From assembly GCF_017104565.1 (NCBI RefSeq), contig NZ_JAAGPD010000008.1, positions 124,001 to 188,000 of the forward strand: a stretch of 64,000 nt of DNA. The letters run 5' to 3'. The stretch is from Paraburkholderia sp. Tr-20389. Its GTDB lineage: Bacteria; Pseudomonadota; Gammaproteobacteria; Burkholderiales; Burkholderiaceae. Positions 1-64,000 of the stretch are shown here, piece by piece (within the stretch, counting starts at the first letter, position 1; each line of letters opens with the position of its first letter). A program made the translations under genes and the position numbers. Under the pieces are notes generated by a model. The model had not been told where the DNA came from. It worked only from the letters and a program-made list of their open reading frames with translations, and did not search any database.

Positions 1-36
1 GTCAGGATTGGCTGCAACGGTGTGCTGATGCTTCAT
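1..36 (-). CDS. start of an unidentified gene, cut by the window edge
   Basis: Only the first twelve codons are inside the window; on the minus strand they read MKHQHTVAANPD. A good ribosome binding site (AAGGAG) lies just upstream at about 43-48. The gene continues the leftward operon that begins near 4045, about 110 bases after the shikimate-dehydrogenase-like gene. Too little is visible to assign a function. A transporter would fit a small catabolic operon of this kind, but that is a guess from context. Confidence 0.6.
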   Translation of the reverse strand, partial: MKHQHTVAANPD

Positions 37-110
37 GTCGTCTCCTTCAGATCTCGATGCCGCAGCCGTACCTTGCGGACGCGCGGGTCGTTACCCTTCC
101 AATCTGCCAG

Positions 111-129
111 GCCTCCTCTGACGGGAGGC
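111..129 (-). terminator. short hairpin in the intergenic gap of the leftward operon
   Basis: GCCTCC (111-116) and GGAGGC (124-129) form an exact six-base-pair stem with a seven-base loop, just after the stop of the shikimate-dehydrogenase-like gene. No T-run follows, so this is a weak terminator, attenuator or RNA-processing candidate rather than a clear intrinsic terminator. Confidence 0.3.
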
Positions 130-147
130 TCTCGATGCAGTCTCGCC

Positions 148-999
148 CTAGGCTTCGCTTGTCGAGCACTGTCGTGCTTCGCCTGCTTCCACCCGCGCTA
201 TCTCGTCGAGCAGCGCGATACTCATGACGTCGAGCGGTGCCGGCTTGCCGGTATAAAGCTCGATCTGTCCGCAGAACTGATGCAGCAGCATTCGCGTTCC
301 GTCGACGACACGGCATCCGATCGCGGTGGCATCGCGAACCAGTTTTGTGCGCACAGGCAGGAACGCTGCGTCCATCACGAACAGATGCGACTGCAGTTGC
401 CGCCCCGCCAGCGGATTGACGTCCGGTGCACGAAAGCCCGCGGCTGTCGCATTCACCACGCCGTCGAAATCTCCAGGTCGAAAATCGTCGAGCACGCCGC
501 CGAATGCGATGTCGAAATCGCGAGCGAGCGCCTCGCCGCGCGACGCTGTCCGGTTGAACACCGTGACCTGTGCACCCGCGCGTTTCGCGCCCCAGGCAAT
601 CGCGCGCGCCGCACCGCCCGCGCCAAGCAGCGCGATGCGCTGACCCGCAAGCGCCGTCACCTCTTCGAGTGCACGCACGGCCCCCGTGCAGTCCGTGTTG
701 TAGCCCGTGAGATAGCCATCGCGGTTGTCGATCGTATTGACTGCGCCGATCTCGCGCGCGGTCTCGTCGAGGGCATCGAGGTGCGCAATGACCGCCTGCT
801 TGTGCGGCATCGTCACGTTCATGCCGCGTATGCCGAGCGTACGTATCGCCTGAACGGCGAGCGCCGCGTCGTCCGCGCCGAAGCTCACGAACGTGTAGTC
901 GATGCCGATTGCCCGATAGGCTGCGTTATGCACTTTCACGTTGAACGTGAACGGCTGGCCCGCCAATGAGCCGCATAGCGTGGGAATCGAATGGGGCAT
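148..999 (-). CDS. shikimate dehydrogenase family protein (AroE-like paralogue)
   Basis: The 283-residue protein belongs to the shikimate/quinate dehydrogenase family (NADP(H)-dependent oxidoreduction of dehydroshikimate-type substrates). Visible hallmarks are the catalytic-lysine motif NVTMPHK, then GAVNT and GYNTD in the substrate-binding half, and a Rossmann GAGGAARA nucleotide loop near the middle. Start ATG 999 is chosen because GGAGA precedes it and homology begins at MPHSIP. The longer in-frame extension to 1260 runs back through the upstream dehydrogenase gene and is rejected. It lies 13 bases after that gene. Its setting in a catabolic operon suggests a specialised role rather than housekeeping aromatic biosynthesis; a second paralogue lies at 58848-59720. 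Confidence 0.9.
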   Translation of the reverse strand: MPHSIPTLCGSLAGQPFTFNVKVHNAAYRAIGIDYTFVSFGADDAALAVQAIRTLGIRGMNVTMPHKQAVIAHLDALDETAREIGAVNTIDNRDGYLTGYNTDCTGAVRALEEVTALAGQRIALLGAGGAARAIAWGAKRAGAQVTVFNRTASRGEALARDFDIAFGGVLDDFRPGDFDGVVNATAAGFRAPDVNPLAGRQLQSHLFVMDAAFLPVRTKLVRDATAIGCRVVDGTRMLLHQFCGQIELYTGKPAPLDVMSIALLDEIARVEAGEARQCSTSEA

Positions 1000-1012
1000 G
1001 GTGGCTTCTCCG

Positions 1013-2020
1013 TCAGATCCTGGACAGGTCGAATGCCGACACGGGCGCTGCGCCGTCGAGCACGCGCAGCAGGTTTTCCGTTGCGAGTTCGGCCATGGCC
1101 CGCCGCGTTTCGTGAGTGGCCGAGCCGATGTGAGGCAGCGGCGTGACCTTCGGGTGGCTGCGCAGCGGCGAATCGTGCGGCAGCGGTTCGACGGCGAACA
1201 CATCGAGCCCGGCCGCACGCAAGTGACCGCTGTCGAGCGCCGCCAGAAGCGCGTCTTCACGCACGATCGCGCCCCGCGAACCGTTGACGAAGATCGCGCC
1301 GGGTTTCATCGTCGCGAAGGCCCTGGCGTCCATCAGGCCGCGTGTCTCGTCGGAGAGCGGCAGCGTCAGCGCGACGATATCGGCGCGCGCCAGCACGTCG
1401 TCGAACGATGCGCGCTGCACGCGCCCGTCGAGAACGGCGGGCACGGGCACGTCGAACGGATCGTGATAGATCACAGGCATCTCGAAGCCGAGCGCAGCGC
1501 GCCGCGCCACAGCCTGGCCGATGCGTCCGAAGCCCAGCACACCGAGCGTCTTGCCGTGCACATCCCATCCGAACAGGTCGTCGCCGATGTTGCGCGTCCA
1601 GCGGCCTTCGCGCACATGATTCGACAGTTCGACCAGCCGTCGCGACGTCGCGATGATGAGCGCGAATACCGTGTCGGCCGTGGTCTCCGTCAGCACGCCC
1701 GGCGTGTGACAGAGCGTGATGCCGCGCTGTTTGAGAAACGGCAGCTCGTAGTTGTCGACACCGACCGAGATGCTCGAAATGACGCGCAGGTTAACCGCTT
1801 CGGCAAGCTCGGAGGCGCCGAGCTTGTAGCTCGAACCGATCAGGCCGCATGCATCGCGCAGCGCGTCGCGAAAGCGCGGCAACTCGTCGGCGCGCCTCGG
1901 ATCGGCGACGACCACGTCGTGACGTTCAGCGATGCGCCCGAGCAGATCGTCGGGAATCTTGCGGAATACAACTACGTGCTTGCGTGAAGTGCCCATACGA
2001 ATGTTGACTCGCTCATTCAT
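1013..2020 (-). CDS. D-isomer-specific 2-hydroxyacid dehydrogenase (glyoxylate/hydroxypyruvate/2-ketogluconate reductase type)
   Basis: The 335-residue protein has the two-domain D-2-hydroxyacid dehydrogenase architecture. Visible landmarks are ISSISVGVDN (substrate loop), the NAD-binding loop GVLGFGRIGQ near residue 160, the catalytic-arginine segment NGSRGAIV, the DVFAVEPLP segment and the catalytic histidine in PHIGSATHET. This arrangement is that of the GhrB/TkrA subgroup, NAD(P)H-dependent reductases of glyoxylate, hydroxypyruvate or 2-ketogluconate. Together with the gluconate-5-dehydrogenase-like SDR upstream, it suggests sugar-acid metabolism. A second in-frame ATG at codon 9 (1996) is an alternative start. 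Confidence 0.9.
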   Translation of the reverse strand: MNERVNIRMGTSRKHVVVFRKIPDDLLGRIAERHDVVVADPRRADELPRFRDALRDACGLIGSSYKLGASELAEAVNLRVISSISVGVDNYELPFLKQRGITLCHTPGVLTETTADTVFALIIATSRRLVELSNHVREGRWTRNIGDDLFGWDVHGKTLGVLGFGRIGQAVARRAALGFEMPVIYHDPFDVPVPAVLDGRVQRASFDDVLARADIVALTLPLSDETRGLMDARAFATMKPGAIFVNGSRGAIVREDALLAALDSGHLRAAGLDVFAVEPLPHDSPLRSHPKVTPLPHIGSATHETRRAMAELATENLLRVLDGAAPVSAFDLSRI

Positions 2021-2035
2021 GAAGTTGAGGAAGGG

Positions 2036-3223
2036 TTAGCGCGGAGTCGTGCGTAGCGACGAAGGACCGCCCGTGAGTGCGATTCGCGTACCCGTATCAT
2101 GCAAATGGCCACCGTCCACCGCATACAGCGCAAGCTGTTTCTCGACATTGAACTGGACGATCAGATACTTGCTGTCCGCCGTGAACACGATGCCTTGCGC
2201 CGCTTCGCCGCCTGGGACTTCCGCCACCTTCGCCGCCTGCCCGTTGCGGATGGCGAACAGCACGACCTTGCCGCGCGCGTGACGGCCGGGGTTGTCGGGC
2301 GTGAGATTCGAGCCGTCCATTGCCTGCACGCCGATCCACTTGCCGTCGGGCGAGATCGCGACACCTTCCGGCAGGGATGGAACGCTCACATGCTGAACGG
2401 CGCGAAACGGCTCGTGCGATACGTCGATGAGCGTCACCGTGTCTGCATCGCCTGCGAGCTTGCCCTCGTACGACGGCAGTCCGGCGAGGCCGACATCGCT
2501 GACGACTGCCCACTTGCCGTCGCTGGAGACGTCGACGGTATAGGGCGCCACGCCGCTCGAAAGACGCATGCCGCTGTCGGTCACATGTCCTTGCGTTACG
2601 TCGAGCACGGCCACGCCCTGTTCGTCGCGCAGTGCGACGAGTGCGTGTCGGCCGTCGTGGGTGAAGCTCACACCCGCAAGACGCTTTTTCGCGATCTTCA
2701 GCGTATCGACGATCGCCGCGTGATTACCGTCGATGCCGAGCACCACCACGCTGCCGTCGACACATGCGACGAGCGCGAGACGGCCACTGCGATCGATTGC
2801 GATACCTTGCGGATGACTTCCTATGTCGAGCCGCGTGACGGCAGGCGGCGAAGCCCGCATGTCGACGATCTGCACGAACGAATCCATCAGCAGTTTCTTC
2901 GCGTCCCTGTCGTAGCGCGTCGGTGCGCCGACGAATGCGAGCGATGCATCGGGCGTGATGGCGACGGCTTGCGGCGGCCCCTGGATGCCGTTTTCGACCT
3001 CGACCTCGACCGTCACGTTGGGCGGGAAGTGGCTTGCGTCGAGCAGCGTCAGCGTGTCGGGGCGAGGATCGGCGGGATAGGTGTCGCGTCCCTCGACGCG
3101 CTGATACTTGCCGTCATTGCCCGACACGATCCAGTCGGAAGCGTGGGCACAGCAGGCCGTGAATGCGAAGGCAATGCCCGTCAGCATGCGGATACGACGA
3201 TGGCGCGTCGCTTGGCAATACAT
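2036..3223 (-). CDS. exported beta-propeller protein (YncE/lactonase-like)
   Basis: The 395-residue protein starts with a basic stretch and a hydrophobic segment ending CCAHASD, a likely Sec signal peptide cleaved after residue 28 or so. The remainder repeats a motif of about 45-50 residues (VAITPDASLAFVGAP, IAIDRSGRLALVAC, VSFTHDGRHALVAL, VSSDGKWAVVSD, VAISPDGKWIGVQA), the signature of a YncE/lactonase-type beta-propeller. A periplasmic sugar-acid lactonase or binding role would suit the neighbouring dehydrogenases, but the repeats alone do not show catalysis. It sits in the same leftward operon, 15 bases before the hydroxyacid dehydrogenase. Confidence 0.85.
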   Translation of the reverse strand: MYCQATRHRRIRMLTGIAFAFTACCAHASDWIVSGNDGKYQRVEGRDTYPADPRPDTLTLLDASHFPPNVTVEVEVENGIQGPPQAVAITPDASLAFVGAPTRYDRDAKKLLMDSFVQIVDMRASPPAVTRLDIGSHPQGIAIDRSGRLALVACVDGSVVVLGIDGNHAAIVDTLKIAKKRLAGVSFTHDGRHALVALRDEQGVAVLDVTQGHVTDSGMRLSSGVAPYTVDVSSDGKWAVVSDVGLAGLPSYEGKLAGDADTVTLIDVSHEPFRAVQHVSVPSLPEGVAISPDGKWIGVQAMDGSNLTPDNPGRHARGKVVLFAIRNGQAAKVAEVPGGEAAQGIVFTADSKYLIVQFNVEKQLALYAVDGGHLHDTGTRIALTGGPSSLRTTPR

Positions 3224-3268
3224 GATCGATGTCTCCTGTTCGTTGTCGATGTCGTTCAGGCGTGCGCG

Positions 3269-4045
3269 TCAGACCACGCTGGTAAGGCCGCCGTCGACAA
3301 AGAGCGTTTGCCCGTTGACGAAGCTCGATGCATCGGATGCGAGAAACACAGCAGCCCCGCACAGTTCGTCGACATTTCCCCAGCGTCCAGCCGGCGTCCG
3401 CTTGCAGAGCCATGCAGAGAATTCCGGATCGTCGACGAGTGCGCGATTCAGATCGGTCGCGAAGTAACCCGGCGCGATCGCGTTGACCTGAATGCCGTGG
3501 CGCGCCCAGTCGGCGCACATTCCTTTGGTCAGCATGCGCACGGCGCCCTTCGAAGCGGCATACGGCGCGATGGTCGGCCTGGCCAGTTCGCTCTGCACCG
3601 AGCAGATGTTGATGATCTTGCCGCGCCCTCGCGGCAGCATGTGACGCGCCACGGCCTGCGAGACATGGAACACGCCGTCGAGATTCACGCTCATCAGTTC
3701 GTTCCAGTCCTGCGATGAAAAGGACTCAAGCGGCGCGCGGCGCTGGATACCGGCGTTGTTCACGAGAATGTCGATGGGCCCTGTATGCGCTTCCAACGCA
3801 TCGATCGCAGCCGCGACATCATCGGCTTTCGTCACATCGAAAGGCGCAACCGTTGCGTCCAGTCCTTCTTCGTGCAGGCGGCTCAGTGCATCTCGTGCAC
3901 CGTCTTGGTCACGTGCATTGATGACAACAGCCGCACCCGCCTCGGCAAGTCCGCGTGCGAGCGCCAGCCCGATGCCGCGAGAAGATCCTGTGATCAGGGC
4001 GCGCCGGCCGGTCAGATTGAATCGTTCGAGTGCTCTATTCGTCAT
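3269..4045 (-). CDS. short-chain dehydrogenase, gluconate 5-dehydrogenase-like
   Basis: The 258-residue classical SDR has the cofactor loop TGSSRGIG (near residue 20), NNAG (near residue 92), the catalytic serine region ICSVQSE, the YAASK Tyr-Lys pair, and NAIAPGYFATDLN after the active site. This pattern resembles IdnO-type gluconate 5-dehydrogenases, cytosolic enzymes that interconvert gluconate and 5-ketogluconate with NAD(P)H. Substrate assignment is by resemblance only. It is the first gene of the leftward operon and is divergent from the LysR regulator, with a 179-base shared promoter region. Confidence 0.88.
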   Translation of the reverse strand: MTNRALERFNLTGRRALITGSSRGIGLALARGLAEAGAAVVINARDQDGARDALSRLHEEGLDATVAPFDVTKADDVAAAIDALEAHTGPIDILVNNAGIQRRAPLESFSSQDWNELMSVNLDGVFHVSQAVARHMLPRGRGKIINICSVQSELARPTIAPYAASKGAVRMLTKGMCADWARHGIQVNAIAPGYFATDLNRALVDDPEFSAWLCKRTPAGRWGNVDELCGAAVFLASDASSFVNGQTLFVDGGLTSVV

Positions 4046-4148
4046 TGCGTGCGTAGCGCGTGAGATCGTCGGTTCCGCGCCGTTCCTCCATGACGTCTAG
4101 TTCACCGCAACGGCAGCCGCCGCGCCAATAGTCTTTCGTGACGCTGTT

Positions 4149-4163
4149 ATCATGAATCGTGAT
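4149..4163. promoter_or_regulatory. LysR-type regulator box between SDR operon and lysR
   Basis: ATCA (4149-4152) and TGAT (4160-4163) form an inverted repeat separated by seven bases, giving a T-N11-A core (T4150, A4162). This is the usual shape of a LysR-type regulator recognition site. It lies in the divergent region between the metabolic operon and the lysR gene, 62 bases before the chosen lysR start, where autoregulation and operon control are expected. Confidence 0.5.
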
Positions 4164-4224
4164 GACCGCAGAACGCTGGCGCCGCTTGCGAACACACGAC
4201 CCGGACGGACGGTTGGAGACGACA

Positions 4225-5115
4225 ATGGAACTGAAACATCTGCGCGCATTCGTCGCCCTGGCGGAAGAGTTGCATTTCGGTCGCGCCGCAGAGCGCCTGT
4301 GCATCGTGCAGCCCGCGCTCAGCATGCAGATCAAGTCGCTCGAAGAAGAACTGCAGGCCAAGCTGTTCGAGCGCGACCGCCACAAGGTGGCACTGTCGCA
4401 GACGGGTGCGCTATTCCTGCCCGAAGCGCGCGCGACGCTGCATCAGGCACAACGCGCGGAACAAACCGCGCGCCTTTCGTCCCAGGGGGAAATCGGCACG
4501 CTGCGGATTGCGTTCGTGTCGTCCGTGCTGCCCGAGTTGCTGCCCGCTCTCATGCGCGCGATGCATGAGCGCTATCCGCGCATCACGCTGGAACTCAAGG
4601 ACATGCCGACGCCCGACCAGATTGCAGCACTGCACGACAACAAGCTCGACTTCGGCCTCATCCGCCTCCCCGTGCATGGCACAGGCGTCGAAACACGCGT
4701 CGTGCTGAAGGAATCTTTTGTCGTTGCTGTACCGGCACGTCATGCGCTTTCCCGATTGAAGCTGATACGGCCAACGGATCTGCGTGAGCGTCCCGTCTTC
4801 ATGCTCGCACGCCGATACGCGCCCGGCTTCTACGACGAAGTTCTCGTTGCCTTCAAACAGCAAGGCGTGACCCTTCAGATCGAAAAGGAACTCGGCGAAT
4901 ACACGACGATGCTCGCACTCGTCGCGGCGGGACTTGGAATCGGGGTAATTCCCGCGCAAGCGGCAATCGCGCTGCCGCCCAAAGTCACGGCGAGACCGCT
5001 CGACCTTCGCAATCTTCGTACGGGTATTGGTCTCGCGTACACGCAACTCGACAGCGCGACGAAGCGTGCATTTGTCGACGTGGTCGATGAACGGATCGGA
5101 CGCGAATCGGCATAA
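4225..5115 (+). CDS. LysR-family transcriptional regulator
   Basis: The 296-residue protein starts with the standard LysR winged helix-turn-helix (MELKHLRAFVALAEELHFGR, then QPALSMQIKSLE) followed by the two-lobed effector-binding domain (residues about 90-290). The start at 4225 is chosen because family homology begins at MELKHL and GGAG lies seven bases upstream. An in-frame extension back to 4159 adds an arginine-rich tail with no family similarity and would cover the putative operator. Divergent from the metabolic operon, it is probably that operon's regulator; the ligand is unknown. Confidence 0.9.
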   Translation: MELKHLRAFVALAEELHFGRAAERLCIVQPALSMQIKSLEEELQAKLFERDRHKVALSQTGALFLPEARATLHQAQRAEQTARLSSQGEIGTLRIAFVSSVLPELLPALMRAMHERYPRITLELKDMPTPDQIAALHDNKLDFGLIRLPVHGTGVETRVVLKESFVVAVPARHALSRLKLIRPTDLRERPVFMLARRYAPGFYDEVLVAFKQQGVTLQIEKELGEYTTMLALVAAGLGIGVIPAQAAIALPPKVTARPLDLRNLRTGIGLAYTQLDSATKRAFVDVVDERIGRESA

Positions 5116-5162
5116 GCGTTCGTGCAATGCGTGCTCGTCGGCAATTCCCCTCCTTGCCCGCA

Positions 5163-5210
5163 TGAAAATTCAGTGTTATTTTTTCATGAAATTTCACGAA
5201 TGAATTTTCA
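5163..5210. promoter_or_regulatory. palindromic operator upstream of the polyamine genes
   Basis: TGAAAATTCA (5163-5172) and its exact reverse complement TGAATTTTCA (5201-5210) flank a perfect ten-base palindrome TTTCATGAAA (5182-5191). The array is strikingly AT-rich in a GC-rich setting and ends 11 bases before the oxidase start codon, overlapping where a promoter or ribosome binding site would be. Repression by the PuuR-like protein encoded two genes downstream is the simplest reading. Confidence 0.6.
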
Positions 5211-5221
5211 CGGGAGCGCCC

Positions 5222-6511
5222 ATGTTCGCGCAGTCGGCCCAACACGTGACGAGCTACTACGCCGGTACGCTGTCCGCGCCAATCCCGCTGCATCCCGCGC
5301 TGCACGAGCGTCTGGAGGCCGATGTGCTGGTCGTCGGCGCGGGTTTCAGCGGGCTGCACACCGCGTTGCGGCTCGCGTCGGCGGGCAAGCGCGTGATCGT
5401 GCTCGAGGCGAGCCGCGTCGCGTGGGCCGCGTCCGGGCGCAACGGTGGGCAGGCGCTGCTGGGCTGGTCGTGCGACATGCAGCCGCTCGAGGATTCACTG
5501 GGTCGTGCGCGTGCCCGTGAACTCTGGGACAGCATGCGCTGGGCCGCCGCCGAAATTCGCGATCTGCCGGTACGGCATGGTTTCGACATCGACTATCGTC
5601 CGGGCAGTTTGTGGGCCGCTGTCCGTTCCCGCCGTGCCGCGTTGCTCGAACGGGCGCGCGACGAGGCGGCCGAGCGCTGGGGCTACGATCGCCTGCGCGT
5701 GATTGCGCGCGACGAGATGTCCGAATGGATCGGCAGCCCGCGATATCTCGGCGCGCTCTACGATCCGGAAGCCGGTCATCTGAATCCGCTCAAGCTCGCA
5801 CTAGGCCTCGCGCAGGCATTCGTGCGCGCAGGCGGCCGGATCTTCGAACAGAGCCGTGTGCTCGACTATCGCGAGACGTCGTCTGGCTACGTCGCGCGCG
5901 CCACGAGCGGAGAAGTGCGGGCGGACGTGCTCGTACTTGCGTGCAATGCCTACATCGACCGGCTGGATCAAGAACTTGCGAGGCGCCTGCTGCCCGTCGG
6001 CACCTACCAGGTGGCGACCGAACCGCTCGATCCCGAACAGGCCCGCTCGCTGCTGCCGCGCAACAGCTGCGTGATCGACAATCAGTTCGTGCCCGACTAC
6101 TTCCGGCTGAGCCCCGACAACCGGCTGCTGTTCGGCGGCGGCTGCACGTATCTCGGCGGTATTCCCGCGAACATCGCAGAGGCCACGCGCCGTCCGCTCG
6201 AACGCGCATTCCCGCAGCTACGCGGTGTGAAGGTCGAGTTCGCATGGGGCGGACACCTTGACATCAGCATGCGCCGCACGCCTGACATCGGCCGTCACGC
6301 TCAGCGTTACTGGCTGCAAGGCTATTCGGGTCACGGCGTGCTGCCCACGCTCGCGGGCGCGCGCGCCGTCGCCGATGCAATCCTCGGCGACGACAGGCTG
6401 CTCGCGCTGTATCAGGGCATCCGCAACCCAAGCTTTCCTGGCGGCGAGCGGCTAGCCGCACCGCTCGAAGCAATCGGTAAGGCCTGGTACCGATTGCGCG
6501 ACACAGTCTGA
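5222..6511 (+). CDS. puuB: gamma-glutamylputrescine oxidase (FAD-dependent)
   Basis: The 429-residue D-amino-acid-oxidase-family flavoprotein has the FAD dinucleotide loop VVGAGFSGLH (near residue 38), the RNGGQ segment typical of PuuB-like and sarcosine-oxidase-like enzymes, and a C-terminal GYSGHGVLPT segment that closes over the flavin. PuuB oxidises gamma-glutamylputrescine to gamma-glutamyl-aminobutyraldehyde with H2O2 release. It is followed after 15 bases by a PuuR-type regulator and then by a PuuA-type synthetase, which makes this assignment stronger than the fold alone. An aldehyde dehydrogenase and a PuuD hydrolase are not seen here. Confidence 0.85.
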   Translation: MFAQSAQHVTSYYAGTLSAPIPLHPALHERLEADVLVVGAGFSGLHTALRLASAGKRVIVLEASRVAWAASGRNGGQALLGWSCDMQPLEDSLGRARARELWDSMRWAAAEIRDLPVRHGFDIDYRPGSLWAAVRSRRAALLERARDEAAERWGYDRLRVIARDEMSEWIGSPRYLGALYDPEAGHLNPLKLALGLAQAFVRAGGRIFEQSRVLDYRETSSGYVARATSGEVRADVLVLACNAYIDRLDQELARRLLPVGTYQVATEPLDPEQARSLLPRNSCVIDNQFVPDYFRLSPDNRLLFGGGCTYLGGIPANIAEATRRPLERAFPQLRGVKVEFAWGGHLDISMRRTPDIGRHAQRYWLQGYSGHGVLPTLAGARAVADAILGDDRLLALYQGIRNPSFPGGERLAAPLEAIGKAWYRLRDTV

Positions 6512-6526
6512 ACAAGGAACCGCTTC

Positions 6527-7081
6527 ATGAACGAGCAGGAAGAAATAGAAGGCCTCGCGATCCTGATCCGGGATCTGCGCAAGCATCGCAAGGTCACGCT
6601 GAGCGAACTGGCCGACAAGATGGGGCGCTCGGTGGGCTTTCTGTCGCAGGTCGAGCGCGGGCTGTCACGACCGACGGTCGCCGACCTGACTGCGATCTGC
6701 GACGCGCTCGACACGCCGCACACCTATTTCTATAGCTTGAGCAAACCTCGCTCGGTGCCGTGGGTCACGCGTCCCGGAGAGCGTCGCACGTTGTACTACG
6801 CCGAGGGCATCACGGACATCCTCGTGTCGCCGAACATGCGCGCGCGCTTCTCGATGCTCGAAAGCCATCTCGCACCAGGTGCAAGCAGCGGCGAGCGCCC
6901 CGTCGACGACCGCGACGAACAGGGCGGCTTCGTGCTCGAAGGCGAACTCACCGTTTGGCTCGACAACGATGAACCCGTCACGCTCGGACCGAACGACGCT
7001 TTCCAGGTGCCCGCGCGCGCACGCTTCCGCTACGCGAATCTCACCGACCAGCCGACACGGGTCATCTGGGTCTTCACCTGA
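6527..7081 (+). CDS. puuR: XRE-family regulator with C-terminal cupin (PuuR-like)
   Basis: The 184-residue protein has an N-terminal helix-turn-helix (LSELADKMGRSVGFLSQVER, residues about 25-45) and a C-terminal cupin barrel (residues about 110-180, with EQGGFVLEGELTVWL and LGPNDAFQVP). This is the PuuR architecture: a repressor of putrescine catabolism that lets go of DNA when the polyamine signal rises. Lying between the oxidase and the synthetase, and downstream of the palindromic array at 5163-5210, it probably controls this cluster. The exact inducer is inferred. Confidence 0.85.
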   Translation: MNEQEEIEGLAILIRDLRKHRKVTLSELADKMGRSVGFLSQVERGLSRPTVADLTAICDALDTPHTYFYSLSKPRSVPWVTRPGERRTLYYAEGITDILVSPNMRARFSMLESHLAPGASSGERPVDDRDEQGGFVLEGELTVWLDNDEPVTLGPNDAFQVPARARFRYANLTDQPTRVIWVFT

Positions 7082-7229
7082 GTTCGCACGGGCGGCGTAT
7101 CGCTCGTCCGCGCAGATCAGCTCGCATACCACGCAGCTTCGGCGGACTGCCGCATCGCGAACGTTCGCCGTTCGAGTTCGTCTCAACGTCGTCACACACC
7201 GTCGCTCCAGCACGCCGAGGAAGAGAATC

Positions 7230-8576
7230 ATGCATGCCGCCACTGCCGATCTGCTCGCTGAAGTCCGCGCGTTTCGCGCCGCGCATCCGGAGATCCACTA
7301 CGTCGATCTGATCTGCCTCGATCTGCCGGGGCACTTCTACGGCAAGCGCTATCCCGTTGACGCGCTCGAACAGGTTGCAGCGGGCTCGCTGCTCAAGCTG
7401 CCGCAGAACTGCATCCTGCTCGGCACGCAGGGTGGGCTCTACAAGATCGGCGACTACTGCTTCAACGACGGCGACCCGGACGCGGTGCGCCGCCTGATTC
7501 CAGGCACGCTGAAGCGAGTGAGCTGGGAAAAGCAGCCGCTCGGCCAGATGCTGATCACGACCGACGGCACCGACGCGCCAGTCGTGTTCGAGCCGCGCGA
7601 GGTGCTTGCACGTGTGCTGGGACGTCTCGCGCAGCGCGGCATCCGGCCCGTCGTCGCATTTGAACTCGAGTTCTATCTGTTCGATGCGCAGCTGGAGCAC
7701 GGCATGCCCCGCTATCCGCGCGATCGCCTGAGCGACGATCCCGACGATCAGCCGAACATGCATATCGAGCGGCTGACGCGTTTCTCCGACGTGCTGCACG
7801 AGACGGTCGACGTCGCCTGCGAGCAGGGCATCGACGCCACCGTGATTACCGCCGAACTCGGGCCAGGGCAGTTCGAGATCAACTTCGGCCATTGCGACGA
7901 CGGGCTACGCGCCGCAGACTGGTCAGCCATGTTCTGCCGCAGCACGCGCGGTGTCGCGTTGAAGCACGGCTATCGCGCGAGCTTCATGGGCAAGCCGTAC
8001 CTGCACGCACCGGGCAGCGGAATGCATGTGCACGTGAGCCTCTACGACGAGGGCGGCCGCAATCTGCTCGCGCTCGATAGCCAGCGCCCGCTGCGTCATG
8101 CGGTGGCGGGTTGTCTCGGGTTGTTGCCGCACTGCATGCCGGTGTTCGCGCCCAACCACAACGCGTACCGGCGGTATGGCTCGATGGTGAACGCGGCGAG
8201 CCGCGCAAGCTGGGGTTTCGAGGATCGCGACGCGTGCATACGGATTCCCGAATCCGATGCAAAGAACCTGCGGATCGAACATCGTCTTGCTAGTGCGGAC
8301 GCGAACCCGTACCTGGTGCTCGCGGCGATTCTGACCGGCATGGAACAGGGCCTCGACGCCGGCATCGAGCCGATCGCACCATTGAACGAGGATCGCGGCA
8401 GCGGCATCGGCTTCCCGAAGGACATGCTGTCGGCCGTCGCCGCGATGCAGGATCATGCGGCCGTTCGAGAAGGGATGGGCAGCGAGTTCGTCATGGTGTA
8501 TTGCGAGAACAAGCGAAACGAGGAACTCGATTTCAGAAACGAGATCAGCGGGCGGGAGTATCGGTGGTATCTGTAA
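7230..8576 (+). CDS. puuA: gamma-glutamylputrescine synthetase (glutamine synthetase family)
   Basis: The 448-residue protein is a class I glutamine-synthetase-fold ligase. Visible active-site pieces are FELEFYLFD (metal glutamates, near residue 145), GPGQFEINF (near residue 210), GSGMHVHVSL (ATP/metal histidines, near residue 265), APNHNAYRRYGS and the RIEHRL arginine segment. PuuA joins glutamate to putrescine using ATP. ATG 7230 is chosen because GAGGAAGAG lies directly upstream and homology begins there; the in-frame extension to 6879 overlaps the regulator gene and is rejected. The 148-base gap after the regulator shows no clear terminator. Confidence 0.87.
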   Translation: MHAATADLLAEVRAFRAAHPEIHYVDLICLDLPGHFYGKRYPVDALEQVAAGSLLKLPQNCILLGTQGGLYKIGDYCFNDGDPDAVRRLIPGTLKRVSWEKQPLGQMLITTDGTDAPVVFEPREVLARVLGRLAQRGIRPVVAFELEFYLFDAQLEHGMPRYPRDRLSDDPDDQPNMHIERLTRFSDVLHETVDVACEQGIDATVITAELGPGQFEINFGHCDDGLRAADWSAMFCRSTRGVALKHGYRASFMGKPYLHAPGSGMHVHVSLYDEGGRNLLALDSQRPLRHAVAGCLGLLPHCMPVFAPNHNAYRRYGSMVNAASRASWGFEDRDACIRIPESDAKNLRIEHRLASADANPYLVLAAILTGMEQGLDAGIEPIAPLNEDRGSGIGFPKDMLSAVAAMQDHAAVREGMGSEFVMVYCENKRNEELDFRNEISGREYRWYL

Positions 8577-8694
8577 CGCCGGGCTGAAGGGAGGGGCTTT
8601 GAGCCGCCCATCGAAGGTAGCGCGATCGTACATGGCGCCATGGATTCGATTGCCTTCGATGAATAGCGTGCTCCGAAAGCCGTTCCGGCGCTCG

Positions 8695-9834
8695 TCAAGG
8701 CCTCGTCCGAACGGGCTTTCGCAACGCCACCGTCTCGCATAAGTCGCGGAGATGCGCAAGGCTCAAAGGTTTCGACCAGACAGGCACACCGAGTTTCGCG
8801 ACGACAGACGCCGTGCAGTCGATCGCATTGCCGGCGAGAATCCCTACACACAATTCCTGGCATCGTGCGCGCAAAAACTTCACGAGCAAATCGACCTCTG
8901 CCTCGCCTGTCCCGATGTCAATCAACACAATGTGTGGCCGGCTCGATCGATCGCCGAGCGCCTCAAGCAGCTGAAGCGGATCGGAGAACGCGACCAGCGC
9001 AGCGGCGTGTATGTCATGCACGAGAGGAAGCATGCTTCCGGCGTCCGGGCCGAGCAGCGCGACGCGTGCCCTGAAGCGCCTCAGGCGCGGCGTAGCCCGT
9101 GTGAGCCTGATCGCGTCAGCAGGCAAGCGAAGACGAAAGACGCTGCCGCGTCCGCTTCTCGACGCCGCCGTCAGCGTACCACCCAGCAGGCGCGCGAATT
9201 CGCGACCGCTCCATAAGCCAATACCGCAGTGACTATCGTAAGATCCCGTGCCGCAGTCGCGATCGCCGCGCCGATATAGCGAGAAGATATCCTCGAGTTC
9301 CGCGTGGAGTATGCCCGGCCCGGTGTCCCATACCTCGATGGAAAGGTCACGGCCGATACGCCGCGCTGCGACCATTACGCCACCCGTGCGCGTGTATTGA
9401 AGCGCGTTCATCACGAGGTTCGACAGGATCCGCCGGATCAGCGCTGCGTCAGATACGATGACATACGGTGAAGGCCGCGCCCGCAGTCTCAATCCGCGTC
9501 GATCCGCGACGGACGAGAAATCTCCGCACACCCTCGCAAGCAGATCTCCAACTTCGATTACGCTCGCGGCCGGCGTCGCCGCCGTGCCAGTCACTCTGAG
9601 CGCATCGAGCACCGTCTCGCTCATGTTGGCGATTTCGTCGAGATTCGATTCCAGCTCGTCGAACATTTCCTGACGCTGGCCATCCGGCTCGCTGCGTCTG
9701 AGCGATGTAATGCGCAGCATGGCCGCCTTGAGCGGTTGACGCACGTCGTGGCAGAACGCTGCCATGACATGCTCGCGTATCGGCGTATGATGCGGGCGCT
9801 CAGTCCGCGACGGACCGGTTGCGATGCTGCTCAT
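8695..9834 (-). CDS. soluble hybrid histidine kinase with C-terminal receiver-like domain
   Basis: The 379-residue protein has no membrane segment. It has an H-box FCHDVRQPLKA (phospho-acceptor His29), an N-box LSNLVMNALQYT (near residue 137), a G-box DTGPGI, and then from about residue 255 a receiver-like domain with VLIDIGTG and a late VWSKPLS lysine. The receiver lacks the usual DD acidic pair at its start, so it may be degenerate. Its start codon overlaps the stop of the response regulator gene in an ATGA arrangement, so the two are translationally coupled and probably form a cytosolic two-component pair. The signal is unknown. Confidence 0.85.
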   Translation of the reverse strand: MSSIATGPSRTERPHHTPIREHVMAAFCHDVRQPLKAAMLRITSLRRSEPDGQRQEMFDELESNLDEIANMSETVLDALRVTGTAATPAASVIEVGDLLARVCGDFSSVADRRGLRLRARPSPYVIVSDAALIRRILSNLVMNALQYTRTGGVMVAARRIGRDLSIEVWDTGPGILHAELEDIFSLYRRGDRDCGTGSYDSHCGIGLWSGREFARLLGGTLTAASRSGRGSVFRLRLPADAIRLTRATPRLRRFRARVALLGPDAGSMLPLVHDIHAAALVAFSDPLQLLEALGDRSSRPHIVLIDIGTGEAEVDLLVKFLRARCQELCVGILAGNAIDCTASVVAKLGVPVWSKPLSLAHLRDLCETVALRKPVRTRP

Positions 9835-10460
9835 CGGCCGTTCCGCACATCCGGGACGATGCCCGCTTCTCCCGCCTTGATCGAAGCAGCGACACGCGAC
9901 CGTACGCCGAGTTTGGCGTAAATATGCTTCACGTGGCTTTTTACCGTCGGAATGCCGAGCGCCAGTTCTTTTGCTATTTCCTTGTTCTGTTTTCCCTCGA
10001 CGATCAGCCGCATGACGGACCGCTCACGGCTCGTCAATGCTCGCCCTTCTTTCCGCGTTTCAACCTTCGTGTACACGAGATCCGGGAAATGCGAGCCGCC
10101 CGCAAGGATCAAATAAAGCGCGTGTGAAAACCCTTCGTTGCTGGTCGCTTTGGAAATGAATCCCACTGCGCGCTCGTCGAAGATTTCGCGCACCACTTCG
10201 GGGCTATCCGTTGCCGATATGACGGCGACGCGTGTATCGCACTGATTGCGGATAGTTCTTAGTAGAGACAGTCCCGTCGCGCCGGGCACATTCAGATCCG
10301 CCAGTACCAGATCGAAAGATGTCGACACAAGCGCCTTGACGACTTCCGATACGCTCCCTACGAGCGTGACATGACAACCCGGCGCCAGGCGTACTATCTC
10401 GTCCCGGAGCGCACGAGCAAACAAGGGGTGATCTTCGACGAGTAGAACGCGCATGGTCAT
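9831..10460 (-). CDS. NarL/LuxR-type response regulator
   Basis: The 209-residue protein has an N-terminal receiver with the acidic pair VEDH (E9, D10), phospho-acceptor D55 in LVLADLNVPG, and a conserved lysine in VGFISKATS. The C-terminal LuxR-type helix-turn-helix (LTSRERSVMRLIVEGKQNKEIA, then VKSHVKHIYAKL) spans residues about 140-200. It is the upstream partner of the hybrid kinase at 8695-9834. Targets are not apparent; the nearest large unregulated operon is the eCIS at 13492, so control of that locus is possible but unproven. A second in-frame ATG lies at codon 3. Confidence 0.9.
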   Translation of the reverse strand: MTMRVLLVEDHPLFARALRDEIVRLAPGCHVTLVGSVSEVVKALVSTSFDLVLADLNVPGATGLSLLRTIRNQCDTRVAVISATDSPEVVREIFDERAVGFISKATSNEGFSHALYLILAGGSHFPDLVYTKVETRKEGRALTSRERSVMRLIVEGKQNKEIAKELALGIPTVKSHVKHIYAKLGVRSRVAASIKAGEAGIVPDVRNGR

Positions 10461-10752
10461 TCTCGTTTTGGCATGCCATTCAGATCAACCCGAAAAATGC
10501 ACATGGCAGGGTGATCGGTTTGCCTTAACAGACTATGCATTACATCAGCCAAATTCAAGGTTCCGCTTTTCATCCGCTGGCCGTTCATCTCGCGGACGAT
10601 AGCGTTAAACAATCCCGATATCTATTGTCAAAACTGGTGCTTGTTCTTCATTCCATCACAATCGGACGCACTGTCCCCTCCGTTTGAGAGAGGCATAAAA
10701 CGCTGCATGGTTCTGTACGCCAGACAACTCAATCGCGCAATTGATACCGTGA
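10461..10752. other. AT-richer intergenic region upstream of the response regulator
   Basis: This 292-base stretch separates the response regulator start from the end of the three-domain transferase gene. It is visibly poorer in GC than its surroundings and should hold the promoter of the two-component operon. No convincing hairpin, sigma-54 promoter or small gene was found. Confidence 0.4.
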
Positions 10753-13101
10753 TCAGCGAACGGTTCGCGTGAACCGCTCGATCTGATCCATTCGCCACAG
10801 TGCGAGGCTCTTATCCGCGAAACGCCCGCCAACTTCAGTGCATTTCTCGTTGATTATTCTTAGCGGCTCAGGAAAGTCGAACGGCGACAGTTGAAAATTC
10901 AACGTCCGCCAGCCGCCCGTCGCGATATCGATATTCTCCCGTCGAGCCGGGAAAGTCGTTGTCAGCAAGTACCGCGATCCGCTTTGCGCGAAAGCCGCCA
11001 AGGCTCGGCCTACATCGGCGAACGACAGATGAACCAGAAGATCTCTGCACAGGATCAGATCGGCAGCGGGCAGATCATCGCGCGTGATGTCGCGCCGTAT
11101 GAACCGCCAGCCGTCGCGCGCATGCAGGCGCTGGTTTTCGTCAACCAGGCGCTGGACAATGTCGATCCCGACATATTCCTGGATGCCGAGCTCGACGCGC
11201 CTCACCCAGTTCACGTCGCCACATCCGACGTCAAGAAGCGATTTCACGCCGATGCCCTGTATCAGATCCGGAAGATTGCGGCGGAGTTCTTCCGTCTGAA
11301 CGAGGCATGAACCCGGCCCAGAAACGGATTCGTCACTATGTTTCACTCCGCGAAGAAACGCCGCCTCGAATCTCTTCTCGAGAACACCCGCCTCTTGCGG
11401 AACCGGCTGGCAGAGCCGCGCCGCACTGCCGCGCCGAGGTTCCGTTTGCGCAATCGCGCGCTCGATAACCGGTTGCCAGAACCGCTCCCACTGGTGCGTG
11501 AAATCCCAGTTCTGCTCCATCCACAATCGGCAGGATTGTCCTCTCGACGCAAGTTTCGCGGGGCCCGCCTCAATCAGGGATGTCAGTTCGGCTTCCAGCG
11601 ACTCGCGTGTGGCGAAGACGAACGGCGCATCCTGCGCATGGGTGCTGCACGCCCTGATCACCTCTTTCACACCCTGCAGAAGCCCAACGCCATTGACGAC
11701 GACACACCCTAGCGTGAGGCCTTCGAGACTGTTGCGGTGATAACTGCCCGTGACGCACTCGTCAATCAGGATATGGGCCTTCTGCTTCGCGCTCAGCGAT
11801 TCTGCGTGAGTCAGGAAACGGTCACGCACCGTTTCTATCTGTACGGGCCACCGGCTCGCCACGCGCTCCAGCACGCGCATCGTGCTCTCATAGCCCTTCC
11901 CATGCCAATACAGCTGATGCCCTTGAGGGTAGCTCTCATGCTTTCCCGACGGCGTATACGCGATCGTCACGATGTCAGGCTTCGGCCGAACCTGCCAGGA
12001 CGCCTGCCACCATGGAACCGGATTGGGCACGATGAACCATCCTTCGAATTCCGCCAGCGTGGCCTGATACTGCCCGACGACCATGCCGGGAAATCCACGC
12101 TTCACAAAAGCCGGATCGACATTCGACATGTAGTTGTGCGCCATCGTGACAACCGGCTTGCTGTCCACGAGCGTGCGATGCCGCGCGTCCACCTTGCCGT
12201 TGTGAACGATGATCACGTCGGCCTTGTGCAGTGCCGCCTCAGCCGCCAGCGGGTCGACTGACCACTCGATCGTATCGTCGCCATCGAAGCGCACACCATT
12301 TCCATATGCGCGCGTCTGCCAGACGCATTGAGCGTCGTGACCGGTCCGCTCGCGAATGCACCGGGCGAGCACAGCGGGGACGCCGACGACCGGCGTCGTT
12401 GCATAGGAAACGATCGAAAGCGACCGGGCGGTCTTCCGTGATCCAGCGGAAGCGGCGCGAGGTTCTGTGAACGCACTGCAGGCCGTCTTCGGAAAAGCCG
12501 TCAAACGACTCGCGCTGCTCAGATTGAACACTTCGATGCCGCCCCTCTGCAGCGCTCCGTAGAGGTTACGGTATTGCGCGTCGATATCCGCCAGCCGCAC
12601 TGACAACGGATGTGCGTTCGTCCGGCTGAAGAAATGATGCTCGGTGAAATCGACGCCGATGATCCCGATGCGGCGTGCGCCCATGTACACCGCCAGACAC
12701 AACGCGACATACGGCGAATTCTGCGTATAGTGCAACACGTTCTCGCGATTCATCTGCTCGATATCGATGCCGGCGAAATGCCCTAACCGGATCGACGCGA
12801 TGGGCGGGCGCACTCGGCCCAGATCGAGCTGGGTGAACAACGTCCGAGCGCCGGACTCCTCCACATAGCGGTAACGGTCGCCGCCAAACTGCGCCGGCGG
12901 ATTCAACACGACCAGATAATCCGGCGTGAACAATCGCCCCACATCGTTCACGCCGATGGTGATCGTGCGGCGAGGCTCGATCAGTTCATGCAACGACGTG
13001 CCGCAACCGCAGACGATGATCGTTTCATCGCGGTGGCAATTCCGAAAATCGGAAAGCGAAAGGGCTGAAGTCTTGCCTGCGTGTCGCGCGGTCGTCGTCA
13101 T
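10753..13101 (-). CDS. three-domain protein: DUF115/MptE-like, glycosyltransferase-like and SAM methyltransferase
   Basis: The 782-residue protein appears to join three enzyme domains. Residues about 20-195 resemble DUF115/MptE-like proteins (IIVCGCGTSL loop, then IGIIGVDFTEHHFF). Residues about 225-545 look like a GT-B glycosyltransferase (LSIVSYATTPVVGVP, VVTMAHNY, VPNPVPWW, then a C-terminal DECVTGSYHRNSLEG donor-site-like segment). Residues about 600-770 are a class I methyltransferase with the SAM loop LLDVGCGDVNW near residue 625. DUF115 domains occur in Maf flagellin glycosyltransferases, so a glycan-transfer and methylation role is plausible. The gene is divergent from the eCIS operon and shares its upstream region; whether it modifies eCIS particles is speculative. 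Confidence 0.75.
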   Translation of the reverse strand: MTTTARHAGKTSALSLSDFRNCHRDETIIVCGCGTSLHELIEPRRTITIGVNDVGRLFTPDYLVVLNPPAQFGGDRYRYVEESGARTLFTQLDLGRVRPPIASIRLGHFAGIDIEQMNRENVLHYTQNSPYVALCLAVYMGARRIGIIGVDFTEHHFFSRTNAHPLSVRLADIDAQYRNLYGALQRGGIEVFNLSSASRLTAFPKTACSAFTEPRAASAGSRKTARSLSIVSYATTPVVGVPAVLARCIRERTGHDAQCVWQTRAYGNGVRFDGDDTIEWSVDPLAAEAALHKADVIIVHNGKVDARHRTLVDSKPVVTMAHNYMSNVDPAFVKRGFPGMVVGQYQATLAEFEGWFIVPNPVPWWQASWQVRPKPDIVTIAYTPSGKHESYPQGHQLYWHGKGYESTMRVLERVASRWPVQIETVRDRFLTHAESLSAKQKAHILIDECVTGSYHRNSLEGLTLGCVVVNGVGLLQGVKEVIRACSTHAQDAPFVFATRESLEAELTSLIEAGPAKLASRGQSCRLWMEQNWDFTHQWERFWQPVIERAIAQTEPRRGSAARLCQPVPQEAGVLEKRFEAAFLRGVKHSDESVSGPGSCLVQTEELRRNLPDLIQGIGVKSLLDVGCGDVNWVRRVELGIQEYVGIDIVQRLVDENQRLHARDGWRFIRRDITRDDLPAADLILCRDLLVHLSFADVGRALAAFAQSGSRYLLTTTFPARRENIDIATGGWRTLNFQLSPFDFPEPLRIINEKCTEVGGRFADKSLALWRMDQIERFTRTVR

Positions 13102-13491
13102 GACAGTGATTCCCTCGTGCGGCTGCTGTCATCGCTGCGCATGACAAGCTGGACTCAGCATAGAACACCGCACGCAGCCGGCAAAACCTCACCGCAATCG
13201 AACCACGCGAGCGGCAACCGCCTGCGGCGCGCTGCAGGCCCGACGACGCGACCGGCTTGGATCGCAGCCGTATCATCCGCGACGTCATCCCTCATCCATA
13301 GGGATGACAGCCCGGGAGGATACCGCTCATCCCTTTGGATGATTGACGCATGTCCATGCGCAACCAAGACTTGATCATGCAGGCAATCCCAATGTGTGCA
13401 ACCTCGCCTCATCACGGGACCAACCGCATAGGGAACACCCGTCACGCCTTGCTGGGTGTGCCGGATCGATCGATTCGCAATGGAGATGGCC
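13102..13491. promoter_or_regulatory. divergent promoter region of the eCIS operon with TCATCC/GGATGA inverted repeats
   Basis: This 390-base gap carries no credible gene. It must contain the promoters of the transferase gene (leftward) and the sheath operon (rightward). Within 13273-13342 the hexamer TCATCC or its complement GGATGA occurs six times: 13273, 13285, 13292, 13302 (complement), 13327 and 13337 (complement). Two perfect inverted repeats stand out: nine bases at 13284-13292/13300-13308 (loop of seven) and six bases at 13327-13332/13337-13342 (loop of four). The pattern looks like multiple binding sites for a dimeric regulator rather than a terminator, since no T-run follows. Confidence 0.55.
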
Positions 13492-15288
13492 ATGCCCGTG
13501 ACCACGTCGTACCCCGGCATCTACATTCAGGAGCGGCAGAGCCTGATTCATACGGTCACCGCAGCGCCTACCAATATCGCCGTGTTCATCGGCTATACGC
13601 ATCCGCTGAAAACGGTGCCCAAGAACCTTGATCAGCCTTATCAGATATTCGGGTTTGCTGACTATCAACGGCAGTTCGGCGGGTTTCTGCACAGCCAGGC
13701 GTACGCGAACGCCGGTTCGGTCGCGGCGCCTGCCGGGCAGTCGTTCGGCGACATGGCGCAGGCCGTCAATCAGTTTTTTTTGAACGGGGGCACCAATGCC
13801 TATGTGGTGTCGCTCGACCACACCAAGGTAACGGCGGGCACCGCAACGGTTGCCGGGATCACGTTCACCGCACGGGAAATCACCGATGACGTGTGGGAAA
13901 TGCAGATAGCAATCGTGCCTGTACCGACCGACGTGAAGCCTTCGCCTCCCGTAGCATCGCCACCTGTCGCATCACCACCCGTGGCATCTCCGCCCGCGGC
14001 ATCGCCACCCGTTGCATCGCCACCTGTGGCCTCTCCGCCTGTCGTCTCGCCACCCGTTGGCTCGCCGCCCGTAGTGTCACCCAAGCTGCCCAAGGTGGCC
14101 GACATCGTGATCACGTATCGGCAGAAAGGCGTGAGTCAGGGACAGCAGCCGGCACCCGCCATTACGGAGACCTATCGTCGCGTATCGCTCGATACACACC
14201 AGTCGGACGGCACGCTCAATCCCAACTACATCTTCACGCGATTCGGCACGCAAGATTCGCCCGTATCGAACCTGGTGACCGTGAGTTCAGGCTCTCCCGC
14301 CCCCACCGGATTTCCTGCGGCTGCAAGTACGCTCACGGTAACCAAAGCGACCCTCCCAACGCCGCTATTCGCTTCGGACGATTTCAAGCGGGTCATGCAG
14401 GACGACTTCGCGCTCGACAAACTCCCCGTCTTCAACCTGATGAACATTCCGGGCGTCGTCGATGTCTCCGTGCTGAGCACCGCCGAGGCATTCTGCGAGC
14501 GCAAACGAGCGTTCCTGATCGTTGATCCGCCGGTCACGGATTCCGCCGACGGCACGCTCGAAGGCTTTTCGGACCGGATACAGGACACCGTCGGTGCAGG
14601 CCAGATTCCGCAAAGCGCGAACGGCGCGCTGTATTTTCCCTATCTCTATTCGCCTGACCCCTTTACTGGCGCGACAATCAATTCATCGACGAGAAAATTG
14701 AACGAGATTCCCCCGGGCGCCACGGTCGCGGGCCTGTTTGCGGCCACCGACCTCGCACGCGGAGTATGGAAAGCACCGGCTGGCTTCCAGACGACGGCAA
14801 GAAACGTCACGGGCGTCGTGGAGCGCGGCCGCATGACGGACCCGCGCCAGGGTGTGCTCAATCCGATCGGCGTGAACTGTCTGCGCGACTTTCCGAATAT
14901 CCCGACTGTCGTTTTCGGCGCTCGCACGCTCGTGACACTGACCAACGAGCAATGGCGATACGTGCCCGTGCGGCGGATGGCGCTCTTTCTGGAGCAGAGC
15001 CTGTACGCGAGCCTAGGCTGGGTCGTCTTCGAGCCGAATGCCGATCCGACATGGAAAGCGATCACGCTGGAAGTGACGGGGTTCATGTACGGACTGTTTC
15101 GCCAGGGTGCATTCGCCGGCACGACCACCACCACGGCCTTCGATGTCCAGTGCAACAGCCAGACCACGACGCAGGACGACATCAATAACGGCATCGTCAA
15201 CATCGTTGTCTCCTTCGCGCCGCTCAAGCCTGCCGAATTCGTCGTAATCACGATCGCGCAGATCGCCGGACAGACACAGACAACCTGA
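13492..15288 (+). CDS. contractile injection system sheath protein
   Basis: The 598-residue protein matches phage tail sheath proteins. It begins with the conserved TSYPGIYIQE strand, has TNIAVFIGYT in the N-terminal domain, and ends in the C-terminal sheath core (YVPVRRMALFLEQSL, VFEPNADPTWKAI, then VSFAPLKPAEFVVITI). Monomers polymerise around the tube and contract to drive it out. Start 13492 has GGAG seven bases upstream and is where homology begins; two other in-frame ATGs lie at 13480 and 13486. Unusually, residues 151-195 are nine five-residue SPPVA-type repeats, which probably extend a surface loop. No second sheath gene is present in the cluster. Confidence 0.93.
   Translation: MPVTTSYPGIYIQERQSLIHTVTAAPTNIAVFIGYTHPLKTVPKNLDQPYQIFGFADYQRQFGGFLHSQAYANAGSVAAPAGQSFGDMAQAVNQFFLNGGTNAYVVSLDHTKVTAGTATVAGITFTAREITDDVWEMQIAIVPVPTDVKPSPPVASPPVASPPVASPPAASPPVASPPVASPPVVSPPVGSPPVVSPKLPKVADIVITYRQKGVSQGQQPAPAITETYRRVSLDTHQSDGTLNPNYIFTRFGTQDSPVSNLVTVSSGSPAPTGFPAAASTLTVTKATLPTPLFASDDFKRVMQDDFALDKLPVFNLMNIPGVVDVSVLSTAEAFCERKRAFLIVDPPVTDSADGTLEGFSDRIQDTVGAGQIPQSANGALYFPYLYSPDPFTGATINSSTRKLNEIPPGATVAGLFAATDLARGVWKAPAGFQTTARNVTGVVERGRMTDPRQGVLNPIGVNCLRDFPNIPTVVFGARTLVTLTNEQWRYVPVRRMALFLEQSLYASLGWVVFEPNADPTWKAITLEVTGFMYGLFRQGAFAGTTTTTAFDVQCNSQTTTQDDINNGIVNIVVSFAPLKPAEFVVITIAQIAGQTQTT
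13942..14076 (+). repeat. nine tandem 15-base repeats encoding SPPVA-type units in the sheath gene
   Basis: Nine in-frame 15-base units encode S-P-P-V-A or close variants (SPPAA, SPPVV, SPPVG) in a row. The codons vary between units, so the repeat is older than a recent slippage event, but the unit length of a multiple of three would tolerate copy-number changes. The reverse strand gives spurious glycine/threonine-rich open frames here. Confidence 0.85.
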
Positions 15289-15338
15289 TCCAGCCCGGGT
15301 ATCCGCCACGAACCCACTTCATGTGCTGAGGTTCCACC

Positions 15339-15848
15339 ATGCCAACCAAGGGCTTTAGCGTCAACATCAACCGGTACGATCCGTACAAGTCGTTTCGCTT
15401 TTTGGTGTTCTTTGGCACTGGCACCGACCCGATCCTCGGCGTCAACAAGGTGACCGGTCTGAAACGCTCGTCCGACGTGATCGACTACAAGGAAGGCGGT
15501 GACCCGATCATCCGCAAAGGTCTGGGCCGCACCAAGTACGAATCGATCACGCTCGAACGCGGGATCACGCAGGGCATGGATTTCATCCACTGGGCGGACA
15601 TGTCCCAGCAGATCATCAAAGGCCAGGCGCAAACGAGTCTCGCTAATCTGCGCCAGGACATTCATATCCAGTTGCTCAACGAGGCGGGGCAACCCGTGAT
15701 CGCGTACATCGTGCACCGGTGCTGGGTATCGGAATATCAGGTACACGATTTCGACGCGAACGGTTCCGCTATCGCTCTCGAACATGTGAAGCTCGAGAAC
15801 GAAGGCTGGGAACGCGACTCGAGCGTCTTCGAAATACCGGAAATCTAG
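15339..15848 (+). CDS. contractile injection system tube protein
   Basis: The 169-residue protein belongs to the tail-tube (gp19-like, conserved phage tail region) family: it opens with an aromatic strand (YKSFRFLVFFG), has VNKVTGLKRSSDVIDYKEGG, the GLGRTKYESITLERG tube-ring strand, and ends with a conserved C-terminal strand (ALEHVKLENEGWERD). Hexameric rings of this protein form the inner tube. It follows the sheath by 50 bases, with GAGG upstream of its start. Most Afp/PVC loci carry several tube genes; only one is seen here. Confidence 0.92.
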   Translation: MPTKGFSVNINRYDPYKSFRFLVFFGTGTDPILGVNKVTGLKRSSDVIDYKEGGDPIIRKGLGRTKYESITLERGITQGMDFIHWADMSQQIIKGQAQTSLANLRQDIHIQLLNEAGQPVIAYIVHRCWVSEYQVHDFDANGSAIALEHVKLENEGWERDSSVFEIPEI

Positions 15849-16697
15849 ATGAGCGCGACGCTCGACATGAGCCTACCGGGGGGGCGCTCGATGTCCTTAT
15901 GCTTGCCGTTGAGCGGCACCGCCGTGAGTGTCGCGCCCCCAACCGGCGCGGAGGATCTCATGCTGATCGAAGAAACGGATCAGGCGCTCTCCGTGGCGCT
16001 GCGCTTCATCGAACGCCTGGTCAATGCCGGGCAGGGCGAGCAATTCGACGCAGCCGCCATACCTTTCTACGATCTCGAGTTCCTGCTGTTTCGCGTGCGT
16101 CAGCAACTGCTCGGCGACCGCATTGCGACGGATACCGCGTGCCAGGCCCCCGGATGCGCGGCGCGCGTCGACATTTCGTTCGGCATCGACGATTACCTGC
16201 GTCATCACAGGCCGCTTGGACAGCCGTGGAAATCGCGCACGTGGGAAGCCGTCGAGGCCGAACTGCACTGGTACCGGCTGATGCGCCGAGCCGACGGCAC
16301 AGAACTGGGGCTGTTCCGGCTTCCCACGGCACGCGACCTCGTCGAACTGCAGCATACGCGAGGCGCGAGTGAACGCCTCGCCGAGCGTTGCATCCGGCCG
16401 CGCGGCCGGGGACACAATGAGCGGCGCGTCATAGAAGGTGCAATGCACTTGATCGCGCCCTGTCTGTCCGGAAATCTGAGCGGCTACTGTCCTGCTTGCG
16501 GCGCACCCATCTCGGTTCTGTTCGAGCCGCGTCAATACTTTCTCGCCGAACTGCGCGAGCGGGCGCAATTCGTTCTGGAAGATGTCCATCTGCTGGCCGA
16601 GCATTATCACTGGAGTGAAAGCGAAATTCTCGCGATGCCCAATCGCAGACGTGTCGCTTATGCGGAACTGGCACGCCACTCGCACGTGGTGACATGA
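15849..16697 (+). CDS. T4-baseplate-like protein with four-cysteine motif
   Basis: The 282-residue protein starts on the base after the tube gene's stop. It resembles the T4_baseplate family of phage and eCIS baseplate or assembly proteins. Cysteines 98 and 103 (CQAPGC) and 214 and 217 (CPAC) are spaced as a split zinc-binding site, a feature often seen in these proteins. The predicted role is baseplate assembly or chaperoning. The assignment rests on context plus weak family resemblance. Confidence 0.65.
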   Translation: MSATLDMSLPGGRSMSLCLPLSGTAVSVAPPTGAEDLMLIEETDQALSVALRFIERLVNAGQGEQFDAAAIPFYDLEFLLFRVRQQLLGDRIATDTACQAPGCAARVDISFGIDDYLRHHRPLGQPWKSRTWEAVEAELHWYRLMRRADGTELGLFRLPTARDLVELQHTRGASERLAERCIRPRGRGHNERRVIEGAMHLIAPCLSGNLSGYCPACGAPISVLFEPRQYFLAELRERAQFVLEDVHLLAEHYHWSESEILAMPNRRRVAYAELARHSHVVT

Positions 16698-17605
16698 TGA
16701 CGCGCCGAGGCTACCTCACCCAGCTGGTCGGAGGCGCCACTGCGCAGGTGCCTCAGGCCACTCTTGTGCCGCCGCGCCTGCTGTTTCGTGCGCTGCCTGA
16801 TCCAGCCGGCTTTGCGGGGATCGAAGAGCACACCAGCGTGCCCGTTTCAGCCTTGGACGGGAAGCGCGGCGCGAGGACGCGCTCCAGCAGCATCGCGCCG
16901 ATGAGCCCGTCGGCACACTTGCCGAACCTTCGGAATCCATCGGGCCAGCGCGGCCAGCGCACGTTGTCCGACGAGGCCACGAGGCCCGATGCGAGCGTCA
17001 CGGAGTCGCGGCCGTCCGCACAGCGCGCGGCGCCGCACACGCGGGTCGAATCGGCTACCGTCACGCACATCACACCGCCTGCGACGCACGCGCCCGCCGA
17101 CCGCCTCGAACCCGTCCGCGACCGACGACGCGTAGACAACGGCAATCCGGCCGATCTTCTCCGCCCGCAGCCTCCGGCTATTGAACCGGCGGCGTCGGCG
17201 TTCGGCCCATCGCGCGAAACACACCGTGCCTCGTTTGAACCTCGCATGGCTGCAAGTGAACCCGATGTGAATGTGCCGCGACCACCGCGCCAGCCGGAAA
17301 CGGCCGGCAGGGCAGATGAAGGCAGCGTGCAGCTGCGTCGCGTATCGCCTGGCGACCCGCCGTCCAGCTTGCGCCATCAGGCTCCCGCCGAAGAGCCGAC
17401 GTGGTTGCCTCGGCAAGCGTCGCCCGCCTCTCCCGTTACCGCACCGCATGCGCAGACGCAAGTGCGCATCGGCACGCTCGAAGTCAGGCTCGTTCCTCCT
17501 CCCCTCGCCCAGCCGGCCCCTGCTGCGGCGCCCGCCGCGCTCCAGCCGCGTCCCGCGGCTGCGCTTGCGAGAGGTTTTTCCATCTTCGGATTCAGGCAGA
17601 GTTAA
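16694..17605 (+). CDS. disordered Pro/Arg/Ala-rich protein of the eCIS operon
   Basis: The 303-residue protein overlaps the preceding gene by four bases (ATGA). Apart from a short ordered-looking N-terminus (TRRGYLTQLVGGA) and a C-terminal tail (LEVRLVPPPL, then FSIFGFRQS), the sequence is dominated by Pro, Ala, Arg and Ser and is probably disordered. No enzymatic motif is visible. Its place between baseplate genes, and tight coupling on both sides, suggest a structural or assembly role. It is not recognised as a known family. The heavy GC content makes several shadow frames, but only this frame is coupled to both neighbours. Confidence 0.6.
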   Translation: MMTRRGYLTQLVGGATAQVPQATLVPPRLLFRALPDPAGFAGIEEHTSVPVSALDGKRGARTRSSSIAPMSPSAHLPNLRNPSGQRGQRTLSDEATRPDASVTESRPSAQRAAPHTRVESATVTHITPPATHAPADRLEPVRDRRRVDNGNPADLLRPQPPAIEPAASAFGPSRETHRASFEPRMAASEPDVNVPRPPRQPETAGRADEGSVQLRRVSPGDPPSSLRHQAPAEEPTWLPRQASPASPVTAPHAQTQVRIGTLEVRLVPPPLAQPAPAAAPAALQPRPAAALARGFSIFGFRQS

Positions 17606-17848
17606 ATGGCCGACGATCGCCCCGACGAGTGGAACATCGAACGCCTCGCGCTTGGGGTGCCAGGCTACAGCGAGCACGACACGCGCGAGCTTGCGCGTGC
17701 TATCGCCACGCTGCTAGGGCAGTCGTCGGCGATGCCACATCGTGTCGATCTGCCGCACGTCGAGCTGCAACTGCAAGGCAAGGCCGATGAAACGCAGTCC
17801 GAACTGGCCCGGCGTATCGTCGCATCGCTGTTGCGCGCACTGGAGTAA
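17606..17848 (+). CDS. small unidentified eCIS-operon protein
   Basis: The 80-residue protein starts on the base after the previous stop codon and ends five bases before the next start. It is predicted to be helical, with an acidic N-terminus (MADDRPDEW) and a C-terminal helix (LARRIVASLLRALE). It is too short for a confident family call. Its position suggests an assembly factor or baseplate adaptor. Confidence 0.6.
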   Translation: MADDRPDEWNIERLALGVPGYSEHDTRELARAIATLLGQSSAMPHRVDLPHVELQLQGKADETQSELARRIVASLLRALE

Positions 17849-17853
17849 CAGTT

Positions 17854-18594
17854 ATGGCCGCCGATTTCCTGAAGGGCGCGTTGATCTCTTTCACACCTGG
17901 CTTCATCAGCGTGACGCCCGATGTCATCGTCTTCCAGTACAACCCCGAAACCATCACACACACCTGGACAGCGGCCGGTGGCGACAGCGGAGCCGATTCG
18001 CAGGCGGGACGCAATCCGCAGGCGGTCAAAGGCACACCCGGCGAGACCTTCAGCTTCACGCTTTACCTTGACGCGAACGACATGATTGCGGACGGCAGCG
18101 CCAACCCCATTGCCTCCGGACTGGCACAGGCAAGTGGCGTGTATACGCGGCTGGCGGCGCTGGAAATGCTGCAATATCCGATGCCCTCGGCGGGCAGTTC
18201 AAGTCTGATCGGCACCGTGTCCGCGTCGATCGGGGCCGCGCCGGTCATAGGCAGCGCGACGGCCGCGGCGAGCGGAAACAACGAACCGGTGCCGCGCCTC
18301 GAGATGCCTACCGTACTGTTCGTCTGGGGACCGCAGCGCATCGTGCCCGTGCGTCTGACGGGACTGACGATAAACGAACGCCTCTATGACGCGATGCTCA
18401 ACCCGACGCATGCCGAGGCGCAGATCACCTTGCGTGTGCTGACCCCGGATGAGCTGCTTGCACTGAGCGCGCCCATGGCCGATGTCGCGAAGATCGCGTA
18501 CGTCTACACACAAGGACTGCGGCAAACGCAGGCACTCGCGAACCTTGGCGATGCGGCTGCGTCGATCGTGGGCATGCTGCCCACGCCCTTTTAG
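17854..18594 (+). CDS. contractile injection system tube/baseplate adaptor protein (CIS_tube, Afp7-like)
   Basis: The 246-residue protein shows the conserved opening of the CIS tube-associated family: a strand ending VFQYNPETITHTW, then GETFSFTLYLDA, and later a conserved VLFVWGPQRIVPVRLTGLTI strand followed by ERLYDAMLNP. In Afp/PVC systems such proteins sit between the tube and the central spike hub. The next gene supplies a LysM-like domain often fused to this family, so here the two parts are separate genes. Confidence 0.8.
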   Translation: MAADFLKGALISFTPGFISVTPDVIVFQYNPETITHTWTAAGGDSGADSQAGRNPQAVKGTPGETFSFTLYLDANDMIADGSANPIASGLAQASGVYTRLAALEMLQYPMPSAGSSSLIGTVSASIGAAPVIGSATAAASGNNEPVPRLEMPTVLFVWGPQRIVPVRLTGLTINERLYDAMLNPTHAEAQITLRVLTPDELLALSAPMADVAKIAYVYTQGLRQTQALANLGDAAASIVGMLPTPF

Positions 18595-18603
18595 GAGACG
18601 ACG

Positions 18604-18888
18604 ATGTTTTTCCCAGGCAGCCGCTATGCAGGCCAGTCAGCCTACACGTTCACGCGCAGCGACGGCGCGCACATCCAGCTCACACGTCTACCGCTGCCGG
18701 GCCCGGCGCTGGTACTCGGCTACTTCCATCGCGACGCGTCACAGCGCCTCGACCTCATCGCCAGCCACTACATGGCCGATGCGACGAAATTCTGGACACT
18801 GTGCGACGCCAACAACAGCGTCGTGCCCGACGCACTCGCCCAGCGCGAGCTGATCGGCATTCCACGCAACGCACCGGTGACCTCCTGA
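18604..18888 (+). CDS. LysM-like baseplate protein (gpX-type)
   Basis: The 94-residue protein contains the LysM-like core common to baseplate hub adaptors: LDLIASHYMADATKFWTLCDAN followed by LAQRELIGIPR. In phages and eCIS this fold connects the tube adaptor to the spike hub. AGGAG precedes its ATG. Its stop overlaps the start of the gpD-like gene (TGATG), so translation of the two is coupled. Confidence 0.8.
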   Translation: MFFPGSRYAGQSAYTFTRSDGAHIQLTRLPLPGPALVLGYFHRDASQRLDLIASHYMADATKFWTLCDANNSVVPDALAQRELIGIPRNAPVTS

Positions 18889-20087
18889 TGCCCGGCGGCT
18901 ACCAGATCCTGCTGAACGGCCAGTCGCCCGACTCCGACTTCTATACGAGCGTATCGACCGTCGAAGTCGAGGAAAGCATGGACATGCCGGCAGCGCTGCA
19001 ACTGACCCTGCCCGTGTCGCGCAGCGCGTCGGGCGGTCTGCTCTTTGTCGACGATGCGCGCCTCGCGCCGCTGGCGAATATCGCCGTCGTCGCTCAGACG
19101 GGCAGCGGTGCGCCGGCGGGTGCGGCAGGCGGTGCACTCTCTGCGGCAGCGAGTTTGATCGGCAATGCCGGCTCGCCCGGCATGCAATGCCTGTTCGACG
19201 GCTACGTGCTGTCGCAACGTCTACATCTGGAACGGGGCGCGACCTCGTCCACGCTCGACGTGTGGGGACAGGACGCAAGCTGGCTCATGAACATGAGCGA
19301 AAAAACGAAGGAGTGGGTCGACGTGACCGACGGAGCCGTCGCCAACAGCATTTTTGGGGACTACGGCATTACGCCTTCGGACCAGAACCTCGACGACGAT
19401 TCGGCGTCGCATACGGAAGCCGGACACAGCCTGATGCAGCGTGGCTCCGATATCCAGTTCCTGCGCATGCTCGCGCGGCGCAACGGCAAGGTCTGCCGGG
19501 TAGCCTGCGCCGACAAGCCGGGGCAGCGCACTGGCTACTTCGCCAAACCCAATCTCGACGGCGATCCCGTCGCCACGCTCACGCTCAATGACAAGGACAA
19601 CTGGACGGTCGGCTCCCTGAATATCGAATGGGACGCCACACGGGCGACATCCGTGGTCGCGCGGCAAAGCACGTTTGTTGACGCCGATCCATCCGGCGTA
19701 TCCGCCGACACCTCGGACTCCGGCCTCAAATTGCTGGGCGCCAAAGGCCTCGCGGACTTCACCGGCAAGAGCATGAGCGTGCTGCTGACGACGCCCGTCG
19801 ACGACGCCGGCGAACTGGCCTTGCGCGCCAAAGCGCTGTTGCGCGATGCGCTCTGGTTCCTGCGCTGCGAAGGCGACTCGGATCTCGAACGGCTCGGCGT
19901 GATATTGCGTGCCGGCATGATCGTCGCCCTTGCCGGCGTCGGCTCGCTGTACTCGGGCAAGTATCTCGTCTGGAGCGTGCGTCATTCGATCACACCTGAT
20001 GCGCACACGATGAAATTCACCCTGGTCCGCAATGCCGTCGGTGCGGCAAGCGCCGGTGCGTCGCTACCGGCCTTGCCGGGTCTTTAG
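18888..20087 (+). CDS. baseplate hub protein (gpD/VgrG N-terminal-like)
   Basis: The 399-residue protein is the hub half of a VgrG-type spike: CLFDGYVLSQRLHLERG, VWGQDASWLMNM, and QRGSDIQFLRMLARRNGKVCRV, where VgrG and phage gpD proteins have their conserved hub motifs, followed by a C-terminal strand VWSVRHSITPDAHTMKFTL. The start at 18888 is set by the TGATG overlap with the upstream stop; the longer frame from 18801 is a shadow of the LysM gene. The beta-helix spike domain is missing and is supplied by the next gene. Confidence 0.85.
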   Translation: MPGGYQILLNGQSPDSDFYTSVSTVEVEESMDMPAALQLTLPVSRSASGGLLFVDDARLAPLANIAVVAQTGSGAPAGAAGGALSAAASLIGNAGSPGMQCLFDGYVLSQRLHLERGATSSTLDVWGQDASWLMNMSEKTKEWVDVTDGAVANSIFGDYGITPSDQNLDDDSASHTEAGHSLMQRGSDIQFLRMLARRNGKVCRVACADKPGQRTGYFAKPNLDGDPVATLTLNDKDNWTVGSLNIEWDATRATSVVARQSTFVDADPSGVSADTSDSGLKLLGAKGLADFTGKSMSVLLTTPVDDAGELALRAKALLRDALWFLRCEGDSDLERLGVILRAGMIVALAGVGSLYSGKYLVWSVRHSITPDAHTMKFTLVRNAVGAASAGASLPALPGL

Positions 20088-20097
20088 GAGACTGGCC

Positions 20098-20607
20098 ATG
20101 CAGGACACCACGCTCACCGATGTCATCGACCGGCTGCGCAACCGCTTTTACGGCAAGTATCGCGGCACGGTCACCGAGGTCGACAGCAAGACGCTGCGCA
20201 TCAAGGCAAAAGTGCCCTCGGTGCTGACCGATCAGGAAACGGGCTGGTGCGTGTGCTGCGTGCCCTTCGCGGGCGCGGGCATGGGCATGACGTTTCTGCC
20301 CGAAAAGGGCGCGGGCGTCTGGATCGAATTCGAAGGCGGCGACGTGTCCTTTCCGATCTTCACCGGCTGCTACTGGCGAGACGGAGAGCTGCCCGCCGAC
20401 GCTGCACCCGACGTCAAGGTCATCGTGACCCGCTCGGGTCACAAGATCGTGCTGGACGACAGCGCCGGGACCATCACCATCTCGGACCCGAATCAGAATT
20501 CCGTCGAACTGTCCGCGAGCGGCATCACGCTGACGCGTGGCGCGCACAGCATCGAGATCAGCGATTCGGCTGTGAACGTCAACGACGGCGCGCTGGAGGT
20601 GATCTGA
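20098..20607 (+). CDS. baseplate spike protein (gpV/gp5 OB-fold)
   Basis: The 169-residue protein is the spike half of the split VgrG. An OB-fold (YRGTVTEVD, GWCVCCVPFAG, GAGVWIEFEGGDVSFPIFTG) is followed by repeating short strands (KIVLDDSAGTITISDP, VELSASGITLTRG, HSIEISDSAVNV), typical of the trimeric beta-helix needle. AGGAG at the end of the upstream gene serves as ribosome binding site. The start codon at 20098 rather than 20032 is chosen on that basis. Confidence 0.88.
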   Translation: MQDTTLTDVIDRLRNRFYGKYRGTVTEVDSKTLRIKAKVPSVLTDQETGWCVCCVPFAGAGMGMTFLPEKGAGVWIEFEGGDVSFPIFTGCYWRDGELPADAAPDVKVIVTRSGHKIVLDDSAGTITISDPNQNSVELSASGITLTRGAHSIEISDSAVNVNDGALEVI

Positions 20608-20936
20608 TGCCCGCATTGCTGAATACGCAAAGCATGCTGATGTGCCCGCACGGCGGCACGGTGCAGACCATCCCAGGTAACCAGAACGTGATGATAGGCG
20701 GCGCCGTTGCCGCGCGGTCGACGGATACCTTCATCATCACGGGCTGCCCGTACATGCTCGGCCCGGCGCCGCATCCGTGCGTACAGGTCAAATGGGTCCA
20801 GCCGGCCGCAAAAAGCCAGGCGGACGGAGATTTCCTGCTGACGCAATCGAGCGTGGGCCTGTGTATCGCACCCGATCAGGCGGTGCAGGGCACCGTGCTG
20901 ATCAACATGGCGCAACAGCAGGTAACAGGTCTCTGA
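20607..20936 (+). CDS. PAAR-like spike tip protein (DUF4280-type)
   Basis: The 109-residue protein overlaps the spike gene stop (TGATG). It opens with MLMCPHGGTVQ and has further cysteines (ITGCPYML, PHPCVQV, VGLCIAP), matching metal-stabilised PAAR-like tip proteins that cap spikes. Such tips sharpen the needle and can carry cargo domains, but here there is no extension. The shadow frame starting at 20247 is inside the spike gene and is rejected. Confidence 0.75.
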   Translation: MPALLNTQSMLMCPHGGTVQTIPGNQNVMIGGAVAARSTDTFIITGCPYMLGPAPHPCVQVKWVQPAAKSQADGDFLLTQSSVGLCIAPDQAVQGTVLINMAQQQVTGL

Positions 20937-20947
20937 GGAGCCGGATC

Positions 20948-21328
20948 ATGGCGCAACGAGCCGACTATGCCTTTCCCTTCCACCTCGATCCGGGCTCGGG
21001 ACAAGCTGCGCAGGCGCCCTACACGGACCATGTCGACCAGATGATCCGCCAGATCCTGCTGACCGCGCCCGGCGAACGCGCCGACCTGCCCGAGTTCGGC
21101 TGTGGTGTACGGCAGATGCTGTTCGCGCCGAACTCCGACGCACTTCAAGCGTCGGCCCGCCTGCTCGTTCTGCAAAGCCTCAAGCGGTGGCTGGGCGATC
21201 AGATCACGGTGCAGTACGTCAACGTGACGAATGGGCCCGACGGCGACGACGCGACCATGCTGATCCAGATCGGTTACACGCTGCTCGAAACACAGTCGCT
21301 GCAACGCACCGAAGTACGGGTGAACTGA
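20948..21328 (+). CDS. gp25-like baseplate protein
   Basis: The 126-residue protein has the core of the gp25/gpW/TssE family: HVDQMIRQILLTAPGERADLPEFGCGVRQMLFAPN. The gp25 protein nucleates sheath polymerisation at the baseplate. AGGAG lies 7-11 bases before the start. The 230-residue frame starting upstream at 20777 is not needed. Confidence 0.92.
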   Translation: MAQRADYAFPFHLDPGSGQAAQAPYTDHVDQMIRQILLTAPGERADLPEFGCGVRQMLFAPNSDALQASARLLVLQSLKRWLGDQITVQYVNVTNGPDGDDATMLIQIGYTLLETQSLQRTEVRVN

Positions 21329-21329
21329 C

Positions 21330-23867
21330 ATGTCGTCTCGCGACCGGCGCGCCGCCGTCATCACTTCCGATCACTACAACGGTATCGACTTCGTCGAGAT
21401 TGCCGATGCGGCCCAGACCACCTTGAAGGTCCACTTTCTGAACGAGGTGGCCGTCAAGGGAACCCTGACGTCGGCTCCGTCGATCACTGGCGGCGAAACG
21501 ATCCCGAGCGTCGCGGTACTGCCCGTCTCAGACACCGACTGGTCTAACGCTGACGGCCACGTGAGCCTGACGCTGCACACTGCCGCGCCCGGCGATTTCT
21601 CCACCTACACGCTGACGCTGTCAAGCCCGGTACTCGACAACTTCTATGACAGCGTGCCCTTCTCGTTCAAGGCGGGCTGCCCATCCGACCTCGACTGCGA
21701 AAACGCCGCACCGCCTTGCCCCGCAGTGCCCGCCGACGCGCCGCCCATCGACTACCTCGCAAAAGACTTTCTGTCGTTTCGGCAGGCACTGCTCGACTTC
21801 TCCGCGCTGCGCTATCCGAACTGGCAGGAGCGTTCGGAGGCGGACTTCGGCGTCATGTTTCTCGAAGCCCTGAGCGCGCTGGGCGACGACCTGAGCTATA
21901 CGCAGGACCGTGTATTCGCCGAAGCATCGCTCGACACGGCGACGCAGCGCGCGTCCGTCGTGCGTCACGCGCGCCTTGTCGACTACCAGCCGCAGCCTGC
22001 GCTGGCCGCCACCGTGATGCTTCAGGTGGATGTCGACTCCGCGTGCACCGAATTGCCGTACGGATTTGCGGCGTACGCGAGCGATCCGGCCGGCAATCGT
22101 GTCGTCTTCGAGACGGGACCATCGCTCGCTGCGAGAAGAGTCGCGGACGACAGTGCGACGCTGCTGATCCAGCCGCCGAACCAACCCGTCAACGCGCTGT
22201 GGAATCGCGGCCGGATCAATCCGTACTGGTTCGACGACAGCCGCGTATGCCTGCCTGCAGGCGCCACGTCGATGATGGTGCTCGGCCACGGGTTCGGCTT
22301 CATCGCCGGACAGGCGCTGCTGATCGAAACCGCGCCGCTCACGCCAGCCGATCCACCCGTGCGCCAGATCGTGCATCTGCTGCCCGCCAACAGCCCGGCC
22401 GGTCCGTTTGCCGAGGCTATTTTCGATGACGTGTTCCTGACCGATCCGCAAACGAACCTGCTCCCCGGCGCGGGCGCGGCGCCTGCCTCGCCTGCGGCCG
22501 GCCCGCAGCCCACGCCTGTGACGATTCTGCGCTGGCAGAGCAACGATGCGTTGTCGCAGGCCCGCGATCTGAGCAAGACCTGTGTCGTCGGCAATCTGCT
22601 CGCCGCCACGCAAGGCGAGACGTGCGCCGACGAAACTTTCGTAGCGCGCACGGATGGCTTACCCGTCTTCGGAATGACAGTGACGACCGTGCGCGACGGG
22701 CCGTATCCGTCCGCAGCGCAATCTGTCGATGAAACGCCGGAAGCGCCGCCCATCCACCTGTACACCTTGCGCAACGGCTCGCTCGCCTGGCTTGCCCAGC
22801 CCGGCTGTGCCGACACGGGCATCGGCGCTGGCGCCGGGCAGCCGTTCAACACGCCTGCCAGTCCGGAGATCGTCGTGAGTTCGGCCACCACGGCGACGGA
22901 GCATCCCGTATGGAACTGGCGCGCTTCGCTGCTCGACGGGGGCAATTTCGATCTGTCGTTCACGCTGGACGATGCGCGCTATAGCAAACTCGTGCGCAAT
23001 TCGGACGGGACAGACCAGTTCGACTACGACGGCGACGCGAGCAGCACGCTGCGCTTCGGCGACGGCGTGTTCGGGCTCATTCCGCCCGACGGCACGACGT
23101 TCACCGTGACCTATCGCGTCACGCGCGGCACAGGCGGCAATGTATCGGCCGATACCATCACCCGGTTCGATCCCGTCAGGTTTGCGGGCGTTCAAGGCGT
23201 CACCAATCCGCTCGCGGCGAGCGGCGGCGCCGACGCGCAGTCGCTGGACTCGGTGCGCCGGCTGGCGCCAGCGGCGTTCCGCGCCGTTCAGTTCCGGGCC
23301 GTCAAACCCGACGACTACGCGGCGGCCGCGCAAACGCTGCCTTGGGTGCAGCGCGCGGGTTGCGTGTTCCGCTGGACGGGCAGTTGGCTGACCGCTTTCA
23401 CGACCCCAGATCCGCACAACAGCGACGACATCACCGTTGACGAGCGCACTGCCCTGGTCGCCCTGCTCAACCGCTATCGGATGGCGGGATATGAATCGTA
23501 TGTGCCTGATCCGCGCTATGTATCCATCGATCTGCTAATCGAGATCTGCGCTCAGGCAAGTGCGTTTCGCGCCGACGTGGAACGCCGCCTCGGCGAGGCG
23601 CTGTCGACAAACGGCGGATTCTTCGCATTCGACAAATTCTCCTTCGGCGCACCGCTCGAACGCAGCCGACTCGAGGCCGTGCTGCAAAGCGTACCGGGCG
23701 TGGCCGGCGTGCTGTGCATCGAAGCCCGCGTGCGGGGCCGGTCATTCGTATTCCTGCCTATGCCCGACGAAATCACCGTTGCCGTCGACGAAATCATTCG
23801 TTGCGACAACGATCCGTCCCGCCCCGAGCGCGGCGCCATCAAGCTATCCGTGATGGGGGGAAAATGA
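21330..23867 (+). CDS. baseplate wedge protein (gpJ-like, first copy)
   Basis: The 845-residue protein belongs to the large phage/eCIS baseplate assembly proteins (gpJ/Afp11 type). It has IDYLAKDFLSFRQALLDF and WQERSEADFGVMFLEALSALGDDLSYTQDR near residues 140-190, and the conserved C-terminal gpJ segment: FGDGVFGLIPPDGTTFTVTYR, GGNVSADTI, then RRLAPAAFRAVQFRAVKPDDYAAAAQ. It starts one base after the gp25 gene stop. Wedge proteins ring the hub and transmit the firing signal. Confidence 0.88.
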   Translation: MSSRDRRAAVITSDHYNGIDFVEIADAAQTTLKVHFLNEVAVKGTLTSAPSITGGETIPSVAVLPVSDTDWSNADGHVSLTLHTAAPGDFSTYTLTLSSPVLDNFYDSVPFSFKAGCPSDLDCENAAPPCPAVPADAPPIDYLAKDFLSFRQALLDFSALRYPNWQERSEADFGVMFLEALSALGDDLSYTQDRVFAEASLDTATQRASVVRHARLVDYQPQPALAATVMLQVDVDSACTELPYGFAAYASDPAGNRVVFETGPSLAARRVADDSATLLIQPPNQPVNALWNRGRINPYWFDDSRVCLPAGATSMMVLGHGFGFIAGQALLIETAPLTPADPPVRQIVHLLPANSPAGPFAEAIFDDVFLTDPQTNLLPGAGAAPASPAAGPQPTPVTILRWQSNDALSQARDLSKTCVVGNLLAATQGETCADETFVARTDGLPVFGMTVTTVRDGPYPSAAQSVDETPEAPPIHLYTLRNGSLAWLAQPGCADTGIGAGAGQPFNTPASPEIVVSSATTATEHPVWNWRASLLDGGNFDLSFTLDDARYSKLVRNSDGTDQFDYDGDASSTLRFGDGVFGLIPPDGTTFTVTYRVTRGTGGNVSADTITRFDPVRFAGVQGVTNPLAASGGADAQSLDSVRRLAPAAFRAVQFRAVKPDDYAAAAQTLPWVQRAGCVFRWTGSWLTAFTTPDPHNSDDITVDERTALVALLNRYRMAGYESYVPDPRYVSIDLLIEICAQASAFRADVERRLGEALSTNGGFFAFDKFSFGAPLERSRLEAVLQSVPGVAGVLCIEARVRGRSFVFLPMPDEITVAVDEIIRCDNDPSRPERGAIKLSVMGGK

Positions 23868-26617
23868 CCGACAACGCATCCGGCAAGCCGGCATGCCCAT
23901 GCGGGACCTTCGAACATCCCGCCGTGCCGGACAACGCGCCTGGCCTGTCCGCGCTGGTGTATCGCGCCGGCGACTATGCCGCGTTCCGCCGCGCACTGCT
24001 GATGGCCCTCGCAGGCGAGATGTCGCTCAGCCGCACCGATACGAGCGGCGCCTCGCTGCTATGGCGGCCGGCCACGGGCGATCTCGCGCTGCAGATGATC
24101 GAATGGTGGGCGTACGTATCGGACATCGTGACGTTCTATAGCGAGCGCTGCGCAAACGAATCGTACTTACGTACGGCGATACTGCCCGAGAACGTCAACC
24201 GGCTGGTCAGGCTGCTCGGTTATCGCCCAAAGCCCGCGCTGGGCGCGCGGGGCGAACTGTGCGCCCTCGTCAACCGCGCGCGCCCGACGCTCGTTCCGGC
24301 CGGTCTGCAGGTGCAGAACAAGCCGGGCCCAGGCCAGCCGCCGCAAGTGTTCGAGGTCGACGTGGATACGACGGTCGGACAACCCGACATTCAGCCCGTC
24401 ACCGCGGCACCTCAGTTCGCCGCTTCTCTCGTCAACGCCGCCAGCGATGGCAGCGCCAGCGCGACGCTGCTGGTCGCCGGCGCGGTTAGCACGGTCAAGC
24501 CAGGCGATGGCGTGATGTTCATCAGGAACGGATTCGACGGCACGTCCGCGCAATACGTGACGGGCACGCTGCAGAGTCTCGTGCAAGTCCGCGCACCCGA
24601 TGGCTCGCGCAATACCAGCATCGCGCTCGACGCTGACGCGTTGCCGGACGCCAGCTTCGCCGATGTCGACGCAACACACTGGCGCCTGCTGAGAAGCACG
24701 GGCAGCGCGACGTTGTACCCATATCTGCCGGACACGCATCTCGCGCCGACTGGCGGCGGCCCGTATATCGTCTCGCTGCGCCTCGCGTCGATCTTCCGTC
24801 AGATCCAGCCGGGCGACATCGTGGTGGTGGACAACATGACGGTGCCGCGCGCGGCGGCGCGCTGCGCGGGCGTGGTGACCGCATGCACCGAAAACATCTT
24901 CTACGCGAACAACCCGGGCGACCCCGGCAACCCGCCGTCATCCAAAGACGCCAATACACCCGTACCCGCCGTGCCTGTCCCGCACACGGTGCTCACCGTG
25001 CAGATGCCTGTCAGCCCTTCCGGGGATGCCACGACCGTCGTGATGCGTTACGGATGGCGCGATGTCGGCACGCTGGTCAATCTGCCTGCCACCGCAGCCG
25101 GGTCGTCGGCACCGGGGGTTGCATTGAGTACAGCGGCGCCCACGTCGACGGCACAGGCCATTGCATCGGTATCCTCAACGTCGAGCGGCGATGGCGCAGC
25201 CGCGCCCGCCGTCACGTCGGCGTTCGTGGTCGATAGCGACGGCACAGGGAGCGCCGCGAGCGTCGACGCAAACGGCAACATCACCCTTGACCCCGCCGCG
25301 CCCGCTTTGTCGCCGCCGCTGTCGGTGCTGTTCAATCGTGTGCCCGTCTCGCGCGGCCAATCCGTCGACGAAACACTGGGGAGCGGCGACGGCACCATCC
25401 TGAACCAGAACTTCACGCTCCAGAAAAAACCGGTGACCTACTTCGCGGACCCTGCGGGACGTTCTGGCGACGGATTCAGCAGCACCGTCCGGATCTGGGT
25501 CAACGGTATCCAGTGGAGCGAAGTGCCCGACTTCTTCGGCCAGCCGGGAGACGCACAAGTATTCACCACGCGTGAAGACGAAGCGGGCAACACGCATGTC
25601 GTGTTCGGCGACGGACGTCAGGGCGCGCGCCTGCCGACCGGGGTCAACAACGTCAGCGCATCGTATCGCTATGGCGCGGGTGCTGACGCGCCACCGCCTG
25701 CCACCCTCGTCTCGATTCTGCAAACGCAGCCGGGGCTCGCGTCCTTTGTGAATCCCGTTGCGCCGACAGGTGGCGCGGACGCGGACCCGCCTGAACGCGT
25801 CCGGACGCTGGCCCCCAACTCCGTGTTGAGTTTTGGCCGCGCCGTTTCGCTGTTCGACTTCCAGGCGATCGCGGCCGCCGCGCCGGGCGTCACAGCGGCC
25901 CAAGCCGCCTTTGCGTTCGATGAGCAGACGCAGCGTCCCGCCGTCCATGTGTGGGTGGCGGGCGACGCAGGTGCAGCGGACGCGGCGCGCAACGCTCTGG
26001 CAGGCGCAGCGGACAGCAACCGGCCCTTCAATGTGCAGGCTGCCGTCCCCGTCGACATGGTGCTGAGCCTGTCGTATGTGCGCGATGCCCGCTATCTCGA
26101 CAGTGCCGTGCAACAGGCATTGCACGACGCGCTGGTCGCCCCCCAGAGCGGGCTGTTCGGCGCACAGCGCGTCGTGATCGGCGCGCCGCTGTACGACAGC
26201 GACATCTATGCAGCCTGCCTCGCGGTGCCGGGTGTCGTCGCCGTGCATGATCTGTCTTTCGCACCGGCTCCCGCGCTGCGTATCCCGCTTCCACGGCGTG
26301 TTCCGTTTCCACGGCGCATCCTGTTCGCGCGCGGCGTTTCCCGCATCGACGTGGCGGCGTCGCGCAGGGCCGCCGTACCGATGCATGTGTCGATCCCCGG
26401 ATCGACGCTCGCGAGCCGCCTGGGCAGCGCCGCCCATGTCTCTACCAGCGCACTTGCGCCGTTGCGCAAGCCCGCGGCGCCGAAGACCTCGGGCGCACCT
26501 GTCGCCGCGTTGCGCACCCAATGCCGTCCCGCGCGCTATGCGCCCGGCGATGGACGCTATTACCGGGTGCCCGATGACAGCGTGCATCTGAAGTTGCATG
26601 GGGAGGCAGCGTCATGA
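23864..26617 (+). CDS. baseplate wedge protein (gpJ-like, second copy)
   Basis: The 917-residue protein overlaps its predecessor by four bases (ATGA) and shares the same outline: IEWWAYVSDIVTFYSERCANE early on, and a late HVVFGDGRQGARLPTGVNN, VNPVAPTGGADAD, VRTLAPNSVLSFGRAVSLFDFQAIAAAAPGV. A three-cysteine N-terminus (CPCGTFEHP) is notable. A long alanine/serine-rich middle (residues about 405-500) looks like a flexible insert. The preceding start at 23714 lies inside the first wedge gene and is rejected. Two distinct gpJ-like wedges suggest a heteromeric baseplate ring. Confidence 0.85.
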   Translation: MTDNASGKPACPCGTFEHPAVPDNAPGLSALVYRAGDYAAFRRALLMALAGEMSLSRTDTSGASLLWRPATGDLALQMIEWWAYVSDIVTFYSERCANESYLRTAILPENVNRLVRLLGYRPKPALGARGELCALVNRARPTLVPAGLQVQNKPGPGQPPQVFEVDVDTTVGQPDIQPVTAAPQFAASLVNAASDGSASATLLVAGAVSTVKPGDGVMFIRNGFDGTSAQYVTGTLQSLVQVRAPDGSRNTSIALDADALPDASFADVDATHWRLLRSTGSATLYPYLPDTHLAPTGGGPYIVSLRLASIFRQIQPGDIVVVDNMTVPRAAARCAGVVTACTENIFYANNPGDPGNPPSSKDANTPVPAVPVPHTVLTVQMPVSPSGDATTVVMRYGWRDVGTLVNLPATAAGSSAPGVALSTAAPTSTAQAIASVSSTSSGDGAAAPAVTSAFVVDSDGTGSAASVDANGNITLDPAAPALSPPLSVLFNRVPVSRGQSVDETLGSGDGTILNQNFTLQKKPVTYFADPAGRSGDGFSSTVRIWVNGIQWSEVPDFFGQPGDAQVFTTREDEAGNTHVVFGDGRQGARLPTGVNNVSASYRYGAGADAPPPATLVSILQTQPGLASFVNPVAPTGGADADPPERVRTLAPNSVLSFGRAVSLFDFQAIAAAAPGVTAAQAAFAFDEQTQRPAVHVWVAGDAGAADAARNALAGAADSNRPFNVQAAVPVDMVLSLSYVRDARYLDSAVQQALHDALVAPQSGLFGAQRVVIGAPLYDSDIYAACLAVPGVVAVHDLSFAPAPALRIPLPRRVPFPRRILFARGVSRIDVAASRRAAVPMHVSIPGSTLASRLGSAAHVSTSALAPLRKPAAPKTSGAPVAALRTQCRPARYAPGDGRYYRVPDDSVHLKLHGEAAS

Positions 26618-29184
26618 GCCTGTCCGACCACTATGACGTCTACTACGCGGATAAGCTGTGGAACCTGCTGCCCGCCATCTACCGGACGGAAGACACCGAC
26701 CAGTTCGGCACCAACGGCCCGCTGCGCGAGCTCGTCAACCGCATCGGCAGGCAGGCTGCCATCGTGCGGCGGGACCTCGACCGGCTCTGGGCAAATCAGT
26801 CGATCGAAACCTGCGACGACTGGGTGATCCCGTATATCGGCGACCTGGTGGCGACGAATCTGGTCGCTGCCCTCGACGCACGCGGCCAGCGGCTCGATGT
26901 GCGCAAAACCATCTACTACCGGCGCAGAAAAGGCACAGTCGGCGTGCTCGAAGAGATCGCACATGACATCACCGGATGGGATGCACGTGTCGTCGAGTTC
27001 TTCCGCCGGCTTGGCCGCACGCGCCACGGTCTCGACCCGGCGCTCGGCGTCGCCCTCACACCCGGCGACGATACGGAACGCCTTCAGTTCGCGGAAGGCT
27101 TGCGCGGCCCGCAGACGCGAACGGCGATCGGTGGTTTTGCGGACCTCCGCAACGTGAAGGGCGCACAGCAGGTCCGCACGGCCTTCGACGAGTACTTCTA
27201 TACGGCCGACGTGCGTGCGCCTGCCGGCCTCTCGGGCTGGCATGCCATCCCGAAACTCGGCGTCTATCTCTGGCGGCTGCACAGTTTCGCAACGGGCCAT
27301 TCAACGCCTGTCGCCGTCGCAGGCTGCCCGGGCTGGTACACCTTCGATCCGACGGGGCGCGACGTGCCGTTGTTCGCCGCTTCGCGCGTACTCACGTCAT
27401 GCGAGTCCTGGCAGTCGCCCGGCCTCGCCGAAGTAGCAGGCCCGATCAGCCAGACCCTGTTCGATACGAGCCTCAATGCCACCGCGCCACTCTATCCCAA
27501 CTCAGCGGTCGTCTATACGACGACGTCGCCGCCCGAGATCGTCCCGGCAAGCAATCTGACCGTGCGTCCCGAACGCGGCCGTTTCGCCGTCACGGGCAAT
27601 GCGGCAGCGGGCTCGCCCAGCGCCGCCCTGACGGTCGAGTACCGCTATGGTTTCTCGTCTGCCATTGGCGCAGGAGCCTATGATCGCCGGCTGGATACGA
27701 TCGATATCGCGACGCCTCAACCCGCGCAAATCATGTCGAACGGCGGTGAGACCCTCGCGACCGGCATGCAGTCGAGCGGCACGGTGACGATCGCCGATTC
27801 CCTCACCTACACGAAAGCGCCCGACCTGGGCGTCGACGGTGCGCTGACGCTGCGCGCCGGGCAGCAGACCCGTCCCGTGCTGCGGCTTGATCGCGACTGG
27901 ACGATCACAGGGCTCGCAGCGGACCTCGCCGTCGACGGCCTGTTCGTGTCCGGTGCCGATATCGTGCTGAAAGGCTCGTTCGGTAGCGTCACCATCTCGT
28001 GCGCAACGTTCGATCCGGGCAACACGTCGGGCGCAGTGCCGGAAGCCCCGCCGCCCTTCGACCCGTTCGATCGCGCCGCCGACGGACGGCCACTCGTGCC
28101 GGTTCGCCTATGGGTCGAAGGCGTCGTGCAAACCATGACGATCGACCGCTCGATTCTGGCGGGCGTGCGTACACGCGCGGGTGGGCTGATCGAGACGCTC
28201 TCGGTTTCCAACAGTATCCTGCATGCGATCCCGACCTCAACGGGCGTTTTGACGGTCGACAGCATCAAGGATCCAGTGCGGTTGCTGCGCGTGCTCACGC
28301 AGGCAGACGACCCGGTGTCGCGTCATTTGCGCGTGCTGTCGCCCGCACTCGATGCGCTCGTCGCCGCGCCCGCCTCGCCGCCGGCTAACGTCACTGCCAT
28401 AGCGGCGGCATTGAACGATCTCGTGACAAGCCGCTCGATCTACGACCCTGTTGCATTTGCCGATGTCGTGCTCAGCACGGCGACGCGCAACCTGCTCGAC
28501 GGCGATAGCGCGAGTACGCCTTCGGGTTCGCCTTCGGGTTCGCCTTCGAGTCCGCCTTCGAGTTCGCCTTCGAGTCCGCCTTCGAGTCCGCCTTCGAGTC
28601 CGCCTTCGAGTTCGCCTTCGAGTCCGCCTTCGAGTCCGCCGCTTTCGAGTCCGCCGTCGGCTGCGACGCTGAGTCTCAACCTGCATCTGCTGGAAGACAG
28701 TTATCCGCAGGAAGTCGCGGACGCGTGTCTTGCTCTAGCCGAAACGAACGCGACATTGATACGCACGACCGTGATGGGCAGGATCGTCGTGAGAACGATC
28801 GAGGCAAGCGAATCGATTCTTCAGGACCTCGCCTTGACGGCGAACACGCAGGACGGCTGCGTCCGGTTCAGCGCGTGGGCCAACGGCAGCGTATTGCCGC
28901 GTCAGTACGAGAGCGTGCGCATCGCGCCGCTCGCCCCGCTCTTCGCGTCGGACCGCTTCGGCATGCCTGATTACGGCCAGCTTCTGCCGCGCGTGGACGC
29001 GGCGGTCATTGCCCCGGCCGAAACAGGCGTGCCTCTCAACACGATTTCCCGAGGCGCGCAAAACGGCACGGAAATGGGTGCGTTCGCGCGCGAAGACATT
29101 CCCATCAAAACAGACGCACTGCTTATCAAATATCAGGAATATATGCCGGCGGGTTTGATGCCCGTCGTTATCAACGTCACCTGA
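26614..29184 (+). CDS. gpI-like tail protein with SPP-repeat linker (Afp12-like)
   Basis: The 856-residue protein overlaps the wedge gene by four bases. Residues 1-200 resemble the phage tail protein I family (YYADKLWNLLPAIYRTEDT, CDDWVIPYIGDLVATNLV, TIYYRRRKGTVGVLEEIAHDIT). The remainder is beta-rich, with repeating strands suggesting a solenoid. Residues about 636-681 are a low-complexity S/P run of tandem units. A gpI-type protein normally anchors tail fibres to the baseplate, which fits the fibre-like gene that follows. Confidence 0.82.
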   Translation: MSLSDHYDVYYADKLWNLLPAIYRTEDTDQFGTNGPLRELVNRIGRQAAIVRRDLDRLWANQSIETCDDWVIPYIGDLVATNLVAALDARGQRLDVRKTIYYRRRKGTVGVLEEIAHDITGWDARVVEFFRRLGRTRHGLDPALGVALTPGDDTERLQFAEGLRGPQTRTAIGGFADLRNVKGAQQVRTAFDEYFYTADVRAPAGLSGWHAIPKLGVYLWRLHSFATGHSTPVAVAGCPGWYTFDPTGRDVPLFAASRVLTSCESWQSPGLAEVAGPISQTLFDTSLNATAPLYPNSAVVYTTTSPPEIVPASNLTVRPERGRFAVTGNAAAGSPSAALTVEYRYGFSSAIGAGAYDRRLDTIDIATPQPAQIMSNGGETLATGMQSSGTVTIADSLTYTKAPDLGVDGALTLRAGQQTRPVLRLDRDWTITGLAADLAVDGLFVSGADIVLKGSFGSVTISCATFDPGNTSGAVPEAPPPFDPFDRAADGRPLVPVRLWVEGVVQTMTIDRSILAGVRTRAGGLIETLSVSNSILHAIPTSTGVLTVDSIKDPVRLLRVLTQADDPVSRHLRVLSPALDALVAAPASPPANVTAIAAALNDLVTSRSIYDPVAFADVVLSTATRNLLDGDSASTPSGSPSGSPSSPPSSSPSSPPSSPPSSPPSSSPSSPPSSPPLSSPPSAATLSLNLHLLEDSYPQEVADACLALAETNATLIRTTVMGRIVVRTIEASESILQDLALTANTQDGCVRFSAWANGSVLPRQYESVRIAPLAPLFASDRFGMPDYGQLLPRVDAAVIAPAETGVPLNTISRGAQNGTEMGAFAREDIPIKTDALLIKYQEYMPAGLMPVVINVT
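28519..28655 (+). repeat. tandem 12-base repeats encoding PSSP-type units
   Basis: A run of near-identical 12-base units (CCTTCGAGTCCG or CCTTCGAGTTCG) repeats about ten times, giving a serine/proline linker. The units are far more uniform at DNA level than those in the sheath gene, so recent slippage expansion is likely. Antisense frames here are arginine- or glutamate-rich artefacts. Confidence 0.88.
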
Positions 29185-29205
29185 ACGCGACGAGAAGGGG
29201 AGACC

Positions 29206-32200
29206 ATGTCAGCCGACCTCAGTCGAACCTCAGACGATCGCCGATATGGCTATCGAAAAGTATCGGCACAACAAGGTCGCGTCTTTGTCGAACGCGACTT
29301 GAACGCATTGCAGGACATCCTGCATGAGCGCACCGACGAAGACGTGCTGGCGATAGTCGGCCCGTCCGGCTCGCCCGACGATGGCTTTGCGATCAGCGTG
29401 CCCGTCGTGAGCCCCGCGCCGCCTGCATCACCTGTGTCTCCGGCATCCCCTGCCTTGCCCGCTTCTCCGCCGCTTCCCGTGTCGCCCGCGTCCCCGCCTT
29501 CCGGCGGCACACGACTCACGCAGGCCTGGGACTTCGCCGTCGCCGCGGGCACGATGTATGTGGGCGGCCAGCGCGTCACGTGGCCGCCGACCGCACCGGA
29601 TGCGTCGGCGCCGTGGTCGTATTTCACGCAGCCTGACTGGCTTGCACCGGACGATCCCCTGCCCGTGTTGACCAGCCCTGCTCGCGTAGTGGCCGAGCCG
29701 TCTGCCCGGCATGGAGGCATCGAGGCCATCTGGCTCGATGTGTTCGACCAGGAAGTCAGCGCAACGGAAGACCCCGACCTCAAGGAGGTCGCGCTCGGCG
29801 GCCCGGACACCACGGGCCGCGTGCGCACCGCGCGCCGCGTGCGGCGCACGCCCGTGAGCCACGCCGACTGCACCCGGGCATGGCTGGACGCCACCGCGTC
29901 ATGGTCATCGCAGGGGCTCATGTTCGACCCCGATACCATGCGGCTCGAGCCCGCCGTCCGCCTTCAGGTCTCGTTCGAACAGGACCCGGCTCCGCCCAAT
30001 CCCTGCGACCCCATCGTCAAAGGCGGCTATCTGTACGCTGATAACCAGCTGATCAGGATCAAGATCGTGCCGTCCGAGACGTCCGCATCGCCGGATACGT
30101 TCGTCTGGGGCTATGACAACGCGAGCTTCCTCTACCGCGTGTCGGATATAAGCGGCGAGGGGACTCAACTGCAACTCGCCGACACGCCGCCCGACGCCTA
30201 TCACCGGCCGCAAAGCGGCCAGGCGATCGAAGTCTTGCGGACGGCGCACTTTCTCAACGACGCGGCACCATCCGCTGACGGCGGCGACGCCACGGTACGT
30301 TGCGTGGCCGAAGCCACGGGCGTGGTGCGCTCGTTGAGCGCGGCGTATGGCGCGATCGTGCAGGGCGGCCCGGCGAACTATCTATCGCTGAGCGAGGCGT
30401 TGCCGGCCGACTATCTAGACGACCCGAATCCGCTCTTCGTGCGAATCTGGCAAGCGAGGCAGACACTGCCCGCCGACGGCGGCAGCAGTGCGTTGCAAGA
30501 CGCCACGAACGGCAGTGCGAACGGCGTGGTGCTGACGTTCTCCGGGATGGCCGGCGGCGCGCCCGCCGCGGGCGCGTACTGGATGATCGCCCTGCGGCCC
30601 GCCACACCGCAAACCGTTTACCCCGCACGGTTCGTCGACAGCCCGCAGCCGCCCGATGGCCCGCATCGGTGGGCATGTCCGCTTGCCGTGATCGACTGGA
30701 CCGACGCGGGCAGTCCCAGCGTCACAGGCTGTCGTTCGACATTCCAGAATCTCGTCGAGTTGAGCCGCCGCAAGGCGGGCTGCTGCACGCTCAGCGTCAG
30801 CCCCCCCGACCTCGACGCAACGACGCTGCAAACGCTGATCGACACAGCGGCCCACACCGCGAGCCACATCCGGGTATGTTTCGAACCGGGAACCTTCGCG
30901 CTGCGCGATGCATTGCGCCTGACGCCGCTGCATGCGGGCATCGTGCTCGAAGCCTGCAACGGCGGCGCCCTGCTCACTCCGGCTCCGGGCGCAGACGCGA
31001 GCTTCTTTGCAGACGGACTGATCGTCATCGAGGGAGCGACCAACGTGACGCTGCGCGGACTTGCGTTTGCGAGTGTCGCGCACCCGCCATCGGCAGACGT
31101 GCGTTCGGGGATGACATGGCTCACTCAGGCGCTCAGCGTCGAGATCATGGCGCTCACGCGTAATGGCGTCGTCACGTCCAATCCGCTGTGGGAGTCGCCG
31201 GTCGAAACGCTGACCAGCCAGATCGCTCGTCTGGCTCTGCACGTATGCGTGCGCGCCGTCAGCGCGAGCAACCTCACCATCGACGCCTGCAACTTCGTCG
31301 GCGCGACGCCGGCGTCGCCCGGTCAGTTGAGCAACGCCTTGTCGATCGGCGTGCTCGCTCAAGGCGACTGCACCGGTTTTTCAATCGACGACTGCACGTT
31401 CGAGGGAACAACGCCGACGCTAACGCCTGGCCCGACGCTAGCGGGTTCACTGGACGTTTCGAAAACTTTGCAAACGGCTGTCGAGGAAGCGGCGCGCGGC
31501 GCGAGCAAAACCACCAGGCGCTTGACGCCAAAACCGGCCGTCCTCGATGAAGCTGCGAAGGAACCCGCGAAAGAGCCCATAAACGAAGCCGACGGCGCAC
31601 AAAAGCCGAATGCCGACGTGAAAGAACCACTCGCCGGCGCAGCGGGCGTCGCAACCGTACGCGCATTGCAACTCGTTCCGGACCAGAACGAATTGATCCG
31701 CAATCTGCCGAGCCTCGCCGATTTCGTCCGGCGGCCAACCATGGCGGACGCACCGCCCCTCGTCATCAACGCGGGCATCCTGATCACCCCCTATATCACT
31801 GCAGGGGCGAAAGCGATGGACCCTGCCGTAGTACAGCCCAAGGCCGATGTGCCAGAAAATCTGCTACGACTACAGTTCGGATTGCAAGGTATCGTGGACG
31901 GCGTGCAAATCCGCGGCAACCGGTTCGAAGGACTGACCTGTGCGGCGCTCAGCATCGCGTCGACGGGAGTGGTACGCATCGAAAACAATCAGGTAACGAA
32001 TTGTGCGGCTGGCTTCTGGATCTACGCGCAGTCGTCGAACTACCTGCAACTCGATCTGCGCAGTCCCGATCCACACACACGCGGCGCAGAGCAAATGTTG
32101 CTCTATGCACTGATGTTCGAAGAAACGCTGCTTGCCCTCTTCGCACCGATGTTGCTGAAACCGCCCGTGCGGGTCCGACCCGCGACCGGAGCGTTCACAG

Positions 32201-32652
32201 CTTCGGCGGTTCACGTGAGCGGCAACGACATCGACTGCACTCTGCGGCACGGCAGTCCGTTGCCGCAATGCTCCGCCGCGCTCGCTGTTTTCGCCGACCC
32301 GTCGGCCCAAAGCGGCCCCTCGGAGAGCACGCTCTCCATCACGGACAACCGGCTCAATACGAATCCCGTCGACTGGCTTCCGGCTGTCAGTGCGTTGTAC
32401 ACGGGCAGTTGCACGTTCACGGCCAATCACATCGCGAATGGCAACAACGACGGTGGCTACAGCTTGAGACTGCAGCCCACTTACGCGTCCGTTGCGCAAG
32501 TTGCCGGAAAAGGAACTGCCGGTAATTCCGGCGACGCGACGGCGATAACGGGCAATGTCATTCAGCGTGCGACCAATCTCGCTTCGCTGACACGCTCAAA
32601 CCAGACGGCGCCATTGAACACGTGGATGCCGTTCAATGCGATGCGCAACTGA
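29206..32652 (+). CDS. DUF6519 protein with right-handed beta-helix (fibre-like)
   Basis: The 1148-residue protein starts with the DUF6519 signature (YRKVSAQQGRVFVERDLN, then ALQDILHERT), a module common in eCIS loci. An SPP-rich linker occupies residues about 70-98. From about residue 530 onward the sequence repeats strand-turn motifs (VTLRGLAFASV, LTIDACNFVGA, FSIDDCTFEGT, VQIRGNRFEGL, VRIENNQVTNC, VHVSGNDIDC), the signature of a pectate-lyase-like right-handed beta-helix. A lysine/glutamate/alanine-rich insert (residues about 755-815) interrupts the helix. A fibre or receptor-binding role is inferred; a sugar-cleaving activity is possible. Confidence 0.82.
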   Translation: MSADLSRTSDDRRYGYRKVSAQQGRVFVERDLNALQDILHERTDEDVLAIVGPSGSPDDGFAISVPVVSPAPPASPVSPASPALPASPPLPVSPASPPSGGTRLTQAWDFAVAAGTMYVGGQRVTWPPTAPDASAPWSYFTQPDWLAPDDPLPVLTSPARVVAEPSARHGGIEAIWLDVFDQEVSATEDPDLKEVALGGPDTTGRVRTARRVRRTPVSHADCTRAWLDATASWSSQGLMFDPDTMRLEPAVRLQVSFEQDPAPPNPCDPIVKGGYLYADNQLIRIKIVPSETSASPDTFVWGYDNASFLYRVSDISGEGTQLQLADTPPDAYHRPQSGQAIEVLRTAHFLNDAAPSADGGDATVRCVAEATGVVRSLSAAYGAIVQGGPANYLSLSEALPADYLDDPNPLFVRIWQARQTLPADGGSSALQDATNGSANGVVLTFSGMAGGAPAAGAYWMIALRPATPQTVYPARFVDSPQPPDGPHRWACPLAVIDWTDAGSPSVTGCRSTFQNLVELSRRKAGCCTLSVSPPDLDATTLQTLIDTAAHTASHIRVCFEPGTFALRDALRLTPLHAGIVLEACNGGALLTPAPGADASFFADGLIVIEGATNVTLRGLAFASVAHPPSADVRSGMTWLTQALSVEIMALTRNGVVTSNPLWESPVETLTSQIARLALHVCVRAVSASNLTIDACNFVGATPASPGQLSNALSIGVLAQGDCTGFSIDDCTFEGTTPTLTPGPTLAGSLDVSKTLQTAVEEAARGASKTTRRLTPKPAVLDEAAKEPAKEPINEADGAQKPNADVKEPLAGAAGVATVRALQLVPDQNELIRNLPSLADFVRRPTMADAPPLVINAGILITPYITAGAKAMDPAVVQPKADVPENLLRLQFGLQGIVDGVQIRGNRFEGLTCAALSIASTGVVRIENNQVTNCAAGFWIYAQSSNYLQLDLRSPDPHTRGAEQMLLYALMFEETLLALFAPMLLKPPVRVRPATGAFTASAVHVSGNDIDCTLRHGSPLPQCSAALAVFADPSAQSGPSESTLSITDNRLNTNPVDWLPAVSALYTGSCTFTANHIANGNNDGGYSLRLQPTYASVAQVAGKGTAGNSGDATAITGNVIQRATNLASLTRSNQTAPLNTWMPFNAMRN
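29410..29505 (+). repeat. SPP-rich low-complexity stretch in the DUF6519 gene
   Basis: About thirty codons alternate proline with alanine, serine or valine (units such as SPAS, SPP), forming the third SP-rich linker in this operon. The codons are irregular, so this is a compositional repeat rather than an exact tandem array. Confidence 0.7.
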
Positions 32653-32681
32653 TCCGGGCCGCCCCTCCATGCGAGATCACC

Positions 32682-33932
32682 ATGAGCAATGCACTCGCCA
32701 TCGCAAGCGTCACTGAGACGCTGCTTCACGTGCTCACCGGCTGCCTCGACCGCTCGGGCGTGAGCGGCGCGACCGTGACGGCCGTGCGCCCGGATCAGCC
32801 GTCGCAGTTGCCAAATCCCGGCGTCAATATTTTTCTTTATCAGGTCTCGCCGAACGTGGCGCTGCGCAACGCCGATCTGCCGACACGCTCACCGGACGGC
32901 ACGCTGCTGCGCCGTCCGCAAGCGGCCCTCGATCTGCACTACCTGTTCACGTTCTACGGGGAAGACCTGACGCTGCAGCAGCAGCGGCTGCTCGGCGCCG
33001 TCGCCACGCAGATGCATGCGTTTCCCGGCTTGAGCCGTGACACGATCGGCACCGTGCAGGGTTCGGTGCCGTTCCTGAACAGCGCGGATCTCGACGCACA
33101 GGCGGAACTCGTGCGTTTCACGCCCATCAATTTTTCACTCGAAGAGCTCTCGAAGCTGTGGTCGTTCCTTCTGAAGACCGACTACGTGCTCTCGACCGCG
33201 TATCTAGCCAGCGTCGTTCTGCTCGAAACCGACGATACGGAGCCGCCGCCGCCGCTGCCCATCCTGAACTTCAATGTGTACGCAACGTCGTTCGCCCAGC
33301 CGTCGATCGAACAGATATTGCCTGACACCGGAACCTTGATCTTGCCGTCTTCGACGCTGATCGTGTCCGGCCGGAACTTCGTGCGACAGGAACGGGTGAA
33401 CGGCGTGAACGCAACTGCGCCGGTGCAGGTGCTGATCAGCGGTGTGACCGCCACGCCCGGCAGCGTCACGCCGATGCAGCTGCGCGTACCGCTGCCCGCC
33501 GGGCTGCGCGCCGGCGCCAACACGGCGGAAGTGGTGCTCGGCCCCATTGCGGGCGGGCCTCCAGGAACGATCCAGTCGGGCCTGGCGGCCTTCGTGCTTC
33601 ACCCCGTCATCCAGGATGGGGAAGCGGGCAGCCCGGCGCAGATCGCCGTCGAGTCCGCAGGCTCTCCCGACCGGGTTACCTTGACGGCCAGACTCAGTCC
33701 GACCGTCCAGGTTGGACAACGGGTTCTGCTGGAGCTGATTCCCCTCAGCAAGCCAACGGCCGTGCAACTGTTCGACGGCGGCGCCATGACCGTGGCAAGC
33801 GACTTTGTCAGTGTCACCTTCACGCGCCCTGCGACGGGCGACTATCTGGTGAGGCTGCGGGTCGACGGCGCCGAAACGCCGTTGCAGCCGGGCGCGGGCG
33901 GTTCGCCCGCCGGCCCTTTCGTCTCCCTCTGA
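32682..33932 (+). CDS. DUF4255 (Pvc16-type) tail cap protein
   Basis: The 416-residue protein opens with the DUF4255 domain of Afp16/Pvc16: AIASVTETLLHVLTGCLD, a conserved INIFLYQV-like segment (here VNIFLYQVSPN), LDLHYLFTFYGED, and INFSLEELSKLWSFL. The C-terminal half (residues about 200-416) has repeated beta-sandwich-like segments (LIVSGRNF, then VTLTARLSPTVQVG). Pvc16 caps the tube and sets particle length. The start at 32682 is preferred over 32622, which would overlap the upstream gene. Confidence 0.9.
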   Translation: MSNALAIASVTETLLHVLTGCLDRSGVSGATVTAVRPDQPSQLPNPGVNIFLYQVSPNVALRNADLPTRSPDGTLLRRPQAALDLHYLFTFYGEDLTLQQQRLLGAVATQMHAFPGLSRDTIGTVQGSVPFLNSADLDAQAELVRFTPINFSLEELSKLWSFLLKTDYVLSTAYLASVVLLETDDTEPPPPLPILNFNVYATSFAQPSIEQILPDTGTLILPSSTLIVSGRNFVRQERVNGVNATAPVQVLISGVTATPGSVTPMQLRVPLPAGLRAGANTAEVVLGPIAGGPPGTIQSGLAAFVLHPVIQDGEAGSPAQIAVESAGSPDRVTLTARLSPTVQVGQRVLLELIPLSKPTAVQLFDGGAMTVASDFVSVTFTRPATGDYLVRLRVDGAETPLQPGAGGSPAGPFVSL

Positions 33933-33945
33933 CGGAGCGATCGCG

Positions 33946-36129
33946 ATGGCAACCGAACAGGAGTGGCTCGAAGCCAACCACGCGTATCTCATGCAGCAGC
34001 TTGCCCGCCTGCGCGCGCTGCTACGCCCTCAGGAACCCGCCGCGCCCGGCACCGGGATCGTCCTGCCGCCCGACGCCACGCCCCTGCAGGATACAGCCGA
34101 CGCCGCGAAGCACTCCGACATGCAGGATGCCTTCGACGACCATCCTCCCGCGCTCGATACGCTATGCGAAGCATTCGATCTCTCGCCGTTCGAACGGGAC
34201 ATCGTGCTGATGTGCATGGCGCCCGAACTGAAACCCGAGTTCGCGGCGCTGTACGCAAGCCTGCAAGGCGACGAGCAGTTGACGCGCCCGACGTTCGGCA
34301 TGGCCCTCGCGTTTTTGCCGCATGCATATTGGAACGCGATCGCACCGAACGGCGCGCTGCGCCGCTGGCGCATCATCGAACTGGACAACACGGCACGCGT
34401 CGCGTCGGCGGGCATGAGGCTCGACGAACGGATCCTGCATTACCTGCTGGGTATCGACGATATCGACGAGCGTATCGCCCATCTGGTCAGCATCTTGCCC
34501 ATCGCTACCGCGCAGCGCCTGCCGCCGTCGCACGTGCTGACTCTCAGCCAGATCGTCGCGCTGTGGCGCACCGCCGGGACGCTCGATACCGCGCCCGTGG
34601 TGCAGCTTTGCGGTGACCCGGATGACTATCTGCCGATCGTGTCGGCAGCGGCCGCCGTTCAGGGCGTACGGGCCGCGCTCACGGGTGCGGATCGCGTTCC
34701 ATCGAACGGCATGGAGCTCGACGCATTCGTGCGGCTGTGGGACCGCGAAGTCGTCCTCGATATGGGCGGCGTGCTCATCGTCGAGCGCAACGACATGACG
34801 GCTGCCTCCGAGCAACGCAATGCCATCTCGCCGCATGTCGCGTATCTGCTGGGTCACGCGCGTGGCCGCATCGTCGTCGCGGGCCGAGAGCGCGTGCACG
34901 TGCAGGGGCAGATCACCGTCACATTCGATGTACACCATCCGGATTCAGCAGAACAGCGGCTAGCGTGGAAAGCGGCATTGTCGCGGCCACCCGCGCCCGG
35001 CACACAGGCCGACGCGGCGGATGCCGCCACAGACGAGCGACCCGCTGACGCGACGGCTGAACCGATGCCATCCGCCGAAGCAAACACAGGCGAAGCGGTT
35101 GGACCTTTGACGGCTTCCGCCGCGAGCGGCGCTCAAGCGGCAGCGCAAACATCGCCCCCAGAACTTCCACCCGACGATACGCTCGATGCACTCGCGTTCC
35201 AGTTCGACCTGAGCCTGAACGGCATCCGTACGATTGCGGCGCAAGCCGTCGCAGGCGCTGGGTCTGGACGCGCGGCCGCCGAAGCTGCCTGGGATCTGTG
35301 CCGGTTGTACTTGCGCGACCGCATGGACGGTCTCGCGCATCGGCTCGAATCGCGAGTCGACTGGTGCAACCTGGTGCTTCCCGACGATCAGCTGAATATC
35401 CTGCGCACGATCGCCGCACAGGTCGGCCAACGCCGCACAGTCTACGAACGCTGGGGTTTTGGCGCACGCGGCACGCAGGGACTGGGCATCAGCGTGCTCT
35501 TTCACGGCGTCAGCGGTACGGGGAAGACGCTCGCCGCCCAAGTGCTGGCCAACGTGTTGCGTCTGGATCTCTACCGCATCGATCTGTCGTCGGTGGTCAG
35601 CAAGTACATCGGCGAAACCGAGAAGGAACTGCGCCGCGTATTCGACGCAGCCGAAGACAGCGGCGCGATCTTGCTGTTCGACGAGGCCGATGCGCTGTTC
35701 GGTGCGCGCAGTACCGTGCGCGACAGCCACGACCGCTACGCAAATATCGAAGTCAGCTATCTGCTGCAACGCATGGAAGCCTATCGCGGTCTCGCGATCC
35801 TGACCACCAACCAGAAACAGGCACTCGATTCCGCCTTCATGCGGCGCCTGCGGTTCGTGGTTCAGTTTCCATTCCCCGATGCGGCGCAGCGCGTCGCCAT
35901 CTGGCGCGACGTGTTTCCTTCCTCCGCGCCGATCGGTCAACTCGATCTGGCACGGCTCGGCGGCATGAAGCTGGCGGGCGGCAACATCCGCAACATCGCG
36001 ATGAACGCGGCATTCCTCGCAGCGCACGCGGGCGAAGCGATCGGCATGGATCACGTGCTCAGTGCCGCGCGAGCCGAATATGCGAAGCTCGAGCGGCCGC
36101 TGACCATCGCCGAAACGGGGATGCCATGA
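33946..36129 (+). CDS. AAA+ ATPase of the eCIS (Afp15-like)
   Basis: The 727-residue protein has a C-terminal AAA+ module: Walker A GVSGTGKT near residue 525, Walker B ILLFDEADALF near residue 578, and sensor and arginine-finger region AFMRRLRFVVQFPFP. The N-terminal half (residues 1-400) is a family-specific helical and degenerate ATPase-like region, with an acidic/alanine-rich hinge at about 345-400. Such ATPases are core eCIS components, thought to assist assembly or cargo handling. Its stop overlaps the start of the DUF4157 gene (ATGATGA). Confidence 0.9.
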   Translation: MATEQEWLEANHAYLMQQLARLRALLRPQEPAAPGTGIVLPPDATPLQDTADAAKHSDMQDAFDDHPPALDTLCEAFDLSPFERDIVLMCMAPELKPEFAALYASLQGDEQLTRPTFGMALAFLPHAYWNAIAPNGALRRWRIIELDNTARVASAGMRLDERILHYLLGIDDIDERIAHLVSILPIATAQRLPPSHVLTLSQIVALWRTAGTLDTAPVVQLCGDPDDYLPIVSAAAAVQGVRAALTGADRVPSNGMELDAFVRLWDREVVLDMGGVLIVERNDMTAASEQRNAISPHVAYLLGHARGRIVVAGRERVHVQGQITVTFDVHHPDSAEQRLAWKAALSRPPAPGTQADAADAATDERPADATAEPMPSAEANTGEAVGPLTASAASGAQAAAQTSPPELPPDDTLDALAFQFDLSLNGIRTIAAQAVAGAGSGRAAAEAAWDLCRLYLRDRMDGLAHRLESRVDWCNLVLPDDQLNILRTIAAQVGQRRTVYERWGFGARGTQGLGISVLFHGVSGTGKTLAAQVLANVLRLDLYRIDLSSVVSKYIGETEKELRRVFDAAEDSGAILLFDEADALFGARSTVRDSHDRYANIEVSYLLQRMEAYRGLAILTTNQKQALDSAFMRRLRFVVQFPFPDAAQRVAIWRDVFPSSAPIGQLDLARLGGMKLAGGNIRNIAMNAAFLAAHAGEAIGMDHVLSAARAEYAKLERPLTIAETGMP

Positions 36130-39100
36130 TGAGCGGCGAAGCCAGAACAAACATCGCGCCCTGCCAGGCCTCCACCTCGAAAAGTACGAGTGCGGCGCCC
36201 GCTCCGTATCTGGCGCGCAGTGCGGCGCGGCTGATCCAGCGAACCTGCGCATGCGGACAGGCGGCGGGCGTGTCGGGCGAGTGCGCCGCTTGCGCCAGCA
36301 CCCGGCTACTGCCACAGCGTATCCCCGGCGCGCCCGCCGCAAGCGAGGTTCCCGCCAGCGTCCACGCGACGCTGAGGACACCTGGCTCGCCGCTGCCCGC
36401 GTCGGTGCGCGGCGATATGGAGTCGCATTTTTCGCACGATTTCAGCGGCGTGCGCGTCCACACCGACAGCGCCGCGCAGCAATCGGCGCACGCCATCAAC
36501 GCGCGTGCCTATACCGTGGGCGATCACATCGTGTTCGGCAGCGGCCGGTTCGCTCCCGACACGCCCGCAGGTCAGAAACTGCTCGGTCACGAACTCGCGC
36601 ACGTCGTCCAGCAAGAAGGCGCAAGGACCGACTCGCCGCTGCACATCGGCCCGGCGAACGATGCGTTCGAACAGGCCGCCGATGCAGCCGCCGATTCGCT
36701 CGGCAGCCGCTCACATGCTCACGCGCAAGCGCCCGCCACGCATGCACAGACGGCAAGCGTGCAGCGTGCGCCCGCCGACGAAGCGCAAGCCGCCCAGGGC
36801 GAGCCGGGCTTCTGGGATCGCGTCAAGGACGCCGCATCCGGTGCAATCAGCGTAGGCAGCGACTTCTTCGTCTCGGCGGTGCATCGCCTAATGCCCGCTC
36901 CCGTCGCGGCTATCGTCGACGGAATCCGGCAACAGGGTGGCATTCTGAATTATTTGCGCAGCACGTTGAGCCGCGCATTGGGTGGAATATTCAGCCGGCT
37001 TCGCGAGGGCGAAGGGTTCATCCCCACACTGATCGACGGCTTTGAAAAGCTGTCGGGCAAAGCGCACGAAATCCTGGCCGCACTCGGCCATCAGGACTGC
37101 AAGCCGCTCTTCGACGCACTCGGCCAGCTCGGCGACATGCTGCAGAACATGGCGGGCGCAGCATGGGACAAGATCAAAGCCTTTCTTGCGCCCGTTGGCG
37201 ACTTCTTCTCCGATCTCTGGAAGAAATTCGGCGCGCCCGCAGTCGATTTTCTGCAAAGCTACGCAAGCGATGTCTGGGATCAGATCAAGACGATCGGCAA
37301 CGGCATCTGGAGCCTGTTCGTGGCAGCGAAAGACGCGCTATCGTCGGTGTTCTCGCCGTTCTGGAACTGGATCAAGAAAGAGCTCGGCATCGGCGATACG
37401 CCGGATTCGCAGGACGGCCTGCTGCAATGGGCCGAAGGCAAGATCGCCGACGCGTGGACATGGGTGCAGGCCCAGATCGCGCCCATCATCGCGCCGATCA
37501 AGCAGGTGGCGAACAAGGTGCTCTCGATCATTCCGCTCGACAAGATCCTGCACATGCGGGAAACGGTTCACGAGTGGCTGCAGCACGTCAAATCGATGGT
37601 CACGGCGCTGCAAAAGCCAAAAGGCGCCGCAGAAGAACAAGTGTCGCTGCGCGAGAAAATCCTGCCCGCCGTGAAGGCGCGCATCGTTTCGCTGGGCGCT
37701 GCGATCACGGGTGCGGGCGCCTGGATCGCGGACGGCATCGGCACGCTCGCTACCGACTTCACGGGCATGCTCGCGTCGCTCGCCAACAACCCGATGATCG
37801 GCAGGATTGCGGGGGCCGTCAACTGGCTCGGCGAGCGCGCCACGCAACTGGCGCAATGGGTGGGCGGCGGTGTAAAAGCTGTATTCGGCGTGGCGGGACA
37901 GGCCGTCGCGAAGCTCTCGGATTTCGTCGATCCGCTTTACGGCATGCTGCAAAAACTGGTGAGCGTGCTCGCCAATGTCGTGAAGGAGTTGCCGAGCCTG
38001 GTGCTCGGCAGGTTCTGGAATGCGATTCCCGCCTGCATCCGCAATCCCGTCAAGGATTTCATCATCGAGCACATATTGGGCGCGATTCCTGTCATCAGCA
38101 CGTTCGTAAAGGTACCGGACATCTGGAAGAAGATCGAAAAGCTCGTGATGAGCTTTCTCGAGTCCGTGTTCGTCAAAGGCGATCTGGGCGGCGCCGTGAT
38201 GAAGGTGATCCGTTTCGTGCTCGAAGCCATCGGCGTCGATGTCGACCTGATGCTGCGTGTCTTCGCCAACGCGATCGATACCCTCGACGACGTGATGATG
38301 CATCCGGTCGAATTTCTGAAGAATCTGTTCGGCGCGCTCAAGAAAGGCACGGGGCAGTTTCTGGGTGCGCTTGGCGATCATCTGATGAACGGACTGCTCG
38401 GCTGGTTGCTGGGGTCCGTCAAGGATCTCGGCGTCACGCCGCCGCGCGCGCCGCTCACGCTGTCCGGCCTGCTCGATCTCGCGATGCAGATTCTGGGTAT
38501 CACGCGGGACAAACTGCGCAAGAAGGCGAAGGAGGTGATCGGCGAAAAGGCGATGGGCATCTTCGACAAAGCGTGGGAGTGGCTGTCCGCACTGATCACG
38601 GGCGGTTGGGGTGGCTTGTGGGAAAAGCTCAAGGGAAAACTGTCCGACCTGTGGACGAGCATCATCGGCGGGATAGCGGAATGGGTGTCCACCAGTCTGA
38701 TCAAGGCGGGCATCGTCAAGCTCGTCGAGATGTCGAATCCCGCGGGCGCGATCATCGAGGCGCTGCATACCATCTATGAGGCGCTCACCTTCATTGCGTC
38801 GAAGGTCAATCAGATTCTTGCGCTGGTCGACAGCGTGGTCAATTCGATTGCGAACATCGCAGCGGGCAAGATCGATGCAGCGGCCAACGCGATTGAAAAA
38901 GCGCTGGCGGGCAGTGTTTCGTCGCTGATTGGTTTTTTTGCCCAGTGGCTGGGGTTTAGCGATCCCGGGCCCAAGATTCGTGAGATCGTGCTGGGAATTC
39001 AGGCGCGGATCGATTCGGCGCTCGACTGGCTGGTTGGACAGGCCATCGCCGCCGCGAAGGGATTGGCCGGCGCGTTAGGGTTAGGCGAGGAACCGGATAA

Positions 39101-39974
39101 GCGGACACCTGAGCAGAAGGCTAGCGATGTGCATCAGGGGCTGATAGAGGCGGACAAGTTGTGTAATGCGGAAAATGCCGACGCCGATACCGTTACGAAG
39201 CAGCTTCCTGTTATTCAAAAGCAGCATCGGCTCAACCAGCTATCTCTGACACCCCAGGACGACGGTACGTTCGTGCTCACTGCGGGCGCCAGTCCGAGCG
39301 AATCCAAAACGGAAAAGAACGTTGCGCCCGGGAAAGTCAAATCGATGGTCCGCTGGACTCCAGAGAGCGAAAACGGTGAAACGACGATGACCGCGACGCC
39401 GCTTGCATCGAATGATCTGGGCGGTGGAGCGACGCCGCAAGAGGAGTCGAGCGAGTGGCAAGGCGTGAAACCTGGCGTGCTGAAACGCCGGCGCCCGGGC
39501 GGCGGATGCGTTCGGCTATATGTCAGGGGACATCTGCTCAACCACAATCTGGGCGGCCCGGGCACGAACAAGAATCTCCGGCCGATCACCTACAGGGCCA
39601 ACAGCAATCACCTCAAGCAAATCGAACAGCCCCTCAAGGATCTGATGGCCAAAGGTAAGCAGTCGAATGTCATCTACGTCAATTACACGGTCAAGGTTCT
39701 TCCGCCCGAGGGCGGGACAGTCCCTGAAAGCGTGGCCCCGGCGGAAACCATATTGACGCGGGGCTTCGATTGCGAGTGGTATCAACTCAAACCGAACGCG
39801 AACAAGCCGCCCGAACAATGGAAGCGGGATCCGGAAGGAGCGTCGAAGAAAGAACTCATCAAGAACGTGCCGGAATTTCCTTACGCGCCTGGATCGGATA
39901 TGTCATTGCCGGAAGGTGCCGTGGAAGAGGCCTGTGATGCCGTTGACGATAAAGCAGCCAAGGGCAAAAAATAA
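36126..39974 (+). CDS. DUF4157 protein with helical tape-measure-like region and C-terminal His-Me-finger nuclease-like domain
   Basis: The 1282-residue protein has four parts. Residues 35-60 hold a CxC...CxxC cysteine cluster. Residues about 85-165 form the DUF4157 eCIS core with HELAH (155-159). Residues about 220-1010 are long amphipathic and hydrophobic helices rich in tryptophan (WDRVKD, LWKKFG, FWNWIKKEL), resembling tape-measure proteins. Residues about 1090-1230 contain RGHLLNHNLGG (His1136), NKNLRPIT and NSNHLKQIE, an arrangement like His-Me-finger DNA/RNA non-specific endonucleases. Start 36126 is fixed by the four-base overlap with the ATPase; the frame from 35298 is a shadow. DUF4157 proteins are widely linked to eCIS cargo; this is the likely payload. 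No immunity gene follows. Confidence 0.82.
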   Translation: MMSGEARTNIAPCQASTSKSTSAAPAPYLARSAARLIQRTCACGQAAGVSGECAACASTRLLPQRIPGAPAASEVPASVHATLRTPGSPLPASVRGDMESHFSHDFSGVRVHTDSAAQQSAHAINARAYTVGDHIVFGSGRFAPDTPAGQKLLGHELAHVVQQEGARTDSPLHIGPANDAFEQAADAAADSLGSRSHAHAQAPATHAQTASVQRAPADEAQAAQGEPGFWDRVKDAASGAISVGSDFFVSAVHRLMPAPVAAIVDGIRQQGGILNYLRSTLSRALGGIFSRLREGEGFIPTLIDGFEKLSGKAHEILAALGHQDCKPLFDALGQLGDMLQNMAGAAWDKIKAFLAPVGDFFSDLWKKFGAPAVDFLQSYASDVWDQIKTIGNGIWSLFVAAKDALSSVFSPFWNWIKKELGIGDTPDSQDGLLQWAEGKIADAWTWVQAQIAPIIAPIKQVANKVLSIIPLDKILHMRETVHEWLQHVKSMVTALQKPKGAAEEQVSLREKILPAVKARIVSLGAAITGAGAWIADGIGTLATDFTGMLASLANNPMIGRIAGAVNWLGERATQLAQWVGGGVKAVFGVAGQAVAKLSDFVDPLYGMLQKLVSVLANVVKELPSLVLGRFWNAIPACIRNPVKDFIIEHILGAIPVISTFVKVPDIWKKIEKLVMSFLESVFVKGDLGGAVMKVIRFVLEAIGVDVDLMLRVFANAIDTLDDVMMHPVEFLKNLFGALKKGTGQFLGALGDHLMNGLLGWLLGSVKDLGVTPPRAPLTLSGLLDLAMQILGITRDKLRKKAKEVIGEKAMGIFDKAWEWLSALITGGWGGLWEKLKGKLSDLWTSIIGGIAEWVSTSLIKAGIVKLVEMSNPAGAIIEALHTIYEALTFIASKVNQILALVDSVVNSIANIAAGKIDAAANAIEKALAGSVSSLIGFFAQWLGFSDPGPKIREIVLGIQARIDSALDWLVGQAIAAAKGLAGALGLGEEPDKRTPEQKASDVHQGLIEADKLCNAENADADTVTKQLPVIQKQHRLNQLSLTPQDDGTFVLTAGASPSESKTEKNVAPGKVKSMVRWTPESENGETTMTATPLASNDLGGGATPQEESSEWQGVKPGVLKRRRPGGGCVRLYVRGHLLNHNLGGPGTNKNLRPITYRANSNHLKQIEQPLKDLMAKGKQSNVIYVNYTVKVLPPEGGTVPESVAPAETILTRGFDCEWYQLKPNANKPPEQWKRDPEGASKKELIKNVPEFPYAPGSDMSLPEGAVEEACDAVDDKAAKGKK

Positions 39975-40052
39975 CGGCTCTTTTGTCCGGACGACAAGAA
40001 CGTGGGGGCTTGCGCGAAGATTTGAAACAGGCAGGTCATTGCGGCAAAAAGA

Positions 40053-43000
40053 TCATCCGAATGCGGACGGCTCGGTTGCCGCGATTTCAACAGTTACCTT
40101 CCCCAGGTTATCTGAGAGGAAGCTCCGCACGCTCTCACGCTCCATCTGGGTCGGACTTCCGTCCCACCACAGACGAATTTTTCCTGTCACCGCAAGCAAG
40201 CTCATACCAAGTGGCGGCAAAGAAGAAAGCTTCCAGGACCCCATGACCAACATCGTTGCACGCCGCTGAGGCGCAGTCCAACTGAGCGTTGCGTTGTAGG
40301 GAAAAGAGCCCAAGACTAGCACGATCGCGTCAACATACGATTCGCTCGCTGACCGCTCCTTCCCTTCTCCTTCGCCCGTCGTGCGCATCAGGTCATCGAA
40401 TGCCATCGCAGCTTGCGGTCCGCAAGCATCAAGGAATGGCTGCAACAGATCACGGCGCAGAAGATGAAAGCCGAGCACCCGCAAGGCAAGCGCGAATTTT
40501 TCAGGCGGCAGCATGTCTTCCTTTGCCACGTTTTGCGGCCCCGATAAGCCGGCCATGACAACATTCGTCCAGTCCTCCAACGGTGGCGCGAACACACTGA
40601 ACATGAAGAACCGGGCAGGTCCCTTGGCCAGGGCCCCGCATATGATCAGATCGACCTGTGCGGGCCGATTCAGATCCGATAAAAGTTCACCTCCGTGACC
40701 CATGATGAAATTCGTCCACGCCCGGTCAGCAATCGCGACCCAGTCCACCTGTTTTCTTGCCGTGATTCCGTTGTTGTACGAATCGTTGATAGTACGCGTA
40801 ACATCTTCAACTGCTCCCGCTTGATCGCGTTCGGCCCAGTTCGTCGACTCGATGAGATTCGGGACTCTCACACGCAAATCCTTCCGAAACTCGGCGACGA
40901 CGAGACGTACCCCCGCAGAATCCAGTTGCCGGAACTTGAGTCCTTCGGAAAGTGAATTGAGACTTCTATACATTTCATTCGGCGTCCTGGCGATGTCTCC
41001 AAATGCTGTGAGTTGCGCCGCAGTGCCGAGGACGAGTGCGATCAGATCCGTGTTTGCACGGACGATGGCGGCAAATTGATCTAGCGTGTTGAGATCGAGT
41101 TGCAGATCGGCAGGAACACCTTGCCCGTAGACCGCCTGATCGAGACGCACCTTCCCCGCTTGAACATGCGACCACGCCGGTGTCGTGGGCAGTACACTCA
41201 GCTGGTCGGCGAGAAACTGATAAAGGCGTCCACCTGTCGATGCGGGAAGAGGCTCATCAAAAAGAACCGGCCAAAGCTCCCTTTCAAAACTGTCCAGATA
41301 CGTCGCAGATGCCAGCGACTGATCGCGCAATGCACGAAGCTGCTCTACTTTCGGCGCAGGCGGCGGCGCAGACACAGGTGGAGGCACGGGTGAAGGCACA
41401 GGCTCTGCCACGGAGGTCGGCGGCACCGGGCCTTCCGGCGGCACCTGATCACCTGCTTCCCGCTTGCACATCTTTATATCGGCACTGTCGCGCATCTTGC
41501 CCGATTGCCAGTACCGGAAGCCGAAGCAGGTGCCGGCCTCATCGAGCCTGATCAGAACGGAATCGGGACCTGACAGTACCGCATCGAGAACCCGTTGATC
41601 GGGTACGGGAACCCATCGTGCCTGACCGCCGGTTTGAGGGGTGGGTTGCACACTGATCTGCATGAACTCCGGAAACAAATCCGACAACGCTATCGCGAGA
41701 TCCCGGACGACGGTAGAGAGTATCCGCTTGTCGTCGTCCGTCAACACAGCGGTGCGCCCATTGGCGGCATACGCGTGCTGGGTCGACGATTTACGCACTT
41801 CGCCAAGATTCATGCGCTTTTCCAGGTCCTTCCAGAGCGATTTGATCCCCTCTTCGCAGAGATCGATGTTTGCCGCGCCGCGCCGCCATTCACGCGAAAT
41901 GTAATAGAGCGCATCCAGCAGCGTCAGGCGCATCTTGCCTCGCTGCATCAGCCAGCCAGTCACGTCGTCCTTATTCAAACGATGCTCGATGGCAACCTGC
42001 AGGGTCACGTCGATCTTGTATACGGGCAACGAACGAACATCGCCATCGGCAATCGACACCATGCCCATATCACTGCGGATCGCTGCAATTTCCCGGTTCA
42101 ACGCGAGTGCATGCATTTGCGACCGATGCCGCAGCATCCATTTCAACACTTCGCAGTCGATCATCGCGGATGTATCGCCCGACGTATCGAACAGATTGGA
42201 CATGTACACGTCCAGATCACCCGGTTCGTAAGTGACGAAAAGCTGATGCGAGAAGTACGAATAGGTCTTCGCATAAGCCTTGTTGCGCTCAGCCAGCGAA
42301 ACGAGTTCGAGATAGCCGCGATCGGTCAGGAAACACGAAAACACATTTTCGGCCATCAACTTCTTCAGATGACGCACCATCGACTCGAGCCGCCACGACA
42401 CTTCACCCAGCTTGTCCAGCTCATCGATCACCAGCACGGGCGCAAGCCCGGCGCTTATCAACCGTTTCAATAACGTCGGCAGCACGCGATCCAGCGTTCG
42501 CAACGAAAGATCGGGGATGAAGGTACGATCGACTTCGCGCTCGCGCCGGGTCATATGCGAAGACGAGTGTTTGAAGACAAACGAGGCTCCGATTGCAGTC
42601 GCGAGGCCCAGCAACGCTGACGACCATAGCGCGTGTTGTCCCGCAGCGGCGCCGCCCATGACGAGCACACCGGAGAGCACCGACGTGAGCGGTTTGACGA
42701 CGTTGCCGTTCTGCCACGTGGATCTCAACTCCGTGCGCGTCTCCTGTTCAGCGCGTGCGGCATCTCGACTGCGCTCGTTGAGTTCGCCCGATATCCGCTG
42801 ATGCGCCATACAGATGCCGTTGAGCGCGACCAGTTCGCGCGCGCCTTGATCCGCGGGCGCGTGTACGGTGCCTCCCGACCGCGCCGGCCCGTGCAGGATA
42901 CCCGTCGAAAGCGCGCCGATACCCGCGTAGAACTCCCGCAGACGGACAGCGGTCGGGTCTTCCATCAGTTCGATTTCGAACTGGGCGGCGAGCTCAGGCC

Positions 43001-43823
43001 ATTCCTGACTGTCCTGAACCAGTGCGCCGTCCGACGAGGAAGACGCGGGCGGCTGCACCGGGAGCGGCGCGGTGGTCAATGGATCGGCGGGCGGTATGAC
43101 GGGAGTCATCGCTTCGAGTATCCATCGACGGTATGCTTCCGCGTACTCCCCGACCACCGCCCGATGCAAACCCAGTATCACCTGCTCTAATGCATGTTGC
43201 GCGTGCGCCTCGACTCCGTCACCCACTTCCTTCTTTTTCTCCGCCTTCTCTTTGTTTTGCGCGGTAGTGACGGCGTCGTAGAGTCCGCGTACGACCTGCT
43301 CGAAAGCGGGCTTTTCGCCGTTCGGTTGAAGCGTGTTGCCCAATGACTCGTTGGTGGGCCCTTCTGCACGGTTTATCGCGGCGGGTCGGACTACAGCGTC
43401 TCTTTCATCTTCGTTATCCGCAGCCTCTGCGCCGGATCCAACCCGGGCTCCAACGGGTTGATCGGGTCTATCTTCGAACCCAGACGGCTCATCACCTTCC
43501 AGATCGTCGTCGTCGGACACTTCACTCAACGACAGGAACAGGCTCGGCCCATGCAGATAGACTGCCAGTGGCCGCATTCGCGCATTAGTCGCCTTGCACT
43601 CCAGCGTCATCCGGTGGATGACGTCGGACACCATCGTCGTCTTGCCCGCGCCCCGGTGCCCTGCAATCAGGAACGAGCGCCCCTGAATCTGTCCGTTGCA
43701 ATACCGTCGAAGTTCGTGCTCGAGAATCCGTCCCGCTTCAGAGCGGGCCGTGATTACCGACTCGTCCTCGCTCGGGTTCAGCGGGTCGCACGTCGGTCTG
43801 ATCCGGATCACCATGATCATCAC
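40053..43823 (-). CDS. large P-loop NTPase with a membrane segment (KAP/AAA-like)
   Basis: The 1256-residue protein has Walker A GHRGAGKTT (residues 55-63) and a later Walker B LVIDELDKL near residue 465, followed by CFLTDRGYLELVSLAE. Between them a hydrophobic stretch (VLVMGGAAAGQHALW, then LLGLATAIGASFVF) could be one or two membrane helices. The long insert before it, and about 600 residues after the ATPase core, match no family I recognise. Spacing of the motifs recalls KAP or STAND NTPases. The start may be GTG 43823, ATG 43820 or ATG 43814; it overlaps the upstream stop. Last gene of the leftward accessory operon, converging on the eCIS. Confidence 0.75.
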   Translation of the reverse strand: MMIMVIRIRPTCDPLNPSEDESVITARSEAGRILEHELRRYCNGQIQGRSFLIAGHRGAGKTTMVSDVIHRMTLECKATNARMRPLAVYLHGPSLFLSLSEVSDDDDLEGDEPSGFEDRPDQPVGARVGSGAEAADNEDERDAVVRPAAINRAEGPTNESLGNTLQPNGEKPAFEQVVRGLYDAVTTAQNKEKAEKKKEVGDGVEAHAQHALEQVILGLHRAVVGEYAEAYRRWILEAMTPVIPPADPLTTAPLPVQPPASSSSDGALVQDSQEWPELAAQFEIELMEDPTAVRLREFYAGIGALSTGILHGPARSGGTVHAPADQGARELVALNGICMAHQRISGELNERSRDAARAEQETRTELRSTWQNGNVVKPLTSVLSGVLVMGGAAAGQHALWSSALLGLATAIGASFVFKHSSSHMTRREREVDRTFIPDLSLRTLDRVLPTLLKRLISAGLAPVLVIDELDKLGEVSWRLESMVRHLKKLMAENVFSCFLTDRGYLELVSLAERNKAYAKTYSYFSHQLFVTYEPGDLDVYMSNLFDTSGDTSAMIDCEVLKWMLRHRSQMHALALNREIAAIRSDMGMVSIADGDVRSLPVYKIDVTLQVAIEHRLNKDDVTGWLMQRGKMRLTLLDALYYISREWRRGAANIDLCEEGIKSLWKDLEKRMNLGEVRKSSTQHAYAANGRTAVLTDDDKRILSTVVRDLAIALSDLFPEFMQISVQPTPQTGGQARWVPVPDQRVLDAVLSGPDSVLIRLDEAGTCFGFRYWQSGKMRDSADIKMCKREAGDQVPPEGPVPPTSVAEPVPSPVPPPVSAPPPAPKVEQLRALRDQSLASATYLDSFERELWPVLFDEPLPASTGGRLYQFLADQLSVLPTTPAWSHVQAGKVRLDQAVYGQGVPADLQLDLNTLDQFAAIVRANTDLIALVLGTAAQLTAFGDIARTPNEMYRSLNSLSEGLKFRQLDSAGVRLVVAEFRKDLRVRVPNLIESTNWAERDQAGAVEDVTRTINDSYNNGITARKQVDWVAIADRAWTNFIMGHGGELLSDLNRPAQVDLIICGALAKGPARFFMFSVFAPPLEDWTNVVMAGLSGPQNVAKEDMLPPEKFALALRVLGFHLLRRDLLQPFLDACGPQAAMAFDDLMRTTGEGEGKERSASESYVDAIVLVLGSFPYNATLSWTAPQRRATMLVMGSWKLSSLPPLGMSLLAVTGKIRLWWDGSPTQMERESVRSFLSDNLGKVTVEIAATEPSAFG

Positions 43824-44770
43824 TCACTTGAGGTGTGCGCCGGCCGCGATGCGTGTGGCGCGGACGCCGCCGACGATGCCTCGGACGCTGCCGCGCCGTG
43901 CCGCCCGTCCTGCCCCGCAGCAGGCGCGAAGGCCATCTCCAGCACAACGATCCCTAACAGCACCGCGCCGCCGGTCAGCGCCAGAGCCACGATAAGCCGG
44001 ATCAGCGCCGGCGAAACATACCAGCCCGAAGACGATGCACCGCCGAAGCCGCCCCAGTGGCGTCGGAACGAAAAGGAATCGGCTCGCTCGCCAAGCATGA
44101 CGGTAAAAATACCGAGTGCGCCGCGTGCCAGGATCACCGTCGCGGCAGCGACCGCCCCAATCGCGATCAGCCTGACCAGCCCCGTCGCCATAAGTGGGAT
44201 CACCTGTACGACGCCGGTGAACAGAAGCGAAACCAGATGCGCCCAGTCAGTCTGCGGTGCAACGGCCCGACCGCCGGCGCCTTCGTCTGCCTGGCTGGCC
44301 GCATCAGCACCGTGACTGGCCGCGCTATCGACGCGACTTGCACCGCTCGATTCCGCAGGTTTCGCACTCGCGCTGGAACCCGCCACATTGGATGCAGCAA
44401 CCACAATGACGTCAGCCACACCTGGCTTCGCGATTACGAGTTCGTCAACAGGACGATGTGGCATCACGTCGGACGCCGCCGCCATCGGGTATACGCAATC
44501 CAACGTGACGTTCAGGTTGTCGATGTGCTTATACCGGCTCGATGCAGCGCGCGACGAATGCGTATCCGAGCGTCGTCCGGTGTCGACGCATGCTTGCTGC
44601 GCTCCCTGCATCAACACCTCTGCCGCGACTGCAAGCCGAACGGACGTCGAAAGGGGAAGCGTCAGCATCACCACAACCCCGGCCGCGCGCATACAAGCCG
44701 TGCAACGCCTTCTGCGCGCACGTGGGAGGATCCGCCTGGAAATCCTGCTGTCGTATCCAATCTCCGTCAT
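43820..44770 (-). CDS. membrane protein with N-terminal signal-like segment, unknown function
   Basis: The 316-residue protein has an arginine-rich N-terminus followed by a hydrophobic stretch (VVVMLTLPLSTSVRLAVAA, residues about 32-50), probably a signal peptide or anchor. A soluble region of about 120 residues with an Ala/Ser-rich linker follows, then three hydrophobic segments (SLLFTGVVQVIPLMATG, LIAIGAVAAATVILARG, LIVALALTGGAVLLGIVV). The C-terminus is a charged, disordered tail. It overlaps the start of the large NTPase gene. No family was recognised. Its coupling to the NTPase suggests a membrane partner. Confidence 0.7.
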   Translation of the reverse strand: MTEIGYDSRISRRILPRARRRRCTACMRAAGVVVMLTLPLSTSVRLAVAAEVLMQGAQQACVDTGRRSDTHSSRAASSRYKHIDNLNVTLDCVYPMAAASDVMPHRPVDELVIAKPGVADVIVVAASNVAGSSASAKPAESSGASRVDSAASHGADAASQADEGAGGRAVAPQTDWAHLVSLLFTGVVQVIPLMATGLVRLIAIGAVAAATVILARGALGIFTVMLGERADSFSFRRHWGGFGGASSSGWYVSPALIRLIVALALTGGAVLLGIVVLEMAFAPAAGQDGRHGAAASEASSAASAPHASRPAHTSSE

Positions 44771-44806
44771 TGCGTCCCCCTTTCCTCTGGTGACGACGCC
44801 CCTGCT

Positions 44807-46237
44807 TCAATGTCCGCGATAGATGTTGTTCGCTCCATTGCCGCTCGCCCCGGGCGTACCCGGCGCGGAAAATTTCGCAAGTACGGCCTCCATGGCGCTG
44901 CGCACGGTCTCGCTTGCCTTACCCGCCGTATTCGCCCGTGGCGGATCCGGATCTTTCGACTCGAGAATGCGTTGCAGCAAGCCTTCAATGGTCGGTTCAT
45001 CGGCGTATCGCTTCAGGTTGACTGCAACGATCTGCAGGAGATCTTGCAGATCGTTGACCTGCTTTTGCAGCACAGCCGACACATCCAGTTGTCCGGGATT
45101 GGGAGGCGTCACCGCTACGGGACTCCGATTGGCATCGAACTCGTCGTTGAGCGCGCAGGAGAGATCCGGCGCGGCGGCTTCACGTGCGGAAAGCGGTCCT
45201 GCTATACCGAAGCAGTTGCGCACCGTGCGAATAATCGACGTATGGTCGAATGGCGTGCTCCCTTGCGGTCTCAGTACCGTGCCACTCTTCGTGTATGGAG
45301 ATATCACCACAGCAGGTACGCGTACACCGAACGTGTTGAACGCAAAATGCCCTTCTCGCGGCGGCTCGGGCATGGTTGCCGCAGGAGGAGGCACGTGGTC
45401 GAAGCACCCGCCGTGCTCGTCGAATGTGATAACCAGCAACGTGGATGTCCAGTTCGGAGATGCACGCACAGCGTTGTAGACCTTCGCGACCAGCGCTTCC
45501 GCCATCTCGACATCGTGCGGCGGATGCATGTCGTTTGGCGGCACACCGAGATTCGGATAGTACATCGGCTCGATAAAGGAATATCCGGGCAGGTGTCCTT
45601 GCGCCGCATCGTTGAGAAACTCGCTGAATTGCCTGAAATGATCGAAGTGCGGCCATAGGCGCGACAGCAATGCAGCTTGAGGAAAATCGTGGAAATAGAT
45701 CTTCCATGGAACGATGCCATCCAGTTCATTGAAGATGGTTTGCATCGGAAAGGGAAAACCTTCGACGGCATTGTTCTCATAGCCGTGCGCGGTGCCGGCA
45801 TGAGCAAAGAAGCGATTCGGCCATGTCTGACATGGTGCAGAGGCGAACCATCGGTCCGAGACGGCGTAACTGGTGGCAAGTTGACTCAGCACGGGAAGAT
45901 CATCCGGTTGGAAGCAATGCATGATGTCGTCCGCCGCGCCGTCATTTGCCGCGTAATTCGCCCTGAAACCGCCCATGGTTGGAGTAGCGCCCCCATTGAA
46001 AATCTGCTGCTGGATATCTTTGAAGCTCTCGCCGGGATCGGGGCTCGGAATCTTGCTGTAGTCGGTCATACCATTCTTTCTGGTCCATGGCGCCACACCG
46101 TCGTTTCCTGCAGTTGCGTTATCCTTGAGCCCGTCAAACTGACTTGATGCGGGCTGCAAAAATCCAAAGACGTTGTCAAAGGAGCGGTTCTCCAGCATCA
46201 GAACAACGATGTGCTTTATGTTGGAAAGGTTAGCCAT
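44807..46237 (-). CDS. phosphoesterase family protein (phospholipase C/acid phosphatase-like)
   Basis: The 476-residue protein belongs to the PF04185 phosphoesterase family: it opens KHIVVLMLENRSFDNVFG (metal ligands and catalytic nucleophile region), has HAGTAHGYENNA and a later LLVITFDEHGGCFDHVPPP metal-binding segment, then FNTFGVRVPAVVISPYTKSG and TPFDHTSIIRTV. Members cleave phosphodiesters in lipids or phosphomonoesters. There is no signal peptide, so export would need another route. The start is placed at the internal ATG (MANLSN); a TTG start further upstream would give 487 residues. It lies within the leftward accessory operon beside the eCIS. Confidence 0.83.
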   Translation of the reverse strand: MANLSNIKHIVVLMLENRSFDNVFGFLQPASSQFDGLKDNATAGNDGVAPWTRKNGMTDYSKIPSPDPGESFKDIQQQIFNGGATPTMGGFRANYAANDGAADDIMHCFQPDDLPVLSQLATSYAVSDRWFASAPCQTWPNRFFAHAGTAHGYENNAVEGFPFPMQTIFNELDGIVPWKIYFHDFPQAALLSRLWPHFDHFRQFSEFLNDAAQGHLPGYSFIEPMYYPNLGVPPNDMHPPHDVEMAEALVAKVYNAVRASPNWTSTLLVITFDEHGGCFDHVPPPAATMPEPPREGHFAFNTFGVRVPAVVISPYTKSGTVLRPQGSTPFDHTSIIRTVRNCFGIAGPLSAREAAAPDLSCALNDEFDANRSPVAVTPPNPGQLDVSAVLQKQVNDLQDLLQIVAVNLKRYADEPTIEGLLQRILESKDPDPPRANTAGKASETVRSAMEAVLAKFSAPGTPGASGNGANNIYRGH

Positions 46238-46313
46238 GTCACACTCTTTAATGTGGTGAGTACGGTACAAGACCCGGCGCTGTATGACTCAACGACAGGC
46301 GAATGCGTCGCGC

Positions 46314-47411
46314 TCAAGGAGTCGATTCGACCGTTGAGTAGCCAGATTTGATGTCGTTGCCTGCCGGCGGCCCCGATCCTGCAGCAGCGTCCGTTTCGTT
46401 GTCGCTTTTTGGCTGTGGTTCAGTCGATTTCAAACCGATATACGTCGCCCCGCTGATGCCAATCATGATCAGCGTATAGGGTTCGAGAGCCGGCATCGAC
46501 GCAGTCGCGACCACCTGATAGATGAACATCACACCGACGACAACCGTGAACACCAGCATCTGCACGCGATGTATTGCGACACCGCTTTCATCGCTGACGA
46601 GATCTCGGAAAAAGCGCGGCATCTTTTCACTGGGAAAGCTCGTTTCCCGCGCCAGATCGACGCCGCGAGAACCGACAGTCAGCACGCTATAGATACCCAT
46701 GAGTGCAAGTGCCTGCGCCGAAAGCGGTGGCATCGTTCCTGACGCGATCCATTCGAAAATGTATGAACCCACTATGATCACGGTCCACCACGCCATCTGC
46801 GTGCGCGCAAGACTGAATGTTCTCTTGTTGAAGTCAACACTCGTACTGCTCCCGACGTCACGCAATAGCGACGTCTTCGCACCCAGATAAACGAACAGCG
46901 CGACCACCACGACAAACGCAAACACACCCGCCCATAACTTCCATAACGGCGACCAGACGAACTGCGCGGAGGCGCCGCTCACAGCGATGTCCTTGTCGCT
47001 TTCGTCGGATACGCCGACATCGATCTGCCGGACCCTGGCCGTACCCGGTCCGGCCCAGGGCGAGCCGATCAACGTGCGCCACGCGACGGCCGTTTCAGGC
47101 GCAGGAGGATCCGAGTCCTTTCGCAATAGAAATTGTATGTGCCCGATCTCCTGATCGGGCGTGCCGGCTGCGACATGATCTTTATAGTTTCTGCAACCCT
47201 GCGCCGCGATGCCCGTATAGGCGCCGTCGACAAGAAGCTTGTACTTCGTAACAACAGAAAGTGGTGGGCAAGGGGTACCAATGGGAACGGAGACTATGTC
47301 GCCCAGTGCCGTCGAGTCGGGTGAACCGGCAGCGGGTGTCGCGACTGCATGCATAGAAGACGAAACCGACACGATGACAAGCATCGCGAACCAACGCGTG
47401 ATCGCTCTCAT
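46314..47411 (-). CDS. multi-pass membrane protein with signal peptide, unknown function
   Basis: The 365-residue protein starts with a signal-like segment (MRAITRWFAMLVIVSVSSS). A periplasmic-like region with four cysteines follows (IGTPCPPL, AAQGCRNYK), then about five hydrophobic segments (LWAGVFAFVVVVALFVYLG, WTVIIVGSYIFEWIA, ALALMGIYSVLTV, MLVFTVVVGVMFIYQVV, LIMIGISGATYIGL). ATG 47411 is preferred because GGAGGAG lies six bases upstream; the longer start at 47429 overlaps the lysozyme gene stop. No family was recognised. It is the second gene of the leftward accessory operon. Confidence 0.72.
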   Translation of the reverse strand: MRAITRWFAMLVIVSVSSSMHAVATPAAGSPDSTALGDIVSVPIGTPCPPLSVVTKYKLLVDGAYTGIAAQGCRNYKDHVAAGTPDQEIGHIQFLLRKDSDPPAPETAVAWRTLIGSPWAGPGTARVRQIDVGVSDESDKDIAVSGASAQFVWSPLWKLWAGVFAFVVVVALFVYLGAKTSLLRDVGSSTSVDFNKRTFSLARTQMAWWTVIIVGSYIFEWIASGTMPPLSAQALALMGIYSVLTVGSRGVDLARETSFPSEKMPRFFRDLVSDESGVAIHRVQMLVFTVVVGVMFIYQVVATASMPALEPYTLIMIGISGATYIGLKSTEPQPKSDNETDAAAGSGPPAGNDIKSGYSTVESTP

Positions 47412-47425
47412 GATCTCCTCCGTTG

Positions 47426-47929
47426 TCATTTGAGAAACAGTGCGCGTTCGGCGTTTCTTCTATCGAGAAGACCTTTTAGAAACTTCCCCTGCGCGTAACA
47501 CCACCGTGGAAACTGATTGGCGGCCGCCTGCATCTGGTTTGCGTTGATCTCTTTGAGCAACGTAGACGATCGGAGGTTAGCCAACCCTAAATTCATCACG
47601 AAGCTCGACAACGCGCCATACTGAAAATTGTTTAGCGCAACCGTCACCACCGACAGCACACCGCTTCCGGCCTGCATCAGATCCGTGGCGAGCAGCGCGT
47701 CTGCCTGATTAAGACTGATTCCGTCGGGGTAGAGTGCCTTGACTCTGTTCAGATTGGTGCTCCCGCGCAGAAATTGCCCGTCGACGGAAATTGCGTGACC
47801 CCACCCTATCGTCCATATTCCGACGGGGTCCATGTACGGATGAATGTCGCCGACCGCGAGGCCGGGAATGCCCTCGAAGCATTTGACGAGGTTGATGGTG
47901 TCGAGATCGACAGGACGTGGTTGTGCCAT
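47426..47929 (-). CDS. GH24 lysozyme (endolysin-like)
   Basis: The 167-residue protein has the GH24 phage-lysozyme catalytic set: Glu19 in KCFEG, then Asp34 and Thr40 in HPYMDPVGIWTIGWGH. An insert of about six residues (AVGDIHP) lengthens the usual Glu-to-Asp spacing. It has no signal peptide, so like classical endolysins it would need a holin or cell lysis to act. As first gene of the leftward operon next to an eCIS, it is a candidate for particle release by cell lysis, though direct evidence is lacking. Confidence 0.88.
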   Translation of the reverse strand: MAQPRPVDLDTINLVKCFEGIPGLAVGDIHPYMDPVGIWTIGWGHAISVDGQFLRGSTNLNRVKALYPDGISLNQADALLATDLMQAGSGVLSVVTVALNNFQYGALSSFVMNLGLANLRSSTLLKEINANQMQAAANQFPRWCYAQGKFLKGLLDRRNAERALFLK

Positions 47930-48475
47930 GGTGCCCTCTTCGTCTGATACCCCGTTTCTCTCGTGTTTCTAACCGGCTATCCGGTATTCGTTGTGAGTTG
48001 TTATCTGAAGAATCTGTCACGTCGAATGGACGGAGATATGTTCGCTGGCACACACAATCCGGCGACATTTCACAACGGCACTGCGAGACCCGACTTATCG
48101 CCCACATCCCTTTCAGCACGCTTACCAATATTCACAAGCGGCACCCGCGCGTTACCGGTTTCGGTGTCAGCGCGATTCTTCGTCAATCTAAAGGGGCATC
48201 ACACAACGTGGATCTGCACTAGACGTGACATGAGTTGAGGCGACGAACCGCGTTGATCGTGGCGACCAGGGGACAGGCAGTTGCACGCATCGGTAGCGCG
48301 CACGCAATCGAAAACCTTATGAGGTAGCACCTATCCAGGAGGTCTCCGAACTGGCGCCTCAAAAATGAACGAACGGACCAGCACGACCGTGCCCCACTCG
48401 TTGGATATCGGCATTCGCCGACGTTCGCCCATCAACGCCGGGGGCGCTGATCGGTGATATGAACCGACAACATCT
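47930..48475. other. gene-free interval between the lysozyme operon and the caspase module
   Basis: No credible gene occurs in these 546 bases; short open frames here have no coding character. It should hold the promoter of the lysozyme operon and the 3' end of the conflict module. An exact inverted repeat ACCGG-CTAT-CCGGT (47972-47985), 43 bases upstream of the lysozyme start, is a possible operator. Confidence 0.45.
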
Positions 48476-49159
48476 CTATCCACGCAGAGCCTGGATTGCT
48501 TCATTGATATTTTTTGCAGCCTCCTGCTCGCCGTTATGCAGAACTGCCTCTAGCCGTTGCAAGACGGAGACGATTGAATTTACCGTATCTTCATCGCCAA
48601 GGTCTCTTGCTCGCCGGTAGCTCCGCCAAGCTTCATCGCCCAGCCCTAGGAGCAATTGACATTCTGCAAGATCGGCCCACGCCCAACGATCGTTTCTCCG
48701 TTCACCTTGTATCTGTCGACTGATTGCTCCCACTGCCCGACGCAATTCTTCCGTTTGCTCGTCGAGCCGAGATGATCTTCTCTCCAACGGCAAAGTGATT
48801 GCGTTCACCAGATTGTACGAACTCGCAACTTCCAGTCTTGGTGAATCTTCATAAATTCGTCCTCGTTCGAAGCAGGCCTGGGCTTCGTCGAATCGATCGA
48901 GTCGACGATAGTTGCCACCTAACATCCCCAGGCAGTCCGCCAGGTGATACGCCAGTGTTTTAACCGCAGCGGAGGCCGCTCCGTTATCGTGCAATTGCGC
49001 AGAGAGCGGCGAGTCATCCATGACGGCGATTGCGTCTTGCAAGAACTCAATAGCACTTTCAATGTCGCCTTCGTCCCGACTATCCTTCGCTTCTTCTTTG
49101 CGAAGCTTCGCACGCCCCACCAGCCGTGCGATCTCAATCTCGGTGTTTAACTCGCTCAT
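48476..49159 (-). CDS. TPR-like helical protein of the caspase module
   Basis: The 227-residue protein is all-helical, with repeated TPR-type helix pairs (AKLRKEEAKDSRDEGDIESA, YRRLDRFDEAQACFERGRIY, LAECQLLLGLGDEAWRSYRRARDLG). Its ATG overlaps the caspase stop (ATGA), so the two are translationally coupled. TPR proteins linked to bacterial caspase-like proteases often act as sensors, adaptors or substrates. Its function here is inferred from that association. An alternative is a simple structural partner. Confidence 0.75.
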   Translation of the reverse strand: MSELNTEIEIARLVGRAKLRKEEAKDSRDEGDIESAIEFLQDAIAVMDDSPLSAQLHDNGAASAAVKTLAYHLADCLGMLGGNYRRLDRFDEAQACFERGRIYEDSPRLEVASSYNLVNAITLPLERRSSRLDEQTEELRRAVGAISRQIQGERRNDRWAWADLAECQLLLGLGDEAWRSYRRARDLGDEDTVNSIVSVLQRLEAVLHNGEQEAAKNINEAIQALRG

Positions 49160-51552
49160 GGTAGTGCCTTCTTAGCTGCCGCCAAATCCTTCACCATCTT
49201 TGACGTCGCCTTGATCTCCTCTAACAAATCGTCACGCTTGACTTTACGTGCCCAACGTCGAACCTGCGATGACAAAAGCTCGAACTGGTCCAGCAATCGC
49301 GTGTTTTCCACAATTTCCTCAGGACGCCATCGCCGCGAAATATATAACCACGCAGCCAGACGCCGGTCTGCAGCAGCCTCGCGAGCCGCTACAACCAGGT
49401 CGGGATTGACTTCATGGAAAAGCACTGGAGAGATACCGGTACTCTCCTGATCGTCGCTTTCCAGAATGTTGGCGCTTCGAACAAGCTCATCAACCAATGG
49501 CAGCGCGGCCGGCTGTGCGTGATAGTCCAACTCAGAGCCCACGGCAGCATAGATGAAGTTGGTGCTACCTTTACGGTTCAATTCCAAGCTCGTCTCAAAA
49601 CGAGTAATCATCTCGTCGTAGACAGACGTGTTGCCGGGAATCGGGTTGTACATCACGGGATTGAAAAGTTTCAGCATGTCACGTACATGGGAAGGCAAGC
49701 TCTCAGAGTTTTGAAGCGAATTGGCTTTGGAATCCATTACATGCACGGCACCAAGAGGATTGGTAGCCATTCTGACACCGGCCTCGAACGAGACGTTAGC
49801 ACGAAGATTTGTCCAATCGACCAAACACATGTCGACAGTACGGATCGATTCAAAAAGTGTCTGAGCAACAAGTCGGGGAGTTTTCAAATCCAATAGACGA
49901 ACAAGAGCGGGGCTTTCACTCGCACGACCAGTGGCCTTCAGCACCCTCTGCATGACCTTACCCGGCAATTCCTTTTCTAACCGCCGCCAGTTGCTTTTCG
50001 TGTACTCGTGCCCGAACGGGCAGAGCACCAGGATCCGCTCGCTGTACTGAACCGGGCGATACGCTGCCGATTCCACTCCGAGCTGACGCACCGAGTCAAA
50101 TGCTGGTAGATCGAGGTAGTGAGGGAGATTTGCGAGGTCGCGGAATCCGGTGACGATCTTCCCCCCGATCAGTTCCCACGGTCGCCGTCCTACCCCTTTC
50201 TCTTGTTGGGCTTCAGAATGCGACGCCAGGTTCAGCAATTGCAGATTAAACGGTACCGCCAGGTCAGCACCGATCGTGAAGTCACCGCCAATGCTGGCGA
50301 TAGTTAGTCCGCGACGCGCAACAGCTCGAATACCAAGCAACATCATCGTTCCGGGGTCCCAGTCGGTTAGGTCAAAAACCGCGACCTCAGCCCGGCAAAG
50401 GGCTAACACCGCTTGGCACAACGACGCCTCGGACTTGAACGCCCGGTCAACGACCAAGTTCGACTGTATGAAGCCCCCATCTGGCCTCTCCGCTGATACT
50501 TGAGGGAGGCCACGGCTGGCTCGGTAGTTATTCGCCGCTGCCATTATTTGCGGACTGAAATTTTCCCATGCGATCCGGACCTCGTCGGTCAATGGCGATT
50601 GCGTACTGGACAGTTCAACCAGGCGGCCAACGATAAGCGCATGTATCGCTCCTTGATCGCCGAACGAGATTGGATCCAGTGCACCATGTTCCACTGTCAG
50701 AACTGATGCCGCGGCCTCATCCCTTTGATCGTCTCCAGCGCAAACCGGGAACATAGGGATAGACCCGATGTCCCCCTCTTTTTGCTCTGGAACATGGATT
50801 TGCGGTCGCACGCCGGTGTCGCCGAACCGTTGCCGAATTACATGATCAGCGAGGCCGTGAACCTGCCTCAGAGACAAAACACTGGGCGACTCTGAAGGAT
50901 TGTTCAATACATCGAGCAATGCGCCCGTGAACATCGTATATGTTTCGACGCTCGGGGCCTCCGCGTAGTCGTCAGGGCCCGCCGCACACAGAACCGCGGT
51001 CCCGCGCGCGGGCAAATCGTCCCGTGCCTCGAGTTCGATCTCGGAGATAACGCGGGTCACAACCGCCTCAACGGCCATTAATTCCTTTGCGGCAGCCGCT
51101 GAGAAGCACGCATCGATTATGTAGAACTTACGAGCAAATCGAGCAATCTTTTTGACCGTTCGCTGAAGTGCCTGGAATCGATACGAATACTCAGGCGCGT
51201 CCGGTTTCAGACTACGTAGGGCGAGGTAGTAATCTCTCCTGTCCCCGAAGAAACCATGGCCTACGTAGTAGACGATAACATCAAGGGGACGGCAATCCTC
51301 CGGTTTCCGCATGGCGGACTGAAGAAATAATTCAAGTTGATCATTGAGGTCTGTTGGACGACGATCATCGTCAAATAACCACAAAAGATTGCCTTGCGGC
51401 AGATTGAATTTCGACGCATCCAAAAGGTATCGCCTGATCTCTTCGGCCGAGTTCTTGAAGCGTTCATTCGACAACGCATCATTGTCCGGATAAACGCTTG
51501 CTCCGAGGATCACTACCAGAGTGCGCTCGGGGACTGGCCGCTCAGTGTTCAT
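49156..51552 (-). CDS. caspase-like protease fused to two TIR/deoxyribosyltransferase-like domains
   Basis: The 798-residue protein has an N-terminal caspase/C14 protease (residues about 10-260) with the catalytic pair His99 in VYYVGHGFFG and Cys149 in FYIIDACFSA. Two further domains follow: residues about 330-440 (AEVAVFDLTDWDPGTMMLLGIR) and about 500-615 (ILVLCPFGHEYTKS, then CLVDWTNLRANVSFEAGVRMA). Their acidic-TN/elG pattern recalls nucleoside 2-deoxyribosyltransferase-like (DRHyd) and TIR-like folds. The C-terminus (about 690-798) is helical. The gene is coupled to an EACC1-like gene upstream and a TPR gene downstream. A role in suicide immunity is inferred; what triggers it is unknown. 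Confidence 0.83.
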   Translation of the reverse strand: MNTERPVPERTLVVILGASVYPDNDALSNERFKNSAEEIRRYLLDASKFNLPQGNLLWLFDDDRRPTDLNDQLELFLQSAMRKPEDCRPLDVIVYYVGHGFFGDRRDYYLALRSLKPDAPEYSYRFQALQRTVKKIARFARKFYIIDACFSAAAAKELMAVEAVVTRVISEIELEARDDLPARGTAVLCAAGPDDYAEAPSVETYTMFTGALLDVLNNPSESPSVLSLRQVHGLADHVIRQRFGDTGVRPQIHVPEQKEGDIGSIPMFPVCAGDDQRDEAAASVLTVEHGALDPISFGDQGAIHALIVGRLVELSSTQSPLTDEVRIAWENFSPQIMAAANNYRASRGLPQVSAERPDGGFIQSNLVVDRAFKSEASLCQAVLALCRAEVAVFDLTDWDPGTMMLLGIRAVARRGLTIASIGGDFTIGADLAVPFNLQLLNLASHSEAQQEKGVGRRPWELIGGKIVTGFRDLANLPHYLDLPAFDSVRQLGVESAAYRPVQYSERILVLCPFGHEYTKSNWRRLEKELPGKVMQRVLKATGRASESPALVRLLDLKTPRLVAQTLFESIRTVDMCLVDWTNLRANVSFEAGVRMATNPLGAVHVMDSKANSLQNSESLPSHVRDMLKLFNPVMYNPIPGNTSVYDEMITRFETSLELNRKGSTNFIYAAVGSELDYHAQPAALPLVDELVRSANILESDDQESTGISPVLFHEVNPDLVVAAREAAADRRLAAWLYISRRWRPEEIVENTRLLDQFELLSSQVRRWARKVKRDDLLEEIKATSKMVKDLAAAKKALP

Positions 51553-51555
51553 GTG

Positions 51556-51909
51556 TTACCGGCCAGGATGGTCACTTGACTGCAGTGCTTTAGCGATTTT
51601 TGCTGCATCACTGGAGTTTCCTTTAAATATAACTCTGCCGTCACATTCAATCACTAACGTGGCCTCCCGCTCACGGGCCATGAAAGCCGCGAGTCCTTTC
51701 GCTATGGCTATAACCGCCGGAGTTCCTAAAACCAGAACCAACGTCGCACCAAGGTCCATCGATTCGGTGCGATCACGTTCTATCCTTGCTTCAACGTGCG
51801 GCGTGGTATCCAAGAGAGCATCTTTTAGAATCTGCGCTTGCGCCCCTGCTTCTGCAGGCGATAGTTCCTCGAAGCGAATCAAGAATTCTTGCTTTTCCGG
51901 CGTTTCCAT
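51556..51909 (-). CDS. EACC1-like small membrane-segment protein
   Basis: The 117-residue protein resembles effector-associated constant component 1 (EACC1): an N-terminal acidic segment, a hydrophobic stretch TLVLVLGTPAVIAIAKGLAAF near residues 60-80, then REREATLVIECDGRVIFKG strands. EACC1 proteins are found next to caspase-like, trypsin-like and other effectors in bacterial conflict systems. Start ATG 51909 has GGAGGAAA upstream; the frame's extension to 52014 is not needed. It ends three bases before the caspase gene, which lacks a strong ribosome binding site, implying coupling. Confidence 0.7.
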   Translation of the reverse strand: METPEKQEFLIRFEELSPAEAGAQAQILKDALLDTTPHVEARIERDRTESMDLGATLVLVLGTPAVIAIAKGLAAFMAREREATLVIECDGRVIFKGNSSDAAKIAKALQSSDHPGR

Positions 51910-52527
51910 TATGTTTCCTCCATTGTGATCTGGATACGCTAGCCCCTTCACTGCATTGTGTCTACTTCCAGTCACGTTAGCGGTAAAAGCAATGTGAGCA
52001 AAAAAATGAAACAAATATGACGAGTGTTTCGTTCTGGTCGTTTGCGTCCAAAGTACTACTGCCTCCTCAGAGGAACTTCAGGACGAATCGATCCAGATAC
52101 ACAGCGTACGATCTATGTACTCCATTAGATCTCTGGTGGACCGTCAAGTTCTCTCAGATAGAGATACCGAAGCGACGCCGTCAATTGCTTAAGTCCTTGA
52201 TACACTCGACTCGACGAGCATTGAAGATCGGAGAAGCCTCATGTCGAGGTTGGCGCGCACCAAACTGACATTCGATTATTGACGGCAGACAACCATGCAA
52301 GGGTGGGGTCGACCATGACCTCGATTGCGAACTCAGAATGCGAACGTACCGAAATCACGGTCGACTAGATCGATATCTATGTGTGGTAGACAACATAAGT
52401 TCTCGCTGCTGGTTTACAAAATCCCTTCCGTCACCTTCTATTCAACTAGCAGAACGCCTGCCGATCGTCCAGGATCGGACCATCAGAATGCCAGGGCAAT
52501 CGGTCTCATTCGTCAGGGAGTCCTGAA
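51910..52527. other. AT-richer divergent interval with no credible gene
   Basis: This 618-base gap separates the leftward conflict module from the rightward block at 52528. GC content is visibly lower than in the surrounding genes. It should contain the promoters of both. The open frames present (for example 52017-52268, 52325-52531) show no recognisable motif and no good ribosome binding site. It could be the remnant of a recombination or insertion junction, but no terminal repeats were seen. Confidence 0.4.
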
Positions 52528-53514
52528 ATGAGTGAAAGCGATAACGGTATGAGCTGGACCAACCCGGTACTGGGCGAACTGATGCGCTTCGCTCAATGGT
52601 CGAGAACGGCCGATGACAACGCCACGAACGAAACCGTGCCGTCGTCGTTTTACAAGGCGCTGGTGCGAGCGCATCTCGCCGATCCCGACGACGCCGTGGC
52701 GCTGCGCAACCTCGGACTGCTAGCGCTCACGGTCGGCGTCAGCGAATGGGGGGTGAGCGGCGACGACCTGCCGGACGATCCGAGGCAAGATGACTGGAAG
52801 AGCAATAGCGGGCCGAAACAGGGCAAGCACGTGATGAGCTATGACCTTGGCGGCGTCGGTATATCTCATGTCGACTCAGACGAGCTTGGCCGCTTCATCG
52901 AGTTCGTCGCAAAGCGTTTCATCGATCAAGACGCTCATCGTGAGCGCTTTCTCGTGTTAGCCAATCCCGCCTCGTATCGCCACTCGCGAATCCAGTTCGA
53001 TCAGATCCGCGCTTCGGGTCTGTGCCAGACGCCCACCCTTCACGAAGACCTCATGGGAGTGCCGTTCGCTGAGAATGGACATGGTGGCGTTTCCGACAAA
53101 AACTGCGCGGACTGGAACAATAGTCAGTTCGGTCCCGCCGACTGGCAATTGTTTCGAACCTATGTTCGCAAGGCATTACGCACCGAGTCGGGTCAAGAAT
53201 GGATTTTCAACAGCTGGCTCGACAGAACCTGGATGAAGTCGGTAGAGAAGGTGTTGAGCACACGGGGTTCAATCGACCAAGCGTTGGCCAATGCTCGTGT
53301 TCGTAACTCGTCGCCCGTCCTGGCCGATGAAGCGCTCGCGGAATCAAGAGACACCGATACACCGACAAAGCGGATACAACGCGAAATCGACGCATATGCG
53401 AAGATGAACGGCGGGGAAACCGCTCGTCGCCGCTTCGGCTTCATTGTGCGGAGTATCAATCTGTATCGCCACTTAGCCAATGAGGCGCCACTTATTGGCG
53501 TGCGTAGTCCCTAA
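52528..53514 (+). CDS. unidentified 328-residue protein, possible hydrolase
   Basis: The protein is soluble, with no signal peptide or membrane segment. An early helical section (ALRNLGLLALTVGVSEWG) is followed by SYDLGGVGISHVDSDELGRFIEFV and a conserved-looking GVPFAENGHGG and DWNNSQFGPADWQLF region. The spaced Glu-Gly and Asp pattern faintly recalls lysozyme-like glycosidases, but no family assignment is possible. It begins a plus-strand block that includes a peptidoglycan-directed amidase, so a cell-wall or effector role is conceivable. AGGGAG lies upstream of its ATG. Confidence 0.6.
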   Translation: MSESDNGMSWTNPVLGELMRFAQWSRTADDNATNETVPSSFYKALVRAHLADPDDAVALRNLGLLALTVGVSEWGVSGDDLPDDPRQDDWKSNSGPKQGKHVMSYDLGGVGISHVDSDELGRFIEFVAKRFIDQDAHRERFLVLANPASYRHSRIQFDQIRASGLCQTPTLHEDLMGVPFAENGHGGVSDKNCADWNNSQFGPADWQLFRTYVRKALRTESGQEWIFNSWLDRTWMKSVEKVLSTRGSIDQALANARVRNSSPVLADEALAESRDTDTPTKRIQREIDAYAKMNGGETARRRFGFIVRSINLYRHLANEAPLIGVRSP

Positions 53515-53540
53515 GCATTTCACACATGATTTTCCGAATT

Positions 53541-53575
53541 CGTAGTCTTAGTACGTAACTACGTTGTCCTAAGAC
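53541..53575 (+). promoter_or_regulatory. two mutually exclusive stem-loops before the CHAP gene
   Basis: CGTAGT (53541-53546) pairs with ACTACG (53558-53563), and GTCTTAG (53545-53551) pairs with CTAAGAC (53569-53575). The two stems share bases 53545-53546 and interlock, so only one can form. They lie about 110 bases before the CHAP gene in an AT-rich gap. No T-run follows on the plus strand, so this is not a classical terminator; an RNA switch or protein site is possible. Confidence 0.3.
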
Positions 53576-53687
53576 AAAAAACAAAATCTCAACGGCTGAA
53601 TGCATTTCAAATAGCGAATTCCTGCATCGTCTTGCGATGTGAGCGAATCCACGATCACGAAGTCCTCACTTCAGCGAGGGTATGAAC

Positions 53688-54485
53688 ATGGATATCAAAC
53701 CGTTCGATGGCGTGATTCTTAAATTGGGCTCCAACGCATCCGAAAAAGTCACACTGGTGCAGAATAGGCTTCGCGAATTGGGCTATGCCGCGCCTGAGAG
53801 CGGAATCTTCGACGCGCAGACAGAGTCTGTCGTGAAGCTGTTCCAGGCTCAACACTCGGATGACAGCGGGCTGCCGCTGAAGATTGATGGCGAGGTCGGG
53901 TTCCATACCTGGACCGCGTTGTTCGGCGTGGTACCCACGGTCGTCCAGCCCATCGCGCAACTATTGGCGCAGGCGCTTGCCGTGGCTACATCGCAGGATC
54001 ATCAAATGGAAGTGCCGCCTGGCTCGAACCGAGGGCCGATGGTCGATGAGTATCTGCGCGCGACCGGTATCGATCCTACCCAAGGCAGTCCTAACTCGAG
54101 ACCGTGGTGCATGTGCTTCATGTACTGGGTGTTTTTACAGGCCGCGCAACACCTGAACCGGACAACACCTCTGCCGAAGACGGCGAGCTGTCATCAGCAT
54201 TGGGTCGCGGCGGCGAACCTTCCGAACGTCAAACGAATCACGCAGCAGCAAGCCCTTGATACCCGGAGCCTGATCCAGCCCGGACTCATCTTCATCCTCG
54301 ACTTCGGTGGCGGGATGGGACATACGGGAATCGTTGAATCGGTGCTTCCGGGTGGAGCGCTCCAGACGATCGAGGGGAACACCAACACGGACGGCTCTCG
54401 CAACGGCGTCGGGGTGTTTCGCTTACAGCGGCGCAAGCCGTCGGATTCCGTGTTGACGGGCTTTTTGGACTACTCACACGCTTAG
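53688..54485 (+). CDS. peptidoglycan-binding and CHAP amidase protein
   Basis: The 265-residue protein has an N-terminal PG_binding_1 domain (residues about 10-75: VTLVQNRLRELGY, then IDGEVGFHTWTALFG) and a C-terminal CHAP/NlpC-like domain with a catalytic cysteine in RPWCMCFMYWVF and the partner histidine in GHTGIVE, followed by EGNTN. CHAP enzymes cleave peptidoglycan amides. It lacks a signal peptide. Start 53688 fits the GAGGG ribosome binding site seven bases upstream; 53682 is too close. Small two-domain enzymes of this shape are common as cell-wall effectors or phage-derived lysins. Confidence 0.87.
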   Translation: MDIKPFDGVILKLGSNASEKVTLVQNRLRELGYAAPESGIFDAQTESVVKLFQAQHSDDSGLPLKIDGEVGFHTWTALFGVVPTVVQPIAQLLAQALAVATSQDHQMEVPPGSNRGPMVDEYLRATGIDPTQGSPNSRPWCMCFMYWVFLQAAQHLNRTTPLPKTASCHQHWVAAANLPNVKRITQQQALDTRSLIQPGLIFILDFGGGMGHTGIVESVLPGGALQTIEGNTNTDGSRNGVGVFRLQRRKPSDSVLTGFLDYSHA

Positions 54486-54519
54486 CATGCGAGCGACATT
54501 GCTTGAGCGAGGACACATC

Positions 54520-55968
54520 ATGGCTTTCTTCTTCGCTTACGGCACCGAACTCGACCGTGCAAGCCTCCTTGCGCGCGCACTGACCAGCAAGACAGTTGCG
54601 CCTCGCATGACTGAAGCCCTCCACGGCGAAGGCGCCGGCGCCCAAGCGGAAAATGCGAGCGCGGATACCCCCAACGAATCCTATGACGAGTACGCGACGC
54701 GGCAACCCATTGCATCGGGATACATCGAAGGCGCCATGATGGTGTTTCGCGAGCGCACCGAACGCGTGGGAAGTCCCATTCCGGACTTGCTCGAGGAGGC
54801 GAGCGGGCATACCTGGGGCGTGCTGTTCGAAGTCTCCGACAACACGCTCCGAGCGCTTTGCCAGCACTTCGATATCGCGCGAACATGCGTGATTCGTGAT
54901 GTGCGAATCGTCAAACCTCTGACAGGAGCAGCGAACGCGACGTTCGATGTCGCAGGCTGTGTCGACCAGACGATTCAGGCAAGCTGCCTTGTCGCCAGGA
55001 ACCACGACGCGCCACTGACATCTCTCGATGAGCCGCTGCTTCGTAAGCTGCTTGGTTACTATCTCTCGCATGAGGCACCTTCCCCGATATTGCTTCGCCT
55101 GATGCCACGTCGTGGCGGCGCGATTAACGATGTCGAGCGAGGCAAGGAGGATCTATCGGAGCGAGTGATCTGCGAGATCTACTATAAGGCGCCACCGCGC
55201 TATGCGATTTACCGTAGTTCGGAGCGAGTGATCGTGCAATATGCGGACGACCGCGTAATGGATCCATCCAACGCGCCGCTTGCCGACGTGCAGCGCGCGA
55301 AGATGGCGTGCCTGAATCCTCTACGCAGTCAGATCACGGGACTTATCGACGGCTGGGAGAAGAGCAGGAAGCCGCGCATAGCAGAGCGCGCACGGCGTTA
55401 TAACGCACGCGTGGCGGCCGCTTTGAACCAATGTCTCGAAGGCGACTCGACGAGTCCGATGCAGGCGCTCACCGAGGTCCGCGACGAGATTGTCGCGGAG
55501 CGTGCGTCGTGGGGACGTTTTCTTTATCTGCTGTCCGCGCTCGCTGTCGCCGCGTTGTTTTGCGTTGCCTTTTGGATCATCAAGGCGTATCTGTTCGGCC
55601 CCACGCATCCGACAGCAGCGCTCTGGCTCGCTGCGCGAGCTGGAACGATAGGCGCCTTCTTTTCGATTGCCATGAACATCCAGCAGCGAAAGGTTCTGAC
55701 CGACTTGCTTACGCGCGACAACATCGCCGATGCTGCGCTGCGAATTACTGTTGGCGCTATCGGTGCGGGTGCGCTGCTCTGTCTTTTGCAAAGCGGAATC
55801 ACTCCACTCGCGAACTTCGGGAATGCGACGCTCGTGGGCCCGGCGATGGGATGGCAAGTTATTTTGGTGATTGGCTTCGCAGCCGGTTTCTCAGAGCGAC
55901 TCGTGCCTACGATTGTTGACAAGATATCGTCACAAAGCGGAGCAACGCCAGCCGGCAGAGCTACATGA
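54520..55968 (+). CDS. membrane protein with gamma-glutamylcyclotransferase-like N-terminus
   Basis: The 482-residue protein opens AFFFAYGTELDRASL, like the YGSN-type loop of gamma-glutamylcyclotransferase (GGCT/AIG2-like) folds, with GYIEGAMMVFR and TWGVLFEVSDNTLRAL downstream. The C-terminal half has four hydrophobic segments (LYLLSALAVAALFCVAFWII, ARAGTIGAFFSIAM, LRITVGAIGAGALLCLLQ, MGWQVILVIGFAAGF). So a GGCT-like catalytic or binding domain seems to be tethered to a membrane anchor, an unusual fusion. Start 54520 has GAGG upstream; 54487 would overlap the previous stop region. The GGCT assignment is weak and needs structural support. Confidence 0.6.
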   Translation: MAFFFAYGTELDRASLLARALTSKTVAPRMTEALHGEGAGAQAENASADTPNESYDEYATRQPIASGYIEGAMMVFRERTERVGSPIPDLLEEASGHTWGVLFEVSDNTLRALCQHFDIARTCVIRDVRIVKPLTGAANATFDVAGCVDQTIQASCLVARNHDAPLTSLDEPLLRKLLGYYLSHEAPSPILLRLMPRRGGAINDVERGKEDLSERVICEIYYKAPPRYAIYRSSERVIVQYADDRVMDPSNAPLADVQRAKMACLNPLRSQITGLIDGWEKSRKPRIAERARRYNARVAAALNQCLEGDSTSPMQALTEVRDEIVAERASWGRFLYLLSALAVAALFCVAFWIIKAYLFGPTHPTAALWLAARAGTIGAFFSIAMNIQQRKVLTDLLTRDNIADAALRITVGAIGAGALLCLLQSGITPLANFGNATLVGPAMGWQVILVIGFAAGFSERLVPTIVDKISSQSGATPAGRAT

Positions 55969-56018
55969 TGGTCCGTGCTCGAGCTGCTTCGCGGCAGATT
56001 AGATGAAGAGAGACAGCA

Positions 56019-56213
56019 TTGAGCGGCAGAACCATAGATCCCCTGAAGCGTCGATCGCAGCGTGTGTTTCGCGATCTCGACGCGCTGCGATGGAGGAGCG
56101 TGCCTGCCACTACGGCCGAGGCACGACGCGGGCAAGGATCTGACGTGGAACGGTGCCTTGAAGCCGATAACCGTAGCCGGGAACGGTCCTGTGCGATTTA
56201 CCGAGGCGTTTGA
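56019..56213 (+). other. short open frame of doubtful reality before the lipoprotein gene
   Basis: The gap 55969-56214 holds a 64-codon frame ending one base before the lipoprotein start, and the lipoprotein's own frame is open here as well. Neither shows a motif or a good ribosome binding site. The stretch may be a decayed gene or plain leader. Confidence 0.2.
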
Positions 56214-56214
56214 C

Positions 56215-57141
56215 ATGAGACTTTTGATCAAGCATGCGGTCGCGCGCGGCATGATCGCGGCGGCTGTCCTTTCGATGTTCGCTGCGTGCAAGAGCGTGCC
56301 GGACGCGAGCCCGTTCGCTGTCGCCGGATCACAACTCCATTCGGCAGTGATGTCGGCGGGCATCGTCGTCACGAGCGGACTGAACGAGGCGGAACTCGCC
56401 AATGAGGCGCAGAGCTTTTCGACGCTGTGGCAGGTACCCGATCAATGCACGCTCGCAATGATGCGCTATGGCAACGCGCTCGCAAACATCGTGCAGGCGA
56501 CCCATAACGGCGACGAAGCGGTGCAGCAGGTGTTCGACGCGGGCACGAAGCTCGCCGATAGCCTCGGCATCGCCGTGCCGCCAGCGCTCGCCGCGGGCGA
56601 AGTGCTCGCTCTGCTCAAGACCATCGATCGCGAGGTCGCGAACGTCGTCGCTGCTCGCTCGCTGGAGGATGCGCTCTCGCGCATGCAGCCTGCCGTCGAT
56701 AATGTCGCGATAGTGATGAACCGTGAACTCGATGCCGCTGGCGACATTCTGCGCAACGCGGACGGCATTGTCGACACGAAACTCAGGCTCAGCTACAAAG
56801 CCGAAGTCGATTACGAGCAGACACTAACCAAAAACAGACAAGCTCTTTATCAAAAAGCGCTTACGACGGACACGACCCGGCAACTTGACGAGATCGTTCA
56901 CCGTGAACAGGTGATCGCACCTGTGCTCGCTGAACGACAGCAGAAATACGACTTGCGCAATACGCGGCTCCAGACCCGCCGGGAACTCATCAACACCGCG
57001 AAACAGGCTGTTTCGAACTGGGCACAGGCGCATCGCGACCTGCAGGCCGCGGTGCAGAGCGGCGGCACCCTGGATCTCGCGGCGCTGAACGAGTCGATTG
57101 TCGAACTGCGCGCGCTTATCGAAAAAGCGAGGGCATCATGA
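56215..57141 (+). CDS. outer-membrane-type lipoprotein, unknown function
   Basis: The 308-residue protein has a lipoprotein signal peptide with lipobox LSMFAAC (acylated Cys near residue 21) preceded by a basic N-terminus (MRLLIKHAVARG). The mature protein is predicted to be mostly helical, with coiled-coil-like segments (YEQTLTKNRQALYQKALTT, QQKYDLRNTRLQTRRELIN). No enzymatic motif is visible. The aspartate-free +2 region does not suggest inner-membrane retention. It overlaps the next gene by four bases (ATGA). The frame's extension upstream to 56062 is not supported. Confidence 0.75.
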   Translation: MRLLIKHAVARGMIAAAVLSMFAACKSVPDASPFAVAGSQLHSAVMSAGIVVTSGLNEAELANEAQSFSTLWQVPDQCTLAMMRYGNALANIVQATHNGDEAVQQVFDAGTKLADSLGIAVPPALAAGEVLALLKTIDREVANVVAARSLEDALSRMQPAVDNVAIVMNRELDAAGDILRNADGIVDTKLRLSYKAEVDYEQTLTKNRQALYQKALTTDTTRQLDEIVHREQVIAPVLAERQQKYDLRNTRLQTRRELINTAKQAVSNWAQAHRDLQAAVQSGGTLDLAALNESIVELRALIEKARAS

Positions 57142-57635
57142 CCAATGATCAGGATCCGGAAGGCTGCGCAGACACGCTCAAGGCACTGCTGAGCACCGCC
57201 CAAGATGCGGCGCAGAATGGCGACGCGGACAAGCGCAGCGCAGCGAGCCTTTCGCTGAGAGACTTCATCAGCTCGTCGAGTCCGAACAACGAGTTCATTC
57301 AAGGTCTGGACGAGATTGCGGGACAGGCGGCGATTGCGCTGCTCCGGCAAAACATCGACCAATGTTTGCAGGACATCGCCGCGTGCAACGTGGCACTCGC
57401 GAAAGCGAGCAAACAGTTCGACGCGGCGGCGATGCAGGCGAACGACACCGCGAAAAAACTGAGCCTCACGGAGCTGTCACAGGCGCTCTCCGCGCTGAAT
57501 CAGAGCGTGCAGTCGATTCAACAGCTGAGAAGAGACTTCGGCAGCGGAGCGGACAAGGACTTGCTAAGTTCGCTCGATACCGCAGAAAAGGCGATCGACA
57601 CGCTGGGCACCGTCCTGAGCCGTCGGAAAGCGTAG
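57138..57635 (+). CDS. helical coiled-coil-like protein, partner of the lipoprotein
   Basis: The 165-residue protein is translationally coupled to the upstream lipoprotein. It is almost entirely helical with heptad-like runs (LSLTELSQALSALNQSVQSIQQLRRDF), no signal peptide, no membrane segment and no motif I recognise. A structural or chaperone-like partner for the lipoprotein is the simplest guess. It ends the plus-strand block, and the following gene is convergent. Confidence 0.65.
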   Translation: MTNDQDPEGCADTLKALLSTAQDAAQNGDADKRSAASLSLRDFISSSSPNNEFIQGLDEIAGQAAIALLRQNIDQCLQDIAACNVALAKASKQFDAAAMQANDTAKKLSLTELSQALSALNQSVQSIQQLRRDFGSGADKDLLSSLDTAEKAIDTLGTVLSRRKA

Positions 57636-57690
57636 CGTGTGACAGTCCGATGCCATGGAATCATGTGTTTAGTGGAGCGCCCATAAAACG

Positions 57691-58620
57691 TCAGCCCCCG
57701 CCCACCTGAAGCTTTCTATTGTGCATGAGCACTGTACCAATACCGCTCGCCGCTATCACGCACATGCCTATGGTCGTCCACATATCAGGTACCTGACCAA
57801 ACAACAGCCAGCTAAACAGTGCTGCGAACGCTAGCTGCGCATAAGCGAATGGCGTGAGTAACGATAACGGCGCGCGCTTGAGTGCCTGAAGCATCAGCAA
57901 ATGACCAAGAGTCGCCATGGTCGCCATAAATACAACAAGCAGCCAGCTCCGCAGTTGCACACTAGCAAGTGCCGGAAGCGTCTCCGCCTGATCCATCCAC
58001 ACAAGCACGCAAAGCACGACTGTCGCCCCGAATGCAGTCAGGAAGTTGGTCGTATTGACGTCATCGATCTTCGACAGATGACTCGACACGACCTGATAAC
58101 ACGCGAAGGTCGCGGCCGAGCCTATCGGGAAGACGACTGTCCAGGTGAACTGGCTGCCACCCGGACGAACGACCAGCAACATGCCAATGAAGCCGAGCAC
58201 GACCATCGCCCATTTGCTCATCGGCACATCGTCCTTGAGCACGAGCGCCGCGAGCAACGTGGAAATAAGTGGTGCGAGCATCGCGAGTGAAGTGCTGACA
58301 GGAAGCGGCAAATGCCTTAGCCCCGCGAATGTGCAAGCGGAATTGGTGAGTAACAGTACAGCGCGGGCAATCTGCAGCTTTATGCTGCCGGTGCGCAATA
58401 GGCGCGACGCGTCGCGGCGCGCTTGCCAGACGCCCAGCACGATCATCTGAAACAGATAACGCACCCAGAGCAAAGCCAGCAGCGGGACCGCTGCACCGAT
58501 GACTTTGACGGTCGAATCGCTTGCTGCAAATAGTGCCGTCATGCCGATCATGATCGCGATGCCTGCGCCGGTGCTGTCGGTGTTTATCCGACCGCCCGCG
58601 TTGTCATCCAAGGTTGCCAT
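57691..58620 (-). CDS. DMT-superfamily transporter (EamA type)
   Basis: The 309-residue protein has about ten hydrophobic segments in two EamA repeats: LLALLWVRYLFQMIVLGV, VLLLTNSACTFAGLRHLP, SMAMLAPLISTLLAALVL-like, then MVVLGFIGMLLVVRP, and in the second half WLLVVFMATMATLGHLLMLQALKRAPLSL, FAYAQLAFAALFSWLLFG. EamA proteins export small metabolites across the inner membrane. The start at 58620 has AAGGAT upstream; the extension to 58776 adds soluble sequence unlike the family. The substrate is unknown; neighbours point to aromatic or hydroxy-acid metabolism. Confidence 0.85.
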   Translation of the reverse strand: MATLDDNAGGRINTDSTGAGIAIMIGMTALFAASDSTVKVIGAAVPLLALLWVRYLFQMIVLGVWQARRDASRLLRTGSIKLQIARAVLLLTNSACTFAGLRHLPLPVSTSLAMLAPLISTLLAALVLKDDVPMSKWAMVVLGFIGMLLVVRPGGSQFTWTVVFPIGSAATFACYQVVSSHLSKIDDVNTTNFLTAFGATVVLCVLVWMDQAETLPALASVQLRSWLLVVFMATMATLGHLLMLQALKRAPLSLLTPFAYAQLAFAALFSWLLFGQVPDMWTTIGMCVIAASGIGTVLMHNRKLQVGGG

Positions 58621-58847
58621 CAGGTTCACGATCCTTATATTGAACGCGTTGCGGAGCAAGGCTCCCAGCTCTGATTCTTCTACGCCATACCAGACCCGGC
58701 GACCTGTCGAGGTCACCGGCGGCGCAGGAAAACCAGCGAGACGAATTATCGCCGCGCCGACGGGTTCGTGGCACAACCTAGGGAAAATTTCAGGCTGTCG
58801 AAGACATGACGCCCATGCCGATGGCGCGCTTCGATGATCTCATCCGT

Positions 58848-59720
58848 TCAAACCGCCGCCGGTGTGCTGTTCGTGGGGAAGAGAAGATTGCGCACGACGG
58901 AATCGTCCTGGCGCAGCAGCGCAGCGGCTTCCGTGAGGCCGAAGAAGTCGAAGAAGAACGGCGTCTGCAGGATCAACATGTCAAAGCCAGGCTGCACCGC
59001 GATGTCTCGCGCCATGGCCGCGCGAAGCAGTGGAGTCGGCTGATTCTTCATCAGAATGTCGCAGACCTGGGCGGATGGTTCGAGTCGATCCACCGGCACG
59101 GGTAGAGGGTCGTCGGGTTTCAACCCGAGCGGGGAAGCGTTTATCACCAGATCGAAGCCGGCCGGGTCGTTACAGGACTGAACCGTTGTGTCGACTCCAT
59201 ATTGAGTTTCAATCGAATGCGCGAGCTGTTCCGCTTTGCTTGTATCCGGGTCGAATAACGCCAGTCGAGCTGGCTCTTCAACGGCGAGAGCGGTCGCTAT
59301 CGCCGACGCCGCTCCGCCCGCGCCGATCAGCAGAATATGCTGGCCGCGATACTTCATTCCGTGGCGGTCGAGAGACTTAAGAAACCCAAGCCCATCAAAC
59401 AACTCTCCCTCGAGTTGACCCGACGCATTTCTCCTGATCGCATTCACCGCATTTGCGGTGGCTGCTGCTTTGGAGCAGTGGTCCACCAGTGCCGCCGCTG
59501 CCGGCTTGTGAGGAATCGACAGAATGATTCCGCCCGTAGTCGGGGAACGAAACAGCGATCGAACCACTATATCGAGGTCTTCTACACCGACGTGAAGTGG
59601 GACCATCACTGCATCGATATTACAAAGCGGCAGAACTGCATTGAATACCTCTGGCGTGCGCACTTGTGTAATCGGATCCGCAATGGTGTAGAAGACGCGC
59701 GTGTGTCCCGTTATGGTCAT
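58848..59720 (-). CDS. divergent shikimate dehydrogenase paralogue
   Basis: The 290-residue protein has the shikimate dehydrogenase fold: catalytic-lysine motif LSIPHKPA (Lys near residue 72), ANAVNAI, and Rossmann loop LLIGAGGAASA. The typical GYNTD substrate motif is changed to a GELFDG segment, keeping the aspartate but losing the asparagine-threonine pair, so the substrate is probably not shikimate. The C-terminal domain has an unusual FDMLILQTPFFFDFFG stretch. It is followed at a distance by a transporter and preceded by an SDR in a probable operon. A quinate- or polyol-type substrate is possible but unproven. Confidence 0.82.
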   Translation of the reverse strand: MTITGHTRVFYTIADPITQVRTPEVFNAVLPLCNIDAVMVPLHVGVEDLDIVVRSLFRSPTTGGIILSIPHKPAAAALVDHCSKAAATANAVNAIRRNASGQLEGELFDGLGFLKSLDRHGMKYRGQHILLIGAGGAASAIATALAVEEPARLALFDPDTSKAEQLAHSIETQYGVDTTVQSCNDPAGFDLVINASPLGLKPDDPLPVPVDRLEPSAQVCDILMKNQPTPLLRAAMARDIAVQPGFDMLILQTPFFFDFFGLTEAAALLRQDDSVVRNLLFPTNSTPAAV

Positions 59721-59824
59721 CTTTCAACTACTCCAGAAATTGCCTTAGACGCCGACGTCCAACGTCCAACGTCGCCAGAAGAACTGCTTCGAGAGAGAGT
59801 CCGAGCAATACTTCCCTCGCTCGT

Positions 59825-60607
59825 CTATGGCTGTGCGGCGTACGACGAGTAAGCGGTCGTGACAAGCCAGCCGCAATCGATGGGAAGCGTCACGCCTGTA
59901 ATCGCGGACGCGTTCTCGGAGCACAGAAAAAAGATCGTTTCCGCAACTTCGTCCGGGCGGACGAATCGCCGCAGCGCGGACTTTTGCACGACGGCGTCCG
60001 GATCACGTTCTCCCGAATCAATTCGAGCCTGCATTGCAGGCGTCAATGTGTAGCCAGGCGCCACTGCATTGACGCGAACGCCCTTAGGACCCCATTCGGC
60101 CGCCATGACTTCCGTCAGCATTTTCAGGCCCGCTTTCCCGACCGCGTAGCCGATCTGCGCCGATGCCCTGAATGTCGTCAACGAACACAGGTTGATGATC
60201 GTGCCCGCTCCCGCATCGCACATCGCCGCGCCAAATGCCCGCGACATCATCAAAGTGCCTCGCACATTGACGTCGAAGAGCCGATCGAATTCAGCGACGT
60301 TCATCTCAAGCAAACGCACCGCGTTTTGAAGAATGCCGCCCGAGTTGACCAGCGCATCGGGAACGCCGTGAGTTCTGAGGACATTCTCCGCAAACAGCTG
60401 GATCGATTCATCGACGCCGAGATCCAACGGGTAAAAAGCGGCCTTCATTCCCGACTCACACAGATCTGCAGCGACCTTCTTGCCTCGCTCCGCGTTGAGA
60501 TCGCCAATGACGACCTTCGCGCCAGAAGCTGCGAAGCGGCGTGCCGTCGCCTCACCGATTCCACTCGCGCCACCCGTTACAACGACCAGCTTCGAATTCG
60601 TTGCCAT
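59825..60607 (-). CDS. short-chain dehydrogenase/reductase
   Basis: The 260-residue classical SDR has TGGASGIGE (cofactor loop), an unusual ALVNSGGIL in place of the canonical NNAG, and the SLTTFRASAQIGYAVGKAGL active-site segment with Tyr-Val-Gly-Lys (YAVGK). NAVAPGYTLTPAM follows. The Asn-to-Ser change at the NNAG loop is uncommon and may affect catalysis. It is the first gene of a leftward group with the AroE-like enzyme and the transporter. Substrate unknown. Confidence 0.88.
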   Translation of the reverse strand: MATNSKLVVVTGGASGIGEATARRFAASGAKVVIGDLNAERGKKVAADLCESGMKAAFYPLDLGVDESIQLFAENVLRTHGVPDALVNSGGILQNAVRLLEMNVAEFDRLFDVNVRGTLMMSRAFGAAMCDAGAGTIINLCSLTTFRASAQIGYAVGKAGLKMLTEVMAAEWGPKGVRVNAVAPGYTLTPAMQARIDSGERDPDAVVQKSALRRFVRPDEVAETIFFLCSENASAITGVTLPIDCGWLVTTAYSSYAAQP

Positions 60608-60734
60608 GTCTGAACCTCAATTAATGGTTGTCACCGCTTTCAAACGGGCTGGTGCAGGCTGCCATCGATGCCTTCGATCGATAGCGCAGCAGCCGCTTTG
60701 CTTCGGAAAATTTGCCGATCACACGTCGACTACA

Positions 60735-60742
60735 TGTCGACA
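60735..60742. promoter_or_regulatory. TGTCGACA palindrome (GntR-type half-site)
   Basis: An exact eight-base palindrome TGTCGACA, with flanking A/T, and a related GTCGAC ten bases upstream (60725-60730). GntR/FCD-type regulators bind sites of this TGTnnACA-like shape. It pairs in theme with the larger inverted repeat at 60895-60917. Confidence 0.4.
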
Positions 60743-60894
60743 ATCGTTCCACTCGAACCATCAAAAGTCAAGTAACGATTTGGTGAATTAACGAGAAAAA
60801 AGCCCTGGTGTTTTCCACTATTTCGCCTTCAATCCCTTACCACACAAGCCTTCCAGCAGATATCCCCATGCTTTCCGATTTCTGACAGGTTGAC

Positions 60895-60917
60895 ATTGTC
60901 GGCATTTGATCGACAAT
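60895..60917. promoter_or_regulatory. ATTGTCG/CGACAAT inverted repeat (putative operator)
   Basis: ATTGTCG (60895-60901) and its exact complement CGACAAT (60911-60917) are separated by nine bases. The half-site reappears as CGACAAT at 60738-60744. This recurrence suggests a dedicated regulator of the SDR and hydantoinase genes; the regulator itself is not in the window. Confidence 0.5.
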
Positions 60918-60953
60918 AAGTCCACAGCGATGACTAACGCATGGAGGACCGTC

Positions 60954-61127
60954 GTGAAGTTTTTTAAGTGGATTCTTACCGCACTTGCCGCAGCGCTCGC
61001 TGATGAGGGGCACACCGAGTTCGCCCCGCCCTACACGCCCGGCTACCGGTTGGCCATGGCAACACATGGCAAGGCGCCGCGGCTTGGCGTTGCGCAGTCG
61101 TACGTGGCAGTGAATCTCTCGAGGTAA
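60954..61127 (+). CDS. possible small membrane-associated protein (GTG start)
   Basis: A 57-codon frame with GTG start preceded by GGAGGA at a spacing of about seven bases encodes a hydrophobic N-terminal helix (VKFFKWILTALAAALA) and a short polar tail. The start signal is good, but there is no family evidence. It lies between the SDR and hyuA on the hyuA strand. It may be a leader or an orphan peptide. Confidence 0.35.
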   Translation: MKFFKWILTALAAALADEGHTEFAPPYTPGYRLAMATHGKAPRLGVAQSYVAVNLSR

Positions 61128-61241
61128 TCGCGAAACGCGGCGGTGGCCGACGACGCATTCAGGGGAATTTCACCTTGACCTCCTGACGCGGATACCGGTC
61201 ACCAAAGGCATCAATTCGGCAAATATTGGACGGATGAAACT

Positions 61242-63323
61242 ATGGCAAGCGCACGCATCGGCGTCGATATCGGCGGCACTTTCACTGACCTCGTGCTTCT
61301 CGACGACAAAGGTCAAGTTACCTTCACAAAGGTTTCTTCAACTCCCGCTGCACCTGAGGAAGCGGTACTGACAGGGGTCGAACGCATCCTGAAGCAGGCG
61401 GGTCTCAAGACCGACGATGTCACCGAAGTTCTGCACGGCACCACAGTCGGATCGAACACCATGCTCCAGAAAGTCGGAGCGAAGTCCGGTCTGATCACCA
61501 CGAAGGGATTTCGCGACGTGCTCGAAATTGGCCGCGTTCGCACGCCGACCATGTTCGATCTGACATGGGATAAACCTGTTCCCCTCGTCGAACGCCGCTA
61601 TCGGCTCGAAGTCGACGAACGCACACTGGCATCCGGCGAAGTACATCGCCCAACGCCGATCGATGAGGTGCTCAAAGCCGGCGAGTTTTTCAGGAGCGAA
61701 GGCGTAGAGTCCGTGGCGATCTGCTTCATCAACTCATACAAGAACGCGGAGAACGAGGCCGCCGCCCTCGCCGCCTTCCAGGACAAGTTTCCGGAGATCA
61801 GCGTCACTGCGTCCATCCAGGTGCTGCCGGAACTTCGCGAGTATGAGCGTACGTCGACGACCGTCGTCAATGCCTATGTCCTGCCAGCATTGCGCACCTA
61901 TCTCCAGCGTCTTGAAAGCGGCCTCAAGCGTATCGGCGTGAACGCACCGCTCCTCGTCAGCAATTCGAACGGTGGTCTTTCCAGCGCTCGCATCGCGCAA
62001 GACACACCCGTCTTCTTCATCTCGTCCGGCCGGTCTGCTGGTGTCGTCGGCGCCGGACGCCTCGGCGAAGCGCGCCACGATACCGACCTCGTCGTGTTCG
62101 ACATGGGCGGCACCACGGCCTCGGCATCCCTGATTCATGACGGGCAGCTGGCACGCACGAATGAATACGAGTTCCGCGCAGGTATCTCGACGCCGAGCCG
62201 CTTCATCAAGGCCGGCGGTTACATGATGCGCGTCCCGACGATCGACGTCGCCGAGGTGGGCAGCGGTGCGGGCTCGATTGCATGGATCGACGCAGGGGGT
62301 CTGCTCAACGTGGGTCCGATTTCGGCTGGCGCCTATCCTGGTCCCGTCTGTTACGGCATCGGCGGCGAACGCCCGACCGTGACCGACGCGAACGCCGTAC
62401 TTGGGTTCCTGCCGCAGAAGCTTGCCGGCGGCACAATGGAACTCAATCTGAAGGCTGCTCGCGGCGCAATTGAAGAAACGCTCGCCAAGCCGCTCGGGAT
62501 CTCGATCGAACAGGCCGCGGTCGGCATCCGCGAAGTCGTCAACGTGAACATGGCGCGCACCATCAAGGCGGTGACGGTGGAACGCGGAGTCGATCCACGC
62601 GACTTCACGCTGATGGCGTTCGGCGGTTCGGGTCCCGTTCACGCCTGCGATCTTGCCCGTACGCTGGAAATGAAGCGTGTCGTGTTCCCTGCGGCGCCCG
62701 GCGTCTTCACGGCCATGGGGATGCTCGCAGGCGCAGTGGAGCGATACTTTGTCCGCCCGTTCCTCCATCCTCTCGACACGTTCGACCTCGACGCCCTTGC
62801 CCAGCACATCACGTCCATGCGTGACGATGCCGCCGCGGCTCTTGCGGGTGAAGGCTATACGGCCGACCGTATCCAGTACGTGTTCGAACTCGATATGAGG
62901 TTCCGCGGCCAGGACTATGAAATCCCCGTCGCGATTCCCGACACGCTGGACGAAGCAGGCCGCGAGTCGTTGCGGAAAGGCTTCCGGGAAGCCTACACGG
63001 CGATCTATGGCTATGCATCGAATGATGCGATCGAATGCGCGAACGTTCGACTGCTCGCACGCGGCATTGCAACCAAAACGCTTGATTTCCGCGACATTCG
63101 TAGCGCCGCTAACTCGACGGAAGTCCACAAGCGAAGCAATCGACAGGTCTATTTCAACCGCGAATCCGGCTGGGTCGATACGCCGATCGTCCCGCGCGCT
63201 CTGCTGGACAAGGAAATCGTCGGTCCCGTCATTCTCGAAAGCTCGGATACGACGATCGTCATTCCGCCAGGCTGGCGCGTCAGCACTGACAAGGTCGGCA
63301 GCGTCATCGCGTCGCTTGACTGA
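61242..63323 (+). CDS. hyuA: hydantoinase/oxoprolinase family subunit A
   Basis: The 693-residue protein has the ASKHA-type ATP-binding core of hydantoinase A/5-oxoprolinase proteins: RIGVDIGGTFTDLVLLD at the start, HGTTVGSNTML near residue 65, and VVFDMGGTTASASL near residue 285, then the FGGSGPVHACDLAR segment. HyuA with HyuB hydrolyses cyclic amides with ATP (hydantoins, 5-oxoproline). Start ATG 61242 opens directly on the conserved N-terminus. hyuB follows after 18 bases. Substrate is unknown; nearby AroE-like and SDR enzymes suggest an uncharacterised catabolic pathway. Confidence 0.92.
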   Translation: MASARIGVDIGGTFTDLVLLDDKGQVTFTKVSSTPAAPEEAVLTGVERILKQAGLKTDDVTEVLHGTTVGSNTMLQKVGAKSGLITTKGFRDVLEIGRVRTPTMFDLTWDKPVPLVERRYRLEVDERTLASGEVHRPTPIDEVLKAGEFFRSEGVESVAICFINSYKNAENEAAALAAFQDKFPEISVTASIQVLPELREYERTSTTVVNAYVLPALRTYLQRLESGLKRIGVNAPLLVSNSNGGLSSARIAQDTPVFFISSGRSAGVVGAGRLGEARHDTDLVVFDMGGTTASASLIHDGQLARTNEYEFRAGISTPSRFIKAGGYMMRVPTIDVAEVGSGAGSIAWIDAGGLLNVGPISAGAYPGPVCYGIGGERPTVTDANAVLGFLPQKLAGGTMELNLKAARGAIEETLAKPLGISIEQAAVGIREVVNVNMARTIKAVTVERGVDPRDFTLMAFGGSGPVHACDLARTLEMKRVVFPAAPGVFTAMGMLAGAVERYFVRPFLHPLDTFDLDALAQHITSMRDDAAAALAGEGYTADRIQYVFELDMRFRGQDYEIPVAIPDTLDEAGRESLRKGFREAYTAIYGYASNDAIECANVRLLARGIATKTLDFRDIRSAANSTEVHKRSNRQVYFNRESGWVDTPIVPRALLDKEIVGPVILESSDTTIVIPPGWRVSTDKVGSVIASLD

Positions 63324-63341
63324 AACCCAACGGAGTAGAAC

Positions 63342-64000
63342 ATGGCACAACGTAAAGTCGATCCCATTACCTTTGCTGTCGTCAAGAACGCGCTCGATAC
63401 GATCGTCGACGACATGGCATTTGCCGTGATGCGTACTGCACGCTCACCGATCATCCGCGACGTCCTCGACTATTCCGTGACGATGTGCGACGCGGCCGGC
63501 CGCATCCTCGCCCAGGCCAAGACCGTCGCACTGCACCTCGGTGCGGTGCCGGACGCCGTCGATGTCGTCATCAAAAAGTATTCGAACAATGTCCAACCCG
63601 GCGACGTGATCATCTTCAATGATCCGTACGAAGGCGGCATGCACTTGCCGGACATCTTCATGTTCAAGCCGATCTTCTTCGAAGACAGGCTGCAGGGCTT
63701 CTCCGTCGTCATTGCACACCATTGCGATGTGGGCGGCCGCGTTCCGGGCTCCAACGCTGCCGATTCCACCGAAATTTTCCAGGAAGGCCTGCGTATTCCG
63801 CCGACGAAGCTGTACACGCGAGGCGAAGCAAACGAGACCCTGGTGAACATCATCAAGAAGAATGTCCGTCTGCCTGACCTCGTCATGGGCGACCTGGACG
63901 CGCAACTGGCCACGTGCAACATCGGCGAGCGCGAGCTCGTGAAGATGATCCGCCGCTACGGCGAGGAAGAACTTCGCGAGTATTTCGACGAGCTGCTGGA
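63342..64000 (+). CDS. hyuB: hydantoinase/oxoprolinase family subunit B (truncated by window)
   Basis: The first 219 codons are visible: VDPITFAVVKNALDTIVDDM, then MRTARSPIIRDVLDYS, DVIIFNDPYEGGMHLPDIFMF and HHCDVGGRVPGS, conserved in hydantoinase B subunits that supply the hydrolase part of the complex. A weak GGAG precedes the ATG. The rest is cut off at the window end, so a full-length check is impossible here. Confidence 0.92.
   Translation, partial: MAQRKVDPITFAVVKNALDTIVDDMAFAVMRTARSPIIRDVLDYSVTMCDAAGRILAQAKTVALHLGAVPDAVDVVIKKYSNNVQPGDVIIFNDPYEGGMHLPDIFMFKPIFFEDRLQGFSVVIAHHCDVGGRVPGSNAADSTEIFQEGLRIPPTKLYTRGEANETLVNIIKKNVRLPDLVMGDLDAQLATCNIGERELVKMIRRYGEEELREYFDELL

Follow-up and report, generated by a model that had tools for sequence, protein, structure and literature searches.

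A predicted EACC1-caspase conflict module variant with tandem DRHyd-like domains and an associated TPR protein

Kaur et al. 2020 predicted two-gene EACC1-caspase conflict systems, their System 4, and count hundreds of organisms with them (Table 1: 671); the hallmark given is a constant caspase with a variable C-terminus in effector position (PMC7159879). Their traits are a 5' EACC1 gene, an N-terminal caspase in the next gene, a variable C-terminus, an EACC1 protein with one conserved transmembrane helix and a small-residue patch, and enrichment in multicellular bacteria. CATRA, the name of another family of caspase systems, stands for caspase and TPR associated. These ternary systems are described as caspase-dependent in the excerpt consulted (PMC8195603). 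We found no experimental study of an EACC1 system, and both papers that, by title and passages, use the term in this sense are predictions.

Here we describe a three-gene operon on the minus strand at positions 48476–51909 of a 64,000-nucleotide stretch of DNA (the window), encoding an EACC1-like protein, a caspase protein and a TPR protein (Table 1). The sequence-only reading of this DNA had called the EACC1-caspase pairing a hallmark of conflict systems, in agreement with the published prediction. The trio shares with these systems the EACC1-like gene directly 5' of an N-terminal caspase and the variable C-terminus, but differs in carrying a tandem pair of DRHyd (nucleoside-deoxyribosyltransferase-like) domains with one Glu-less copy, a long C-terminal extension that is conserved and, as the third gene, one for a TPR protein that is fused in relatives; its EACC1 and caspase also fall below the cut-offs of the curated models PF19953 and NF047832. 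As judged by sequence, the trio adds a new and rare architecture to the predicted EACC1-caspase conflict systems, a caspase combined with two DRHyd-like domains. With CATRA ternary systems it has in common a caspase and a TPR protein in a multi-gene set, but it has an EACC1 instead, and Pfam searches found no CATRA model in the trio (E up to 1), in its pieces or in the fused protein (both at E up to 10).

Table 1. Features of the operon and its border, in window coordinates
Feature	Coordinates	Strand	Remarks
EACC1-like gene	51556..51909	-	117 aa; one hydrophobic segment LVLVLGTPAVIAIAKGLAA with small-residue patch; PF19953 link only via relative L008
Caspase - DRHyd1 - DRHyd2 - C-terminal extension protein	49156..51552	-	798 aa
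Caspase domain, residues 13-240, His99/Cys149	50833..51516	-	PF00656; NF047832 below cut-off; His/Cys invariant in 8 rows
DRHyd1, about residues 326-450, Leu405 at expected active-site Glu	50203..50577	-	hhalign; Leu in 3 copies
DRHyd2, about residues 503-670, motif LRANVSFEAGVR with Glu590	49543..50046	-	hhalign and alignment
C-terminal extension, residues 671-798, conserved	49159..49542	-	46.8% identical to G737; no Pfam match over cut-off
TPR protein gene	48476..49159	-	227 aa; fused to caspase chain in two relatives
Amine-dehydrogenase heavy-chain gene, truncated start (upstream region and first codons)	48072..48314	+	rearrangement border beside the trio

The coordinates, strand and coupling proposed for the three genes hold: a 3-nt gap separates the EACC1-like and caspase genes, the caspase and TPR genes overlap by 4 nt at the caspase stop, and GGAGG precedes the ATG of the EACC1-like gene. 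Genome G737, from another family of the order, contains homologs of the caspase protein (46% identical over 783 residues), the TPR protein (52%) and the EACC1 (42%). Comparing G737 with a Piscinibacter MAG gives dN/dS values of about 0.18 (fused gene) and 0.03 (EACC1), which indicate purifying selection on the trio genes. The G737 homologs and the low dN/dS show the genes to be real.

The EACC1-like protein (P0001) gave no PF19953 match in a Pfam search at E up to 1, its gene is not among the 7 places found by a PF19953 search of its own genome at E up to 10, and the EACC1 of G737 does not reach the model either. P0001 is related to the EACC1 of locus L008 (E 1.1e-17), which passes PF19953 (29.9 bits vs. 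a cut-off of 23.6), so that homology to EACC1 follows by transitivity and not from a direct score. The best 19-residue hydropathy is 2.04 in P0001, which has a GTPA patch, and 0.58 in the EACC1 of G737 (L022), which has no clear transmembrane segment.

The caspase assignment, including His99 and Cys149, was confirmed: PF00656 matches above its cut-off (E 3.2e-6; 27.4 bits vs. 21.4), while the NCBIfam model "caspase, EACC1-associated type" (NF047832) gives E 4.3e-26 but 91.7 bits where 140 are asked. The predicted catalytic dyad is invariant across 8 aligned rows of caspase homologs; with 10 rows His99 is nearly invariant because L019 has an Arg at that position. We found an EACC1-like gene directly 5' of the caspase gene in 9 of 12 distinct loci with a caspase protein match at E <= 1e-9, a count that leaves L042 outside. 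The other three (L003, L019 and L020) have no recognized EACC1, as judged by gene layout and a home-made model that likewise failed to detect L041, which is a true EACC1 according to Pfam. The caspase matches of L002, L003, L004, L005 and L008 end by residue 284 of the window protein, and the C-termini of the other caspase proteins look unlike one another.

We compared the two C-terminal domains with three sets of sequences using hhalign, with query profiles of 3 rows each, two of them near-identical. Against conflict-type DRHyd domains, DRHyd2 reaches 95.8% (E 6.9e-9) over 97 columns including an NPNVxYExG-type motif, and DRHyd1 86.1% (E 5.1e-6) in a short match of 57 columns; the best of 60 comparisons with shuffled controls gave 5.3% and 1.1%. 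This set was grown from three seeds, L072 (own genome), L073 and L074, of which the first scores right at the PF05014 cut-off (28.8 bits) and the other two below it; the rows came from 17 of 20 loci (L110 dropped for stops; L121 and L125 left out) plus L073 and L074. Classical nucleoside deoxyribosyltransferases (rows over the PF05014 cut-off from 10 of 17 loci) gave only 0.4–1.4%, which ties both domains to the conflict-type DRHyds. Unlike these, the window domains are too diverged for a Pfam match and are attached to a caspase. Thus, of the TIR/DRHyd-like character first suggested for the two domains, the DRHyd part stands and the TIR part does not: 19 TIR_2 rows (PF13676; 20 of 30 loci taken, one dropped for a stop) gave 0.6% for DRHyd1 and 0.2% for DRHyd2, and there is no Pfam TIR match.

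Compared directly, the two domains do not match (1.9%), and they differ at the NxxYExG motif, the Glu of which is the expected active-site residue of DRHyd domains. It is kept in DRHyd2 (Glu590) and replaced by Leu405 in DRHyd1, with Leu in all three DRHyd1 copies known, this one included. DRHyd2 is therefore likely catalytic and DRHyd1 likely non-catalytic, the latter perhaps binding a nucleotide. Pfam gave no match over a cut-off for the C-terminal extension, which has no known domain, and a PDB sequence search with the C-terminus gave nothing at E up to 10.

Several TPR models match the third protein with E between 3e-6 and 8e-4, none reaching its cut-off, in line with its initial assignment; the TPR-S sensor model PF20308 is not reached (13.1 bits vs. 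27.6). In G737 and in L024, the Piscinibacter MAG locus, caspase and TPR form a single fused chain, so that the TPR is integral and the three genes belong to one unit.

The search for the same arrangement elsewhere, proposed as a check, found the whole architecture, with a full-length match to the window C-terminus, in two other genomes only: G737 and L024/G1137, one of them the Piscinibacter MAG. Their stretches with the fused homologs are collinear, chromosomal and 94.2% identical over 15.7 kb. At L024, the EACC1 gene has as its divergent neighbour a caspase gene with a CHAT and alpha/beta-hydrolase giant behind it, which constitutes conflict-type company. In 146 other genomes near that of the window there was no full-length protein match, and trio DNA was absent from the matches of the same set (2 candidates scored per genome). 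Phages and viral contigs gave no matches; 5 plasmid records match the caspase part only, and the 5 plasmid records met by the C-terminus are no better than chance (E 0.7 to 10). Among the weak matches L027, L028, L029 and L030, the first three were inspected and L030 was left out; L028, in an aroB-type gene, looks by eye like chance.

A contractile injection cluster (sheath, tube, baseplate, Pvc16 and AAA genes; 13456–36129) lies about 12 kb from the trio. The GC content is 0.51–0.54 in the trio vs. 0.65 in the cluster; the flanks (0.566–0.597) are also below the cluster, which blurs the edge of any island. Based on the GC3 of the trio (0.47–0.58) and the lack of full-length matches or trio DNA in nearby genomes, the trio was probably acquired horizontally. 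The sequence at 48072–48314 recurs in 9 other genomes and in a second own copy; it was rejected as an ncRNA and is instead where an amine-dehydrogenase heavy-chain gene begins, and its truncation marks a rearrangement border adjoining the trio.

We propose, with somewhat better than even confidence, that the trio is a probably horizontally acquired EACC1-caspase conflict module of the abortive-defence type. This reading is based on the frequency of the upstream EACC1-like gene, the end of the other caspase matches by about residue 284, the link through L008, the DRHyd assignment, the TPR fusion, purifying selection and the company at L024. The EACC1 protein, perhaps membrane-inserted, would keep the caspase protein inactive and sense a disturbance; the trigger would switch on the caspase, which would cleave its own chain or a partner; and DRHyd2, freed or reshaped, would hydrolyze NAD+ or another nucleotide, leading to growth stop or cell death. 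The TPR might serve as a scaffold or second sensor, and DRHyd1 as a nucleotide-binding regulatory or pairing domain. A role in defence is our best guess, and the suggested defence island did not emerge: PADLOC returned nothing for the EACC1-like and caspase proteins and a weak match for the TPR protein (E 0.0057); of 8 other window proteins, 3 had partial matches, all weak.

It is possible, though unlikely, that the caspase is instead the true effector, cleaving cell or phage proteins once switched on by a nucleotide that DRHyd2 makes or trims and/or DRHyd1 binds. The Glu-less DRHyd1 is well conserved relative to G737 (53.6% identity, and 65.4% for residues 451–502, vs. 45.1% for the caspase), and inactive TIR-DrHyd-SLOG domains are described as nucleotide sensors in the part of PMC9503650 consulted; however, other EACC1-caspase loci show no match to the DRHyd part, so that a shared nucleotide input is not general, and the published reading puts the variable C-terminus in effector position. 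More doubtful is a housekeeping or stress signalling module acting by regulated proteolysis, which the PADLOC result and the collinear chromosomal setting of the fused homologs would suit, but which sits poorly with the patchy distribution, the exchange of the C-terminal part between systems, the low GC and the position at a rearrangement border.

The sequence-only reading had also tied the trio to the adjacent injection system, and we give almost no credence to a role as its cargo or regulator. Besides proximity, lysozyme, CHAP and phosphoesterase genes lie between and beside the two, and G1068 carries a decayed DRHyd1-like fragment about 3 kb from genes that by eye resemble those for T6SS TssA and Hcp. 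Against this, 18 kb around the G737 relative contain no window-ORF homolog (E <= 1e-4) except the trio, and the scanned neighbours at L024 (part of its genes) are not injection genes. The low trio GC, the broken amine-dehydrogenase operon start and the position of full relatives beside another caspase/CHAT operon suggest that the proximity is probably coincidental.

A further arrangement, speculative and improbable in our view, is that the product of DRHyd2 from NAD+ or a nucleotide is read in cis by the dead DRHyd1, which in turn opens the caspase at a threshold set by EACC1 and TPR. If true, messenger synthesis, sensing and protease output would all reside in one polypeptide. C149A, E590Q and the natural Leu405 provide a testable handle on the protease as switch vs. 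weapon and on a dead DRHyd as sensor. That the TPR occurs naturally both joined to the caspase chain and as a separate protein shows which parts must work together.

A promoter scan found none, and Rfam gave no match on 46–54 kb. Terminator-like sites numbered 8 vs. 4.5 expected.

Three minus-strand ORFs proposed in the sequence-only reading, encoding an EACC1-like protein, a caspase (798 aa) and a TPR protein, are present as described (see table), separated by a 3-nt gap and then a 4-nt overlap, with GGAGG preceding the ATG of the EACC1-like gene. The trio is real, coherent and rare, and we conclude that it is a new variant of the predicted EACC1-caspase conflict system, with a mechanism that we infer. 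That system was defined as a prediction by Kaur et al. 2020 (PMC7159879), who report that it is common among actinobacteria and occurs sporadically in proteobacteria, its C-terminal domain being drawn from up to 50 alternatives. They propose membrane sensing and autoproteolysis. The text of that paper names DRHyd twice, for other systems; a caspase-DRHyd example may be in its figures or supplements. DRHyd is placed among NAD+-processing effectors (PMC8195603), and DrHyd domains are described as TIR-related NADases or cyclases, inactive copies being sensors (PMC9503650). Among titles and abstract openings, neither an experiment on an EACC1 system nor a caspase-DRHyd protein was found.

Coordinates of the trio, its surroundings and related loci (L-numbers, loci in other genomes)
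Sequence	Positions	Strand	Feature
Window	13456-36129		Contractile injection (eCIS-type) cluster; sheath, tube, CIS_tube, gp25, Pvc16_N and AAA over cut-offs, hub and Baseplate_J weaker
Window	46314-47929		Phage-type lysozyme gene overlapping putative membrane protein gene
Window	48072-48314		Truncated start of amine-dehydrogenase heavy-chain gene/operon
Window	48476-49159	minus	TPR gene (227 aa)
Window	49156-51552	minus	Caspase gene
Window	51556-51909	minus	EACC1-like gene
Window	53682-54485		Peptidoglycan-binding and CHAP protein with a 68%-identical counterpart in genome G039 (L059)
L019	6073-7269		Caspase homolog, Paraburkholderia sabiae plasmid; no EACC1 neighbour recognised
L022	164-808		Gene convergent with fused caspase gene
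L024	4-7113	minus	Second caspase gene, then giant CHAT and alpha/beta-hydrolase (LCAT-like) protein
L024	10142-10789		Gene convergent with fused caspase gene
L031	6179-6634		DRHyd1-like fragment, genome G1068
L055	7931-9627		Lysozyme/membrane-protein pair, genome G067

The caspase domain exceeds the PF00656 cut-off, and His99 and Cys149, singled out beforehand as its protease residues, are invariant in eight aligned homologs; in a 10-row alignment, Arg replaces His99 in one row, L019. The L019 homolog is probably inactive, as judged from its sequence, because its GHG motif reads GRA. Caspases of the window, G737 (a genome of the same order, another family), L008, L002 and L003 score 72-108 bits against NF047832 (EACC1-associated caspases), under the 140-bit cut-off, which is passed by those of L005 and of the Streptomyces and Kitasatospora plasmid loci L040 and L041. 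Neither the window EACC1-like protein nor that of G737 reaches PF19953 (EACC1) by Pfam profile search; genes directly 5' of the caspases in L002, L004, L005, L008, L040 and L041 do pass it, and the L008 gene is clearly related to the window one (E 1.1e-17). Twelve distinct loci have a caspase match at E <= 1e-9 (window, L022, L024, L008, L002, L003, L020, L019, L004, L040, L041 and L005); in nine of them an EACC1-like gene lies directly 5' of the caspase, and none was recognised there in L003, L019 and L020. The EACC1 hydrophobic segment is strong in the window (2.04) and weak in L022, the G737 locus (0.58).

Nothing in NCBIfam, PADLOC or the PDB sequences matches the C-terminal domains, and no Pfam model scores over its cut-off there. 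For each domain, a three-row profile was aligned by hhalign to 19 conflict-type DRHyd, 10 classical PF05014 and 19 TIR_2 rows. DRHyd2 (residues ~503-670) matched the conflict-type rows at 95.8% (E 6.9e-9, 97 columns) and DRHyd1 (~326-450) at 86.1% (E 5.1e-6, 57 columns). Thus, of the two TIR/DRHyd-like domains originally suggested, the DRHyd assignment holds and the TIR one falls away, TIR_2 and classical PF05014 rows giving only 0.2-1.4%. As controls, the caspase and TPR parts reached <=1.3% against all three row sets, and 20 column-shuffled queries for each domain, every one run against three targets, <=5.3%. DRHyd1 and DRHyd2 matched each other at 1.9%. DRHyd2 carries the motif NVSFEAG, with Glu590, a position that we take from the DRHyd family to be catalytic; its counterpart in DRHyd1 is Leu405, also Leu in both relatives.

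Genome homolog searches scored a few candidates per genome. The full 798-aa protein matched in 7 of 147 relatives (E <= 0.001) and in 5 of 369 genomes of the class, the source included in each count; matches outside the source were confined to residues 7-284, except for short, weak ones at 225-304 in L006 and L007. The C-terminus alone matched, among 398 genomes of the phylum, the source and G737 only. A two-row C-terminus profile gave matches at E <= 0.01 in 6 of 349 genomes of the G737 family, full-length in G737 and G1137, limited to a fragment in G1068 and weak in three (E 0.004-0.008). Two peptide patterns scanned over genome contigs returned one locus, in a Piscinibacter MAG (L024), which is counted as one with G1137. 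The phages and viral contigs searched gave no match, and plasmids matched the caspase part only. G1068 has a short, decayed DRHyd1-like fragment ~3 kb from genes that are T6SS TssA- and Hcp-like by eye.

The arrangement was recovered elsewhere, as the sequence-only reading had proposed to check: both G737 and the Piscinibacter MAG have, after EACC1, a single 995-aa protein comprising caspase, DRHyd1, DRHyd2, extension and TPR. Its TPR part is 50% identical to the separate window protein. By region, window-G737 identities are 45.1% for the caspase, 22.6% for the linker, 53.6% for DRHyd1, 65.4% for residues 451-502, 48.8% for DRHyd2, 46.8% for the extension (671-798) and 52.3% for the TPR. The two relatives share 94.2% identity across 15.7 kb; with dN far below dS for the fused gene (0.0226 against 0.127) and EACC1 (0.004 against 0.118), both genes are judged to be under purifying selection there. 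Of the ORFs in the 18 kb surrounding the G737 relative, only those of the trio and its antisense frames match a window ORF at E <= 1e-4. The L024 CHAT-containing array diverges from EACC1; the opposite flank holds metabolic or cell-wall genes. The convergent gene shared by L024 and L022 is SLOG-like by eye (TQGSAGGDLL), with no Pfam match over cut-off.

The trio has a GC of 0.51-0.54 (GC3 0.47-0.58), its nearer flanks 0.566-0.597, the injection cluster 0.65 and ten other stretches of the source genome 0.51 to 0.68; its DNA had no match in 146 other genomes (two candidates scored per genome). Just downstream, the amine-dehydrogenase start breaks off; it matches in nine other genomes and at a second place in the source, and the gene (PF06433) is whole at both places checked (C29 in the source and genome G043), which is consistent with the trio having been acquired at a rearranged site. 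Between the injection cluster and the trio lie an AAA_16 ATPase, a phosphoesterase, a putative membrane protein and a phage-type lysozyme. The last two, which could be a toxin-immunity style pair, recur in G067 with no trio within 18 kb.
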